A stretch of 45,827 nt of DNA, taken from assembly GCA_022775005.1 (NCBI GenBank), contig JALFJR010000107.1, positions 1 to 45,827 of the forward strand. Direction: 5' to 3'. The notes below the pieces were generated by a model that was not told the origin of the DNA, did no database searches, and saw only the letters and a program-made list of their open reading frames with translations. Origin of the DNA: Parabacteroides sp. Its GTDB lineage: Bacteria > Bacteroidota > Bacteroidia > Bacteroidales > Tannerellaceae. This document shows, piece by piece, positions 1 to 45,827 of this stretch; positions within the stretch are counted from its first letter, which is position 1; every line of letters begins with the position of its first letter. A program made the translations under genes and the position numbers.

Positions 1-77
1 CCTAACAAGGGCTTACCTGCTTTCAGCTGTTCAATAGCCTTGTTCTTGATACTCTCGAAATCAAACTCTTCTTTCAT
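1..77 (-). CDS. IS256-type transposase, N-terminal fragment (cut by window edge)
   Basis: Reading leftward from the ATG at 77-75, the protein begins MKEEFDFESIKNKAIEQLKA and continues GKPLLG before the window ends. That N-terminus, with a short acidic start followed by a KAIEQLKxGKPLxG stretch, resembles Bacteroidetes transposases of the IS256 (mutator) family, DDE enzymes that cut and paste their own element. Only about 25 residues are visible, so the catalytic residues cannot be checked and I cannot tell whether the element is intact. The gene points off the left edge. The inverted repeat just upstream (82-128) may belong to the end of the insertion sequence. The family call rests on recall of the N-terminal pattern. 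Confidence 0.6.
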   Translation of the reverse strand, partial: MKEEFDFESIKNKAIEQLKAGKPLL

Positions 78-81
78 AAAA

Positions 82-128
82 AAACTGTGTTAGCAAAGTT
101 AATATTTTATTCTTTGCTGACACAGTTT
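82..128. repeat. 17-bp inverted repeat upstream of the transposase, possible IS end
   Basis: Arms 82-98 and 112-128 pair with one mismatch (AACTGTGTTAGCAAAG against CTTTGCTGACACAGTT) around an A/T-rich 13-bp loop. It lies 5 bp upstream of the transposase start. It could be part of the terminal inverted repeat, an operator, or a structure that limits read-in transcription. The other end of the element is outside the window, so the IS boundary cannot be fixed. Confidence 0.5.
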
Positions 129-202
129 AATTTACATCCTCTTTAAATGAGGAATAACCTGTTTAGTTATTCCTTCCTCCGTGAACGTATGGTTAGTTAA
201 TC

Positions 203-280
203 AGTAGGAACGCAACGTGTTGCGTAAATTACCTCCAATTAAGGATATGGATGGTAAACGCAGCACGTTGCGTTCCTACT
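203..280. repeat. REP-like inverted repeat, 23-bp arms
   Basis: Arm 203-225 (AGTAGGAACGCAACGTGTTG and so on) and arm 258-280 are reverse complements with one mismatch, separated by 32 bp. Each arm also contains a near-palindrome, CGCAACGTGTTGCG. This two-level symmetry is typical of REP/BIME-type extragenic elements mobilised by RAYT transposases, but no RAYT gene is in the window and I see no second copy here. It sits between the IS fragment and the collagen-like lipoprotein gene. Confidence 0.55.
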
Positions 281-323
281 TGGTTGTTTCACTCAGAACA
301 TAAAAAGAACTATTGTTATACAG

Positions 324-368
324 AAACCGCATAGCGGGGAATAACATTTATTCTTTACTATGCGGTTT
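324..368. terminator. Hairpin downstream of the collagen-like lipoprotein gene
   Basis: Arms AAACCGCATAG (324-334) and CTATGCGGTTT (358-368) form a perfect 11-bp stem with a 23-nt loop. It lies 25 bp past the stop of the minus-strand gene ending at 394 and is the natural 3' end for that transcript. The T-rich run follows the stem on the plus strand, so it may equally stop transcription entering from the IS side. Confidence 0.5.
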
Positions 369-393
369 GTTTTTCACGTGATCTCTATTGATT

Positions 394-3300
394 TTAGAAC
401 TCTTTTATTGCACGAATTGGATAAAGGGCAGAAACTCCTTCCGTAGATCTATCAATTCGTTGTACTTGCTGATTTTGGTATTCGATTAAATACAGCCTGT
501 TTGTTTCCGCATTGAAAGTGCGAGATAGTAAAATATATGGAATCTCCTCATAGCCTAATGCTGTCAGTTTTGCATTAATCTCATTCCAGCCAGCATTGAC
601 CAAAGCTGTAAAACAATCATCTAATTGGTCAATAGTTGGATAAGTCCATCCTGAATTGTTTCCATAGGTATCTGTTATCCATGTACATGACTCGGGTGAT
701 CCACTCCATCTATCTTCATATTGCAAACAAGATAGCATACAGCCTTTTTGTAACCCGTCTTTCTTTTTCCAAACAATGCCTTCAGGTTTATAACTACTAT
801 AATATATATCTCCAACCTCAGCATAATCATAATCAGTTATGACTGTGAAAGTTTCCCATGTGGTAAATGCCTTTGTCTTGACAAATACCATAATTTGTTC
901 TTCTTTCTCCTCATAAGAGGCAGTTAGATGGATCGTTCCACCACTTGCGTCGTAATCAATTGAGTTTTTTGATCCGCCTAACACGCTAATTTGAATATCT
1001 ATCGGCATACCTGGAGCTGTAATACGGAGCTGAAATGGTACCTCAAATGATTTCCCTGGAGCCTTTCTATAGACCATTGGAGCTGTACTATTCTCATTAT
1101 CATTAAATGTGAATAAGATTTCTGCATACATGGGTAAACCAAACCAAGTATCATTTGCTAATGTCACAATGAATGTTCCTGATTGTTGGTCAATTGAAAC
1201 TTCTTTGAAGAGACTGTCTCCACTACCTGATGGACCAGCTGGTCCTTGATCTCCTGTCGCTTTTCCTATATCTCGCCAACTGGCACCATAGTCATAGGAT
1301 ATGTACCAGCGACCATCCTCTATCTTTAGCTGAGGCGTAATACCGTCTTCACCATCTTTTCCTGTGACTTTAATTGAATTTCCGCTATTGTCTTGTATAG
1401 GGGATCCATCCACAGCCCAATAATAAATGCCATCAATATCTATCACACCAATATGAGGAGTTTCCCCATTCTCTCCATCTTTCCCATGATAGATTGTAAA
1501 CGAGGTATTGTCAGACAAAACAACTTTGTAGCCTATGATTTGATTGCTTGCATCTGATATTGCCACAATACTAGTGATATATGTTTTTGCCTCTAAAGCG
1601 GTCACAATTGTCTGCAACGCAGAAATATTTGTATTCAATATATTGACTTGTTGTTGAAGTTGCTCAAACGCATGTTTCGTAGGAAGCACAATCGTTTCCC
1701 CATTGCCACTAAGTGTCAGCGTTACATAATCCTCAGTCACTGTAATATCAGAGAATAGTGATTCACCGTCAGCTCCATCCTGTCCATCTTGGCCATTTTC
1801 ACCTGTGGCTTTCCCTAATTGAGTCCAGCTTTGTCCATTATCTGTGGATACCTCCCAATAACCATCCTGTATTCTGAGTTGAGGTGTCACACCATCCCTT
1901 CCGTTTTGGCCATCTGCGCCTGGAACTCCCGGTTGTCCGTCCATACCGTTTTGCCCATCCAAACCTTGAGCACGCACTTTCTGCCCGTTACTATCTAAAA
2001 GCCACACTCCATTGAGTGTCCAATAATAAATATTGTCGATATCTTGTTTTACGCCAATGCTGGGAGTAGAACCATCTTGACCCGGCTGTCCCTGTGGTCC
2101 TTGTCCACCTTGCTCACCTTTTTCTCCGTGGCGAACCACAATGGCTGCTCGGTTAGCGAATGAGATTTTGTAGCCTATCTCTATCCCATTTTCATAAACA
2201 TATTCTAAACCAGTAATATAATCTCTTTGTTGAACTGCCTCAACGAGGGTTTGCAAACTGCTGATTTGTTGATTTAACTGATCTACCTGTTCTTTCAATG
2301 CAACAAACGCTTCATAGGTTGGGAGTTTGATTGTTGTTCCATTTGCCAATGTAAACTGGACATACTCCGTATTTGACACATCAATGCTCTCAAACAGTGA
2401 TTCACCGTCAGCTCCATCCTGTCCATCTTGGCCATTTTCACCTGTGGCTTTCCCTAATTGAGTCCAGCTTTGTCCGTTATCAGTGGATACAGACCAATAG
2501 CCATTATCGATTTTGAGTTGGGGAGTTACGCCATCTCTTCCGTTTTGGCCATCTGAACCCGGAGTTCCCGGTTGTCCATCCGTACCGTTTTGACCATCCA
2601 GCCCTTGGGCACGCACTTTTTGCCCGTTACTGTCCACGAGCCATTCACCATTGAGTGTCCAATAATAAATGTTGTCCGTATCTTGCTTTACGCCAATGAT
2701 TGGAGTAGAACCATTTTGGCCTGGTTGCCCTTGTTCACCTTGTGGTCCTTGAATACCTTGTTCGCCCTGTGCACCTTGTTCACCTTTTTCTCCGTGACGA
2801 ATGGTTATGTCGGTACCCGAAGCAAAGGTGATTTTGTAACCAATCTCTTGATTGTTCTCATACACAGCAATTACATTGGTGATGTAATCTCGATTCTGCA
2901 AAGCGGTGATCAACTGGCGCAATGTTGTAATCTCCGTGTTTAGCTGATCTACACCACTTTTCAGCGTCTCATAGGCATATTTGGTGACCAATTCGAGTAC
3001 GGTTCCATCCGTCAACGTAAATTTCACGAAATTACTGTTCGAAGAATCGACTTCTTGGAAGATGAGATCTCCGCTTTCTGCTGTGGCCGGCCCTACATCA
3101 GTCCAAGTCGATCCTTGGTCAACCGACACAAGCCAACGTCCATTCTCTATTTTTAATTGGGGTGTAATTCCATCTCTTCCATTACTGCCATTTGTTCCAT
3201 TTTGCCCATTCTGTCCATCTTGTCCCGGTTTTCCTGCCGCTCCTGGCTGGCCATCCTTCCCCGGTTCACCATCCAATCCGTTTGCCCGGATCTTGTTTCC

Positions 3301-3726
3301 TTCATCGTCCGTCAACCAGTCACCCTCTATCGTCCAATAATAATTTCCATCTTTATCTAACTTGACCCCGATCTGAGGTATGCCAGTACTGCTTCCGGGC
3401 TTCCCATCTTGCCCGTTTTCTCCATCCTTTCCATGGTAGATCGTGATCGGATCACCCTCTGAAAAATAAATAGTATAACCAATTGTTTGATTGTTCTGTG
3501 TCAAAGGCTCGACCTTGGTGATACCAACTTTATTTTTCTCCGCTTCAACCAGCACTTGTAACGCATTGATATTTCCATTCACCTGTTTGCAAAGCTCTTC
3601 CAATGAAGTGACTCGATTATCCAATTCGTGAATGCTATCCCAAAGTTCATCCACGTCCGTTTTACAGCTGTAAAATGAGAGACCTGACAGCCATAAACAA
3701 ACAACAATCAACCAAGATCTGTACAT
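394..3726 (-). CDS. Surface lipoprotein with four DUF4988/collagen-like modules
   Basis: The protein has 1110 residues from the ATG at 3726-3724. An upstream in-frame TTG at 3762 is less likely because the hydrophobic signal begins right after the ATG. The signal ends in a lipobox (FYSC, Cys21). Four modules follow, each with a heptad-like helix (about residues 26-62, 255-282, 473-503, 685-717), a beta segment ending in IYHG or IRHG, collagen-like Gly-X-Y tracts (for example DGENGQDGKPG), a YYWT segment and a TPQLKI..G.W..S segment. This is the DUF4988 / PL29 N-terminal architecture of Bacteroidetes outer-surface lipoproteins. Residues from about 830 on are unique, with VWKK, GWTYPTID and LLSRTF features reminiscent of Lcl/FISUMP-type C-terminal domains. 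It is likely an exported stalk-like adhesin or ligand binder; no lyase catalytic domain is visible. Modules 2 and 3 share 80 identical bases. Confidence 0.85.
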   Translation of the reverse strand: MYRSWLIVVCLWLSGLSFYSCKTDVDELWDSIHELDNRVTSLEELCKQVNGNINALQVLVEAEKNKVGITKVEPLTQNNQTIGYTIYFSEGDPITIYHGKDGENGQDGKPGSSTGIPQIGVKLDKDGNYYWTIEGDWLTDDEGNKIRANGLDGEPGKDGQPGAAGKPGQDGQNGQNGTNGSNGRDGITPQLKIENGRWLVSVDQGSTWTDVGPATAESGDLIFQEVDSSNSNFVKFTLTDGTVLELVTKYAYETLKSGVDQLNTEITTLRQLITALQNRDYITNVIAVYENNQEIGYKITFASGTDITIRHGEKGEQGAQGEQGIQGPQGEQGQPGQNGSTPIIGVKQDTDNIYYWTLNGEWLVDSNGQKVRAQGLDGQNGTDGQPGTPGSDGQNGRDGVTPQLKIDNGYWSVSTDNGQSWTQLGKATGENGQDGQDGADGESLFESIDVSNTEYVQFTLANGTTIKLPTYEAFVALKEQVDQLNQQISSLQTLVEAVQQRDYITGLEYVYENGIEIGYKISFANRAAIVVRHGEKGEQGGQGPQGQPGQDGSTPSIGVKQDIDNIYYWTLNGVWLLDSNGQKVRAQGLDGQNGMDGQPGVPGADGQNGRDGVTPQLRIQDGYWEVSTDNGQSWTQLGKATGENGQDGQDGADGESLFSDITVTEDYVTLTLSGNGETIVLPTKHAFEQLQQQVNILNTNISALQTIVTALEAKTYITSIVAISDASNQIIGYKVVLSDNTSFTIYHGKDGENGETPHIGVIDIDGIYYWAVDGSPIQDNSGNSIKVTGKDGEDGITPQLKIEDGRWYISYDYGASWRDIGKATGDQGPAGPSGSGDSLFKEVSIDQQSGTFIVTLANDTWFGLPMYAEILFTFNDNENSTAPMVYRKAPGKSFEVPFQLRITAPGMPIDIQISVLGGSKNSIDYDASGGTIHLTASYEEKEEQIMVFVKTKAFTTWETFTVITDYDYAEVGDIYYSSYKPEGIVWKKKDGLQKGCMLSCLQYEDRWSGSPESCTWITDTYGNNSGWTYPTIDQLDDCFTALVNAGWNEINAKLTALGYEEIPYILLSRTFNAETNRLYLIEYQNQQVQRIDRSTEGVSALYPIRAIKEF
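1757..2475. repeat. Pair of identical 80-bp direct repeats, 639 bp apart, in frame
   Basis: Bases 1757-1836 and 2396-2475 are identical over 80 bp by eye. They encode the collagen-like linker and the start of the following TQLGKATG segment of neighbouring modules. The offset of 639 bp is exactly 213 codons, so recombination between the copies would delete or add one whole module without a frameshift. Confidence 0.85.
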
Positions 3727-4039
3727 AAAGATGTTTTTCTCTTCCCCAACCCAGGTCCCCAAAATCAGGCGGTGATTAAAAAAAGGAAGCGTGAGACCTG
3801 TTCAGTTCATCTGATTCAGGTGTCTGGAAAAACCTTGCAAGGATGAACGAAGAAACAATATTCCCACGCTGTATGTTTATATAAATGGGTACAGCATGGG
3901 CTGTCCATTCGTATATACAAACAAAGCGAGCGTCACATTGTCTCTATCCTCTTGCTTGAAATTTTCCAGACTTCGAACCAAGGATAAAGCAAAAAACGCT
4001 TCTTACACATCGTCCAGCGATTTCTCCCACCAGACTCCG

Positions 4040-4047
4040 CAAATGTA
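4040..4047 (-). promoter_or_regulatory. Candidate -7 element (TACATTTG) for the collagen-like lipoprotein gene
   Basis: The minus strand reads TACATTTG, a match to the Bacteroidetes -7 consensus TAnnTTTG. No well-spaced -33 TTG was found. It would start transcription about 300 nt before the ATG at 3726. Confidence 0.45.
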
Positions 4048-4136
4048 CGTTTTCTTTTGAACAATGTAACGCTCTGGAGAATATTATTTCTTCAAAAGTA
4101 TAACTTTTCTGCATACCTTGTATATATAGAGGAAAG

Positions 4137-4185
4137 AAAAAAGCTCCCGCAGGGAGATCTTTCGACCCAAACCCGCGGGAGCTTT
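4137..4185 (-). terminator. Intrinsic terminator of the HU-like gene
   Basis: AAAGCTCCCGC (4140-4150) pairs perfectly with GCGGGAGCTTT (4175-4185). Read on the minus strand the stem is followed by an uninterrupted T run and a T-rich tract, a classical rho-independent terminator 45 bp past the stop codon at 4231. Confidence 0.85.
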
Positions 4186-4230
4186 CTCATACGCTGCGCA
4201 CAAAGCTTAATGCGCATTCATCCTACCCCA

Positions 4231-4698
4231 TCAAACAACATCCGGATTTTCCGGTTCAGTAGGTGGCTCTTGTTCCTCTTCCTGATTAGCCGCCTTCGTA
4301 TCTTGCGTGCTATCCTTCGCATTAAACACCAGCTCGATCTCTCTCACGATCTTCTGCAATTCTGTGCAGGGTGAGAAACGCAGCCGCATTGAACGGACGG
4401 ATTTCAGATTCACCTCGCTCTCCACCTCACTACTCTTCGCCGAGAAGGTCGGGATGAACTTCCCAAAATTATCCAACTGTACGGCATGACCTTGCTGGAT
4501 AAAAGCCTTCATCGCCTCTACCAAGGCGTAAGAGACTACCTGCACCATACCCAAGTTCACACCCGACGAGAGCGCGACATGTTGGCAGATGTACTTCATT
4601 GACACTGTGTCCCCACGATCAGGAACTAATACATACTTGAGGTTCTTCTCCTTATCGAACCCAAAAAACTTCTTTATTCTTCGGACAAATAAGCCCAT
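4231..4698 (-). CDS. HU-family DNA-binding protein with acidic tail
   Basis: The product has 155 residues. The core, about residues 25-125, matches the histone-like HU-related family common in Bacteroidetes: an N-terminal helical pair (MKYICQHVALSSGVNLGMVQ, then VVSYALVEAMKAFIQQGHAV), the QLDNFGKFIPTF turn typical of HU (compare GFGxF), and a strand region ending MRLRFSPC. The N-terminal 20 residues are basic (VRRIKKFFGF). The C-terminal 30 are strongly acidic and proline-rich (EEEQEPPTEPENP), an extension absent from classical 90-residue HU. A nucleoid-associated or DNA-bending role is expected from the family; specific sites are unknown. It is a single gene with its own terminator, and a 23-bp tandem array lies in its upstream region. 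Confidence 0.85.
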   Translation of the reverse strand: MGLFVRRIKKFFGFDKEKNLKYVLVPDRGDTVSMKYICQHVALSSGVNLGMVQVVSYALVEAMKAFIQQGHAVQLDNFGKFIPTFSAKSSEVESEVNLKSVRSMRLRFSPCTELQKIVREIELVFNAKDSTQDTKAANQEEEQEPPTEPENPDVV

Positions 4699-4837
4699 GA
4701 TTTTGTTTTTTAATTGTTAATGAGGCCAGTTTCTCTTCTCTCTTGCCTCTTCTCCGAGAAGCCACCTTGGGCTTACGGCAAGACACACTGATCCCGCTAA
4801 AGCCTTTCGGCAGGAAATGAACTAATATTGATTTTGC

Positions 4838-5011
4838 TCTTACTATGAAAGTTTTTGTGTTCTTCCTTAAGCAGGGGTTGTACTCTTACTAAGACGCAGG
4901 GTGCATCCTTACTAAGACAGAGGGTGTGCTCTTACTAAGACGTAGGGTGTGTTCTTACTAAGACAGGGGGTGCGTTCTTACTAAGGCTGAAGGTGTGTCC
5001 TTACTAAGCCG
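4838..5011. repeat. 23-bp tandem repeat array between HU-like gene and sufS
   Basis: Five consecutive 23-bp units start at 4885, 4908, 4931, 4954 and 4977, and a partial sixth at 5000. Each begins CTTACTAAG and ends in a variant of AGGGTGYRYY. Decayed copies extend the lattice leftward (4862-4884 in phase, and 4838-4860 shifted by one base). The array has no reading frame of its own. It occupies the 440-bp gap between the HU-like start (4698) and the sufS stop (5141). Apart from the sufS terminator, I see nothing else in the gap. Confidence 0.9.
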
Positions 5012-5057
5012 AGAATGAAGTGTTGCCTATAGGGAATCTTCAAGCCATCAACGGGCC

Positions 5058-5104
5058 AAAAAAATTTCCCCAGTTAGGAAAAAATATCGCTCTAACTGGG
5101 GAAA
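5058..5104 (-). terminator. Terminator of sufS
   Basis: TTTCCCCAGTTAG (5065-5077) pairs perfectly over 13 bp with CTAACTGGGGAAA (5092-5104). On the minus strand the stem is followed by a run of seven T residues, 36 bp past the sufS stop. A related hairpin with the same CCAGTTAGGAAAAAATAT core occurs at 27769-27800. Confidence 0.85.
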
Positions 5105-5140
5105 ACTATTTTGCGAATCAATCGCTGCTCATGGAATGGC

Positions 5141-6355
5141 TCAAAACATCTTGCGCACTCGATCGACGGCGGCGATGAAGGTGTCGATCTCCTCCTTGGT
5201 GTTATAAAAAGAGAAGGAGGCACGCACAGTGCCCTCAATGCCAAGTGCCAGCATCAGAGGCTGGGCACAATGGTGACCGGTACGCACCGCTATGCCCAAC
5301 CGGTCGAGCAGCATGCCCATGTCATAATGATGAATATCGCCGATCAAGAAGGAGAGAACGGCTCCCTTCTGTGTCGCCTCGCCAAAGATGCGTGCACCCT
5401 CGATGGTGCGCAATCCGGCTGTGGCATAACGAAGTAGCTCCGTCTCGTAAGCGGCGATCTGCTCCATGCCCAAACGATCGACATACCGCAACGCCTCCGC
5501 CAAGGCTGTGCTTCCGATGTAATCGGGCGTACCGGCCTCAAACTTAAAAGGCAGCTCATTGAAGGTAGTTTTCTCGAAAGAGACAGTTGCGATCATCTCT
5601 CCTCCCCCTTGATAGGGCGGCAGCCGATCGAGCCATTCCTCCTTGCCATAGAGCACACCAATGCCGGTCGGGCCATAGACCTTGTGCCCGGAGAAGACAT
5701 AAAACTCGGGATCCAACTCCTGGACATCCACCTTCATGTGGGGCACGGATTGCGCGCCATCGATCAACACCGGCACACCCTGCTCGTGTGCGATCTCGAT
5801 CAGCTCCTTCACGGGATTGATCGTGCCCAGCACATTGGAAACATGCGCCACCGCCACCAAACAGGTACGCTCGGAGAAGAGCTGGCGATAGGCATCTAAC
5901 TGCAACTCGCCCCGCTCATTCATCGGTATCACCTTCAAACAGATCCCTTTGCGCGCTGCCTGGATCTGCCAAGGCACAATATTGGAATGGTGCTCCATGA
6001 CAGAGACAATCACCTCATCGCCCGCCTTCATGCAGGCATCGGTGAAGGAAGAGGCCACCAAATTGATAGACTCCGTCGTACCCCGGGTAAAGATAATCTC
6101 GTGCGCCGAACGGGCATTCAAGAAACGCTGCACCGTCTTACGCGCCTCCTCGTGCGCCTCCGTAGCCTCTTGGCTCAGGAAATGGACACCCCGGTGGATG
6201 TTCGCATTCACGTTGTAATAACCCTTCTCTATCTTTTCCACCACGGCACGAGGTTTCTGCGTGGTCGCGCCATTGTCGAAATAAATCAAGGGTTTGCCAT
6301 AGACCTTATGGCTCAAAATAGGAAAATCTTCCCGAATGGATTGTATAGCTAACAT
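5141..6355 (-). CDS. sufS: SufS-type cysteine desulfurase
   Basis: This 404-residue protein matches group II (SufS/CsdB) cysteine desulfurases in length and sequence throughout. It is a PLP enzyme that takes sulfur from L-cysteine, giving alanine and a protein persulfide for Fe-S cluster assembly in the cytoplasm. Visible landmarks are YFDNGATTQKP near the N-terminus, the EHHSNIVPWQ motif around residues 121-130, the PLP Schiff-base Lys225 in SGHKVYGPTG, and the active-site Cys363 in RTGHHCAQPLM. The start at 6355 gives the usual N-terminus and lies about 34 nt from the expected transcription start of the -7 box at 6395-6402. No sufBCD genes adjoin it here. It stands alone, divergent from the GH13 gene. 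Confidence 0.95.
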   Translation of the reverse strand: MLAIQSIREDFPILSHKVYGKPLIYFDNGATTQKPRAVVEKIEKGYYNVNANIHRGVHFLSQEATEAHEEARKTVQRFLNARSAHEIIFTRGTTESINLVASSFTDACMKAGDEVIVSVMEHHSNIVPWQIQAARKGICLKVIPMNERGELQLDAYRQLFSERTCLVAVAHVSNVLGTINPVKELIEIAHEQGVPVLIDGAQSVPHMKVDVQELDPEFYVFSGHKVYGPTGIGVLYGKEEWLDRLPPYQGGGEMIATVSFEKTTFNELPFKFEAGTPDYIGSTALAEALRYVDRLGMEQIAAYETELLRYATAGLRTIEGARIFGEATQKGAVLSFLIGDIHHYDMGMLLDRLGIAVRTGHHCAQPLMLALGIEGTVRASFSFYNTKEEIDTFIAAVDRVRKMF

Positions 6356-6394
6356 CGTCGTTTTTTCTTTTTTAAGCTGTTCAAATCAGGGTGC

Positions 6395-6402
6395 CAAAGG
6401 TA
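6395..6402 (-). promoter_or_regulatory. Candidate sufS promoter, -7 box TACCTTTG
   Basis: The minus strand reads TACCTTTG, matching TAnnTTTG, 40 bp upstream of the sufS ATG. It lies only 21 bp from the oppositely oriented box of the GH13 gene, so the two divergent promoters overlap. Confidence 0.6.
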
Positions 6403-6423
6403 CGAAAATTGTCCTAAAACCTT

Positions 6424-6431
6424 TATCTTTG
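6424..6431 (+). promoter_or_regulatory. Candidate promoter of the GH13 gene, -7 box TATCTTTG
   Basis: TATCTTTG matches TAnnTTTG and lies 51 bp upstream of the ATG at 6483. It excludes the longer open frame that starts at 6336, since that start would lie upstream of the promoter and inside sufS. Confidence 0.6.
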
Positions 6432-6482
6432 CGATTCAAAAACAGCAAATTCAATAGTATTCAACAAGCAAAAAAAAGTATC

Positions 6483-8318
6483 ATGAAAAGGAACCTATTC
6501 TTGAGCCTGCTATTGGCTCTCTTCGCTACCAGCGCATTAGCTGCCGATCAAGTCAAAATCGAACCGGCATTTTGGTGGAGCGGCATGAAAAAAACCGAGT
6601 TACAACTAATGGTTTATGGGAAGGATATTGCGGGGTATTTGCCCAGCATCAATTATCCAGGAGTACAACTGAAAAGCTCCGTGGCTTTGGAAAGCCCAAA
6701 CTATCTTTTGATTTATCTCGACGTAGCAAATGCGCAACCGGGCACTTTCAATATCACCTTCACGCAAGGCAAAAAAAGTTTCAAGATGCCCTATGAGTTG
6801 AAAGCACGCAAAGCGAACGCTGATCAGATCAAGGGCTTTGACTCCTCTGACGTGCTTTACCTCATCATGCCGGATCGTTTCGCTGATGGCGATCCCTCAT
6901 TGGATCAGATTCCGATGCGCACGGAATATAAGGTGGATCGCAACAATCCCAACGCACGTCACGGCGGAGATTTGGCGGGTATCGAGCAACATTTGGATTA
7001 CATCGAGGACTTAGGTGTGACCGCTATTTGGTTGAATCCCGTCTTAGAAAATGACATGAAGGGAGGCTCCTACCACGGCTACGCCACCACCGACTATTAC
7101 CGGGTGGATCCCCGCTTCGGCTCGAATGAGGATTATAAGCGACTGATCGACAAGACACACCAAAAAGGCATGAAGGTGGTGATGGATATGATTTTCAACC
7201 ACTGCGGAAGCGATCACCCTTGGATGAAAGATGTACCGAGCCACGACTGGTTCAACAATTTGGACCACTACGTGCAAACCAACCACGACAAGGAGGCCTA
7301 TTTCGATCCCTACGTCTCCGACTACGACAAGAATTGCATGATCAACGGTTGGTTCGTGCCCTCCATGCCGGACCTGAATCAAAAGAATCCGCACGTAGCG
7401 AAATACCTGATCCAGAACTCGATCTGGTGGATAGAGTACAGTGGTGTAGATGGGATTCGTCAAGACACCTATCCCTACGCCGATGTGGATATGATGCACG
7501 ATTGGTGCGAGGCCGTAGAGTTGGAATATCCGGATTACAACATCGTCGGCGAGGCGTGGATGAACTATACCATTGGCTCCGCTTACTGGCAGCGTGGCAG
7601 TCGGCTGAATTTTGGGAAAGACACCGGTTTGAAATCGGTGATGGATTTCCGCTTGATGGGTATTGCCCATGACGTGTTCCATGCAGACGGTGGTTTACAA
7701 GGAGTCTTCGAGCATCTGTGTTATGACTATGTCTATCCAGACATCAACCATGTGCTCCGTTTCTTGGAGAATCACGACACCGATCGCTTCTTGCGGGAGA
7801 TGCCGAAAAGCTCAGCGGATCTATATGCGTTCAAACAGGGCGTAACCTTCCTGCTGACCATCCCCGGTATTCCGCAGCTCTATTACGGGCAGGAGTTGTT
7901 GATGAATGGCACGAAAGAGAAGAGCGATGGCTATATCCGTCTGGATGTGCCAGGGGGTTGGCCGGGCGATAAAGTGAACCAGTTTGAGCCTTCAGGGCGT
8001 ACCGCTGTGCAAAATGAAGCTTGGACTTTCATACAGACCTTGCTCAAATGGCGTAAAGGCAATGAGGTGATCGCCAAAGGCAAGATGAAACATTTCATGC
8101 CCAACAAAGGGGTGTACGTTTATGAGCGTAGCCTCAATGGAAAACGAGTTATGGTGTTGATGAACGGAAGCAGCAAAGCGGTAGAGTTGTCGCTCGATCG
8201 GTATGCAGAGAGTCTGCAGGGCACGGCGCAAGGTAAAGATATCTTGACCGGGCGCACCGTCGCTTTAGGCACTTCACTCTCGATGAAAGCGAAAGAGATT
8301 TTGGTGTTAGAGCTGTAA
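6483..8318 (+). CDS. GH13 alpha-amylase family protein (SusA-like neopullulanase/cyclomaltodextrinase)
   Basis: The start at 6483 gives 611 residues and a clean signal peptide (LFLSLLLALFATSALAAD), so the enzyme is exported, probably periplasmic. An N-terminal beta domain (about 22-130, PAFWWSGMK) is typical of SusA-type cyclomaltodextrinases. The GH13 barrel carries all four conserved regions: MDMIFNHCGSDH near residue 235, GIRQDTY with nucleophile Asp328, GEAW with acid/base Glu357, and ENHDTDR with Asp432. A short C-terminal beta domain follows. The length is close to the roughly 617 residues of Bacteroides SusA. The expected reaction is hydrolysis of alpha-1,4 bonds in maltooligosaccharides, cyclodextrins or pullulan. 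No susB-G homologues adjoin it, so it appears to be a stand-alone gene under its own promoter. Confidence 0.9.
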   Translation: MKRNLFLSLLLALFATSALAADQVKIEPAFWWSGMKKTELQLMVYGKDIAGYLPSINYPGVQLKSSVALESPNYLLIYLDVANAQPGTFNITFTQGKKSFKMPYELKARKANADQIKGFDSSDVLYLIMPDRFADGDPSLDQIPMRTEYKVDRNNPNARHGGDLAGIEQHLDYIEDLGVTAIWLNPVLENDMKGGSYHGYATTDYYRVDPRFGSNEDYKRLIDKTHQKGMKVVMDMIFNHCGSDHPWMKDVPSHDWFNNLDHYVQTNHDKEAYFDPYVSDYDKNCMINGWFVPSMPDLNQKNPHVAKYLIQNSIWWIEYSGVDGIRQDTYPYADVDMMHDWCEAVELEYPDYNIVGEAWMNYTIGSAYWQRGSRLNFGKDTGLKSVMDFRLMGIAHDVFHADGGLQGVFEHLCYDYVYPDINHVLRFLENHDTDRFLREMPKSSADLYAFKQGVTFLLTIPGIPQLYYGQELLMNGTKEKSDGYIRLDVPGGWPGDKVNQFEPSGRTAVQNEAWTFIQTLLKWRKGNEVIAKGKMKHFMPNKGVYVYERSLNGKRVMVLMNGSSKAVELSLDRYAESLQGTAQGKDILTGRTVALGTSLSMKAKEILVLEL

Positions 8319-8342
8319 GCTACATACGCTCCCCTCAAAAGC

Positions 8343-8386
8343 AATGACCAAGAAGAGATTAGTCATAAATCATCTTCTTGGTCATT
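8343..8386. terminator. Shared hairpin containing the SDR stop codon
   Basis: AATGACCAAGAAGA (8343-8356) and TCTTCTTGGTCATT (8373-8386) form a perfect 14-bp stem with a 16-nt loop. The SDR gene stop codon (8359-8361) lies in the loop, so one arm is coding sequence. On the minus strand the stem is followed by GCTTTTGAGG, a weak T tract. It sits between convergent genes, 25 bp past the GH13 stop. Confidence 0.65.
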
Positions 8387-9180
8387 CCTCCATCAATGGT
8401 CAAATTCTCGCCATTGATAAAATCATTCTCGGTCTGCGTAAGGAAAAGGGCCAGACGAGCGACATCTTTCGGTTTGCCAACCCTGCCCGAAGGATGCTGC
8501 GCATGATCTTCCGGGCGCAGCGATGCATAGCCTTGATTTTGAATCCAGCCGGGAGAGATACAATTCACGGTGATGTGATAGGGAGCCAACGAGATGGCCA
8601 AAGCATGAGTCAACGAATAAATCCCCCCTTTGGAAGCCGCATAGGCCTCTGTTCCAGGTTCACTCATTAGGTAGCGTGTAGAGCACAGATTGATGATACG
8701 CCCGAAGGGATTGGGCGCAGTAAGTTGCTCCCGATGCTGTGCCAAGCGACGAGCCGTGATAAAGGCCGAACGCAGATTAACAGACAAAATACGATCAAAC
8801 TCTTCTACGCTGCAAGCCGTCAGTGGTTTGAAATCAGAAACGCCAACATTATTGATCAGCACATCCAAATCGCCCCAGTCCTCGAAGAGTTGATCCATGC
8901 AGGCCTCCAAACGGTTTGCTTCACGTACATCCACCGGATAGAAAGAGGCCCCTGTCCGCAATGAAAGCTCCTTGCCCTTCGTTTCATCCACATCGCAAAA
9001 GGCTACCCGATGTCCCGCCGAACGGAAAGCACGCACCAAAGCTTGCCCGATTCCGTTGGCTCCTCCGGTGATGAAGACCCGACGCATCGGTTGGGAGGGC
9101 AGCGACGTACGCCCTTTGGGAGACGTACGTTTCCGCTGCTGATACTCATCAAATTTTTTCTCTAAATAGTTGTCTGCCAT
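8359..9180 (-). CDS. Short-chain dehydrogenase/reductase (SDR)
   Basis: The product has 273 residues with a full classical SDR core: NAD(P)-binding TGGANGIG at 38-45, Asp64 after the second strand (FCDVDE, which usually favours NAD), NNVG at 110-113, catalytic Ser167, Tyr180 and Lys184 (YAASK), and the ISPGW segment. The first 33 residues are an extra, charged extension (NYLEKKFDEYQQRKR) of unknown role. The substrate cannot be deduced. The start codon lies one base past the stop of the upstream GTPase gene (9182), so the two are almost certainly co-transcribed and perhaps translationally coupled. Its final codons fold into the terminator hairpin. Confidence 0.9.
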   Translation of the reverse strand: MADNYLEKKFDEYQQRKRTSPKGRTSLPSQPMRRVFITGGANGIGQALVRAFRSAGHRVAFCDVDETKGKELSLRTGASFYPVDVREANRLEACMDQLFEDWGDLDVLINNVGVSDFKPLTACSVEEFDRILSVNLRSAFITARRLAQHREQLTAPNPFGRIINLCSTRYLMSEPGTEAYAASKGGIYSLTHALAISLAPYHITVNCISPGWIQNQGYASLRPEDHAQHPSGRVGKPKDVARLALFLTQTENDFINGENLTIDGGMTKKMIYD

Positions 9181-9181
9181 A

Positions 9182-10447
9182 TTACTCCGCTGCCAAACAA
9201 GTATCCAACTGCTTTGTCAACATCTCTTTATCGAGATGCTGGCCAATAAAGACAATCTTGATCATGCGATCGCCATACTGCTTATCCCAGTCGCGCATCA
9301 ATCCCGGCTCCTGCTTCATCAGTTGGATCAAATCCTCCTCCGGGGCAGTAGCATACCAAAGACCCGCTTGTGAGATCTGCTTCTGCTTACCTGCCTGCTC
9401 AAAAAGAATAGACATATCCCGATTATGCGCAAAGTAGCAAATACCCTTCGCACGAATCACATTGGTAGGCCATTGTGTGGCCAAGAAGCGGTCGAACTTA
9501 TGAATATCGAAGGGCGGACGGCGGTAATAGACAAAGGTACCAATGCCGTATTCCTCAGCCTCTCCCTCCTCGTGGTCGTGATGATGATGGTGGTGATGGC
9601 CATGCTCATGTTCATCGTGCTCATGTTCATCGTGGTCATCATGATCGTCATCCTCATCGTGATGATGATGTTCGTGATGGTGGTGATGGGCCTCTTCCTC
9701 CTCCGCTTCCGTCGGAGCCTTCTCAATACCTCTGATCCAACCCGCAGAGGTAGCTACCCGTTCAAAATTAAAGAGGTGCGTGTCGATCAAATCATCCAAA
9801 GACACCTTGGCATAGTCGCACTCGATGATCTTAGCAGCCGGCTGCAATGTACGAATGATCTGCTTGATGCGAGCCAACTCTTCCGGCTTCACCTCTGAAG
9901 CCTTATTGAGCAGGATCAGGTTACAAAACTCGATCTGCTGGATGATCAGGTTCTCGATGTCCTCTTCGTCGATGTGTTCACGGGTCAGCTGGTCGCCACA
10001 AGCGAACTCGCTCTCCAAACGCAACGCATCCACGACAGTAGTCACGCAATCCAAGCGGCAACGTCCATACTTCGTATAGTTCTCGCCCAAACGAGGGATG
10101 GAGCAAATGGTTTGCGCAATGGGCTCCGGCTCACAGATACCACTGGCCTCAATCACGATATAATCAAAGCGTTGCATCTTCATGATCTCAAAGATCTGCT
10201 CAATCAGATCCGTCCGAAGCGTGCAACAAATACAACCATTCTGAAGAGCCACCAAGCTCTCGTCTTTTTTGCCGACAATGCCTCCCTTTTGGATCAAATC
10301 CGCATCAATATTGACCTCGCCAATGTCATTGACGATTACCGCAAACTTAATGCCTCGTTGGTTGGAGAGAATATGGTTGACCAATGTTGTTTTCCCACTG
10401 CCCAGATAACCGGTCAAGAGCAGTATAGGAGTCTCTTTTGTATTCAT
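9182..10447 (-). CDS. CobW/G3E-family GTPase with long His/Asp-rich insert (probable metallochaperone)
   Basis: The protein has 421 residues. It shows a Walker A motif GYLGSGKTT (13-21), the family-defining CxCC metal site in NGCICC (Cys72, Cys74, Cys75), a Walker B region around VIEASGICEP, a LLNKAS guanine-specificity motif, and the CobW C-terminal domain (from about 305 on, IHKFDRFLATQWP). Between the two domains, about residues 255-300, lies an insert that is almost entirely His, Asp and Glu, including runs of seven and five His. COG0523 proteins use GTP hydrolysis to hand metal, often zinc, to client enzymes; the His-rich insert fits metal storage or binding. This is family knowledge and inference; the client is not known. 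It is the first gene of a pair with the SDR. Confidence 0.88.
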   Translation of the reverse strand: MNTKETPILLLTGYLGSGKTTLVNHILSNQRGIKFAVIVNDIGEVNIDADLIQKGGIVGKKDESLVALQNGCICCTLRTDLIEQIFEIMKMQRFDYIVIEASGICEPEPIAQTICSIPRLGENYTKYGRCRLDCVTTVVDALRLESEFACGDQLTREHIDEEDIENLIIQQIEFCNLILLNKASEVKPEELARIKQIIRTLQPAAKIIECDYAKVSLDDLIDTHLFNFERVATSAGWIRGIEKAPTEAEEEEAHHHHHEHHHHDEDDDHDDHDEHEHDEHEHGHHHHHHHDHEEGEAEEYGIGTFVYYRRPPFDIHKFDRFLATQWPTNVIRAKGICYFAHNRDMSILFEQAGKQKQISQAGLWYATAPEEDLIQLMKQEPGLMRDWDKQYGDRMIKIVFIGQHLDKEMLTKQLDTCLAAE

Positions 10448-10472
10448 CTTTTTACCTTATTATAATATAGTG

Positions 10473-10480
10473 CAAAAGTA
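10473..10480 (-). promoter_or_regulatory. Candidate promoter of the GTPase-SDR pair, -7 box TACTTTTG
   Basis: The minus strand reads TACTTTTG, a match to TAnnTTTG, 26 bp before the GTPase ATG in the 45-bp gap after the SLC13 gene. It gives the GTPase-SDR pair its own start point even though the upstream genes run the same way. I recognised no Zur-type operator. Confidence 0.5.
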
Positions 10481-10492
10481 CACGTTTTTCTG

Positions 10493-12280
10493 TTAGAACG
10501 GCCAGAACAACGGGGCGAAAAGTGCCGAAACAGCTACAGTCATGAGGTTCATCAAGATACCTAAGCGAGCGAAATCCTGGAATTTGTAACCACCGGGACC
10601 ATACACCAACAGGTGCGTAGGCGATCCAATCGGAGTAGCAAAGCTGGCCGTTGAGATCATCAAGGAGAAGAGGTATGGCTCCGGGTTTACCCCTAAGACA
10701 TGAGCCGTCTGCATAGCAATCGGGAAAAAGATCGCAGCAGCAGCTGTATTGGAGATAAACTCACTCATCACGCAAACCGTCAAACAAATCACAATCAGTG
10801 CGATATAGGGATTCGTTCCACATAGACCTTGGATACTTCCTGCGATAGCCGCCGCCAAACCGGTAGATTGGATGGAGGAGGCCACGCCGATAGAGGCCGC
10901 AAAAACCACCAAGGTACTACCCGATACATTCGAGCGTGCCGAGGCAGGCGTACAACATTTCGTGAGCAACAACAGAATCATGCCCACCAACGCAGCCGTC
11001 ACCAATGGCAAGACATTGAACGCACTGACGGCAACAATCGCAAGCATAATGGCTGAAGCCACATAGGTCTTTTGGTTAACCGGGAGGTCTTTCTCCGGTT
11101 TGTTAAGCAGAAGCATATCTTTCTCCAAAAGGCTCGCCTGATCATAGAAATCGGGTGTACATTCTAACAACAGTGTATCACCAGGAAAGATAACCGTCTC
11201 ACGCGGGCTGGCCTCAATACGCTTACCTTGGCGAGAAATAGCGATCAGCACCACTTGGAACAGCTTCTCGAAGTTTCGGCTCATGAAGGTACGTCCGATC
11301 AAGGAGCTGTATTCCGGTACGACCGCCTGCACCAAATTACGTTCTCCACTCAACTCCGAAACCGAATAGACATGCTGAGCCGCGGTTACCAACCCATGCG
11401 ATTGTTTCAACGCCATTAATTTATCGGGCATACCCGTATAGATCAAGCGGTCACCTCCCATGATGAACTCATCATCGGGCACAGGAGAAATCAACTCTTT
11501 ATCAAAGCGCAGGATCTCAATGATGTGCCCACCATTCACCTGCCCCAAGCCGGCTTCCTCCACGGTTTGTCCCACATACGGGCAATCCGAAGGGACCAAC
11601 AATTCCACAGTAAACTCCTTCGTATCGGCGAATTGCTCCTCACTCTGTGTACGCTCCGGCAGGAAACGACGCATCAAAAGGAGTAATAGATAACCTGCGA
11701 TCAAACAAATAACACCCAATTTACCTACTTCGAAAAAACCGAAGGAATGGCCAGTCTGATCGGCATAAAGGCCACTGACAATCAGGTTAGGCGGTGTTCC
11801 GATGATCGTGCAAAGGCCACCGAACACAGAGGCATAGCTCAACGGGATCAACAACTTGGAAGGTTTAAGGCGGAGCTTCTTCGACCAAATCATCACCACT
11901 TGGATAAACATGGCCACCACCGTCGTATTGCTCAGCACAGCACTGGCTGCTGAGACGGGAGCCATCAAACGTAACAACGCACTGGGATAGCTTTTAGGTG
12001 TGCCCAAGCAACGACGGGTAATCCAATGCAGCACACCCGTTTGTGTCAATCCAGCCACCACGACAAACATAAAGGCAACCGTCAACACGGAGGTTGAACT
12101 GAACCCACTCAATGCCACTTTCAAATCAATAGTGCCCGTTAGCAACAAAACGGCCAATCCCCCTAAGAAAGCAAAGTCGGTCGGTACTTTCGTAAAGATC
12201 AAGAGAGCGAATATGCCCAACATGGTAACTATTGCCACCCACGCATAGCCAGTCAAGCCGGCAAATAAAATTTGGTCCAT
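10493..12280 (-). CDS. SLC13/DASS-family permease with two RCK_C domains
   Basis: This 595-residue membrane protein has hydrophobic blocks at about 10-205 and 405-595 flanking a soluble middle (about 220-390). The two halves carry the paired SNT signatures of divalent-anion:sodium symporters: SNTT (117-120) with GTPPNL, and SNTAAAA with the GSPTHLLVYGPGGY loop. The soluble part contains two TrkA-C/RCK_C-like domains, recognised by VPSDCPYVGQTVEE...GGDRLIYTG and VPEYSSLIGRTF...PGDTLLLEC. This layout is common in bacterial SLC13 permeases annotated for sulfate or dicarboxylates; the substrate here is unknown. It follows the acyltransferase gene by 37 bp with no -7 box between them, so it is probably the last gene of a three-gene operon. 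Confidence 0.9.
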   Translation of the reverse strand: MDQILFAGLTGYAWVAIVTMLGIFALLIFTKVPTDFAFLGGLAVLLLTGTIDLKVALSGFSSTSVLTVAFMFVVVAGLTQTGVLHWITRRCLGTPKSYPSALLRLMAPVSAASAVLSNTTVVAMFIQVVMIWSKKLRLKPSKLLIPLSYASVFGGLCTIIGTPPNLIVSGLYADQTGHSFGFFEVGKLGVICLIAGYLLLLLMRRFLPERTQSEEQFADTKEFTVELLVPSDCPYVGQTVEEAGLGQVNGGHIIEILRFDKELISPVPDDEFIMGGDRLIYTGMPDKLMALKQSHGLVTAAQHVYSVSELSGERNLVQAVVPEYSSLIGRTFMSRNFEKLFQVVLIAISRQGKRIEASPRETVIFPGDTLLLECTPDFYDQASLLEKDMLLLNKPEKDLPVNQKTYVASAIMLAIVAVSAFNVLPLVTAALVGMILLLLTKCCTPASARSNVSGSTLVVFAASIGVASSIQSTGLAAAIAGSIQGLCGTNPYIALIVICLTVCVMSEFISNTAAAAIFFPIAMQTAHVLGVNPEPYLFSLMISTASFATPIGSPTHLLVYGPGGYKFQDFARLGILMNLMTVAVSALFAPLFWPF

Positions 12281-12317
12281 AAACTGTATAGTTAAAAGTT
12301 AATTCTCACGCATTTGA

Positions 12318-13427
12318 CTATCCGATTAACCATTTACTTCCAGGTAGGTAAGAGAGCGCTTTCACAGTCACCGCACAGCAGATGTAAGATAGCAAGGCAA
12401 TACAAGGAATCGCCATATAAACAGGGACAAGCGGATTCGCCTGATCGCCATTCACAAAGAAAGAGGCAATCGGAGCTAAGAAAAATAGATGCACTAAATA
12501 CATACCAAATGAAAGTCGAGCCAATTCCTTAACAAAGCGATTAGGGCGCTTTATACAGCTGAAGAGCAAAAAAGCACCAAAGGTGGCACAGAGCACATTG
12601 GGGGTACAAAACTCCCAGGACCATTCCAGCAAAGGTGTTTCAATGGGTCCTCCAGGCACGCCTTTCCACCAAAATGACCATGCCGTGAAGACAGCTCCCA
12701 ACAGGAAACAGAAGGTACCCAGACGTAAACGTTTGCTGCGGCTCCAATCCAAATGCACCCGGATATAGTGTGCCAGAACCAGGTAGCCCAAATAGCCGGA
12801 GCAATACCAAAGCATGTGATAACCATTCCAGAAGCACTCACCCCACAACTCAGCAGCCACAAACCGATGCAGCCAAGGCATGAAAGTGGAACCAACAAAC
12901 AACCAAAGGAACGTACGTACTTCTTTCGCCGTAGCTCGTTCCAACCAAGGAGAGACAACCGGCATGATCAAGTAGAGACTGATCAAGGGATACATGAACC
13001 AAAGATGACCCGCCATCGAGGGAAAATTGAAGGGCAGCAGTTTCAAGTCAGCCAAGGATTGCTCCCAGCTCATGCCACCCCAAGCCAAGGGAAGAAAGCA
13101 ATAAAGCAGAGCGAAAAACAGAAAAGGCGGCAAGATGCGCAGGAAACGGCGATGATAGAACTGCCCCATGGTGACACCCGGTTTAAGCGGTACCAACAGG
13201 AAGGCAGAGACCACCATGAAAAGGGGTACACAGGTTCGGGATACTCCTCCGTCATAGAAAGCCACCCAAAAACGGTTCGCCTCATTCGCCAACCGGGATA
13301 CATTGCCCGCCAAACCGGAACTATCCGCCGCATAAAAATTCTCACTGGCATGTACCAGCATGACCAAGAAACAGGCGATCGCCCGAATGTAATCGACAAA
13401 AACAATTCTTTCTGCTGTCTTTTCCAT
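12318..13427 (-). CDS. Acyltransferase-3 family membrane protein
   Basis: The product has 369 residues and about ten hydrophobic segments. The N-terminus, VDYIRAIACFLVMLVHASE, contains the conserved Arg and the catalytic-type His of the acyltransferase-3 family (OafA, WecH, NolX-like), and RRFLRILPPFLF is the typical basic motif of the next loop. Members move acetyl or other acyl groups onto cell-surface glycans or secreted molecules across the inner membrane. The acceptor is not identifiable and no glycan biosynthesis genes lie nearby. It starts 26 bp after the TolB-like gene on the same strand, suggesting co-transcription. Confidence 0.85.
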   Translation of the reverse strand: MEKTAERIVFVDYIRAIACFLVMLVHASENFYAADSSGLAGNVSRLANEANRFWVAFYDGGVSRTCVPLFMVVSAFLLVPLKPGVTMGQFYHRRFLRILPPFLFFALLYCFLPLAWGGMSWEQSLADLKLLPFNFPSMAGHLWFMYPLISLYLIMPVVSPWLERATAKEVRTFLWLFVGSTFMPWLHRFVAAELWGECFWNGYHMLWYCSGYLGYLVLAHYIRVHLDWSRSKRLRLGTFCFLLGAVFTAWSFWWKGVPGGPIETPLLEWSWEFCTPNVLCATFGAFLLFSCIKRPNRFVKELARLSFGMYLVHLFFLAPIASFFVNGDQANPLVPVYMAIPCIALLSYICCAVTVKALSYLPGSKWLIG

Positions 13428-13453
13428 AATGCTGTATCTTAATTAAAGGTCTA

Positions 13454-14365
13454 TCATTGCAACCGATAGCTCACAAAAGCGAAGCGTCTGCTGTCAGGTG
13501 CCCAAGAGTTGACGTTAATCGTGCCTTGCCCACCGAAAAGTTTCACCAACAGACGAGACTCCCCTCCTGTCGCTGGCATGATGCGCAGCTCTACATTTTT
13601 GTTAGCTAAATGCTGACCTGGCTCCAGATCTCCTTTATAATAGGTAATAAAGACCACCTGCTGACCATCAGGCGAAACATGTGGGAACCAGGAGTTACGT
13701 GTCTCATCAAAAGTCATCTGGGTCTGCTCGCTACCATCCGCCTTCATACGCCACACCTGCATCAATCCACTGCGCACCGAGTTGAACCAAATGTGTTTCC
13801 CATCCGGAGCATATTCCGGGCCATCGTCCAACCCTTCTGCAGTGGTCAGCCGTTGTTCCTCGCCACCCTCCGCAGGGATAACATAGACATCAAAATTGCC
13901 TTTGCGTGCCGCACAATAGGCCAACTGTTTCCCGTCAGGACTCCAGCCATGCAGGTAACTGGGGGCCATCGGTGTGACCAAGCGAGGCGTACCTCCCGTG
14001 ATCGGAAGCGTATAGATGCGAGATTGTCCATCCTCTTTCGTACCATGACTGATGGCGATCTGCTGTCCATCGGCTGAAAGCACATGATCGTTGTTACAGC
14101 GGACCGCATAGGCCGTCTCAATCTGCTCCGGCTCACCCGGCTGATCGGGAGAAAGTTTATAGAGTTTTCCACCACTATTATAGATAAGCCATTGCCCGTC
14201 AGAAGTCCAGTTAGGCGCTTCTATGAGATAGGGAAACTCCTTGACCGTGGTGCGTTCACCTGTAGTGATGTCGCAGATCTCCAAGATACTGGTGACCTTT
14301 TGTTGTGCGGAGAGTGCGCCTATCGCCAGTGCCGCACTGCACAGAATCATGAATATTCGCTTCAT
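13454..14365 (-). CDS. Exported TolB-like beta-propeller protein
   Basis: From the ATG at 14365 the protein has 303 residues. An in-frame start ten codons earlier is excluded because it falls inside the -7 box at 14393-14400. A signal peptide ([20 protein letters not shown]) is followed by a propeller of about six blades with repeated [10 protein letters not shown]-type motifs ([66 protein letters not shown]). This is the TolB/WD40-like PD40 fold, also found in the N-terminal half of the tricorn-like protease at 22.8-26.0 kb. No catalytic domain is attached, so a binding or scaffold role is likely. It is the first gene of the run with the acyltransferase and SLC13 permease. Confidence 0.85.
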
Positions 14366-14392
14366 GTTGTTGAGATTTAAGTTGAAACTTTG

Positions 14393-14400
14393 CAAAAATA
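14393..14400 (-). promoter_or_regulatory. Candidate promoter of the TolB-acyltransferase-SLC13 operon
   Basis: The minus strand reads TATTTTTG (TAnnTTTG), 27 bp upstream of the ATG at 14365, and decides in favour of that start. It is divergent from the SusC promoter 143 bp away. Confidence 0.6.
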
Positions 14401-14542
14401 ATAAACTTTTCGAGAAGAAGTCCTATGGTAACCTTTTCTTTTGCACTGTCTTATTTCTGCATAAATATCGATTTAACACAGATAAAAGATAGTATTTATG
14501 CAATAAAAGCCGCTTTACGATTATAAATATACAGAATTATAG

Positions 14543-14550
14543 TATATTTG
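14543..14550 (+). promoter_or_regulatory. Candidate promoter of the SusC-SusD-M14 operon, -7 box TATATTTG
   Basis: TATATTTG matches TAnnTTTG and lies 72 bp before the SusC ATG at 14623. It shows that the longer frame starting at 14548 is not used as the start. The 250-bp divergent region is A/T-rich. I saw no obvious operator. Confidence 0.6.
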
Positions 14551-14622
14551 CGCACTGTTAAGACAAAGAGAGAAATAACAAATAAACGTAAAAGACAAAT
14601 ACAAACTAAACTTGAAAAGACA

Positions 14623-17600
14623 ATGAGGAAGATTTGTTTAGGCATGGTAGGGCTTACGCTCTGCACCCTCTCCATCATGGCGCAGACCCGGAAAGTAACG
14701 GGTCGCGTGGTCTCAAAAGAAGACGGTGAACCGATTATCGGTGCCTCCATCATCGCAAAAGGAACGACGGTGGGAACAGTGACGGACTTCGATGGAAACT
14801 TCACGCTCGATGTGCCGAACGAAGCGGCGACATTGGTGATCTCCTACATCGGTATGGCCACACAGAACGTGAAAGTTCAACCCTTGCTGAACATCTCGAT
14901 GGAGTCTGACACGCAAGACTTGGACGAGGTAGTGGTGACTGGTTATGGCGTGACCAAGAAGGCGGCTTTCACCGGATCCGCACAGGTAGTGAACAACGAG
15001 GTGCTGACCCAGAAGACAGACGCAAACTTCATGAAGTCGCTCGAAGGAACCGTGACAGGCTTGCAGGTGAACAGTGCTTCTGGTCAGCCGGGAGCTTTCG
15101 CCTCTACGACAATCCGTGGTAAGTCATCCATCAACTCAGGAACAGAACCGCTCTACGTGATTGATGGTGTTCCTATTTTCACCAACAAAGTCGGTTCTTG
15201 GGAAGGTCAAGAGGTCAGCCCGATGGCCAACATCAACCCTGCGGACATTGAGAGTATCACAGTCTTGAAAGATGCGACAGCCACCTCTATCTATGGCGCA
15301 CGCGCAGCGAATGGTGTGATCGTGATCTCCACCAAACGAGGTAAGACAGGACGGGCACGCTTCACCTTCGACGCAAAAGCCGGTTTCAGCAAAGCAAGCC
15401 ACTTGGACAGGGAGTATCGCATGGTAGATCTCGACAAGTATAAGGAGATCTGGTCGGAAGGCTATGTCAACGCCGGTTTGGCCACAACCAAAGAGGAGGG
15501 CTATCAGATCCTGCGTGAGAACGGTATCGATTGGTATGGCTTTGATATGGACGAGACGCCCAGCGTGGATTGGTTAGACGCCATCCTGCGTACCGGTGTG
15601 ACCCAGGAGTATAACCTCGGTGTACAGGGCGGTACGGAATCCGGCCGTTACTTCGCCAACTTGGGCTATTTCGAGAACCAAGGTACGATGATCGGTTCAG
15701 GCATGAAACGCTATTCCGGTCGATTGAACCTGGATGGGAATCGGGATCGTATCGGCTATGGTCTCTCAGTCAACATGGCCCTCTCGGACATTGACAACAT
15801 TCCAATCAGCAGCAACTATACAAACCCAATGGTTTGCGTCTATGATACCCGCCCCTTCCAGCAGATCTACAATGCGGATGGCTCGTATGCGATGGTGCAG
15901 GATGGTTTCTACAACCCCGTGGCGATGTATGACAAGGAGTCGGGCGACGAGTATAATCAGAAGACCTTGACAGCGATTATCAACCCCTACTTCACCTACA
16001 AGATTCTCGATGGCTTGACTTGGAAGACCAACGCTGGCTTGAGTTTGATGGACATTCGGGAGTTTTGGTACAACGGCATGAACAACCCAGAGAGCTGGTC
16101 GAGTGACGGCTGTACGGAAATCACGGGCAGTCGCTACAACTACCGCACGACGAACTATACGCTGACCAACACCCTAAACTGGATCACGACCTTCAACGAG
16201 AAGCACAACGTGAACCTGATGCTGGGTCAAGAGGTACAAAAGCAGACTTATAGCAAGTTCGCTGCAGAGGCCAAAGGTTATCCACAGAGTGATCTGCGTG
16301 AGTTAGACAATGCCTCTACACCCACCATCGCCGGTTCGCTCTACAAAGCCAGCACGTTGAACTCCTTCTTCTTCAACGGTGAATACAACTATAATAATAA
16401 GTATTACGGATCGGCCTCTTTCCGCTACGACGGTTCCTCTCGCTTTGGTGCCAACAATAAGTGGGCGCCCTTCTGGTCAGTCGGTGGAAAATATCGCATC
16501 ACCGAGGAGGCTTTTATGGCTGACACCAAGGATTGGCTGACTGACTTGACGCTCCGTGCCAGCTACGGAACGGTGGGTAACCAGGACATTGGCGAGTATG
16601 CAGCCATGGGTCTTTACAGCTATGGCTATGGCTACAACTCCCAGCCGGGTGCGAAACCCTCACAGATCGCCAATCCGGATCTGAAGTGGGAGACTGTGGC
16701 AAAATTCGACGTGGGTGTGAACGCTACGTTGTTCAATGTGCTTAGCGTGGAGTTGGATTATTACAACCAGCGCACAAAGGACATGATCTTCGAAGTACCT
16801 ACCTCCTACACCACCGGATTTGATTATGTGACCAAGAATGTGGGCGAAATGGAGAACAGTGGTTTTGAGGCAATGATCAACGCCACGTTGATCCGCACGC
16901 AGGACTTCTCTTGGAGTGCTTCCGCTTCCTTCACCTACAACCACAACCAAATCAAGAGCTTGGCCACGGATGAGCCGATCACCACAACATACAGCATCCA
17001 ACATGCCGGTCTGCCGATCAACTCTTGGTATCTGAAAGAGTATGCCGGCGTAGATCCTCAGACGGGTGATCCCCTCTTCTACACCAACGGCAAGGGCTCT
17101 CCCACAACGACCAACTCCAGCGAGGCGAGTCAGGTTGTCTTAGGCCAGATGGCTCCGAAGTATTTCGGTGCCTTCACAATGAACTTCCGTTATCGGGATT
17201 TCGACCTTGCAGCCAGCATGAACTATTCCGCAGGCAACAAGGTCTATAACCGAGGTATGGAGTTTGACTTGATGTGTGGTGATTATGAGTTAGGTCCTGT
17301 GGCGGCTTATGTCTATGAGAATCGCTGGCAGAAGCCGGGTGATGTGACCGACGTGCCGAGATTCATCGCCGGAGGACAGAGTGAGGCAGCCGCACGCAGC
17401 AGCCGCTTCTTGATGAATGGCTCCTACGCCCGTATGAAGAACATCACTTTGGGCTACACCTTGCCCAAGAAGATTGCCAAGGCGTTGACCATCGACAACT
17501 TGCGTGTCTATGCCTCTGTGGATAATCTCTTCACCATCACGGCGAAAGACTTCCTCGGTTTTGATCCGCAGGCTGAGAACGACTACTATCAGCAGTGGAC

Positions 17601-17649
17601 TTATCCCGTGCCGACCACCTATCTGTTTGGCATGAACTTGAGTTTCTAA
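14623..17649 (+). CDS. SusC/RagA-family TonB-dependent transporter
   Basis: The protein has 1008 residues from the ATG at 14623, with signal peptide MRKICLGMVGLTLCTLSIMA then QT. It has the standard order: a CarboxypepD_reg-like beta domain (about 22-105, VTGRVVSKEDGEPIIGASI), a TonB-box-like segment LDEVVVTGYG, a plug domain (about 120-235, IRGKSSINSGTEPLYVIDGV, then ATSIYGARAANGVI), and a 22-strand barrel to the C-terminal Phe (YLFGMNLSF). SusC proteins import large ligands across the outer membrane with a SusD lid, driven by TonB. It is followed by susD after 37 bp and by an M14 peptidase, so peptides are a plausible cargo (inference). No N-terminal secretin/STN domain is present, so anti-sigma signalling through this receptor is unlikely. 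Confidence 0.95.
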   Translation: MRKICLGMVGLTLCTLSIMAQTRKVTGRVVSKEDGEPIIGASIIAKGTTVGTVTDFDGNFTLDVPNEAATLVISYIGMATQNVKVQPLLNISMESDTQDLDEVVVTGYGVTKKAAFTGSAQVVNNEVLTQKTDANFMKSLEGTVTGLQVNSASGQPGAFASTTIRGKSSINSGTEPLYVIDGVPIFTNKVGSWEGQEVSPMANINPADIESITVLKDATATSIYGARAANGVIVISTKRGKTGRARFTFDAKAGFSKASHLDREYRMVDLDKYKEIWSEGYVNAGLATTKEEGYQILRENGIDWYGFDMDETPSVDWLDAILRTGVTQEYNLGVQGGTESGRYFANLGYFENQGTMIGSGMKRYSGRLNLDGNRDRIGYGLSVNMALSDIDNIPISSNYTNPMVCVYDTRPFQQIYNADGSYAMVQDGFYNPVAMYDKESGDEYNQKTLTAIINPYFTYKILDGLTWKTNAGLSLMDIREFWYNGMNNPESWSSDGCTEITGSRYNYRTTNYTLTNTLNWITTFNEKHNVNLMLGQEVQKQTYSKFAAEAKGYPQSDLRELDNASTPTIAGSLYKASTLNSFFFNGEYNYNNKYYGSASFRYDGSSRFGANNKWAPFWSVGGKYRITEEAFMADTKDWLTDLTLRASYGTVGNQDIGEYAAMGLYSYGYGYNSQPGAKPSQIANPDLKWETVAKFDVGVNATLFNVLSVELDYYNQRTKDMIFEVPTSYTTGFDYVTKNVGEMENSGFEAMINATLIRTQDFSWSASASFTYNHNQIKSLATDEPITTTYSIQHAGLPINSWYLKEYAGVDPQTGDPLFYTNGKGSPTTTNSSEASQVVLGQMAPKYFGAFTMNFRYRDFDLAASMNYSAGNKVYNRGMEFDLMCGDYELGPVAAYVYENRWQKPGDVTDVPRFIAGGQSEAAARSSRFLMNGSYARMKNITLGYTLPKKIAKALTIDNLRVYASVDNLFTITAKDFLGFDPQAENDYYQQWTYPVPTTYLFGMNLSF

Positions 17650-17686
17650 ACAACAGCAAACCGTTTAATTCAACACATTGAAAAGA

Positions 17687-19084
17687 ATGAAAACCAAAAT
17701 AGCAACTTTATTTGCATGTGGAAGTTTATTGATGGGTTTCACGGCCTGCGACGACTTCCTGACGGAGAACCCCTCGGTTTCTATCCCTGATGGGGAGGCT
17801 TTCCAGAAAGCCAGTGATTTCACCAACAACCTGCATGGCATGTATTATGCGATGGAGAGCTCCCGTTTCTTAGGTCGAAATGTGGAGATTTTGGGTGACG
17901 CTTGCGCTGACCTCGTGAACCACAGCAACTCTACCGGCCACTGGCGGCAACTCGCCCATTGGCAGGTCTATGACACGGATGGCTATCTGCAAGACATCTG
18001 GCAATATGGCTATCAAGTGATTGACCGTGCTGCCCGCATCATTGCGAACGCAGACATGGTGAGTGAGATGCCGGACGCAGATCAACCTAAGGTGAACGAG
18101 GTGATCGCCGAGGCCTATGCCTCACGTGCCTTGGCCATGTCCTACATGGTGCAGATCTGGGGCTTGCCCTACAATGATGCCAATGCCGGTAAGCCGGGTA
18201 TCGTGAACGTCACTACGCCGGTCGGTGAGGGCGAGCAGGTGAGCCGGGCTACCGTCGGCGAGAACTACCAGCAGATCCTCTCCGACATCGAGCAGGCGAA
18301 GGCCTATTTCGCCAAGGAGGGTGTGGAGTCAGCCGGTGCTTTCTATATGAATCCTGCCGCCACCTTCGCACTGGAGGCTCGTGTGCGCATCAACATGCAC
18401 GACTATGCGGGGGCTGTCACAGCCGCTCAGCAAGCAATCGCCGCTACGGATGGGGAGTTGATCGACAACGCCGCTGGCTTCGAGGCACGCTGGCGTTCTT
18501 CCAACGACTCTTCGGAGGATCTCTTTATCATCCGTCAGAGTGCCACAGACAACCTCGGTGCAAACTCCATCCACACGATGTTCAACAGCTATGGTCTTTC
18601 CATCAATGGCGACTTCTTGGCCACCTATGGGGAGAATGACATCCGTACAAAGGTGATGAACATGGACGCTGGCAAGTTCATCGGTACAAGCGAGAGTGCG
18701 AATGCCAACAGCATACCTGTCCTGACCTTGCCGGAACTCTACCTGACAATTGCTGAGGCAGAGGCAGCACAAGGCAACTATGCCGCTGCCAAGGAGGCCT
18801 TAGGCACCTTACTCGCAGCCCGCTACACCGATTTCGATGCCGCTTCATTACCTACCGACGCCTCACTGGTTACACGCATCCGCACGGAGCGTAACAAAGA
18901 GTTGATCCAGCAGGGCTTCCGCTGGTATGACGCACGTCGCTGGGGAGAGAAAATCAGTGTCTCCGCCGGTGCTTACAAGAACTTCGACATCGCTCAGTTT
19001 GTCTATCCGATTCCCGCCAACGAGATCAATGCCGGTTATGGCGTGACACAGACGGAGAACTGGAGCGCAGCTATGCCAAAATAA
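17687..19084 (+). CDS. SusD/RagB-family ligand-binding lipoprotein
   Basis: From the ATG at 17687 the product has 465 residues. An upstream TTG three codons earlier is less likely. A lipoprotein signal ends in FTAC (Cys21), followed by DDFLTENPS, the typical SusD N-terminus. The middle has the helical TPR-like part (EVIAEAYASRALAMSYMVQI, then LPYND) and the C-terminus the RNKELIQQGFRWYDARRWGE motif and VYPIPANEIN, both characteristic of the family. SusD is anchored on the cell surface and closes over its SusC partner. At 465 residues it is slightly shorter than most. It is co-transcribed with the SusC gene ahead of it and probably with the M14 gene behind it. Confidence 0.95.
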   Translation: MKTKIATLFACGSLLMGFTACDDFLTENPSVSIPDGEAFQKASDFTNNLHGMYYAMESSRFLGRNVEILGDACADLVNHSNSTGHWRQLAHWQVYDTDGYLQDIWQYGYQVIDRAARIIANADMVSEMPDADQPKVNEVIAEAYASRALAMSYMVQIWGLPYNDANAGKPGIVNVTTPVGEGEQVSRATVGENYQQILSDIEQAKAYFAKEGVESAGAFYMNPAATFALEARVRINMHDYAGAVTAAQQAIAATDGELIDNAAGFEARWRSSNDSSEDLFIIRQSATDNLGANSIHTMFNSYGLSINGDFLATYGENDIRTKVMNMDAGKFIGTSESANANSIPVLTLPELYLTIAEAEAAQGNYAAAKEALGTLLAARYTDFDAASLPTDASLVTRIRTERNKELIQQGFRWYDARRWGEKISVSAGAYKNFDIAQFVYPIPANEINAGYGVTQTENWSAAMPK

Positions 19085-19101
19085 GATTAATCCATTTAAG
19101 A

Positions 19102-19144
19102 ATTAGGAATGAGGAGTTAGGAGTGATCCATCCTCATTCCTAAT
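19102..19144. terminator. Hairpin between susD and the M14 peptidase gene
   Basis: ATTAGGAATGAGG (19102-19114) pairs perfectly over 13 bp with CCTCATTCCTAAT (19132-19144), starting 18 bp after the SusD stop and ending 16 bp before the next ATG. There is no T run after it, so it may be a partial terminator or a processing site that lowers M14 expression relative to SusCD. Confidence 0.5.
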
Positions 19145-19160
19145 AGTTTCGTATTTCAAC

Positions 19161-21722
19161 ATGAAAAAGACTTTTATCTCAATGAGCTTGGCCCTTATTC
19201 TTGGAGGAAGTGCCTTTGCTCAACCGGCTCCCCAGACTTTCCGCGAGGAGCTTTCCTATTTTATGCCGAAAGAGTGGCATTACACCTTGGATAACCAAGT
19301 GCCTACCCCCGAACAGGAGCTGGGTTTCCAAGTAGGTTCGCAACATGTGAATTGGGAACAAGTAGTGGCCTACATGAAGCGGTTGGCCGCTGTATCGCCC
19401 CGTTTCTCCATCCAGGAATATGGCCGTACCTTTGAGAACAGGCCGTTGCTCTGCGTGGTAATTACCTCTGAGAAAAACCAGAAGAACTTGGAGAGCCTAC
19501 GTGCGGCACATGCCCAATTGGCTGATCCGACCGCCAGTGTGGACACCAAGTCGTTGCCTGCCGTAGCGAGCGTAATGATGTCTGTGCATGGCAATGAGGC
19601 TTCCGGCGTGAATGCCTCCCTGCCTTTCGCCTATTTCTTCGCTGCCGCACAAGGCCCGGAGATCGAGGCGTTGCTCGACAAGACCATCATCACCTTGGTA
19701 CCAGGACAGAATCCGGATGGTATCACACGCTTCTCTACGTGGGTCAACTCCAACCGTAGCCTGCGCAATGTGACCGACCCACAATCCCGAGAGTTCAGCG
19801 AGATCTGGCCGGGTGGACGCAGCAACCACTATTGGCACGACCTCAACCGCGATTGGCTGAATGCCTCTATGCCGGAAATGAAGGCGCTCCTGAAGATCTA
19901 TCACGACTGGATGCCTAACCTCGTGAACGACCATCACGAGATGGGTAGCAGCTCCACCTATTTCTTAGAGCCGGCTGATCCCGTGGGTTATTATCCCTTT
20001 ATTCCACAAGAGAACAAAGACCTGACGCAAAAGGTCTCTTCTTATAATATGGCTGCGCTCGACCGCATTGGATCGCAATACCTCTCCAAGGATCAGTTTG
20101 ACAGCTACTCGCTGGGTACAGGTGATGTCTATGGCGACGCACTTGGCTCTGTAGCTATGCTGTTCGAGCAGGCCTCCGCAAGGGGACATCAGCAGGAGAC
20201 TGCCAACGGCATCCTGAATTTCCCCTTCGCAGTGCGCAACCATGCGACAACTGCTTTCGGTAGCGTAAAGGCTGCTTTTGAGATGCGGGAGGAGCTGAAC
20301 GACTATATGCATCGCTTCGTCGTGGCACGTCACAAAGAGGCAGTTGCCCTGCCGGAGAAGGGCTACATCTTCGATGGCAATAGATCGGACGCTGTCAGCT
20401 ATCACTTCCTAGAGCTGCTTGCCAACCACAAGTTGCAAGTGAACCGTTTGGCAAAGGCAACGACCATCAATGGCCACACCTACGACCCGGCACATGCCTA
20501 TGTAATCCCGATGGATCAACGAAACTCCATGTTGCTCCGTTCTTTCTTGGAGCGCAACACGCAGTTCAAGGATAGCCTCTTCTACGACCTCTCTACATGG
20601 AACATGGCCGAAGCATTCGGTTTGAACTATGCTCCACTGAAATCACTCGCCGGGCTGCAAGGCGAGGCCATCGCAACACCGACCTTCCCGAAGGGTAACG
20701 TGAGCGGAAAGGCCTCCTACGCCTACCTGTTCGACAACAAGGAATTCTATGCTCCCCTCATGATCAAGCGTCTGCAAGAGGGCGGTGCGCAAGTGAAGGT
20801 CTCTGGCGTAGGTCTTCACGCTGCCGAGGGTTACTCCTACGGCCCGGGTATGTTGATCGTGCCGGTGATGGGGCAAAAGATCTCCGGGGACTCCATCTAC
20901 ACGTTGATCAGTAAGAATGCCGCCGAGACCGGTATCACGGTACGTACGGTTTCCTCCGGACAGATGAAAGACTACGACCTCGGTCACTTTTATAACCAGA
21001 CGATCCGTGAGCCGAAAGTGGCTGTTCTCGTGGGTGGCCGTTCCCGCTCCAATGTGGCCGGCTCTTTGTGGTACTTGATGGACTATCGTTTCCAAATGCA
21101 GCCTACTCTGCTTGACGATGCGGACTTCATGCGTAATGATCTCGCCCGCTACAACGTCTTGATCCTCTCGGGCGAACCCTCGGGTGGTGAGGCTGCGACG
21201 AATAAGATCGCTGATTGGGTGAAAGCTGGTGGTACGTTGATCACGATCGGCAATGCCTACCAAGCTGCCAACAAGGCAAAACTGACGAAGATTGAGACCG
21301 TTGACCTCTCGCAACCCGACTCGGCTACCTATGTGTCCTATGACAAACGTTCCGACCGTTTTGCGGAGTTCCAGATACCGGGTACGGATTTACAAGTCTC
21401 TTTGGATGTGACTCATCCGTTGGGTTGGGGCTATACAGCACCGCAAGTACCTGTCTTGAAGAACTCCAATCTAGTGTTCAAGATGCCAAAGGTGGCCAAC
21501 CAAGCACCTGTTTGTTATGACAAGCAGCAGCCTCTGCTCAGCGGCTTCATCCGTCCGGAGCACCTAAAGGCACTGACCGGTATGCCAGAAGTCATTTGCG
21601 AGCGTGCAGGCAAGGGCCAAGTAATCTGCTTTGCCGATGATCCCAACTTCCGCTCTATCTGGTATGCAGGGACCCGCCTCTTCATGAATGCGGTCCTCTT
21701 CGGCAACCTGATCCGGGAATAG
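19161..21722 (+). CDS. Exported M14-family zinc carboxypeptidase
   Basis: The protein has 853 residues with signal peptide MKKTFISMSLALILGGSAFA. The catalytic domain (about 60-370) shows the M14 zinc ligands His143 and Glu146 in VHGNEASG and His259 in NDHHEMGS, an NPDG motif (184-187), LNRDW (228-232) and the likely general base Glu336 in MLFEQAS. The remaining roughly 450 residues form a C-terminal part with an alpha/beta GATase1-like look (VAVLVGGR, LILSGEPSGGEA). M14 enzymes remove C-terminal residues or act on peptides and peptidoglycan stems. Position right after SusC and SusD suggests that it trims imported peptides in the periplasm or at the surface (inference). The long C-terminal region is typical of Bacteroidetes M14 proteins rather than pancreatic-type enzymes. 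Confidence 0.9.
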   Translation: MKKTFISMSLALILGGSAFAQPAPQTFREELSYFMPKEWHYTLDNQVPTPEQELGFQVGSQHVNWEQVVAYMKRLAAVSPRFSIQEYGRTFENRPLLCVVITSEKNQKNLESLRAAHAQLADPTASVDTKSLPAVASVMMSVHGNEASGVNASLPFAYFFAAAQGPEIEALLDKTIITLVPGQNPDGITRFSTWVNSNRSLRNVTDPQSREFSEIWPGGRSNHYWHDLNRDWLNASMPEMKALLKIYHDWMPNLVNDHHEMGSSSTYFLEPADPVGYYPFIPQENKDLTQKVSSYNMAALDRIGSQYLSKDQFDSYSLGTGDVYGDALGSVAMLFEQASARGHQQETANGILNFPFAVRNHATTAFGSVKAAFEMREELNDYMHRFVVARHKEAVALPEKGYIFDGNRSDAVSYHFLELLANHKLQVNRLAKATTINGHTYDPAHAYVIPMDQRNSMLLRSFLERNTQFKDSLFYDLSTWNMAEAFGLNYAPLKSLAGLQGEAIATPTFPKGNVSGKASYAYLFDNKEFYAPLMIKRLQEGGAQVKVSGVGLHAAEGYSYGPGMLIVPVMGQKISGDSIYTLISKNAAETGITVRTVSSGQMKDYDLGHFYNQTIREPKVAVLVGGRSRSNVAGSLWYLMDYRFQMQPTLLDDADFMRNDLARYNVLILSGEPSGGEAATNKIADWVKAGGTLITIGNAYQAANKAKLTKIETVDLSQPDSATYVSYDKRSDRFAEFQIPGTDLQVSLDVTHPLGWGYTAPQVPVLKNSNLVFKMPKVANQAPVCYDKQQPLLSGFIRPEHLKALTGMPEVICERAGKGQVICFADDPNFRSIWYAGTRLFMNAVLFGNLIRE

Positions 21723-21737
21723 GTTACTTTTATACTC

Positions 21738-21778
21738 CCCTCGTGTCCTTGGGGATTAATAACACAAGGGCACGAGGG
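21738..21778. terminator. Hairpin between convergent M14 and AraC-type genes
   Basis: CCCTCGTGTCCTTG (21738-21751) pairs with CAAGGGCACGAGGG (21765-21778), 14 bp with one G-U pair, 16 bp after the M14 stop. There is no strong T run on either side. It is probably a bidirectional 3' end. Confidence 0.6.
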
Positions 21779-21828
21779 AATTGTGAATTGACCAGGATTA
21801 TGGATTTCGGGGGTATGAATCCTTCCGC

Positions 21829-22296
21829 TCACCACACATACCGATTCAAGTCGCCCGGCTGACGGAGGGCGTTGCGACGTTGCATGGGAGTCGCTCCGCT
21901 CACCCGCTTCATGAACTTGTTGAAGCTGGTTTTTCCGGTCATGCCAATGCGCCGGCCCACCTCCGCCAATGTCTGGTCGGTGAAGCGCAGCAGGTCGTCG
22001 GCGAGGAGCAGGAGGTAGCGATCCCGAAAGTCCGATTGGCTCATCCCCGTGAGCACCTGTATGAAGCCATAGAAGGGTTGCACATCGATCCCCTCGGCAT
22101 GGCAAAAGCGGAGGCTATCGGTCTGCCCTTTGCTCAAGGCTTGCAGCCAGCGGTCGAACACTTGGATACCCGTTGGCTGTAAATTGCGCTCAACAGGCTC
22201 CGTGAAGCGGTTGCCATCGCGGTCATAATAATAACGTTGGGTGAACGGCGGTATGTAGAGCGCCTTCATGTCTGCGAATTGCGGTTTCTGAATCAT
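21829..22296 (-). CDS. Small AraC-type helix-turn-helix protein
   Basis: The product has 155 residues. The C-terminal third matches the AraC/XylS DNA-binding domain: a first helix region around LLRFTDQTLAEVGRRIGMTG and the recognition half TSFNKFMKRVSGATPMQRRN, including the FxKxFKRxxGxTPxxxR-like signature. The N-terminal half has no recognisable ligand-binding, sensor or membrane domain, and with 155 residues the protein is much shorter than the usual 280-300. It is either a compact DNA-binding regulator or a remnant of a larger one, but the frame is intact and starts with a normal ATG. Its upstream region consists of the 42-bp tandem array. It may control the adjacent SusCD-peptidase genes, but only position supports that. 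Confidence 0.75.
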   Translation of the reverse strand: MIQKPQFADMKALYIPPFTQRYYYDRDGNRFTEPVERNLQPTGIQVFDRWLQALSKGQTDSLRFCHAEGIDVQPFYGFIQVLTGMSQSDFRDRYLLLLADDLLRFTDQTLAEVGRRIGMTGKTSFNKFMKRVSGATPMQRRNALRQPGDLNRYVW

Positions 22297-22360
22297 AATC
22301 CGTTTTTTTGTGTTTGCAGCCTATCTTCGCTGTTTATCGGCAAATGTAAACATTCTTGTG

Positions 22361-22640
22361 AATTATCCTCGCATATTTGCAAGGATAAATTATCAATCGA
22401 TTTACTATCCTTGAAGTATTACAAGGGTAACTCATCAATCATTATACTATCCTTGAAACATTGCAAGGATAACTCATTAATCGTTATACTATCCTTGAAG
22501 TATTGCAAGGGTAACTTATCAATCGTTATACTATCCTTGAAGTATTGCAAGGGTAACTCATCAATCGTTATACTATCCTTGAAGTATTGCAAGGGTAACT
22601 CATCAATCGCTATGCTATCCTTGTAATCGTACGAGGGTAA
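22361..22640. repeat. 42-bp tandem array of hairpin-forming units
   Basis: Units start at 22361 (degenerate), 22403, 22445, 22487, 22529, 22571 and 22613 (partial, decayed), always 42 bp apart. The three units starting 22487, 22529 and 22571 are nearly identical. Each unit has a first half TATCCTTGAAGTATTGCAAG followed by GGTA, in which CCTTG and CAAGG pair as a small hairpin, and a second half of the type ACTCATCAATCGTTA without symmetry. The array fills the 454-bp gap between the AraC-type start (22296) and the tricorn-like stop (22751). Because 42 is divisible by 3 the plus strand stays open, but I do not regard that frame as a gene. Confidence 0.92.
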
Positions 22641-22690
22641 AAAGTGAATTACGGCTTAATTACGAATGCCATTTTCATTCTAAAAACAAA

Positions 22691-22725
22691 GGGGGTGTGC
22701 ATGGGTTCATAACATGCACACCCCC
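22691..22725 (-). terminator. Terminator of the tricorn-like protease gene
   Basis: GGGGGTGTGCATG (22691-22703) and CATGCACACCCCC (22713-22725) pair perfectly over 13 bp. On the minus strand the stem is followed by TTTGTTTTTAG, 26 bp after the stop at 22751. Confidence 0.85.
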
Positions 22726-22750
22726 TAACTTTTAGTCGTTCATTCGTCCA

Positions 22751-25700
22751 TTACTTGACGGTCTTCAGCATCTCCTCCACCGCACGACGGAGCTGGGCAT
22801 CCTCACCACTGAGTTGCTGCTCAGGCGTGTTATAGACTTCGATGTCGGGTTGCAGCTGCTGGTTCTCCAAGTAGTTGCCTCGCATATCCTTTACACCTAC
22901 CTGCGGAATACCGAAAACCAACGTGTTGTCAATCTGTGTCTCCCACCACACGGCGGTCATCGTGCCCGGCACGGGTGCACCGATCAACTTACCGATGTTT
23001 AGCTCCTTATACACCCAAGGGAAGCCATGGGCGTTAGAATAGTTATCCTCACACATCAGCACGCAAGAGGGCTTCGTCCACTTGTTATAGGGGTCACTAC
23101 CGATGTATTGTCCTCGTGGCTCAAAGCGCTGATACTCCTTGCCGCTCAACAGCGTGGCCAGATCGTCGTGCAACCAGCCACCCCCATTGTGACGGGTGTC
23201 AATGATTACCGCTTTCTTCTGGCGGCAACGTCCTAAGAGGGCGGAATAGACCTCCCGGAAGCTCTCGCTGTTCATGCCACGCACATGCACATAGCCAATC
23301 TGTCCACCGGAGAGCTTATCGACCGTTTCCTCGCAATGCTTGATCCAACGCTTGTAGAGCAACTCCCGCTGATCGCCTTGGCTGATCGGCTTCACCTGCT
23401 CCTCAAAGCGGCGACCCGTAGCGGGATCGTAGATGGCTAAACGCACCTTCTTACCGGCCTTGCCGCTCAACAGCGGATAGTAGTCATTCTCCTTCGTCAG
23501 TTTCACACCATCAATCGCTTCAATCACACAGCCCTTGCGGATCTTCGTGTCCGCCTTCGTAAGCGGTCCCTTGGCAAGAATCTCCTCGATCTTCAAGCCC
23601 TCACCGCTGTAGGCATTGTCAAAGAAAGCACCTAAGGAGGCAGTCTCCGGGCAATTCATCGGTGCATAGTAGCGAGCGCCTGTGTGCGAGCCGTTCAGCT
23701 CACCCAACAGCTCTGAGAGCATCTCCTGGAAATCGTAGTTGTTGTTGATATGTGGGAGGAAGCGGGCGTAGGCCTTGCGATAGCCCTCCCAATCGATGCC
23801 CCGCAACGTGGGATCGTAAAACTTCTCCTTTGCCTGTCGCCAAGCATGCTCAAAGATATAGGCCCGCTCCTCGGCCGGACGGTAGTTGAACTCCGCCTGG
23901 AAGGGGATGTTCTTCTCTTTGTTGTCTTTCAGCTCAATCTTCTTCAGCTTACCCCGTGAGGTGAGGAAGAGGTTTTCCACCTTCTTGTCCGTGAGCAGCG
24001 TACCGCCACCGACCTCTTTCAGCAACAGCTTCGTGGAGCGCTCCTTCAAGTCCTGCTCCCAGAGGTCATAGCCCTTCTCGAAGGTGGCGCAATAGTAAAG
24101 CTTGTCGCCCTTTTGGCTCAGCACGGCATCGCCCAGATGCGACGAGTGGGCGGTCAAGCGGATCACCCGATCTTGGCGGTTGGCCAAGTCGAACTTCAAC
24201 GGCTCAACCGGTTTGTCGGCCTTCTCCTCCTTCTTATCAGCCTCCTTATCGTCCTTCTTGTCCTTCTGCTCATCATCCTCCAACAGGGCGGTCTCTTCCT
24301 TGCTCAGACGGAACTTGTCATACGCCTCACCGTCGAAGAACATGATGTAGATGTCTCGCTCGGCACCCCAGCTGCCGTGACTGCGATAACCTGCCCGGTC
24401 AGAGTTCCAGATCATCGCTTTGCCATCGAGCACCCACTTGGCGTTGCCATCCGAATAGCCGCTCTCCGTCAGGTTGGTCACCTCGCCACTGCCGTCGGCC
24501 TTCACCAAGGCTACGTCGCTATTGTTCCAACCGCCCACGCTGATATAGTCCACCAAGAGCCAGCGACTGTCGGGCGACCACTGATAGTGCTGATCGCCAT
24601 CGCTATAGGAATAGAGGTACTTGCCATCGAGCACCGTGCGAATCTGCTTCGTCGCCCGGTTCACCACCTTGAGCGTGGTGCGCTCCTCCAAATAGGCCAC
24701 CTCCTTACCATCCGGGGAATAGGTGGGTTGGAAAGAGGTCTTGCCATTCACCACAAGCGGCTCCTCCTGGATCTCGGGGGCATAGGTGAAGAGCTTGTCC
24801 TCATTGTTCTTCAACTTACTCTCATAGAGTCCCCAAGTGCCCTCCCGTTCAGCGGAATAGAGCAACGAACGACCATCAGGACTAAACTCGATGTTGCGCT
24901 CCTGCTGCGGGGTGTCGGTAATCTGACGGGTGGTCTCATATTCCACAGAAGTTACATACACATCTCCGTGAGTGATGAAAGCGACCTCCTTTGCGCTGGG
25001 TGACACGGCGATGTCGGTCGCACCCTCTCGCAGAAGACGTTGCACGAGATCTCGGCTACTGTTATCCTTGCGAATGCGGATATTCACCTTTTTCGGCTGC
25101 TCACCTTCACGCAGCGTGTAGATCTCACCGTCATAATCATAGCAGAGCAATCCCTGCTGAGAAGCGGTCAGATGCCGCACGGGGTGGAGCGTGTGCTGGG
25201 TGAGCTGCTTTGGCTGTCCACCGTTCAGGGAGGCTTTATAGACATTGAACGAGCCATTCTGCTCGCTCAGGTAGTAGTAGGACTGTCCATCGGGGGCCCA
25301 CACAGGATTCCGATCCTCACCACCGAAGGTAGTCAGCTTGCGGAACTGCTTCTGTCCGCTATCCGCCAACCAAATATCACGGGTGATAGAGGATTGGTGA
25401 TGCTTACGCCAGCTGTCCTCATAGCCCTTCCAGTCGTTGTAGAGCAACTGCTTACCGTCGGGGCTCACCGCCAAGTGATCCATATAGAGCGAGGAGTAGA
25501 GCTGTGGGCGATGACCCTCGGTATCTACCTCATAGACCTGCATGAAACGTGCGCCGGGGAACTGGATGTCCGTCGCATCCTGCATCACGTTAGCGTTGTA
25601 GAGCACATGGTTGTTATCCCGGAAAGCCACAGGGTATTCAGCCGCCGTGTGCGTAGTGAGGCGTTTGGGCTCACCACCCTGCTTGTCAATTAGATAAATG

Positions 25701-25969
25701 TCGAACTGTCCCTCGCGGTCAGAAGCAAATGCGATTTGTTTGCCATCAGGCGACCAAACGGGGCGGGTGTCCTGACCGGGATGGGAGGTCAACTGACGTG
25801 CCTCACCACCTGCGGTCGGCACAGTGAACAGATCTCCTTGATAGGAGAAGGCGATGGTCTGTCCATCGGGAGAAAGGGCGCAATAGCGCATCCAGAGCGG
25901 AGTCTCCTCCGCAAATGCTGCCGCCGTAGTGAAAGCGAACGTTAAGGCAGGAATCAATACCTTCTTCAT
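22751..25969 (-). CDS. Tricorn-like S41-family protease with N-terminal propellers
   Basis: The protein has 1072 residues and a signal peptide (MKKVLIPALTFAFTTAAAFA), so it is exported, unlike archaeal tricorn. The order follows tricorn: a TolB-type propeller (about 25-330, [30 protein letters not shown]), a second propeller (about 340-700), a PDZ-like region (about 830-890) and the S41 core. The catalytic His is probably His762 (NGSHTGA). The nucleophile is probably Ser978 in NYSNAHGF, aligned by the conserved GKLIG that follows. Residues around 570-595 form a Lys/Asp/Glu-rich linker. Tricorn enzymes degrade oligopeptides in a self-compartmentalised ring. It lies downstream of the M28 gene on the same strand, separated by a terminator. 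No TAnnTTTG box was found in the 163-bp upstream gap. Confidence 0.9.
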   Translation of the reverse strand: MKKVLIPALTFAFTTAAAFAEETPLWMRYCALSPDGQTIAFSYQGDLFTVPTAGGEARQLTSHPGQDTRPVWSPDGKQIAFASDREGQFDIYLIDKQGGEPKRLTTHTAAEYPVAFRDNNHVLYNANVMQDATDIQFPGARFMQVYEVDTEGHRPQLYSSLYMDHLAVSPDGKQLLYNDWKGYEDSWRKHHQSSITRDIWLADSGQKQFRKLTTFGGEDRNPVWAPDGQSYYYLSEQNGSFNVYKASLNGGQPKQLTQHTLHPVRHLTASQQGLLCYDYDGEIYTLREGEQPKKVNIRIRKDNSSRDLVQRLLREGATDIAVSPSAKEVAFITHGDVYVTSVEYETTRQITDTPQQERNIEFSPDGRSLLYSAEREGTWGLYESKLKNNEDKLFTYAPEIQEEPLVVNGKTSFQPTYSPDGKEVAYLEERTTLKVVNRATKQIRTVLDGKYLYSYSDGDQHYQWSPDSRWLLVDYISVGGWNNSDVALVKADGSGEVTNLTESGYSDGNAKWVLDGKAMIWNSDRAGYRSHGSWGAERDIYIMFFDGEAYDKFRLSKEETALLEDDEQKDKKDDKEADKKEEKADKPVEPLKFDLANRQDRVIRLTAHSSHLGDAVLSQKGDKLYYCATFEKGYDLWEQDLKERSTKLLLKEVGGGTLLTDKKVENLFLTSRGKLKKIELKDNKEKNIPFQAEFNYRPAEERAYIFEHAWRQAKEKFYDPTLRGIDWEGYRKAYARFLPHINNNYDFQEMLSELLGELNGSHTGARYYAPMNCPETASLGAFFDNAYSGEGLKIEEILAKGPLTKADTKIRKGCVIEAIDGVKLTKENDYYPLLSGKAGKKVRLAIYDPATGRRFEEQVKPISQGDQRELLYKRWIKHCEETVDKLSGGQIGYVHVRGMNSESFREVYSALLGRCRQKKAVIIDTRHNGGGWLHDDLATLLSGKEYQRFEPRGQYIGSDPYNKWTKPSCVLMCEDNYSNAHGFPWVYKELNIGKLIGAPVPGTMTAVWWETQIDNTLVFGIPQVGVKDMRGNYLENQQLQPDIEVYNTPEQQLSGEDAQLRRAVEEMLKTVK

Positions 25970-26042
25970 ACTATTCTATTTAATGATTTTACAATTTGTT
26001 TATATGCTGACAAAGGTCGGTAAAAAGTGGCACATTCACACA

Positions 26043-26087
26043 AAAAAATCGGCACAAAGCCCCGAAATCACTTCGCTACCTTGTGCC
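26043..26087 (-). terminator. Terminator of the M28 peptidase gene
   Basis: GGCACAA (26051-26057) and TTGTGCC (26081-26087) pair; on the minus strand the stem is followed by GATTTTTTTG. The hairpin begins 46 bp after the M28 stop (26133), so it separates M28 from the tricorn-like gene. Confidence 0.75.
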
Positions 26088-26132
26088 ATTTGTTTCACCT
26101 ATGAAATTATGAAAAATGATATCTATGTACTT

Positions 26133-27671
26133 TTAAAATAGGCCACCCTTCGGAGTATTCTCCGGATAGCCCGGCTTCACCGGAACGCGGGCATTGTCCA
26201 TAGCCGCATTCAAGACAAGCCATGCCGTAATCGCCGCATCCACCTTCAAGTCACTCAATGAGAGCCGCTCGTAGGTGTCCATCGTCGTATGATAGGTGCG
26301 GTCATACTCCAATTCATCCTGAATAAACTGATAGGCTGGCAATCCCATACGATCAAACGCCATGTGATCCGTACCTCCGGTCTTACGCAGCGAGAGTGTC
26401 TTGAATCCTAACGATTCAAACGGTTTTTTCCACGTCTCGAAGAAGGGAACAGCCAGGTCATTCTCCTCCAAATAGATGCCACGGAATCGACCAGAGCCAT
26501 TGTCCATATTCAGATAGAGTGCGAAGTTGTTGTAACCGGGCAATGCCTTGCCCTTCTCACCGTCATAGAGATACTGATTTGCATAACCACGTGAACCATA
26601 AAGACCCTGTTCCTCACCTCCCCAAAGGGCAATGCGGATCGTACGTTTCGGTTGGATATTCATGGCTTTCAAGATGCGCATGGCTTCCATCATCACAATG
26701 CAACCGGAAGCATTGTCAGCAGCACCTGTACTACCATGCCAAGAGTCGAGATGTGCGCCAATCAGGACAATCTCATTCTTCAACTTTGGATCCGTGCCTG
26801 GGATCTCGGCAATCACATTGTTTATCTTCGTGTTGTTCGTGAAGCTGTTCTTGATCTCCAACTCCATTTCCACCTTCTCGCCCCTCTTCAGCAAGCGAGC
26901 CATACGGCCGTGATCCTCGATCGGCAGGATAATCTCCGGAGTCGGCTCCGGATCTCCCTGCTTGTATTGCACGCCACGTGAGCTGGGCACATTGAAGACA
27001 CCGCTGCCACTCACCACAGCCAATGCATTCTCGCTCTTCAAGAACTGGCTGATGGCATTCTGCAACTCACGCATTGCCTGCCAGTTGCCTGGCATACGTC
27101 TGCGATTGGAGGGACGGGGATCTTGTGCCAACTCGACCAGTTGCTCCTCCGTATAACGAGAAGCTAATGGCTCAAATTTGATCTCGTAGGTCTGTTGCAC
27201 GGGCATCAATACAATCTTCCCCGCCAACTTTCCTTTGTATTTCTCCAAGTCAGCCTTTTCCTGTACATCGAGCAGAACACATTCACCTTTGACCAAACCG
27301 TTGGTACTGCCCGACCAAGCCTTAGGATTCGCCGCAAAGCTGCAATAATAGGGGGCCGTCATCGCCACGTAGTTCTTCTCGTTGTCCCAGCCACCCTTTT
27401 CAAACTCATAGGCAAACTCAGCACGGGGATTGGAAAGACCCATCTCCTTCAATTTGTCGATCACCAATCCCTCCGCACGTAATTTCATTTGTGAAGCAGC
27501 CAAGCGAGAACCCAATTCATCGGTCATAAACTCAGAGAGTTCCTCTACCTGGGAATGGTTAAAAGCTTGATCTTTTACTCGGAATGCCAGATTGTCACCT
27601 AAACAAGTCTGCGCATAGGTCGAAACACTTGCCGCACAAGCTACGACCATCATTAGTACTGTTCTTTTCAT
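26133..27671 (-). CDS. Exported M28-family zinc aminopeptidase
   Basis: From the ATG at 27671 the product has 512 residues with signal peptide MKRTVLMMVVACAASVSTYA. In-frame ATGs nine and two codons earlier are possible but weaken the signal. A protease-associated insert occupies about 125-250. The M28 co-catalytic zinc site is complete: His307 and Asp309 (GAHLDSW), bridging Asp319 (AADNASG), general base Glu353 with ligand Glu354 (WGGEEQG), Asp390 (NMDNGSG) and His436 (GGTDHMAF). Members remove N-terminal residues, or act as carboxypeptidase Q-like enzymes; the distinction cannot be made here. Its export and its neighbours, the tricorn-like and M14 enzymes, suggest peptide digestion in the periplasm. 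Confidence 0.92.
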   Translation of the reverse strand: MKRTVLMMVVACAASVSTYAQTCLGDNLAFRVKDQAFNHSQVEELSEFMTDELGSRLAASQMKLRAEGLVIDKLKEMGLSNPRAEFAYEFEKGGWDNEKNYVAMTAPYYCSFAANPKAWSGSTNGLVKGECVLLDVQEKADLEKYKGKLAGKIVLMPVQQTYEIKFEPLASRYTEEQLVELAQDPRPSNRRRMPGNWQAMRELQNAISQFLKSENALAVVSGSGVFNVPSSRGVQYKQGDPEPTPEIILPIEDHGRMARLLKRGEKVEMELEIKNSFTNNTKINNVIAEIPGTDPKLKNEIVLIGAHLDSWHGSTGAADNASGCIVMMEAMRILKAMNIQPKRTIRIALWGGEEQGLYGSRGYANQYLYDGEKGKALPGYNNFALYLNMDNGSGRFRGIYLEENDLAVPFFETWKKPFESLGFKTLSLRKTGGTDHMAFDRMGLPAYQFIQDELEYDRTYHTTMDTYERLSLSDLKVDAAITAWLVLNAAMDNARVPVKPGYPENTPKGGLF

Positions 27672-27714
27672 ACACATGAATTTGTTGAATAAATACATTG
27701 TTCGAAACCGCCCC

Positions 27715-27722
27715 CAAAAGTA
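27715..27722 (-). promoter_or_regulatory. Candidate promoter of the M28 gene, -7 box TACTTTTG
   Basis: The minus strand reads TACTTTTG, a match to TAnnTTTG, 44 bp before the ATG at 27671. Confidence 0.55.
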
Positions 27723-27760
27723 CGATTAATTCAAACATCTGTTTTCCTTGACTACAAAAA

Positions 27761-27800
27761 TATTTTTCTCCAGTTAGGAAAAAATATTTCTCCAACTGGA
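27761..27800 (-). terminator. Terminator of the TSUP permease gene
   Basis: TCCAGTT (27769-27775) and AACTGGA (27794-27800) pair, followed on the minus strand by a T-rich tract, starting 9 bp after the TSUP stop. It shares the sequence CCAGTTAGGAAAAAATAT with the sufS terminator, so the two are related copies. Confidence 0.75.
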
Positions 27801-27808
27801 AAAAAACA

Positions 27809-28564
27809 TTACAGGAACAGCTCGTAGCAGAGTTTCAGGAAGAAGAGCGTCAACACCACAATAATAACGGGCTTGACAAATCCGGTACCTTTGCTGACGA
27901 AATAGCGAGCACCAAGGTAATTGCCCACGATACTGAAAACAGCCGCAGCAATCGCCAGAGGCATCCACACCACACCATGCGTTAAGAAGACCGCCAAAGC
28001 GGCTACATTGGTAGAGAGGTTGATCACCTTCGTGATTCCGGCCGCCTCGTTCAAGCTGACATGGGCGACAGCGGTCAGCAGGAGCATGAGGAAAGTACCT
28101 GTGCCCGGGCCATAGAAGCCGTCGTAAATACCTATCACAAAGCTTAACGCCGCTACGATCAAGATGGTCAAACGATTAGAATAGGGTGGATTATCGGATT
28201 GCAACGCCTTCTTGTTCAACACGTATGCGCCAGTCAACGGGAGGATGATCAACATAATGATCTTAAAGGTATCGGAGGCCACTAAGAGAGCTAATCGAGC
28301 ACCCAACCAAGAACCCAAAAGTGCCAAGACAACCGCTGGCAACACCCTCCGCCAACGGATAAATCCACGACGAGCGAACTGCCAAGTGGCTACACAGGTA
28401 CCACAACAAGAACCAAACTTATTCGTGCCAATGGCTGCATGAGGGGGAAGTCCCGCAATCAGATAGGCCGGAAGGGAGATCAAACCGCCACCGCCGGCAA
28501 TGGCATCAATAAATCCGGCTAAGCCCACCAAGGGGCAGACAATCACAAATGTCCAAATATCCAT
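27809..28564 (-). CDS. TSUP-family (TauE/SafE) membrane transporter
   Basis: The product has 251 residues and about eight hydrophobic segments. The two internal repeats carry the family motifs: GFIDAIAGGGGLISLPA near the N-terminus with GTNKFGS after it, and GIYDGFYGPGTGTFL at the start of the second half. Family members move sulfite, organosulfonates, sulfoacetate or other sulfur compounds; the substrate here is not determinable. It has its own -7 box (28584-28591) and follows the LytTR regulator gene by 33 bp, so it may also be reached by read-through from the two-component operon. Confidence 0.9.
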   Translation of the reverse strand: MDIWTFVIVCPLVGLAGFIDAIAGGGGLISLPAYLIAGLPPHAAIGTNKFGSCCGTCVATWQFARRGFIRWRRVLPAVVLALLGSWLGARLALLVASDTFKIIMLIILPLTGAYVLNKKALQSDNPPYSNRLTILIVAALSFVIGIYDGFYGPGTGTFLMLLLTAVAHVSLNEAAGITKVINLSTNVAALAVFLTHGVVWMPLAIAAAVFSIVGNYLGARYFVSKGTGFVKPVIIVVLTLFFLKLCYELFL

Positions 28565-28583
28565 CGTTTGTTATTTTGAGCAG

Positions 28584-28591
28584 CAAAGATA
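28584..28591 (-). promoter_or_regulatory. Candidate promoter of the TSUP gene, -7 box TATCTTTG
   Basis: The minus strand reads TATCTTTG, matching TAnnTTTG, 20 bp upstream of the ATG at 28564 and inside the 33-bp gap after the response regulator gene. Confidence 0.55.
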
Positions 28592-28597
28592 GTAGAT

Positions 28598-29365
28598 TTA
28601 TTTATTCCCGCCCATGAACCACTCCTTGAACTCGCTGGCCCGCACCTTGCTGACAATGATGCGTTCGGCAGTCGGCAACGTGAGGTTGATCGCCAATCGA
28701 TTGTTGAACCACAGATCAATGTCTCTGACGGCTTGCCGAGCGATCAGGTACTGGCGATTGGCCCGGAAAAAGCGATCGGGATCCAATCGCTCCGTCAGTT
28801 CATCCATTGTCTGCGGAAGGTCATACACCTTTCCCTCCAGCGTCACCACCTTCACTTGCCCCTCTGCGATGAAGCCATAGGCGATGCGATCCACCGCCAA
28901 AGGGAGCAACTTATCGCCCTTCATGGGAATCAGGAAATGAGAGGGATAACGCTCCGCTTTCTGTAAGGAATGAATGAGTTGCTTGAAATCCGCTCCATCC
29001 GTGCGAGGTGCGCATAAATGGTGCAACTTCTGCAACGCCGCACGCATCTCCTCCTCGCCAATCGGTTTCAGGAGGTAATCAATGCTATTGACCTTGAACG
29101 CCCGCAGGGCATATTCATCGTAGGCCGTCGTGAAAATCACCGGACAACGGATCTCCACCTTCTCAAACAGCTCAAACGCAGAGCCATCCGCCAAATGAAT
29201 ATCGACAAAGATCAACTCAGGCATCGAATGCGTGGCAAACCAATCCAAGGCATCTTCCACACTGTCTAACACCTCGATCACCTCCACCTCCGGGGCTACC
29301 CTCGCCAATACAGCCTGCAAGTTGCGCACAGCCGCCTTCTCATCCTCTATAATAAGTGCTTTCAT
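28598..29365 (-). CDS. LytTR-family response regulator
   Basis: The product has 255 residues. The receiver domain (1-120) has the acidic pair in IIEDE, phospho-acceptor Asp55 (LIFVDIHLADG), the conserved Thr80 region (FTTAYDEYAL) and Lys100 (YLLKP). The C-terminal LytTR DNA-binding domain (about 145-250) is recognisable from IAYGFIAEGQVKVVTLEGK, RFFRANRQYLI and ERIIVSKVRASEFKEW. Its start overlaps the stop of the kinase gene by four bases (ATGA), showing translational coupling. LytTR regulators usually bind paired direct repeats; I did not find a convincing pair upstream of the efflux genes. Confidence 0.93.
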   Translation of the reverse strand: MKALIIEDEKAAVRNLQAVLARVAPEVEVIEVLDSVEDALDWFATHSMPELIFVDIHLADGSAFELFEKVEIRCPVIFTTAYDEYALRAFKVNSIDYLLKPIGEEEMRAALQKLHHLCAPRTDGADFKQLIHSLQKAERYPSHFLIPMKGDKLLPLAVDRIAYGFIAEGQVKVVTLEGKVYDLPQTMDELTERLDPDRFFRANRQYLIARQAVRDIDLWFNNRLAINLTLPTAERIIVSKVRASEFKEWFMGGNK

Positions 29366-30441
29366 TCGATGCTCGATTTATGTTGTAAAGGAAGCGTCGC
29401 CCGGAAACAGCCCTCCGCCTCCGAGATCTGAATGGCTTGCCCGAAAAGCAGGTCGTAGCGTTTGGACAGATTGGCCAATCCTACTCCCGTCCCGGCGGGG
29501 CAATCTCGTCGGGGTTGCAGATTGTTCGCCACCAGCAAACCGTGCGCATTCGGCTCCTCGGAAAGTGTTACGGTACGAATGGCGATGGTGAGTGGCTTAC
29601 GGCGACTGATCTCATTATGTTTGATGGCATTCTCCACCAAGGTCTGCACCGAGAGCGGCGGCAACAGGTCGTCGAGCCAAGCCGGATTCACCTCCACCTC
29701 GAAGCGCAGGTTCTCTTCATAGCGCATCTGCATCAAGTAGCGATAGGCCTCCACGAAATCCATCTCCTCCCGCAAGGTCACAGTCTGTCCCACATTCTCC
29801 TGAAGGGTGTAGCGAAGTACCCGGGATAGTTCACGAATATAATCCTCCGCCTTGTCGGGTTGCTCGCGCACCAACGACTGCAACGTGTTCAAGGAGTTGA
29901 AGAGCATGTGGGGATTCAGTTGATTCTTCAGCGCCAAGTATTGATTACGACTGTTCTCTGCCTGCAAGGCGCTATTCTGCACTACCATCGCTTGATGCGC
30001 ACGAATCAAGTAATAGATGTAGCAGGTGCCATTTACGATCAAGATGACGACCAGGTCGCGGATCGGATGCAGGTAGAGATGGATACGGGAATGGATGGCG
30101 GGGATGCCCCACTCATGATGCAGGAAGACGAACAGCTCACCCAACAGCTTACTGAGCAACCAGGTCACGCAGAAAGAGAGTCCCAGCGTCCACCAACGCA
30201 TCCGAATGGTCGGGTCGTTGAAACGGAAGAAACGCAGGTTAATGAGAAACAACAACCAGAAAGAGAACGACGCATAGGCAATCTCGACCAACACCTCCAC
30301 GGGGGAGAGGTGTTGAAAGAGCTGCTTATTGCCCCAAGCGTCGGTCAACGACAGCAACTCCGGGAAATGGATCAGGCAGCCGACCAGCAACGAGATGCCG
30401 ATCAACAACCCCAACTCCTTCTTTTGCCACACACGTTTCAT
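29362..30441 (-). CDS. LytS-type sensor histidine kinase
   Basis: The protein has 359 residues. Four hydrophobic segments fill about 10-145 and there is no large periplasmic sensor domain. The kinase region is of the His_kinase (PF06580) type: phospho-acceptor His178 in LKNQLNPHMLFNSLN, N-box TLVENAIKHN with Asn271, and a G-box GTGVGLANL near 317-325. It forms a coupled pair with the LytTR regulator. The gene has its own -7 box (30467-30474) but lies only 49 bp beyond the efflux adaptor on the same strand, so it may sense a membrane or metal signal relevant to the pump (inference from position). Confidence 0.92.
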   Translation of the reverse strand: MKRVWQKKELGLLIGISLLVGCLIHFPELLSLTDAWGNKQLFQHLSPVEVLVEIAYASFSFWLLFLINLRFFRFNDPTIRMRWWTLGLSFCVTWLLSKLLGELFVFLHHEWGIPAIHSRIHLYLHPIRDLVVILIVNGTCYIYYLIRAHQAMVVQNSALQAENSRNQYLALKNQLNPHMLFNSLNTLQSLVREQPDKAEDYIRELSRVLRYTLQENVGQTVTLREEMDFVEAYRYLMQMRYEENLRFEVEVNPAWLDDLLPPLSVQTLVENAIKHNEISRRKPLTIAIRTVTLSEEPNAHGLLVANNLQPRRDCPAGTGVGLANLSKRYDLLFGQAIQISEAEGCFRATLPLQHKSSIE

Positions 30442-30466
30442 ACGTCTCTTTTCCGTTCAGCGGACG

Positions 30467-30474
30467 CAAAGATA
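30467..30474 (-). promoter_or_regulatory. Candidate promoter of the kinase-regulator pair, -7 box TATCTTTG
   Basis: The minus strand reads TATCTTTG, matching TAnnTTTG, 26 bp before the kinase ATG and 16 bp after the end of the adaptor gene. Confidence 0.55.
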
Positions 30475-30489
30475 ACGACTTTCCGCTCG

Positions 30490-31392
30490 CTATCGCTCCA
30501 CGAAGGCAGAAACATACATGCCCGGACGGAAAAGCGCGTGTTGCGTCTTCACCTTGGCATAAAGTTCCACCGAACGATTCACCTCATCCACCTGCTGACC
30601 GATGGAGATCAAGGTTGCCTCGAAGGTCTCATCACCCAAACCATTTACCCGGAACTTCAGCGGAGCGCCTACCTCCAAACCTGCCAGATCCTTCTCGTAG
30701 GCGGTCAGTCGCAACAGCGCTTGCCGCTTGTCAATCAACTCACAGAGCGCTTCCCCCGCCTGCACGTAGCTGCCCAAGTTAATCTTTACCGCACCTAAAT
30801 AGCCGCCGATTGGTGCTTTTACCTCTAAGTAGGGCACAATGCCAGCCGTTGCCAACCGTTCCGGATCGACCCCTAACAGACGGAGTTGCGCGGCGGCAGC
30901 CTCCGCCCGGCTCTTCATGGAGAGCCAATCGGCCTCGCTCTGTTGCAACCGCTTTTGCGAAGCGACCTCAGCTTGCGAAAGGGTTTTCTGCCGTTTATAC
31001 TCCTCCTCCAAGAAGCGCAGTTGCGCCCGGCTCTCCAAATAGGTCTGTTGTAGTTGGATAAACTCCGGATTCTCCAAGGTAGCTAATAGCGTACCCTGCG
31101 CCACATAATTGCCCGACAAGAGGGAGAGTGTACGCACCACGCCTCCCATCGTCAGCGTCACGGTCGCTAACCGCTCTGGCGGAATCTCCAACGTGCCGTT
31201 AAATGCCGCACTACGTGCTTGCACGGTCGCTTCGGTCGTTCCATCTACAGCCGTGGTGTCAGTTTGTGCGGCGGGCTTTACCTCCGCCGTCGTTTCTTGC
31301 GAGGTGCTACTCGTTGTCTCCTCCGCTTGCGGCTGCTCTCCTCCGCAGGCCATCAAGCCTGCGATTCCTATCCATAGCATGATTCTTTTCAT
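30490..31392 (-). CDS. RND efflux periplasmic adaptor lipoprotein (CusB/CzcB-like), short
   Basis: The product has 300 residues with a lipobox GLMAC (Cys16), followed by a Ser/Thr/Glu-rich linker (about 20-62). A membrane-fusion core follows: a barrel-sandwich hybrid half (VTLTMGGVVRTLSLLSGNYV), a coiled-coil hairpin (about 110-172, LQQTYLESRAQLRFLEEEYK), the second half (VKAPIGGYLGAVKINLGSYV), and a beta-barrel domain ending FRPGMYVSAFVER. Family members normally continue for a further 60-100 residues as a membrane-proximal domain. Here a TAG follows at once and no matching sequence is visible in the other frames, so the protein is naturally or secondarily short. It is co-transcribed with the RND pump (23-bp gap). 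Confidence 0.88.
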   Translation of the reverse strand: MKRIMLWIGIAGLMACGGEQPQAEETTSSTSQETTAEVKPAAQTDTTAVDGTTEATVQARSAAFNGTLEIPPERLATVTLTMGGVVRTLSLLSGNYVAQGTLLATLENPEFIQLQQTYLESRAQLRFLEEEYKRQKTLSQAEVASQKRLQQSEADWLSMKSRAEAAAAQLRLLGVDPERLATAGIVPYLEVKAPIGGYLGAVKINLGSYVQAGEALCELIDKRQALLRLTAYEKDLAGLEVGAPLKFRVNGLGDETFEATLISIGQQVDEVNRSVELYAKVKTQHALFRPGMYVSAFVER

Positions 31393-31415
31393 CGCTTTAT
31401 ACCTTATATATATAC

Positions 31416-34400
31416 TTACTCGTGATACAACTCATATTCCAAGGCGGCCACATTGTATTGGCGCACCGCCTCAATATAGCCTTTCCGGATCTCCACCGCC
31501 GCATTCATGCTCTGGATATACTCCGTGATGTCGGTCTCGCTCTCGCGGAATTGCAGATCGGCGGTCTTTTGCAGCTGCTCGGCCTCCGGCAGGGCCTGCT
31601 CTTGGTAATAACGGACACTCTCGCCATAGCGCCGCAAGCCGGAGCGCAGCTCCTCCACCTTGTTGCGCAACGCCAAACGGTTGGCATCGGCCTCAACCTG
31701 CGCTTTGCTCCATTCGATCTTCGCCTGCTTGATGCGACTCTTCTGCGGCAGGAACCAAACCGGGAAGGAAACACCCACCGTCCAGGCATTCAGTCCCTTC
31801 ACCGGGAGAATGTCTTGCCGGCTATACCCCACCGAAAGCTCCGGGAAGAAACGGCTACGCTCTATCTGGAGCATTGCCCGCTTCTCATTCACCTGACTCT
31901 CGAAATAGTTCAGGTGAGCCGTCGAAAGCCCAAGGGTATCCAAGGCGACGGGATAGAGCCGTTGCGTCGTCTCTTGCGGACGAATCGGCTCCGGAGCGTA
32001 GCAACTCCATTGCAGACGTTTCGCCGCTAACTTCAACTCCTCTTCCGCTTGGAATAGCTTGTTGCGCATCTCGGCGGCGATTGTCGTAGCCATCTGCTTT
32101 TCCAACAGCGTGCTCTCGCCCTGCGTATAACGGAGTTCGCCGGCCCGTTGCAAGCGATCCGCCCACATCCGTTGCTCGGCATACATCGCCCGCAGGTTCC
32201 AGGCGTAGAGGTATTCCGCCCAGGCCCGTTTCACTTCGGCTTTCACCTCCTTCTCCACCAGCTGCCGATAGGATTCGCCCATCGCTACCTGCTTGTTCAC
32301 TAAGGCATTCTTGTAGAATGGGGTTAACAGGGAACCCAACGATTGCGTGACCGCCAACTCCTTATCCTTCTTCTCCGGGCCGTTCAGCTGTCCCCAGGCA
32401 TAGGAGAACTCCGCAGGAGCCGCCTCAACGACCTCCCCTCGCGTCGCCCGGATGCGTTGCAGCTCCAGCGTGGCGGTCCGCAAGCGGGGATGATTTTGCA
32501 AAGCCCATTCAATCGCCTCCTCCAACTCCACAGGGCGTGCCGTCTCTTGGGCACTCATCGGAGCGGCAGCGAACAGGCATCCTAAGCACAGGGCGGTGAA
32601 CCCCGTCCGGTATTTCCATTTATCCCAGCGGAAAGTGGCCGAAGCATGCACTAAATAGTAGCAAACCGGGATCAGCAACAGCGTCAACACCGTGGAGACA
32701 ATCAAACCGCCAATCACCACAGTCGCCAACGGTCGTTGCACCTCGGCTCCGGCTGAGGTGGCGATCGCCATCGGCACGAAACCCAACGAGGCAACTAATC
32801 CGGTCAAGAAAACGGGGCGCAGCAGATGCGGACAGCTCTCCGCGATCACCCGGGAGGTGCACAACGGATATTTCGCCCGGTGACGCACCGCATTGAAATG
32901 GTTGATCATCAAGATACCATTCAGCACCGCCACACCGAAGAGGGCGATGAAGCCCACACCGGCGGAGATACTGAAGGGCAGACCGCGCAACCACAACGCC
33001 AAGATACCGCCGATCAACGACAAGGGCACCGTGCTAAACACGAGCAGCGTATAGATCGCCGACTTGAAGGCGAAGAAAAGCAACAGCAGGATCAACGCCA
33101 AGGCGACCGGGATTACCACCGTTAAGGTATCAATCGCATTTTGCAGGTTCTCGAACTGACCGCCGTAGGTGAAATAATAGCCCGGCTTCAGCTTGATGTT
33201 CTTTTCCAGCGTCTGCTGAATGGCAGTCACCACCTGCTGAATATCGGAGTCGCGCACATTCACGCCAATCACGATGCGGCGTTTGGTGGCATCGCGGTTG
33301 ATCTGCAACGGGCCATTGTTCAATTCGATGGTCGCCACCTCGCTCATCGGGATCTGGAACCCTTCGATCGTGCGCACAAAGAGTTTATCCAAATTCAAGT
33401 CTTTCACCTTCTCTTGATCCAAACGTAGTGCCAGGTCGAAGCGACGCTCATTCTCGAACACCACGCCCGCCACCTCGCCGGCGTAGGCCGTGCGCACGAT
33501 CGTGTTCAGCTCCTCGATGTTGATGCCGTAGCGGGCAATCTTCGCCCGGTCGTAATGCACCACCAACTGCGGCAGGCCCATCGCCTGCTCTACCAACACA
33601 TCCGAGGCACCGGGGATCTGCTCCACATAGCGTGCCGCCTCTTTCGCCTTGGCATACAGCTCCGCCATGTCCTCGCCATAGAGCTTCACGGCGATATCCG
33701 CCTTGGCTCCGGTCATCAACTCATTGAAGCGCAACTGGATTGGCTGCGAGAAGTTGAACTCGGCACGCTCCGACAACGGTTCCAGAGCCGCCTTCATCTT
33801 CTCCACCATCTCCGCCCGCGAGGAGGCACTCACCCACTCCTTAAAGGGTTTCATCACGATCATGATATCTGCGTCTTCCACCGCCATCGGATCGGTCGGC
33901 ACCTCCGCCGTACCAATCTTGGCGACGACATGCTTGATCTCGGGGAACTGCTCTTTCAACGTCTGCTCTGCCAGGCGGGAAAGTTCAATACTCTCGCTCA
34001 ATGAGCTTCCGGCAGGCAACGTCATCTGCATGGCAAAGTCGCCCTCATCCAAAGTCGGGATGAACTCCGCGCCCAAGCGGGTGAAGAGCCACAAGCTGGC
34101 CGCCAACGCCAAGAAAGCGGAGCCCAACGTCAGACCCACATGACGCAAGCAGGCCGTCAACGCCCGGTGGTAAATGCGGTTCAGCCAGACAAAGAAGCGA
34201 TCGGCCAAGGTCGGCTTCAGTTGGATCTCGCGCTTCAGGAAGAGCGAGGCCATCATCGGGACGTAGGTCAGCGAGAGCAGCAATGCGCCAATGATACAGA
34301 AGACCAACGTTTTGGCCATCGGCGTGAAATATTTGCCCTCGATGCCGCTCAACGTCAAGATCGGGAAGAAGACAATCAAGATGATCAGCACAGCGAAGGT

Positions 34401-35747
34401 AGCCGAACGGACTACCTTGCCCGCACCGGCCTCCACCTCGGCGGCCATCTCCTCCGCCGTCAGCGTGCGCCCTTGCAATCGCCGACTATAGAGATGGGCC
34501 AAGATGCCCTCCAAAATCACGATCGAGCCATCCACCACGATACCGAAGTCGATCGCACCCAAGCTCATCAGGTTGGCCGTGACCCCGAAGCAGCGCATCA
34601 AGATGAAGGCAAACAGCATCGCCAAGGGAATGACCGAGGCCACGATCACGCCGGCCCGCACATTGCCCAAGAAAATCATCAGCACGACAAAGACAATCAA
34701 GGCACCCTCCACTAAGTTGCGGATCACCGTCGAGACATTGCGACTCACTAACTCCGAACGATTCAAGTAGGGCTCGATGCGGATACCCTCCGGCAATAGC
34801 TTCTGCACACGCTCGACCCGCTGCTCCAACTCCGCCGTCACCTGGTTGGCGTTCGCCCCTTTCAGCATCATGGCGATACCGCCCACACATTCTCCCTTGC
34901 CATCAATGGTCATCGCACCAAACCGCTTCGCACTGCCATAGCGCACCTTCGCCACATCGCTCACATGGATCGGGATGCCGCCGCGGTTGGTCACCACGAT
35001 GCGCTCAATGTCGCTGAGGCTGCCGATCATACCCTCCGAGCGGATGTAATAGGCCCGGTTCACCTTCTCGATGTAGCTACCGCCCGTGTTCTGATTGTTA
35101 CGGTTCAACGCCTCAAACAGTTCGCCGATGGTGATGTTGAGCGAGCGCAAGGCATCCGGATCGACCGCCACCTCGTATTGCTTCAGGTAGCCCCCGAAGC
35201 TGTTGATCTCCACAATGCCCGGGATGCCCGAGAACTGCCGCTTCACGATCCAATCCTGAATCGTGCGCAGCTCCATCGCGTCGTATTGATCGGCGTAGGC
35301 CGGATCCACCTCCAAGGTATATTGATAAATCTCGCCCAAACCGGTCGTGACCGGCATCAGCTCGGGCGTGCCCAACTGCTCGGGGATGTCGCCCGCCACC
35401 GTCTGGATCTGCTCGTTGATCAAGTGCCGGGCCTGCAGCGTAGGCACCGACTCGTCGAACACCACCGTCACCAACGAGAGGCCGAAGCGGCTCACCGAGC
35501 GAATCTCCTGCACCTTCATGATGTTGCTCATGGCAATCTCGATCGGGAAGGTGATCAACTGCTCCACCTCCTGCGGAGCCAACGTAGGCGAGACCGTGAC
35601 GATCTGCACCTGGTTATTCGTAATATCGGGCACCGCGTCGACCGGCAGTGTCCACATCGCATACAAGCCACCCACGAGGAGCAGGAGCGTGGTCAACCCC
35701 ACGAAGAGCTTTCTGCGTACCGAGAAATGAACAATCTTCTGAAACAT
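31416..35747 (-). CDS. CzcA/CusA-type heavy-metal RND pump fused to a TolC-like outer-membrane factor
   Basis: One frame of 1443 residues. Residues 1-1040 are a complete heavy-metal RND transporter with twelve expected TM helices. TM4 reads DFGIVVDGSIVILE, placing Asp400, Asp406 and Glu413 in the spacing of the proton-relay residues of CzcA-type pumps, which fits divalent cations (Co, Zn, Cd or Ni) better than Cu/Ag. After the last RND helix (LIPVCYYLVHA) comes a short basic stretch and a signal-peptide-like segment ending PMSAQ at about 1066. Residues 1068-1443 then form an outer-membrane efflux protein half of the TolC/CusC type (ELEEAIEWALQNHPRL, long helices, LSVGYSRQ, FPVWFLPQKSRI). Such fusions are known in Bacteroidetes annotations. 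Whether the internal segment is cleaved to release the channel is unknown. Confidence 0.92.
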   Translation of the reverse strand: MFQKIVHFSVRRKLFVGLTTLLLLVGGLYAMWTLPVDAVPDITNNQVQIVTVSPTLAPQEVEQLITFPIEIAMSNIMKVQEIRSVSRFGLSLVTVVFDESVPTLQARHLINEQIQTVAGDIPEQLGTPELMPVTTGLGEIYQYTLEVDPAYADQYDAMELRTIQDWIVKRQFSGIPGIVEINSFGGYLKQYEVAVDPDALRSLNITIGELFEALNRNNQNTGGSYIEKVNRAYYIRSEGMIGSLSDIERIVVTNRGGIPIHVSDVAKVRYGSAKRFGAMTIDGKGECVGGIAMMLKGANANQVTAELEQRVERVQKLLPEGIRIEPYLNRSELVSRNVSTVIRNLVEGALIVFVVLMIFLGNVRAGVIVASVIPLAMLFAFILMRCFGVTANLMSLGAIDFGIVVDGSIVILEGILAHLYSRRLQGRTLTAEEMAAEVEAGAGKVVRSATFAVLIILIVFFPILTLSGIEGKYFTPMAKTLVFCIIGALLLSLTYVPMMASLFLKREIQLKPTLADRFFVWLNRIYHRALTACLRHVGLTLGSAFLALAASLWLFTRLGAEFIPTLDEGDFAMQMTLPAGSSLSESIELSRLAEQTLKEQFPEIKHVVAKIGTAEVPTDPMAVEDADIMIVMKPFKEWVSASSRAEMVEKMKAALEPLSERAEFNFSQPIQLRFNELMTGAKADIAVKLYGEDMAELYAKAKEAARYVEQIPGASDVLVEQAMGLPQLVVHYDRAKIARYGINIEELNTIVRTAYAGEVAGVVFENERRFDLALRLDQEKVKDLNLDKLFVRTIEGFQIPMSEVATIELNNGPLQINRDATKRRIVIGVNVRDSDIQQVVTAIQQTLEKNIKLKPGYYFTYGGQFENLQNAIDTLTVVIPVALALILLLLFFAFKSAIYTLLVFSTVPLSLIGGILALWLRGLPFSISAGVGFIALFGVAVLNGILMINHFNAVRHRAKYPLCTSRVIAESCPHLLRPVFLTGLVASLGFVPMAIATSAGAEVQRPLATVVIGGLIVSTVLTLLLIPVCYYLVHASATFRWDKWKYRTGFTALCLGCLFAAAPMSAQETARPVELEEAIEWALQNHPRLRTATLELQRIRATRGEVVEAAPAEFSYAWGQLNGPEKKDKELAVTQSLGSLLTPFYKNALVNKQVAMGESYRQLVEKEVKAEVKRAWAEYLYAWNLRAMYAEQRMWADRLQRAGELRYTQGESTLLEKQMATTIAAEMRNKLFQAEEELKLAAKRLQWSCYAPEPIRPQETTQRLYPVALDTLGLSTAHLNYFESQVNEKRAMLQIERSRFFPELSVGYSRQDILPVKGLNAWTVGVSFPVWFLPQKSRIKQAKIEWSKAQVEADANRLALRNKVEELRSGLRRYGESVRYYQEQALPEAEQLQKTADLQFRESETDITEYIQSMNAAVEIRKGYIEAVRQYNVAALEYELYHE

Positions 35748-35779
35748 TTTTTCGCCTCTATATAGATTCTACTGGGTAG

Positions 35780-35787
35780 CAAATGTA
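35780..35787 (-). promoter_or_regulatory. Candidate promoter of the RND efflux operon, -7 box TACATTTG
   Basis: The minus strand reads TACATTTG, matching TAnnTTTG, 32 bp before the pump ATG. The 41-bp array begins about 100 bp upstream of it. Confidence 0.6.
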
Positions 35788-35884
35788 GCCGAAAGGCGCC
35801 ACCCCCGGCGATGCCCGGCGGTGAACAGCCCCAAAAGGGGGTTGAACCCGCCCGAACCCGCCTTGAAGCGTCGCCAAAGGCCTC

Positions 35885-36294
35885 ATCCGGACAGCTGGGA
35901 AAATGGCCAGAAAAGTTTCGAGGCACTTTCCGACCCTGGGAAAATAGCGTTACAGCTGTAATGGCATTTTCCCACCCTGGGAAAACAGTATTTCTGGCGT
36001 AACGGTCGTTTCCGAGATCGGGAAACAGGTTAGAAAAATTTCGAGGCATTTTCCCACCTTCGGAAAATCGAGTTACATGCGTAATGGCATTTTCCCGGCA
36101 AGAAAAACGGCCTCAAAATTATTCGAGCCCTTTTCCCACGCCGGGACGGCTCTGTTACACGAGTAATACTATTTTCCCCATCCGGGACGGCTCTGTTACA
36201 GGCGTAGCACTCTTTTCCCATGCCCGGACGGCGCCATTACGGCGATAACAGCCGTTTCCGCCCATTCCTCGCGCAATTCGGAACGACATTTCTA
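35885..36294. repeat. Degenerate tandem array with an exact 41-bp period
   Basis: Unit starts lie at 35885, 35926, 35967, 36008, 36049, 36090, 36131, 36172, 36213 and 36254, every one exactly 41 bp apart although the sequences differ a lot. The first half of a unit is a hairpin of the type TTTTCCCACCCTGGGAAAA (clearest at 35967). The second half is of two kinds: one built on GTTACnnnnGTAATGGCA (for example in the unit at 36049), and one on TTAGAAAAATTTCGAGGCA (units at 35885 and 36008; a variant at 36090). The array fills most of the 620-bp gap between the divergent RND operon and the DUF1080 gene. No reading frame follows it. Confidence 0.9.
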
Positions 36295-36367
36295 AATTTT
36301 ACTTACCTTCGCCCCCACATTCGTTTAATTATTTACTTACTAAATCAAGATCTGTATGATTTTTTCA

Positions 36368-37648
36368 ATGAAAAAGACAATCGCAACGCAAATGCTCGCG
36401 ATGGGAGCACTTTCGGTGGCACTCTTCACCGGCTGCTCCGGCCAGGAGCCGAACACATTGACGCCGGAAGAGGTAGCCGACGGCTGGACTCTACTGTTTG
36501 ATGGGCAGACCATGAACGGCTGGAAAGACTACAACGGCACGACGCTGACGGAGCCGTGGCACGTGGTGGATGGCTGCATCCAGGCGAAGGGCGACGGTAG
36601 CGACGCCAGCGGCTACATCGTGACGGACAAGGAGTATGAGAACTTCGAGCTTTCATGGGATTGGAAACTCTCGAAGGGGGGCAACAGCGGTATGCTCTAT
36701 CACGTAGTGGAGCGCCCGCAATATGCCGTGCCCTACGTGACCGGCCCCGAGTATCAGCTGATCGACGAGCCGAACTTCGCCGAGCCGTTGGAGGAGTGGC
36801 AGAAGTTAGGTGTGGATTACGCGATGTATTTGCCGGACAAGAGCAAGATGAAGGTGAATCCGCAGGGTCAGTGGAACAACTCGAAGATCGTCTTCGACAA
36901 TGGCCACGTGGAGCACTGGCTGAACGGCCAGAAGATCCTGGAGTTTGAGGCTTGGAGCGACGACTGGCACGCCCGCAAGAACAGCGGCAAGTGGGCCAAC
37001 GCGCCGGAGTATGGCTTGGCGAAGAAGGGCGTGATCTGCTTGCAGGATCATGGCTATCCCGCCTCTTTCCGCAACATCAAGATCAAGGAGCTGCCGCGCA
37101 AGGCAGGCAAAGAGGTCGTTTTGTTTAACGGCAAAGACCTGACCGGCTGGGAGGCTTACGGCACAGAGCAGTGGTATGTGAAGGATGGCCTGTTGGTTTG
37201 CGAGAGCGGTCCCGACAAGGAATATGGCTACTTGGCTACGCGTGACTACTACGACGACTACGACCTGAGCGTGGAGTTCAAGCAGGAGGCCGATGGCAAC
37301 TCGGGCGTTTTCATCCGCTCCTTCGTGGAAGAGGGCGTGAAGGTGAACGGCTGGCAGGTTGAGGTGGCTCCGAAAAACCACGACACGGGTGGTATCTATG
37401 AGTCTTACGGCCGCGGCTGGTTGATCCAGATCCCCGACGAGAAGGAGACGATCCTGAAAGAGGGCGAGTGGAACACGCTGCGCATCAAGTTGCAGGGCGA
37501 CAACGTGCAGACTTGGCTGAATGGCGAGGAGATGGTCAACATCCACGACGATAAGATCGGCGCGGGCAAGGGACGTATCGCCCTCCAGATCCACTCTGGC
37601 GGTGGCATCAAGGTGCTCTGGCGCAACCTGAAGCTGACGACACTGTAA
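36368..37648 (+). CDS. Lipoprotein with two DUF1080 (3-keto-disaccharide hydrolase) domains
   Basis: From the ATG at 36368 the product has 426 residues with a lipobox FTGC (Cys23). An ATG four codons earlier (36356) is also possible. Two DUF1080 domains follow. The first, about 38-225, starts GWTLLFDGQTMNGWKDYNG and includes GNSGMLYHV. The second, about 230-425, starts EVVLFNGKDLTGWEAYG and includes DGNSGVFIRS. Each has the closing WNxxRIK and VxxWLNG motifs of this concanavalin-like fold. Recent family work links DUF1080 to hydrolysis of 3-keto-glucosides, but the substrate here cannot be told from sequence and no partner oxidoreductase adjoins it. A near-consensus TACCTTCG at 36304-36311 may be its -7 box. 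It is followed by a strong bidirectional terminator. Confidence 0.88.
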   Translation: MKKTIATQMLAMGALSVALFTGCSGQEPNTLTPEEVADGWTLLFDGQTMNGWKDYNGTTLTEPWHVVDGCIQAKGDGSDASGYIVTDKEYENFELSWDWKLSKGGNSGMLYHVVERPQYAVPYVTGPEYQLIDEPNFAEPLEEWQKLGVDYAMYLPDKSKMKVNPQGQWNNSKIVFDNGHVEHWLNGQKILEFEAWSDDWHARKNSGKWANAPEYGLAKKGVICLQDHGYPASFRNIKIKELPRKAGKEVVLFNGKDLTGWEAYGTEQWYVKDGLLVCESGPDKEYGYLATRDYYDDYDLSVEFKQEADGNSGVFIRSFVEEGVKVNGWQVEVAPKNHDTGGIYESYGRGWLIQIPDEKETILKEGEWNTLRIKLQGDNVQTWLNGEEMVNIHDDKIGAGKGRIALQIHSGGGIKVLWRNLKLTTL

Positions 37649-37673
37649 ATAAACAGCAGGAAAAGAGAAGGGG

Positions 37674-37722
37674 GGGGGTGCGCCTCGTATGACCTGTGTC
37701 ATCGGGACGCACCCCCTTTCCT
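37674..37722. terminator. Bidirectional terminator between the DUF1080 and Spy-like genes
   Basis: GGGGGTGCG (37674-37682) pairs with CGCACCCCC (37708-37716), followed on the plus strand by TTTCCTTTG. The minus-strand side ends in CTTCTCTTTT. It lies 25 bp after each of the two convergent stops. Confidence 0.8.
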
Positions 37723-37740
37723 TTGTCAAAAAAAGCCGCG

Positions 37741-38130
37741 TCAACGCCTTCCCTCTCCGCGTTGATCCCGCTTCGGCATCGGTTGCTTCTCTTTGAGCTG
37801 TTTGTATTGCTCTTCTGTGAGGAGTTTCTTCAGCTCCGCATCCTGTTTATCACGCAAAGCCTGCATCTTCTGCTGATGCTGCTCTCGCAAGGCCTGCATC
37901 TGCTCACGCTCCTTCTTCGCCTGCATGGCGAACTCCTGGTGCTGCTTGCGGAACTCTACGGCCTGCTTCTCATCCAGTTGCAAACGAGTGATCATCCGCT
38001 CACAACGGATCGAGTCGTTCATCTCACCCATTCTTCCTCTACCACGACGATGGTCGCGAGCGAAAAGGGAAGTAGTTGCCAACACGCAACCCAAACATAA
38101 ACAAATCAAATTTTTCATTGCTTTCTTCAT
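37741..38130 (-). CDS. Small exported Spy/CpxP-like helical protein
   Basis: The product has 129 residues with a signal peptide (NLICLCLGCVLATTSLFA). The mature part is highly charged and almost wholly helical: RMITRLQLDEKQAVEFRKQH, a Gln/Arg/Lys/Glu-rich coiled-coil stretch, then KKLLTEEQYKQLKEKQ and a basic tail. The LQLDEKQ and LTEEQYKQL elements match the LTxxQ motif pair of the Spy/CpxP/CnrX family and the Bacteroidetes DUF4890 group. These act as periplasmic chaperones or stress sensors. Its proximity to the RND operon (2 kb) is suggestive of envelope-stress or metal function but the genes are not co-transcribed. A second in-frame ATG lies four codons on. Confidence 0.8.
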   Translation of the reverse strand: MKKAMKNLICLCLGCVLATTSLFARDHRRGRGRMGEMNDSIRCERMITRLQLDEKQAVEFRKQHQEFAMQAKKEREQMQALREQHQQKMQALRDKQDAELKKLLTEEQYKQLKEKQPMPKRDQRGEGRR

Positions 38131-38270
38131 TTAATCGTTTTTACTATACCTATCTCGAAGCGCTTCAATTTTTCAGACGGGAAAAGCACGGAAAGGTTTA
38201 ATGAATGACTCTTTTTAGCATTTTTGTCGGAGAAATTAGCCTTTTGGGCGATTACGCCAATTATTCTCTC

Positions 38271-38278
38271 TATTTTTG
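38271..38278 (+). promoter_or_regulatory. Candidate promoter of the GLUG lipoprotein genes, -7 box TATTTTTG
   Basis: TATTTTTG matches TAnnTTTG, 52 bp before the ATG at 38331 of the broken GLUG gene. The intact GLUG gene behind it has no box of its own in the 27-bp gap, so it probably depends on this promoter. Confidence 0.55.
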
Positions 38279-38330
38279 CGGCTTAAAGATATGTCGTTCA
38301 CAGACAAAACAAACATAGAGGAACCGAATT

Positions 38331-40329
38331 ATGACAAGAAAGAGAGAAAAAGTCCAGTATCTTTGCTGGCTATTGTGTCTTTGCCTGCTCAGTGCATGCA
38401 GCGATTCAGATGAATTGCTTAATCAGCTCCCCTCATAGGGGACAGATGGCTACAAAGGTAACCTACGCAGCTTTGTCATTGACGATGGTATGGATGGATT
38501 CCACAGGGAGCGATTCATCTGTGCGCTGAAGACCCAAGGAGACAGCATCATCTATCGCACAGGCACACATACCCGTTTTGCCAACAAATCGCACTTTACT
38601 TTAGACGAGAATAACGGATTGAATGAGGGCCTCTATCGCCTGTTGGGGTTCGCGGAAGAGAACACCGAGGAAAAGGATTTCAGCACGTGGGACATGTACG
38701 CTGTGGGTGCACGCCTGAAAGTGGAATCAGACACGGCCTTCATTCTGGACAAGTATTCAGAGGAGTTTGGACTTTATGGCGAAGGCACGGAAAAGAATCC
38801 TTACCTTATTTCCGGAGCCAGCCATCTGACTAAGCTGAGACACTTCACCAACGATAAGCTCAAAAACAAACAGCTCACCCCTACCACCTACTTCCAGCAG
38901 GTGGCTAACATAAACGCCGATGGCATCTCCCAAGAGTGCAGCTCTGCGTATGGCTGGGATCCCATTGGTAACTCTCCACAGACCCCGTTCCGGGGAGTCT
39001 ATATGGTCAGCGACTCCGCTTTCAACACGAACAGCACCACCATTTCTAAACTCTACATCGACCGACCGACCACCGTAGGTATCGGCCTGTTCGGATTCGT
39101 GGAGGGAACCGTTATCAAGACCCTAAAGATCAAAGGGGCCGAAGTGGTGGGAGGCACCTTTGTCGGGGCTTTGGTGGGTGCGATACAAACCCCGGGCGAT
39201 GCGCTTTGGCCAACCGTGCTCGAAAATTGCTCTGTGGAGAACTGCACGGTGGAAGGTCCAACCCTCGCCAACCCGGAGACGCCGTCGGATGGCTTTGGCA
39301 CGGGAGGCTTAATCGGCTTATCGATCAGCGATTGAATGTCGTGCTCAGCGAATGCAGCTCCTCCGGCAGCAAGATTTTCGGTTCATACGGTGTCGGTGGT
39401 TTGGTGGGGATCTCCTCGATCCTTTCTATACACAACGTAGGCAACAAGGGGGGAAGTCTCCGGCAAATCCTATATAGGAGGCATCGCCGGATTCATGCTG
39501 ACAGGTATGCTTTCCACCGCTATCAACTGCGGTTTCATCCAAGGCAAAGGCGACTTCGTAGGAGGCGCCATCGGACGAGCCGGCAACGATATTATAGTCA
39601 ACTACTGCGGTAATTTTGGCACCATCCTCAACAGTCAAGAGGGGAGAACCGGAGGCATCAGATGAGCGCTATGAGGAGATGGAAAGCTCAAAAAAAACCG
39701 AGGAGATTATCCACACAGTTATCAGCGGCGTTTGCATCCTCACAAGCACAGTACTTACGCTTTTGTCTATCCCGCTGACAGGCGGAGCCAGCATTGTGGT
39801 AGGTGTAGCCGGAGGTATGGTAGCGGCTGTGGGCGGAGCGAACTCCATTTCGAAAGCCGTGGACAACTTCCAAGTCAATGCGGCCGTGATTTCACAATGC
39901 GTGAACATGGGAGACATCCAAGCGAATGGCGACCAATGCGGTGGCATCATCGGTTACCTGCAAGATGCCTGCTTACTGGAAGATTGCCTCAATGGAGGAA
40001 AGAAAAAGGGAGAGGGAGGTAGCATCGTTAGCAGTATGGGCATGAAGAGTGCCATGCGTCGCTGTCTCAACATCGGGCAGGATTGGGGCACGACCTTCTG
40101 TGCTTCCGGCACGCTCTATACCCCTGAGGACGATGTCTATACCTACGAACCCAACACGAAGGCTTCCGGAGAGGTCTTGTCAGACAACGAGATCAACAAA
40201 GAGTCAAGCTACAAACATTGGGAGTTCGACTCTGAAAAGGGATTGTGGCAGATACCTACTACAGACAAAAGCCTTGCGTTCCCTGTTCCTTTCCACTCGG
40301 AAATGGAGTTTGATGAGAAAAAAGAATAA
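38331..40329 (+). pseudogene. GLUG-repeat lipoprotein gene broken by an amber codon and three frameshifts
   Basis: The ATG at 38331 begins a clean lipoprotein signal (LCWLLCLCLLSAC, Cys23), but codon 36 is TAG (38436-38438) and the same frame then continues to 39335. After that, homologous sequence carries on in other frames. Near 39330-39334 one base seems lost (ISD then LNVVLSEC). At the G6 run 39448-39453 one G seems gained and the first frame returns (GEVSGKSYIGGIAGF). Around 39642-39646 one base is gained, after which the third frame runs to 40329 (EPEASDERYEEME to EFDEKKE). The conceptual product of about 665 residues has GLUG-like IGGIAGF and GGIIGYL repeats and resembles the intact gene downstream. 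The middle contains a hydrophobic stretch, VCILTSTVLTLLSIPLTGGA. Either a decaying paralogue or assembly error in homopolymers. Confidence 0.8.
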
Positions 40330-40356
40330 AGAGAACAAATCATAAAAAGTTAGCGT

Positions 40357-43299
40357 ATGAAAAGAACCGTATTTCATTTATTCGGATACTGGCTGTGTAT
40401 CTGTCTGCTACTCGTGGCGGGCTGTCACGACGACGAACTGTTCCGTGTGGATAATGAGTTGGGCTCCTCCTTGGAAGAGTCGGGCGATTACAAGATCAGC
40501 ACCTTCTCACTACCCAACGAGCGTTTGCAGCTGACAGATGCCTTGCCTTGCGAGGTGGTCTTAATCTCGCAAGCCAATGGTGACACACTCTCCTATGCGG
40601 CCACAAGCATCCTATCGGCAAACAACCTTCGCCTCCAGATGCAAATACCCAAGGTAGAAACAATTGCCGACAGCGATTACGAATTGCGTATTCGCATAAC
40701 AGAGGGCGTGTTGGAAAGCTCCACCTTCTTGGTGACGTTCAAGAACGAGATGCTACTGCTGCTGCTCAAAGAGGGCATCAAATATGACAAACTGAGCGGA
40801 AAGGGCACGGAGAGCGAACCCTATCAGATTCGCAACGCAAAAAACTTCAAGACTTTACGAACTGAACTGATGAAAGACTCCACCTATGCCGCCGGCATCT
40901 ATTTCAAGCAGTTAAGCAACTTCGAGGTGCCAAATGATGGCGAGGTCGATGGAAGAGGCTACGGAGCCTCCTATCCCTTTGCGGGACATTACGACGGCGG
41001 AAGCCACGCCTTGACAGATCTTCGTTACATCGGGGCGGAAGACGCCGATAAAGATTCCGGAATAGGTCTGTTCAGTCAATTGTTAGACAACGCAACCATC
41101 ACCGACCTCACGATCAAAGGGGCAGATCTACGAAAAGTGGTGAACAACTGTGGTCTTTTGGCAGGCTCCGCTTCGGGCAATATCTCCCTCACGAACATCA
41201 AAGTGTCGGGTAGCATCGATGCGAAAGGCAATGGCATTGGCGGCTTGATCGGAACGGTCAATGGGGCGAACATCACCCTGACCGGATGCGAATTTACGAC
41301 CAAAATAGAGGGAAACCAAGCTGTCGGAGGATTGATCGAACAAGCGGAAAACTCCACACTCAATTTCACTGACATCAGCGCATCAGATGACTTCTATGCC
41401 TATGCGCACCATTCGCAGGCTGGCGATTTGATTGGCAAAGCCCAAAAAACAGCCTGTGACATGAATGCCGTAACACTCAATTATACCGTCACCGACGAAG
41501 ACAGCGATGTACGCATCGTGAAGTCTGAGGGAGACTACGCAGGAGGCTTGATCGGCTACCACTCTGGCGATGGCCAAACCGCCAGCTCTTTCAGCCAGAT
41601 CAAGGTGAACTGCCCGGTTTACGCACAGGAGGATTATGCCGGAGGCCTGATCGGTTACAACACCGATGACAAAGCCACTACTTTCACCTCTTGTATCTTC
41701 TCCTCGCTCTTGGAGGGTCACTACTCCTATGTCGGTGGTTTGGTAGGACGTGCGGAGGGAGCGATCTCCTTGGAATCCTGCATGGCTGCGAAAGTCGGAG
41801 GAGGAGCAGCTACGATCAAAGGCAGCTCCTATGTGGGTGGTTTCTTTGGTTACTTAGACGGGAATTTGAGCTTGACGGAAAAAAATCAGATGTATTTTGG
41901 CATAAACGGTAAAGGTAGTTATGTGGGTGGAATAGCAGGCCTGTTGAAAAACTTCGGCACGATTCACCTGGACAACATCGAAACGGATGGGGATGTTAAG
42001 GTGACCGGCGCCTCCTACGTGGGTGGCATAGCCGGCACACTGATCAATGGCATTATGCAAGGAGAGGAGAGTTTCTGGGGGAATACAAACCCATGGAGCT
42101 ACGGTACGATCGCCGATGAATCCTCCTATCTGCCTCATGTAACCGCAACCGTTGGCTTTACCAATGGCAGCTCGGAAACCGTCGGAGGCATCATTGGCTA
42201 TATGGAGAGCTGCACGCTCAAATACGTCTGCGCAAAAGCCACCGTATATGGAAAGAGTAGAGGCGGCTTGGTCGGCGAGGCCCTGAAATCCACTATTTCC
42301 CATGCAGTCAACCGCCCATCATCGGAAAACGCAGAATCTCAGAGCGGCCAGACAACGGTGATAGGAGGTATCGCTGCCAGAGCAAAAGACTGCAACGTGG
42401 ACAACCTGATCAATTACGAAAATCTTCCCCAGGCTGACACAATAGGAGGCGTTATTGGTCATTTCAGCTACTTCCCTGACAGCGAAGACAACAAAGTGGC
42501 AAGCTATTGTGCCAACACAGGTAGTGTCGAAGGAAAACGCTACATCGGCGGTGTATTCGGACTTATCGAGGGAAATGGGGACAAGGAAATAATCCACTGC
42601 GGCAACTATGGCAAAATCACCGGCATAAACACCAGCGGCGACGAGAGCGATCAATCAGGTATCGGAGGAATTGCCGGGATGGCTGGTTCGCACACCACCC
42701 TCAAAGGCTGCGCCAACCATGGAGAGGTAATCAATAAAGGGCCTTATCATGGTGTCGGTGGTATCGCAGGCGTCTTGGGTGAGGATCCGACTGGCGCAGC
42801 TACCTCCAACTGCGACAACTGGGCCTTCGTCCTTGAATGTTGCAACTATGGCACATTGACAGCCGAGAACGGGGAGACCCGTATGGGCGGTATCGTTGGT
42901 TATATGGAAGAGGGTTGCGCCCACGACTATGATCGCACGAAAATCATGGATTGCTACAATGCGGGCACGGTGAACAACGACAAGAAAGAGCTCATGTCCG
43001 ATCCCGGTGGCATTGTCGGATTGGTGGATAACTACGCAAAATGCGAGAACACCGTCAACTGGGGAACGGTGAACAAAGGAAACGCCGGCATGGGAACTCA
43101 TGGAGGTGCGACCTTCAACCACGAGTCCATGTATGCGCTGAAAGACTCAGGCAAAGACTGGAAATGCGAGATGCTCTCTGAGGACGAGATGAAAAAGCAG
43201 GATTCTTTCGAGGGCTTTGAATTCAAACGCATTTGGAAGTTGGAGAGCGGTGACAAACATCCCACCCTTCGTGACTGCACCTTCCAGTTCGTGAAATAA
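40357..43299 (+). CDS. GLUG-repeat surface lipoprotein
   Basis: The protein has 980 residues with a lipobox LLVAGC (Cys23). An N-terminal beta domain (about 25-130) is followed by the GKGTESEPYQIRNAKNFKTL entry motif and then many GLUG-type beta-helix turns: GGLIGTVNG, AGGLIGYHSG, AGGLIGYN, VGGLVGRAEG, VGGIAGLL, VGGIAGTL, VGGIIGYME, IGGVFGLIEG, GVGGIAGVLG, GGIVGYMEEG and more, to about residue 930. A final segment (WKLESGDKHPTLRDCTF) closes the helix. GLUG proteins are surface adhesin or structural beta-helices, some carrying attached protease domains; none is attached here. It lies 27 bp behind the broken paralogue and ends in a strong terminator. Confidence 0.9.
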   Translation: MKRTVFHLFGYWLCICLLLVAGCHDDELFRVDNELGSSLEESGDYKISTFSLPNERLQLTDALPCEVVLISQANGDTLSYAATSILSANNLRLQMQIPKVETIADSDYELRIRITEGVLESSTFLVTFKNEMLLLLLKEGIKYDKLSGKGTESEPYQIRNAKNFKTLRTELMKDSTYAAGIYFKQLSNFEVPNDGEVDGRGYGASYPFAGHYDGGSHALTDLRYIGAEDADKDSGIGLFSQLLDNATITDLTIKGADLRKVVNNCGLLAGSASGNISLTNIKVSGSIDAKGNGIGGLIGTVNGANITLTGCEFTTKIEGNQAVGGLIEQAENSTLNFTDISASDDFYAYAHHSQAGDLIGKAQKTACDMNAVTLNYTVTDEDSDVRIVKSEGDYAGGLIGYHSGDGQTASSFSQIKVNCPVYAQEDYAGGLIGYNTDDKATTFTSCIFSSLLEGHYSYVGGLVGRAEGAISLESCMAAKVGGGAATIKGSSYVGGFFGYLDGNLSLTEKNQMYFGINGKGSYVGGIAGLLKNFGTIHLDNIETDGDVKVTGASYVGGIAGTLINGIMQGEESFWGNTNPWSYGTIADESSYLPHVTATVGFTNGSSETVGGIIGYMESCTLKYVCAKATVYGKSRGGLVGEALKSTISHAVNRPSSENAESQSGQTTVIGGIAARAKDCNVDNLINYENLPQADTIGGVIGHFSYFPDSEDNKVASYCANTGSVEGKRYIGGVFGLIEGNGDKEIIHCGNYGKITGINTSGDESDQSGIGGIAGMAGSHTTLKGCANHGEVINKGPYHGVGGIAGVLGEDPTGAATSNCDNWAFVLECCNYGTLTAENGETRMGGIVGYMEEGCAHDYDRTKIMDCYNAGTVNNDKKELMSDPGGIVGLVDNYAKCENTVNWGTVNKGNAGMGTHGGATFNHESMYALKDSGKDWKCEMLSEDEMKKQDSFEGFEFKRIWKLESGDKHPTLRDCTFQFVK

Positions 43300-43316
43300 G
43301 TTTCTCCCATACAGAT

Positions 43317-43364
43317 AGCGGGTGTATCGCAAAGAAATAGGCTTGCGATACTCCCGCTTTTCTT
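43317..43364 (+). terminator. Terminator of the GLUG gene pair
   Basis: AGCGGGTGTATCGCAA (43317-43332) pairs with TTGCGATACTCCCGCT (43343-43358), 16 bp with one mismatch, followed by TTTCTTG. It lies 17 bp after the stop at 43299. Confidence 0.85.
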
Positions 43365-43547
43365 GCTGTATAACAGCTGTGTACAAAACCATGACCAGCC
43401 GCCGATCAAATTCCAAGGACAACGCTTCGAAAAAAAAATCAGCTGTTAATAAAAGTAAAACTTAGGCGGTTGAATTAAACTATTCCCTACGGCAGCCGTC
43501 TATCCCTGCAAAAATATGGAAAAATAAACTATTAATGAATCAAAATT

Positions 43548-45827
43548 ATGAGATTAGGTAAATGGCTTTTATGGTTATGTCTGGCGGTCTTCTCGCCAGC
43601 TGTCTTTGCCCAGCAATCAGGGGTTGAGATCAGGGGAACCATCGTGGAGCAGGGCTCTAACACGCCGATTGAGCAGGCCACTATCCGGTTGCTGAGCGTG
43701 ACGGATAGCTCCATGGTGCGTGGTGTGGTTAGTTCGAAGAACGGATCGTTCTCCCTCAAGAATGTCAAGAAGGGAAACTACTTGCTGCACGTCACTTTCG
43801 TAGGTTTTGACCCGCTGTATCAACCGCTGCAGGTCAGCGGGAAGAAGAACCCGGTGAATGTGGGCAAACTGGAGCTGAACGATGGCTCTATTGAATTGGG
43901 CGAGGCCGTGGTGGTCGGCAAGGCACCGGAGGTAAGCGTGCGCAACGACACGATCGAGTATAACGCCGACTCCTACAAGGTGACGGAGGGATCCGTCTTG
44001 GAAGACCTCTTGAAGAAGATGCCCGGCGTAGAGGTGGATAGCGAAGGAAAAATCACAGTGAATGGCAAAGATGTGAAAAAGGTGATGGTGGACGGCAAGG
44101 AGTTCTTCTCCGACGATCCGAAGGTGGCCTCGAAGAACCTGCCCGCCCAGATGATCGACAAGCTGCAGGTGCTCGACAAGAAGAGCGACATGGCGATGAT
44201 GACCGGCTTCGACGATGGCGAGGAGGAGACGGTGATCAACCTCACCGTGAAACCGGGCATGAAGCAGGGCTGGTTTGGTAACGCTTACGCCGGCTATGGC
44301 ACGGAGGATCGCTACGAGGCGAATGCCATGGTGAACCGCTTCATCAACAACGACCAGGTGACTTTCATGGGGGGCGCGAACAACACCAACAACATGGGAT
44401 TCTCCGACATGGCCTCGACGATGTTCTCCGGCATGGGCGGCGGCGGCCGTTTCATGGGCGGCTTCGGCGCAGGTAGTGGTATCACCTCGTCGGGCAACGC
44501 CGGCTTGAACTTCAGCAAGGAGTTCACCAAGAAGTTCACCTTGGGCGGCAACACCCGCTACTCGCACTCCGACAATGAGGCGCTCAGCAAGAGCGAGAAG
44601 CAGAACTTCCTGCCGGGCGACAGCACCTCCTACGAGAACACGCAGGCCAACAGCCGCACGAAGAACGACAACTTGGGTGTCGATTTCCGCATGGAGTGGA
44701 AGCCCGACACGTTGACGCAGATCCTGTTCCGACCCAGCTTCAACCTGAGCCACAGCATGAGCAATAGCTTCACCGACGCAACCACGCTCGACAATGCCCG
44801 CGACTCGGTCAACACCAACCGCACGAGCAACTACACGGAGAACGATGGCTATCGACTGAATGCCACCTTGGAGTTCAGCCGCAAGCTCAACAGCAAAGGC
44901 CGTGTGTTCAGTGCCTCGGTTTCAGGCGGTAACAGCCACTCGGAGAGCGATGGCCAGAACCGTTCCGACCTGGAATATTTCAACCAAACGGATGCCTTGC
45001 GCAACCAGGTGATCGACCAGCAATCACGCTACGAGAACAACGGCTTCAACTACCGCCTCTACCTGTCGTGGGTGGAGCCGATTGGCCACAACAACTTCAT
45101 CCAGGCTACTTACAGCTTCAGCCAGAACAAGCAGGAGGCCTTGAAGTATGTCTATAGCCAAGACGAGGCAGGTATTTATAATGTATTGGATTCGGCCTAC
45201 AGCAAGAGCACACGCAACAACTTCATCAGCCAGCGTGCCAGCTTGAGCTTCAAGGCGCAACGGGCGAAGTACAACTACACCATCGGTGTGAACTTCGATC
45301 CCTCCTACTCGAAGAGCGAGAACTTCGTGGGCGACACGACGCTGTTCAGCCTGTCGCGCAAGGTGTTCAATGTCTCCCCGATGGCGCAGTTCAACTACAT
45401 GTTCGACAAGCGCACCAACCTGCGTGTGATCTACAATGGCCGCACCTCGCAGCCGAGCATGACGCAGCTGCAGCCGGTGGCCGACATCTCCGACCCGACC
45501 AACATCAAGATCGGTAATCCGGACTTGAAACCGACCTACACCAACAACCTCATGATCCGCTTCCAGCAATTCAAGCCGGAGCAGCAACGGGCGTTGATGG
45601 TGATGGCCAACGGCAACTACGTGGTGAACGACATCGTCAGCTATACCGCCTACGACGCGCAAACCGGTGTGAAGAACACGACCTATAAGAACGTGAACGG
45701 CAACTACAGCGCCAACGCCCGGGTGATCTTCAACTCTCCGCTGAAGAACAAGAAATTCTCGGTCAACTCGATGACGATGGCCTCCTTCAGCAACAGCAAC
45801 GGCTACATCAACGAGGCGAAAAACACC
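43548..45827 (+). CDS. TonB-receptor-like outer-membrane beta-barrel protein (3' end cut by window)
   Basis: An open frame of 760 codons runs from the ATG at 43548 to the window end without a stop. The signal peptide is MRLGKWLLWLCLAVFSPAVFA. Residues 26-115 form a CarboxypepD_reg-like domain (VEIRGTIVEQGSNTPIEQAT). Then comes EAVVVGKAPEVSVRNDTIEY and a plug-like domain (VLEDLLKKMPGVEVDSEGKI, then VMVDGKEFFSDDPKVA). The barrel begins near 245 (GWFGNAYAGYGTEDRYEANA). This is the Bacteroidetes outer membrane beta-barrel (OMP_b-brl_3) group of TonB-receptor-like proteins, not the SusC type; the N-terminal SusC TonB-box signature is absent. Residues about 285-315 are Gly/Met-rich (FSGMGGGGRFMGGFGAG), unusual for a barrel loop and possibly metal-related. 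The ligand is unknown. Confidence 0.88.
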   Translation, partial: MRLGKWLLWLCLAVFSPAVFAQQSGVEIRGTIVEQGSNTPIEQATIRLLSVTDSSMVRGVVSSKNGSFSLKNVKKGNYLLHVTFVGFDPLYQPLQVSGKKNPVNVGKLELNDGSIELGEAVVVGKAPEVSVRNDTIEYNADSYKVTEGSVLEDLLKKMPGVEVDSEGKITVNGKDVKKVMVDGKEFFSDDPKVASKNLPAQMIDKLQVLDKKSDMAMMTGFDDGEEETVINLTVKPGMKQGWFGNAYAGYGTEDRYEANAMVNRFINNDQVTFMGGANNTNNMGFSDMASTMFSGMGGGGRFMGGFGAGSGITSSGNAGLNFSKEFTKKFTLGGNTRYSHSDNEALSKSEKQNFLPGDSTSYENTQANSRTKNDNLGVDFRMEWKPDTLTQILFRPSFNLSHSMSNSFTDATTLDNARDSVNTNRTSNYTENDGYRLNATLEFSRKLNSKGRVFSASVSGGNSHSESDGQNRSDLEYFNQTDALRNQVIDQQSRYENNGFNYRLYLSWVEPIGHNNFIQATYSFSQNKQEALKYVYSQDEAGIYNVLDSAYSKSTRNNFISQRASLSFKAQRAKYNYTIGVNFDPSYSKSENFVGDTTLFSLSRKVFNVSPMAQFNYMFDKRTNLRVIYNGRTSQPSMTQLQPVADISDPTNIKIGNPDLKPTYTNNLMIRFQQFKPEQQRALMVMANGNYVVNDIVSYTAYDAQTGVKNTTYKNVNGNYSANARVIFNSPLKNKKFSVNSMTMASFSNSNGYINEAKNT

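What the first reader, a model, noticed from the sequence alone, without database searches (positions are those of the whole stretch)
35885..36294. Ten-unit array that keeps an exact 41-bp period while its sequence drifts
Unit starts fall on an unbroken 41-bp lattice (35885 + 41n, n = 0 to 9), yet individual units share only parts of the sequence. What persists is a hairpin core (TTTTCCC, short loop, GGGAAAA) at a fixed offset and one of two alternative second halves (GTTAC..GTAATGGCA or TTAGAAAAATTTCGAGGCA). Conserved spacing with relaxed sequence suggests that phasing is what is selected: about four helical turns, so the hairpins or binding sites face one side of the DNA. It sits between divergent operons (RND efflux and DUF1080). 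It does not look like CRISPR, REP or a known satellite.
Basis: seen in the sequence. Interest (0 to 1): 0.7.

Follow-up and report, generated by a model that had tools for sequence, protein, structure and literature searches.

The report
Length-locked palindrome repeat array in Parabacteroides
A gap between two genes of a gut bacterium holds nine back-to-back 41-letter, palindrome-like repeats that differ in spelling but hardly in length, and arrays built the same way with other spellings lie in other gaps of its genome and genus, which hints that length and mirror symmetry are kept while the letters drift.

Summary
The array is real but has nine units (35885-36253), not ten; the tenth is flank shared with the sister species. 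Each 41-bp unit carries two dyads 20.5 bp apart. The 'variable' second half is a palindrome whose arms do co-vary (138 of 243 pairs, 111 expected). The genome holds two more arrays of this family. The sister P. distasonis An897 lacks the array here (59 bp instead of 393), and blastn found no match in 392 other Bacteroidales genomes, phages or plasmids. The architecture is genus-wide with other sequences: in 1.22 Mb of Parabacteroides stretches not chosen for arrays, 39 of 39 non-coding tandem arrays have periods of 21-24, 40-46 or 82-84 bp. Net length changes are rare: 2 among the 17 units not chosen for regularity, about 14 expected. No single helical pitch fits both 22- and 41-bp arrays, so 'facing one side' is not supported as a general rule. 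Best reading: a lineage-specific palindromic minisatellite, like but not a member of P. gingivalis PgRS/BrickBuilt elements, with fast turnover of loci. Function is unproven.

The parts
35885..36253 (.). The array: nine 41-bp units at 35885 + 41n (n = 0-8)
35967..35985 (.). Best dyad A (TTTTCCC-N5-GGGAAAA), the only unit with both arms exact; dyad A centres lie at unit offset 9
   Evidence: arms do not co-vary (p=0.94)
35950..35961 (.). Example of dyad B (TTACAGCTGTAA), centre 35955.5, 20.5 bp from each neighbouring dyad A centre; unit offset 29.5
   Evidence: arms co-vary over 27 units at three loci
36254..36294 (.). Claimed tenth unit: not a repeat, orthologous flank
35868..36260 (.). 393 bp without counterpart in the sister species (59 bp there)
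31416..35747 (-). RND pump with fused outer-membrane efflux domain, reading away from the array
36356..37648 (+). PF06439 (3-keto-disaccharide hydrolase) protein, reading away from the array
35780..35787 (-). TACATTTG, fits the Bacteroides -7 motif TAnnTTTG (motif recalled); also in the sister
36304..36311 (+). TACCTTCG, one mismatch to the same recalled motif; also in the sister; unproven promoter

Best explanation
A lineage-specific palindromic minisatellite: tandem copies of a 41-bp unit made of two different palindromes whose centres lie 20.5 bp apart. Shown: three loci of one family in this genome with shared unit types, few net length changes, co-variation of the arms of palindrome B, absence at this site in the sister species, and a genus-wide set of arrays with the same architecture and other sequences. 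Inferred: units are copied and exchanged within and between arrays, and hairpin-templated copying (template switching at quasi-palindromes, a mechanism recalled from general knowledge) keeps the B arms matched, so that length is preserved while sequence drifts. Here the array lies between two outward-facing promoter-like motifs and would act, if at all, as DNA. I think it is mostly a tolerated repeat with rapid turnover of loci and not a dedicated regulatory site of these two genes.
For: Family at three loci, with unit types shared between loci and no shared flanks in 500 bp on each side. B-arm co-variation: 138 of 243 pairs, 111.3 after dealing the right arms to other units, p=0.0002; by locus C64 p=0.022, C37 0.21, C55 0.032; highest pairing and highest z (3.32) of 82 possible centres. 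Site without array in the sister; the sister has other arrays, e.g. 43 bp x 6.7. Genus-wide period classes, 39 of 39. Arrays share sequence mostly within a genome: 78 of 1114 within-genome pairs against 66 of 10061 between. No Y1/RAYT transposase in this genome.
Against: No copying event was seen directly: each species has one genome here. The permutation p ignores the relatedness of the units, and other centres reach z 2.5. Co-variation was not found in the wider set (76 arrays of period 38-46: Stouffer z 1.1 and 1.2; 67 of period 20-24: -0.5 and 1.9), and C37 alone is not significant. Why the period should fall in classes is not explained by simple copying.
Confidence: 0.5

Rival explanations
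1. Phased binding scaffold: a dimeric DNA-binding protein occupies dyads every 20.5 bp on about one face, and selection keeps the spacing.
For: Exact lattice with drifted sequence; two further loci; 2 net length changes in 17 units against 13.8 expected; 24 of 39 unselected arrays without indel against 15-26% of simulated ones; dyad symmetry of unselected arrays.
Against: Periods 22-23 and 41-42 cannot both be whole turns; the sister lacks the array between the same two genes; dyad A, the supposed core, does not keep matched arms; no binding data.
Confidence: 0.2
2. Plain old tandem duplication that decayed by substitutions, with no constraint on length or symmetry.
For: Units 36131 and 36172 are 80% alike, so ordinary duplication of units occurs; bacterial substitutions outnumber indels (here 235 to 35).
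Against: Too few net indels, B-arm co-variation, the same family at three loci, period classes in the genus.
Confidence: 0.13
3. Remnant of a BrickBuilt/PgRS-type MITE whose ends have been lost.
For: P. gingivalis PgRS elements hold 41-nt tandem repeats and BrickBuilt 23-nt ones, and lone or end-less copies occur (PMC4596501); the same lengths occur here.
Against: No terminal repeat of either type within 18 kb of the array (up to 2 mismatches); no shared flanks between the three loci.
Confidence: 0.1
4. RNA element: the array is transcribed and folds into hairpins (terminator, stabiliser or sRNA).
For: Both strands fold better than shuffles as RNA (z -6.10 and -6.16); 24 of 39 unselected arrays lie between codirectional genes, as do 130 of 229 gaps of 150 bp or more.
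Against: Here it lies upstream of both promoter-like motifs; one terminator-like site, 1.2 expected; no Rfam family (best E 5.2). A palindromic array folds well on either strand for any reason.
Confidence: 0.05

Closest known systems
MITE464/PgRS and BrickBuilt elements of Porphyromonas gingivalis
   Same: Intergenic minisatellites in the same order with 41-nt and 23-nt tandem units, imperfect units, long predicted stem-loops, several loci per genome (PMC4596501, sections 5, 7 part 1, 8)
   Different: No IS5-type terminal repeats here; units far more diverged; unit sequence of PgRS not available for comparison
REP/BIME elements with RAYT transposases
   Same: Short intergenic palindromes, species-specific families, two palindrome types alternating in an array
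   Different: No Y1_Tnp (PF01797) gene in this genome, three loci and not hundreds, strictly contiguous 41-bp lattice
sopC-type plasmid centromeres (tandem 43-bp repeats with a dyad, recalled, no call)
   Same: Tandem units of similar length with a dyad in each
   Different: Chromosomal, three loci, units strongly diverged, no partner protein tested
22/23/41-nt direct repeats of P. gingivalis W83 (reported second-hand in PMC4596501)
   Same: The same set of unit lengths
   Different: Their locations and dyads are not given in the passages seen

Membership tests
BrickBuilt / MITE464-PgRS MITEs | IS5-type terminal inverted repeats (GAGACYNTTGCA-like) at the ends | tested here: not met
   2 and 4 matches with up to 2 mismatches in the window (4.4 and 4.6 expected), none within 18 kb of the array
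BrickBuilt / MITE464-PgRS MITEs | Intergenic tandem repeat of 23 or 41 nt | tested here: met
BrickBuilt / MITE464-PgRS MITEs | Sequence homology of the 41-nt unit to PgRS | not testable with these tools
   no named P. gingivalis sequence was held or fetched
REP/BIME with RAYT | Y1_Tnp/RAYT gene in the genome | tested here: not met
   0 matches in G000 (8 of 38 genus genomes have one; control rings in 5 of 14 known genomes)
REP/BIME with RAYT | Extragenic palindromes | tested here: met
REP/BIME with RAYT | GTAG or CGTC tag at the palindrome | not tested
   no call
CRISPR array | Conserved repeats separated by unique spacers | tested here: not met
   units are contiguous and the whole 41 bp is related between units; cas genes were not searched
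Described structured RNA (Rfam) | Match to an Rfam family | tested here: not met
   four chance matches, best E 5.2, all far below gathering scores
Intrinsic terminator | Stem followed by a T run, more than chance | tested here: not met
   1 found, 1.2 expected
sopC-type centromere | Binding by a ParB/SopB-type partner | not testable with these tools
   no call

The most novel reading that the evidence does not exclude
Parabacteroides, and perhaps other Bacteroidales, carry a class of non-coding tandem palindrome arrays in which length and dyad symmetry are kept and sequence is free: units of about 22 bp with one palindrome, or 41-46 bp with two alternating palindromes. A copying or binding machinery that reads hairpin size and not sequence makes and keeps them, with turnover of loci between sister species.
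Probability: 0.27. Interest if true: 0.75.

Novelty: new variant of a known kind. Interest (0 to 1): 0.52.

Why it matters
If the length rule holds, it points to a process that acts on DNA palindromes of fixed size in Bacteroidales, and would tie the 22-, 23- and 41-nt repeats noted in P. gingivalis to a wider class. It would give a clean case of structure kept without sequence, and variable loci for typing a common gut genus.

Tried and rejected
Ten units: rejected, the last is flank. CRISPR, Rfam RNA, terminator, RAYT-REP and BrickBuilt/PgRS membership: see the membership tests. Phage or plasmid origin: no blastn match in 50,697 phage or 72,556 plasmid records; one core pattern gave 0 in viral contigs. 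A lone relic unit in the sister (L010 about 4859): identity 0.56, shuffle mean 0.493 and maximum 0.585, inconclusive. General co-variation of arms: not found. The G-T and A-C mismatch counts were not used, because array orientation is arbitrary. The three-sequence alignment was useless (one row lay on the other strand) and was replaced; alignment A2 was gapped badly and not used.

Model R1 over the order matched 9 of 295 genomes at E<=0.001, among them this genome, one congener and one of the family, against 28 of 38 in the genus at E<=0.1; thresholds and filters differ. Only 15, 121 or 150 of the first-look candidates per genome were scored, and two per genome, so these counts are lower bounds. 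R1 gave 0 matches in 121 kb of sister stretches plus 250 kb of E. coli at E<=1.

Cautions. The period bands were set after seeing the first samples. Some sampled genomes (G027, G033, G011, G036) were picked because R1 rang in them; the stretches were not. Coding was judged by ORFs of 100 aa or more, so some arrays (such as window 22377-22623) counted as coding. Rows of period under 15 or length under 55 bp were dropped and overlapping TRF rows merged. The comparison set outside Parabacteroides has 12 non-coding arrays only. Dyad symmetry above shuffled units was also seen in 22 coding or mixed arrays, so it is not peculiar to non-coding DNA. The indel test counts net length changes per unit; compensated indels inside a unit would be missed.

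Papers: searches. PMC4596501: outline and abstract, sections 5, 7 (part 1 of 2) and 8, and passages. PMC5771137: passages. All others: search listings only. None of the listings shown was about such arrays in Parabacteroides; the library is open-access only, and one search listed 20 of 583 papers, 12 of 191.

Full report
Observation. The region 35885-36294 has self-identity 0.518 at lags 41 and 82; no lag in 300 dinucleotide shuffles exceeded 0.36. Nine units (35885-36253) sit on an exact 41-bp lattice. The tenth does not belong: its best identity to any of the other 26 family units is 0.41, and it is 76% identical to the sister's intergenic DNA at the same place.

Anatomy. Each unit has two dyads. 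A (offset 9, TTTTCCC-N5-GGGAAAA) is a consensus palindrome; both arms are exact in 1 of 10 claimed units and the arms vary independently (127 of 243 pairs, 134.6 after dealing out arms, p=0.94). B (offset 29.5) lies exactly half a period away. Its arms match within a unit more than when right arms are dealt to other units: 138 of 243 pairs against 111.3, p=0.0002 over 27 units; C64 p=0.022, C37 0.21, C55 0.032. Of 82 possible centres, 29.5 has the most pairs and the highest z (3.32; next 2.49). The test ignores relatedness of units, so the rank among centres is the safer measure. A periodic sequence with one full dyad must have another half a period away, so 'two dyads' and 'palindromic unit' are partly one fact.

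Same genome. blastn found a second locus (C37). A covariance model R1 built from 15 overlapping 82-base windows of C64 and C37 found a third, C55:42275-42644, not used in building it (best E 5.7e-15). R1 also matches the arrays on their other strand, as expected of a palindromic lattice. The three loci share unit types but no flanking sequence in 500 bp on each side.

Elsewhere. blastn with the array matched no other genome among 38 of the genus and 393 of the order, both counts including its own, and nothing in phages or plasmids.

Sister species. The genome G007 has a contig of the same length (158,935) as P. distasonis An897 JAFBIR010000008.1, so I take it to be that strain. Window blocks align to it at 80-90% identity. 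At this site 393 bp of window correspond to 59 bp. At C37 the sister lacks 1,285 bp that include all but the last few bases of the array. At C55 the flanks lie inside two different sister contigs. R1 finds nothing in G007 at E<=0.1, but G007 has other arrays, such as 43 bp x 6.7 at C87:67098-67384. The two other long arrays of the window (4856-5008, 22377-22623) also lie outside the aligned blocks (80 kb of sister contig used). A link between arrays and synteny breaks is thus possible; it was not tested formally.

Genus. R1 matched 28 of 38 Parabacteroides genomes at E<=0.1. Of the 19 loci it brought from other genomes (L106-L124), 17 show TRF arrays of period 22, 41 or 42 near the match and 2 (L121, L123) do not. 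As R1 models this structure, that says little about how common the period is. For that I used 1.22 Mb of Parabacteroides stretches not chosen for arrays (window, and nine loci): 39 of 39 non-coding TRF arrays (score 50 or more, longer than 55 bp) have periods of 21-24, 40-46 or 82-84; a lag scan puts 51 of 56 in the bands. Density is 32.9 per 100 kb of non-coding DNA, against 11.2 in other Bacteroidales (8 of 9 arrays in bands), 6.6 in other Bacteroidota (0 of 2) and 3.1 in 250 kb of E. coli K-12 (0 of 1). Whole-unit dyad symmetry exceeds shuffled units (0.607 against 0.493; 16 of 39 at p<0.05), but 22 coding or mixed arrays show it too (0.555 against 0.460). Arm co-variation is not general. 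Among 150 arrays (R1-chosen and unselected), 78 of 1114 within-genome pairs and 66 of 10061 between-genome pairs share sequence. The unselected arrays show no clear preference for gene orientation: 24 codirectional, 6 divergent, 6 convergent, 3 unknown, against 130, 62 and 37 gaps of 150 bp or more.

Length constraint. Non-coding DNA aligned to relatives shows 35 gap openings per 235 substitutions (three comparisons, mainly G007; a fourth, with G030, 4 per 31, was left out because it covers the same window sequence). The 17 units of C37 and C55, found by homology and not for regularity, need at least about 92 substitutions (half a minimum spanning tree), so 13.8 indels are expected; 2 net length changes are seen (P about 1e-4). 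Of the unselected arrays 24 of 39 have no indel, against 15-26% of arrays simulated at that rate and run through the same TRF. Exchange of whole units could also save length without selection.

How it may work. The array lies between two outward-facing promoter-like motifs, TACATTTG (35780-35787, minus) and TACCTTCG (36304-36311, plus, one mismatch), both also in the sister (motif recalled). It is then probably not transcribed from either. I favour a palindromic minisatellite, copied and exchanged between arrays, with hairpin-templated correction of B; these steps are inferred. Helical facing fails as a general rule, because 22-23 and 41-42 cannot both be whole turns; it stays possible for the 41-bp class alone.

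Known relatives. P. gingivalis PgRS (41 nt) and BrickBuilt (23 nt) are the nearest described things. Their terminal repeats are not near the array, so it is not filed as a member, though it may work alike. RAYT-driven REPs are made unlikely for this genome by the lack of a Y1_Tnp gene (assembly 97.9% complete).

Noticed in passing
window 4856-5008: 23-bp tandem array (6.7 copies, TGTGTTCTTACTAAGACAGAGGG) with a TCTTAcTAAGA palindrome; the period equals that of BrickBuilt, the TIRs are absent.
   Followed up: partly
window 22377-22623: 42-bp array, 5.9 copies, palindromic (CAAGGRTA..TATCCTTG); lies in a gap of sister alignment.
   Followed up: partly
window 27751-27810: Short 22-bp palindromic array in a block that the sister aligns to.
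   Followed up: no
G000 stretches L126, L136, L140, L141, L180, L182, L184: A second dispersed family: 22-bp arrays of the type AAAACgTTGCCCgTGGTTTT; 8 arrays of this genome join one blastn cluster with one each of G033 and G007.
   Followed up: partly
window, whole: TANNTTTG (recalled Bacteroides -7 motif) occurs 36 times against 18.7 in shuffles.
   Followed up: no
window 38205-43444: 5.2 kb with no aligned block in the 80 kb of sister contig examined.
   Followed up: no
L183 2500-5500 (C37): Right of the C37 array the sister is 98% identical, left of it 82%: a sign of recent recombination.
   Followed up: no
L036 4666-4809: Tannerella forsythia OH1426 has a 23-bp x 6.3 palindromic array.
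   Followed up: no
L008 about 4395-4470: Parabacteroides chinchillae has a long (TG)n run upstream of the same DUF1080 gene.
   Followed up: no
window 31416-35747: The RND pump and its outer-membrane efflux partner are fused in one 1443-aa frame.
   Followed up: no
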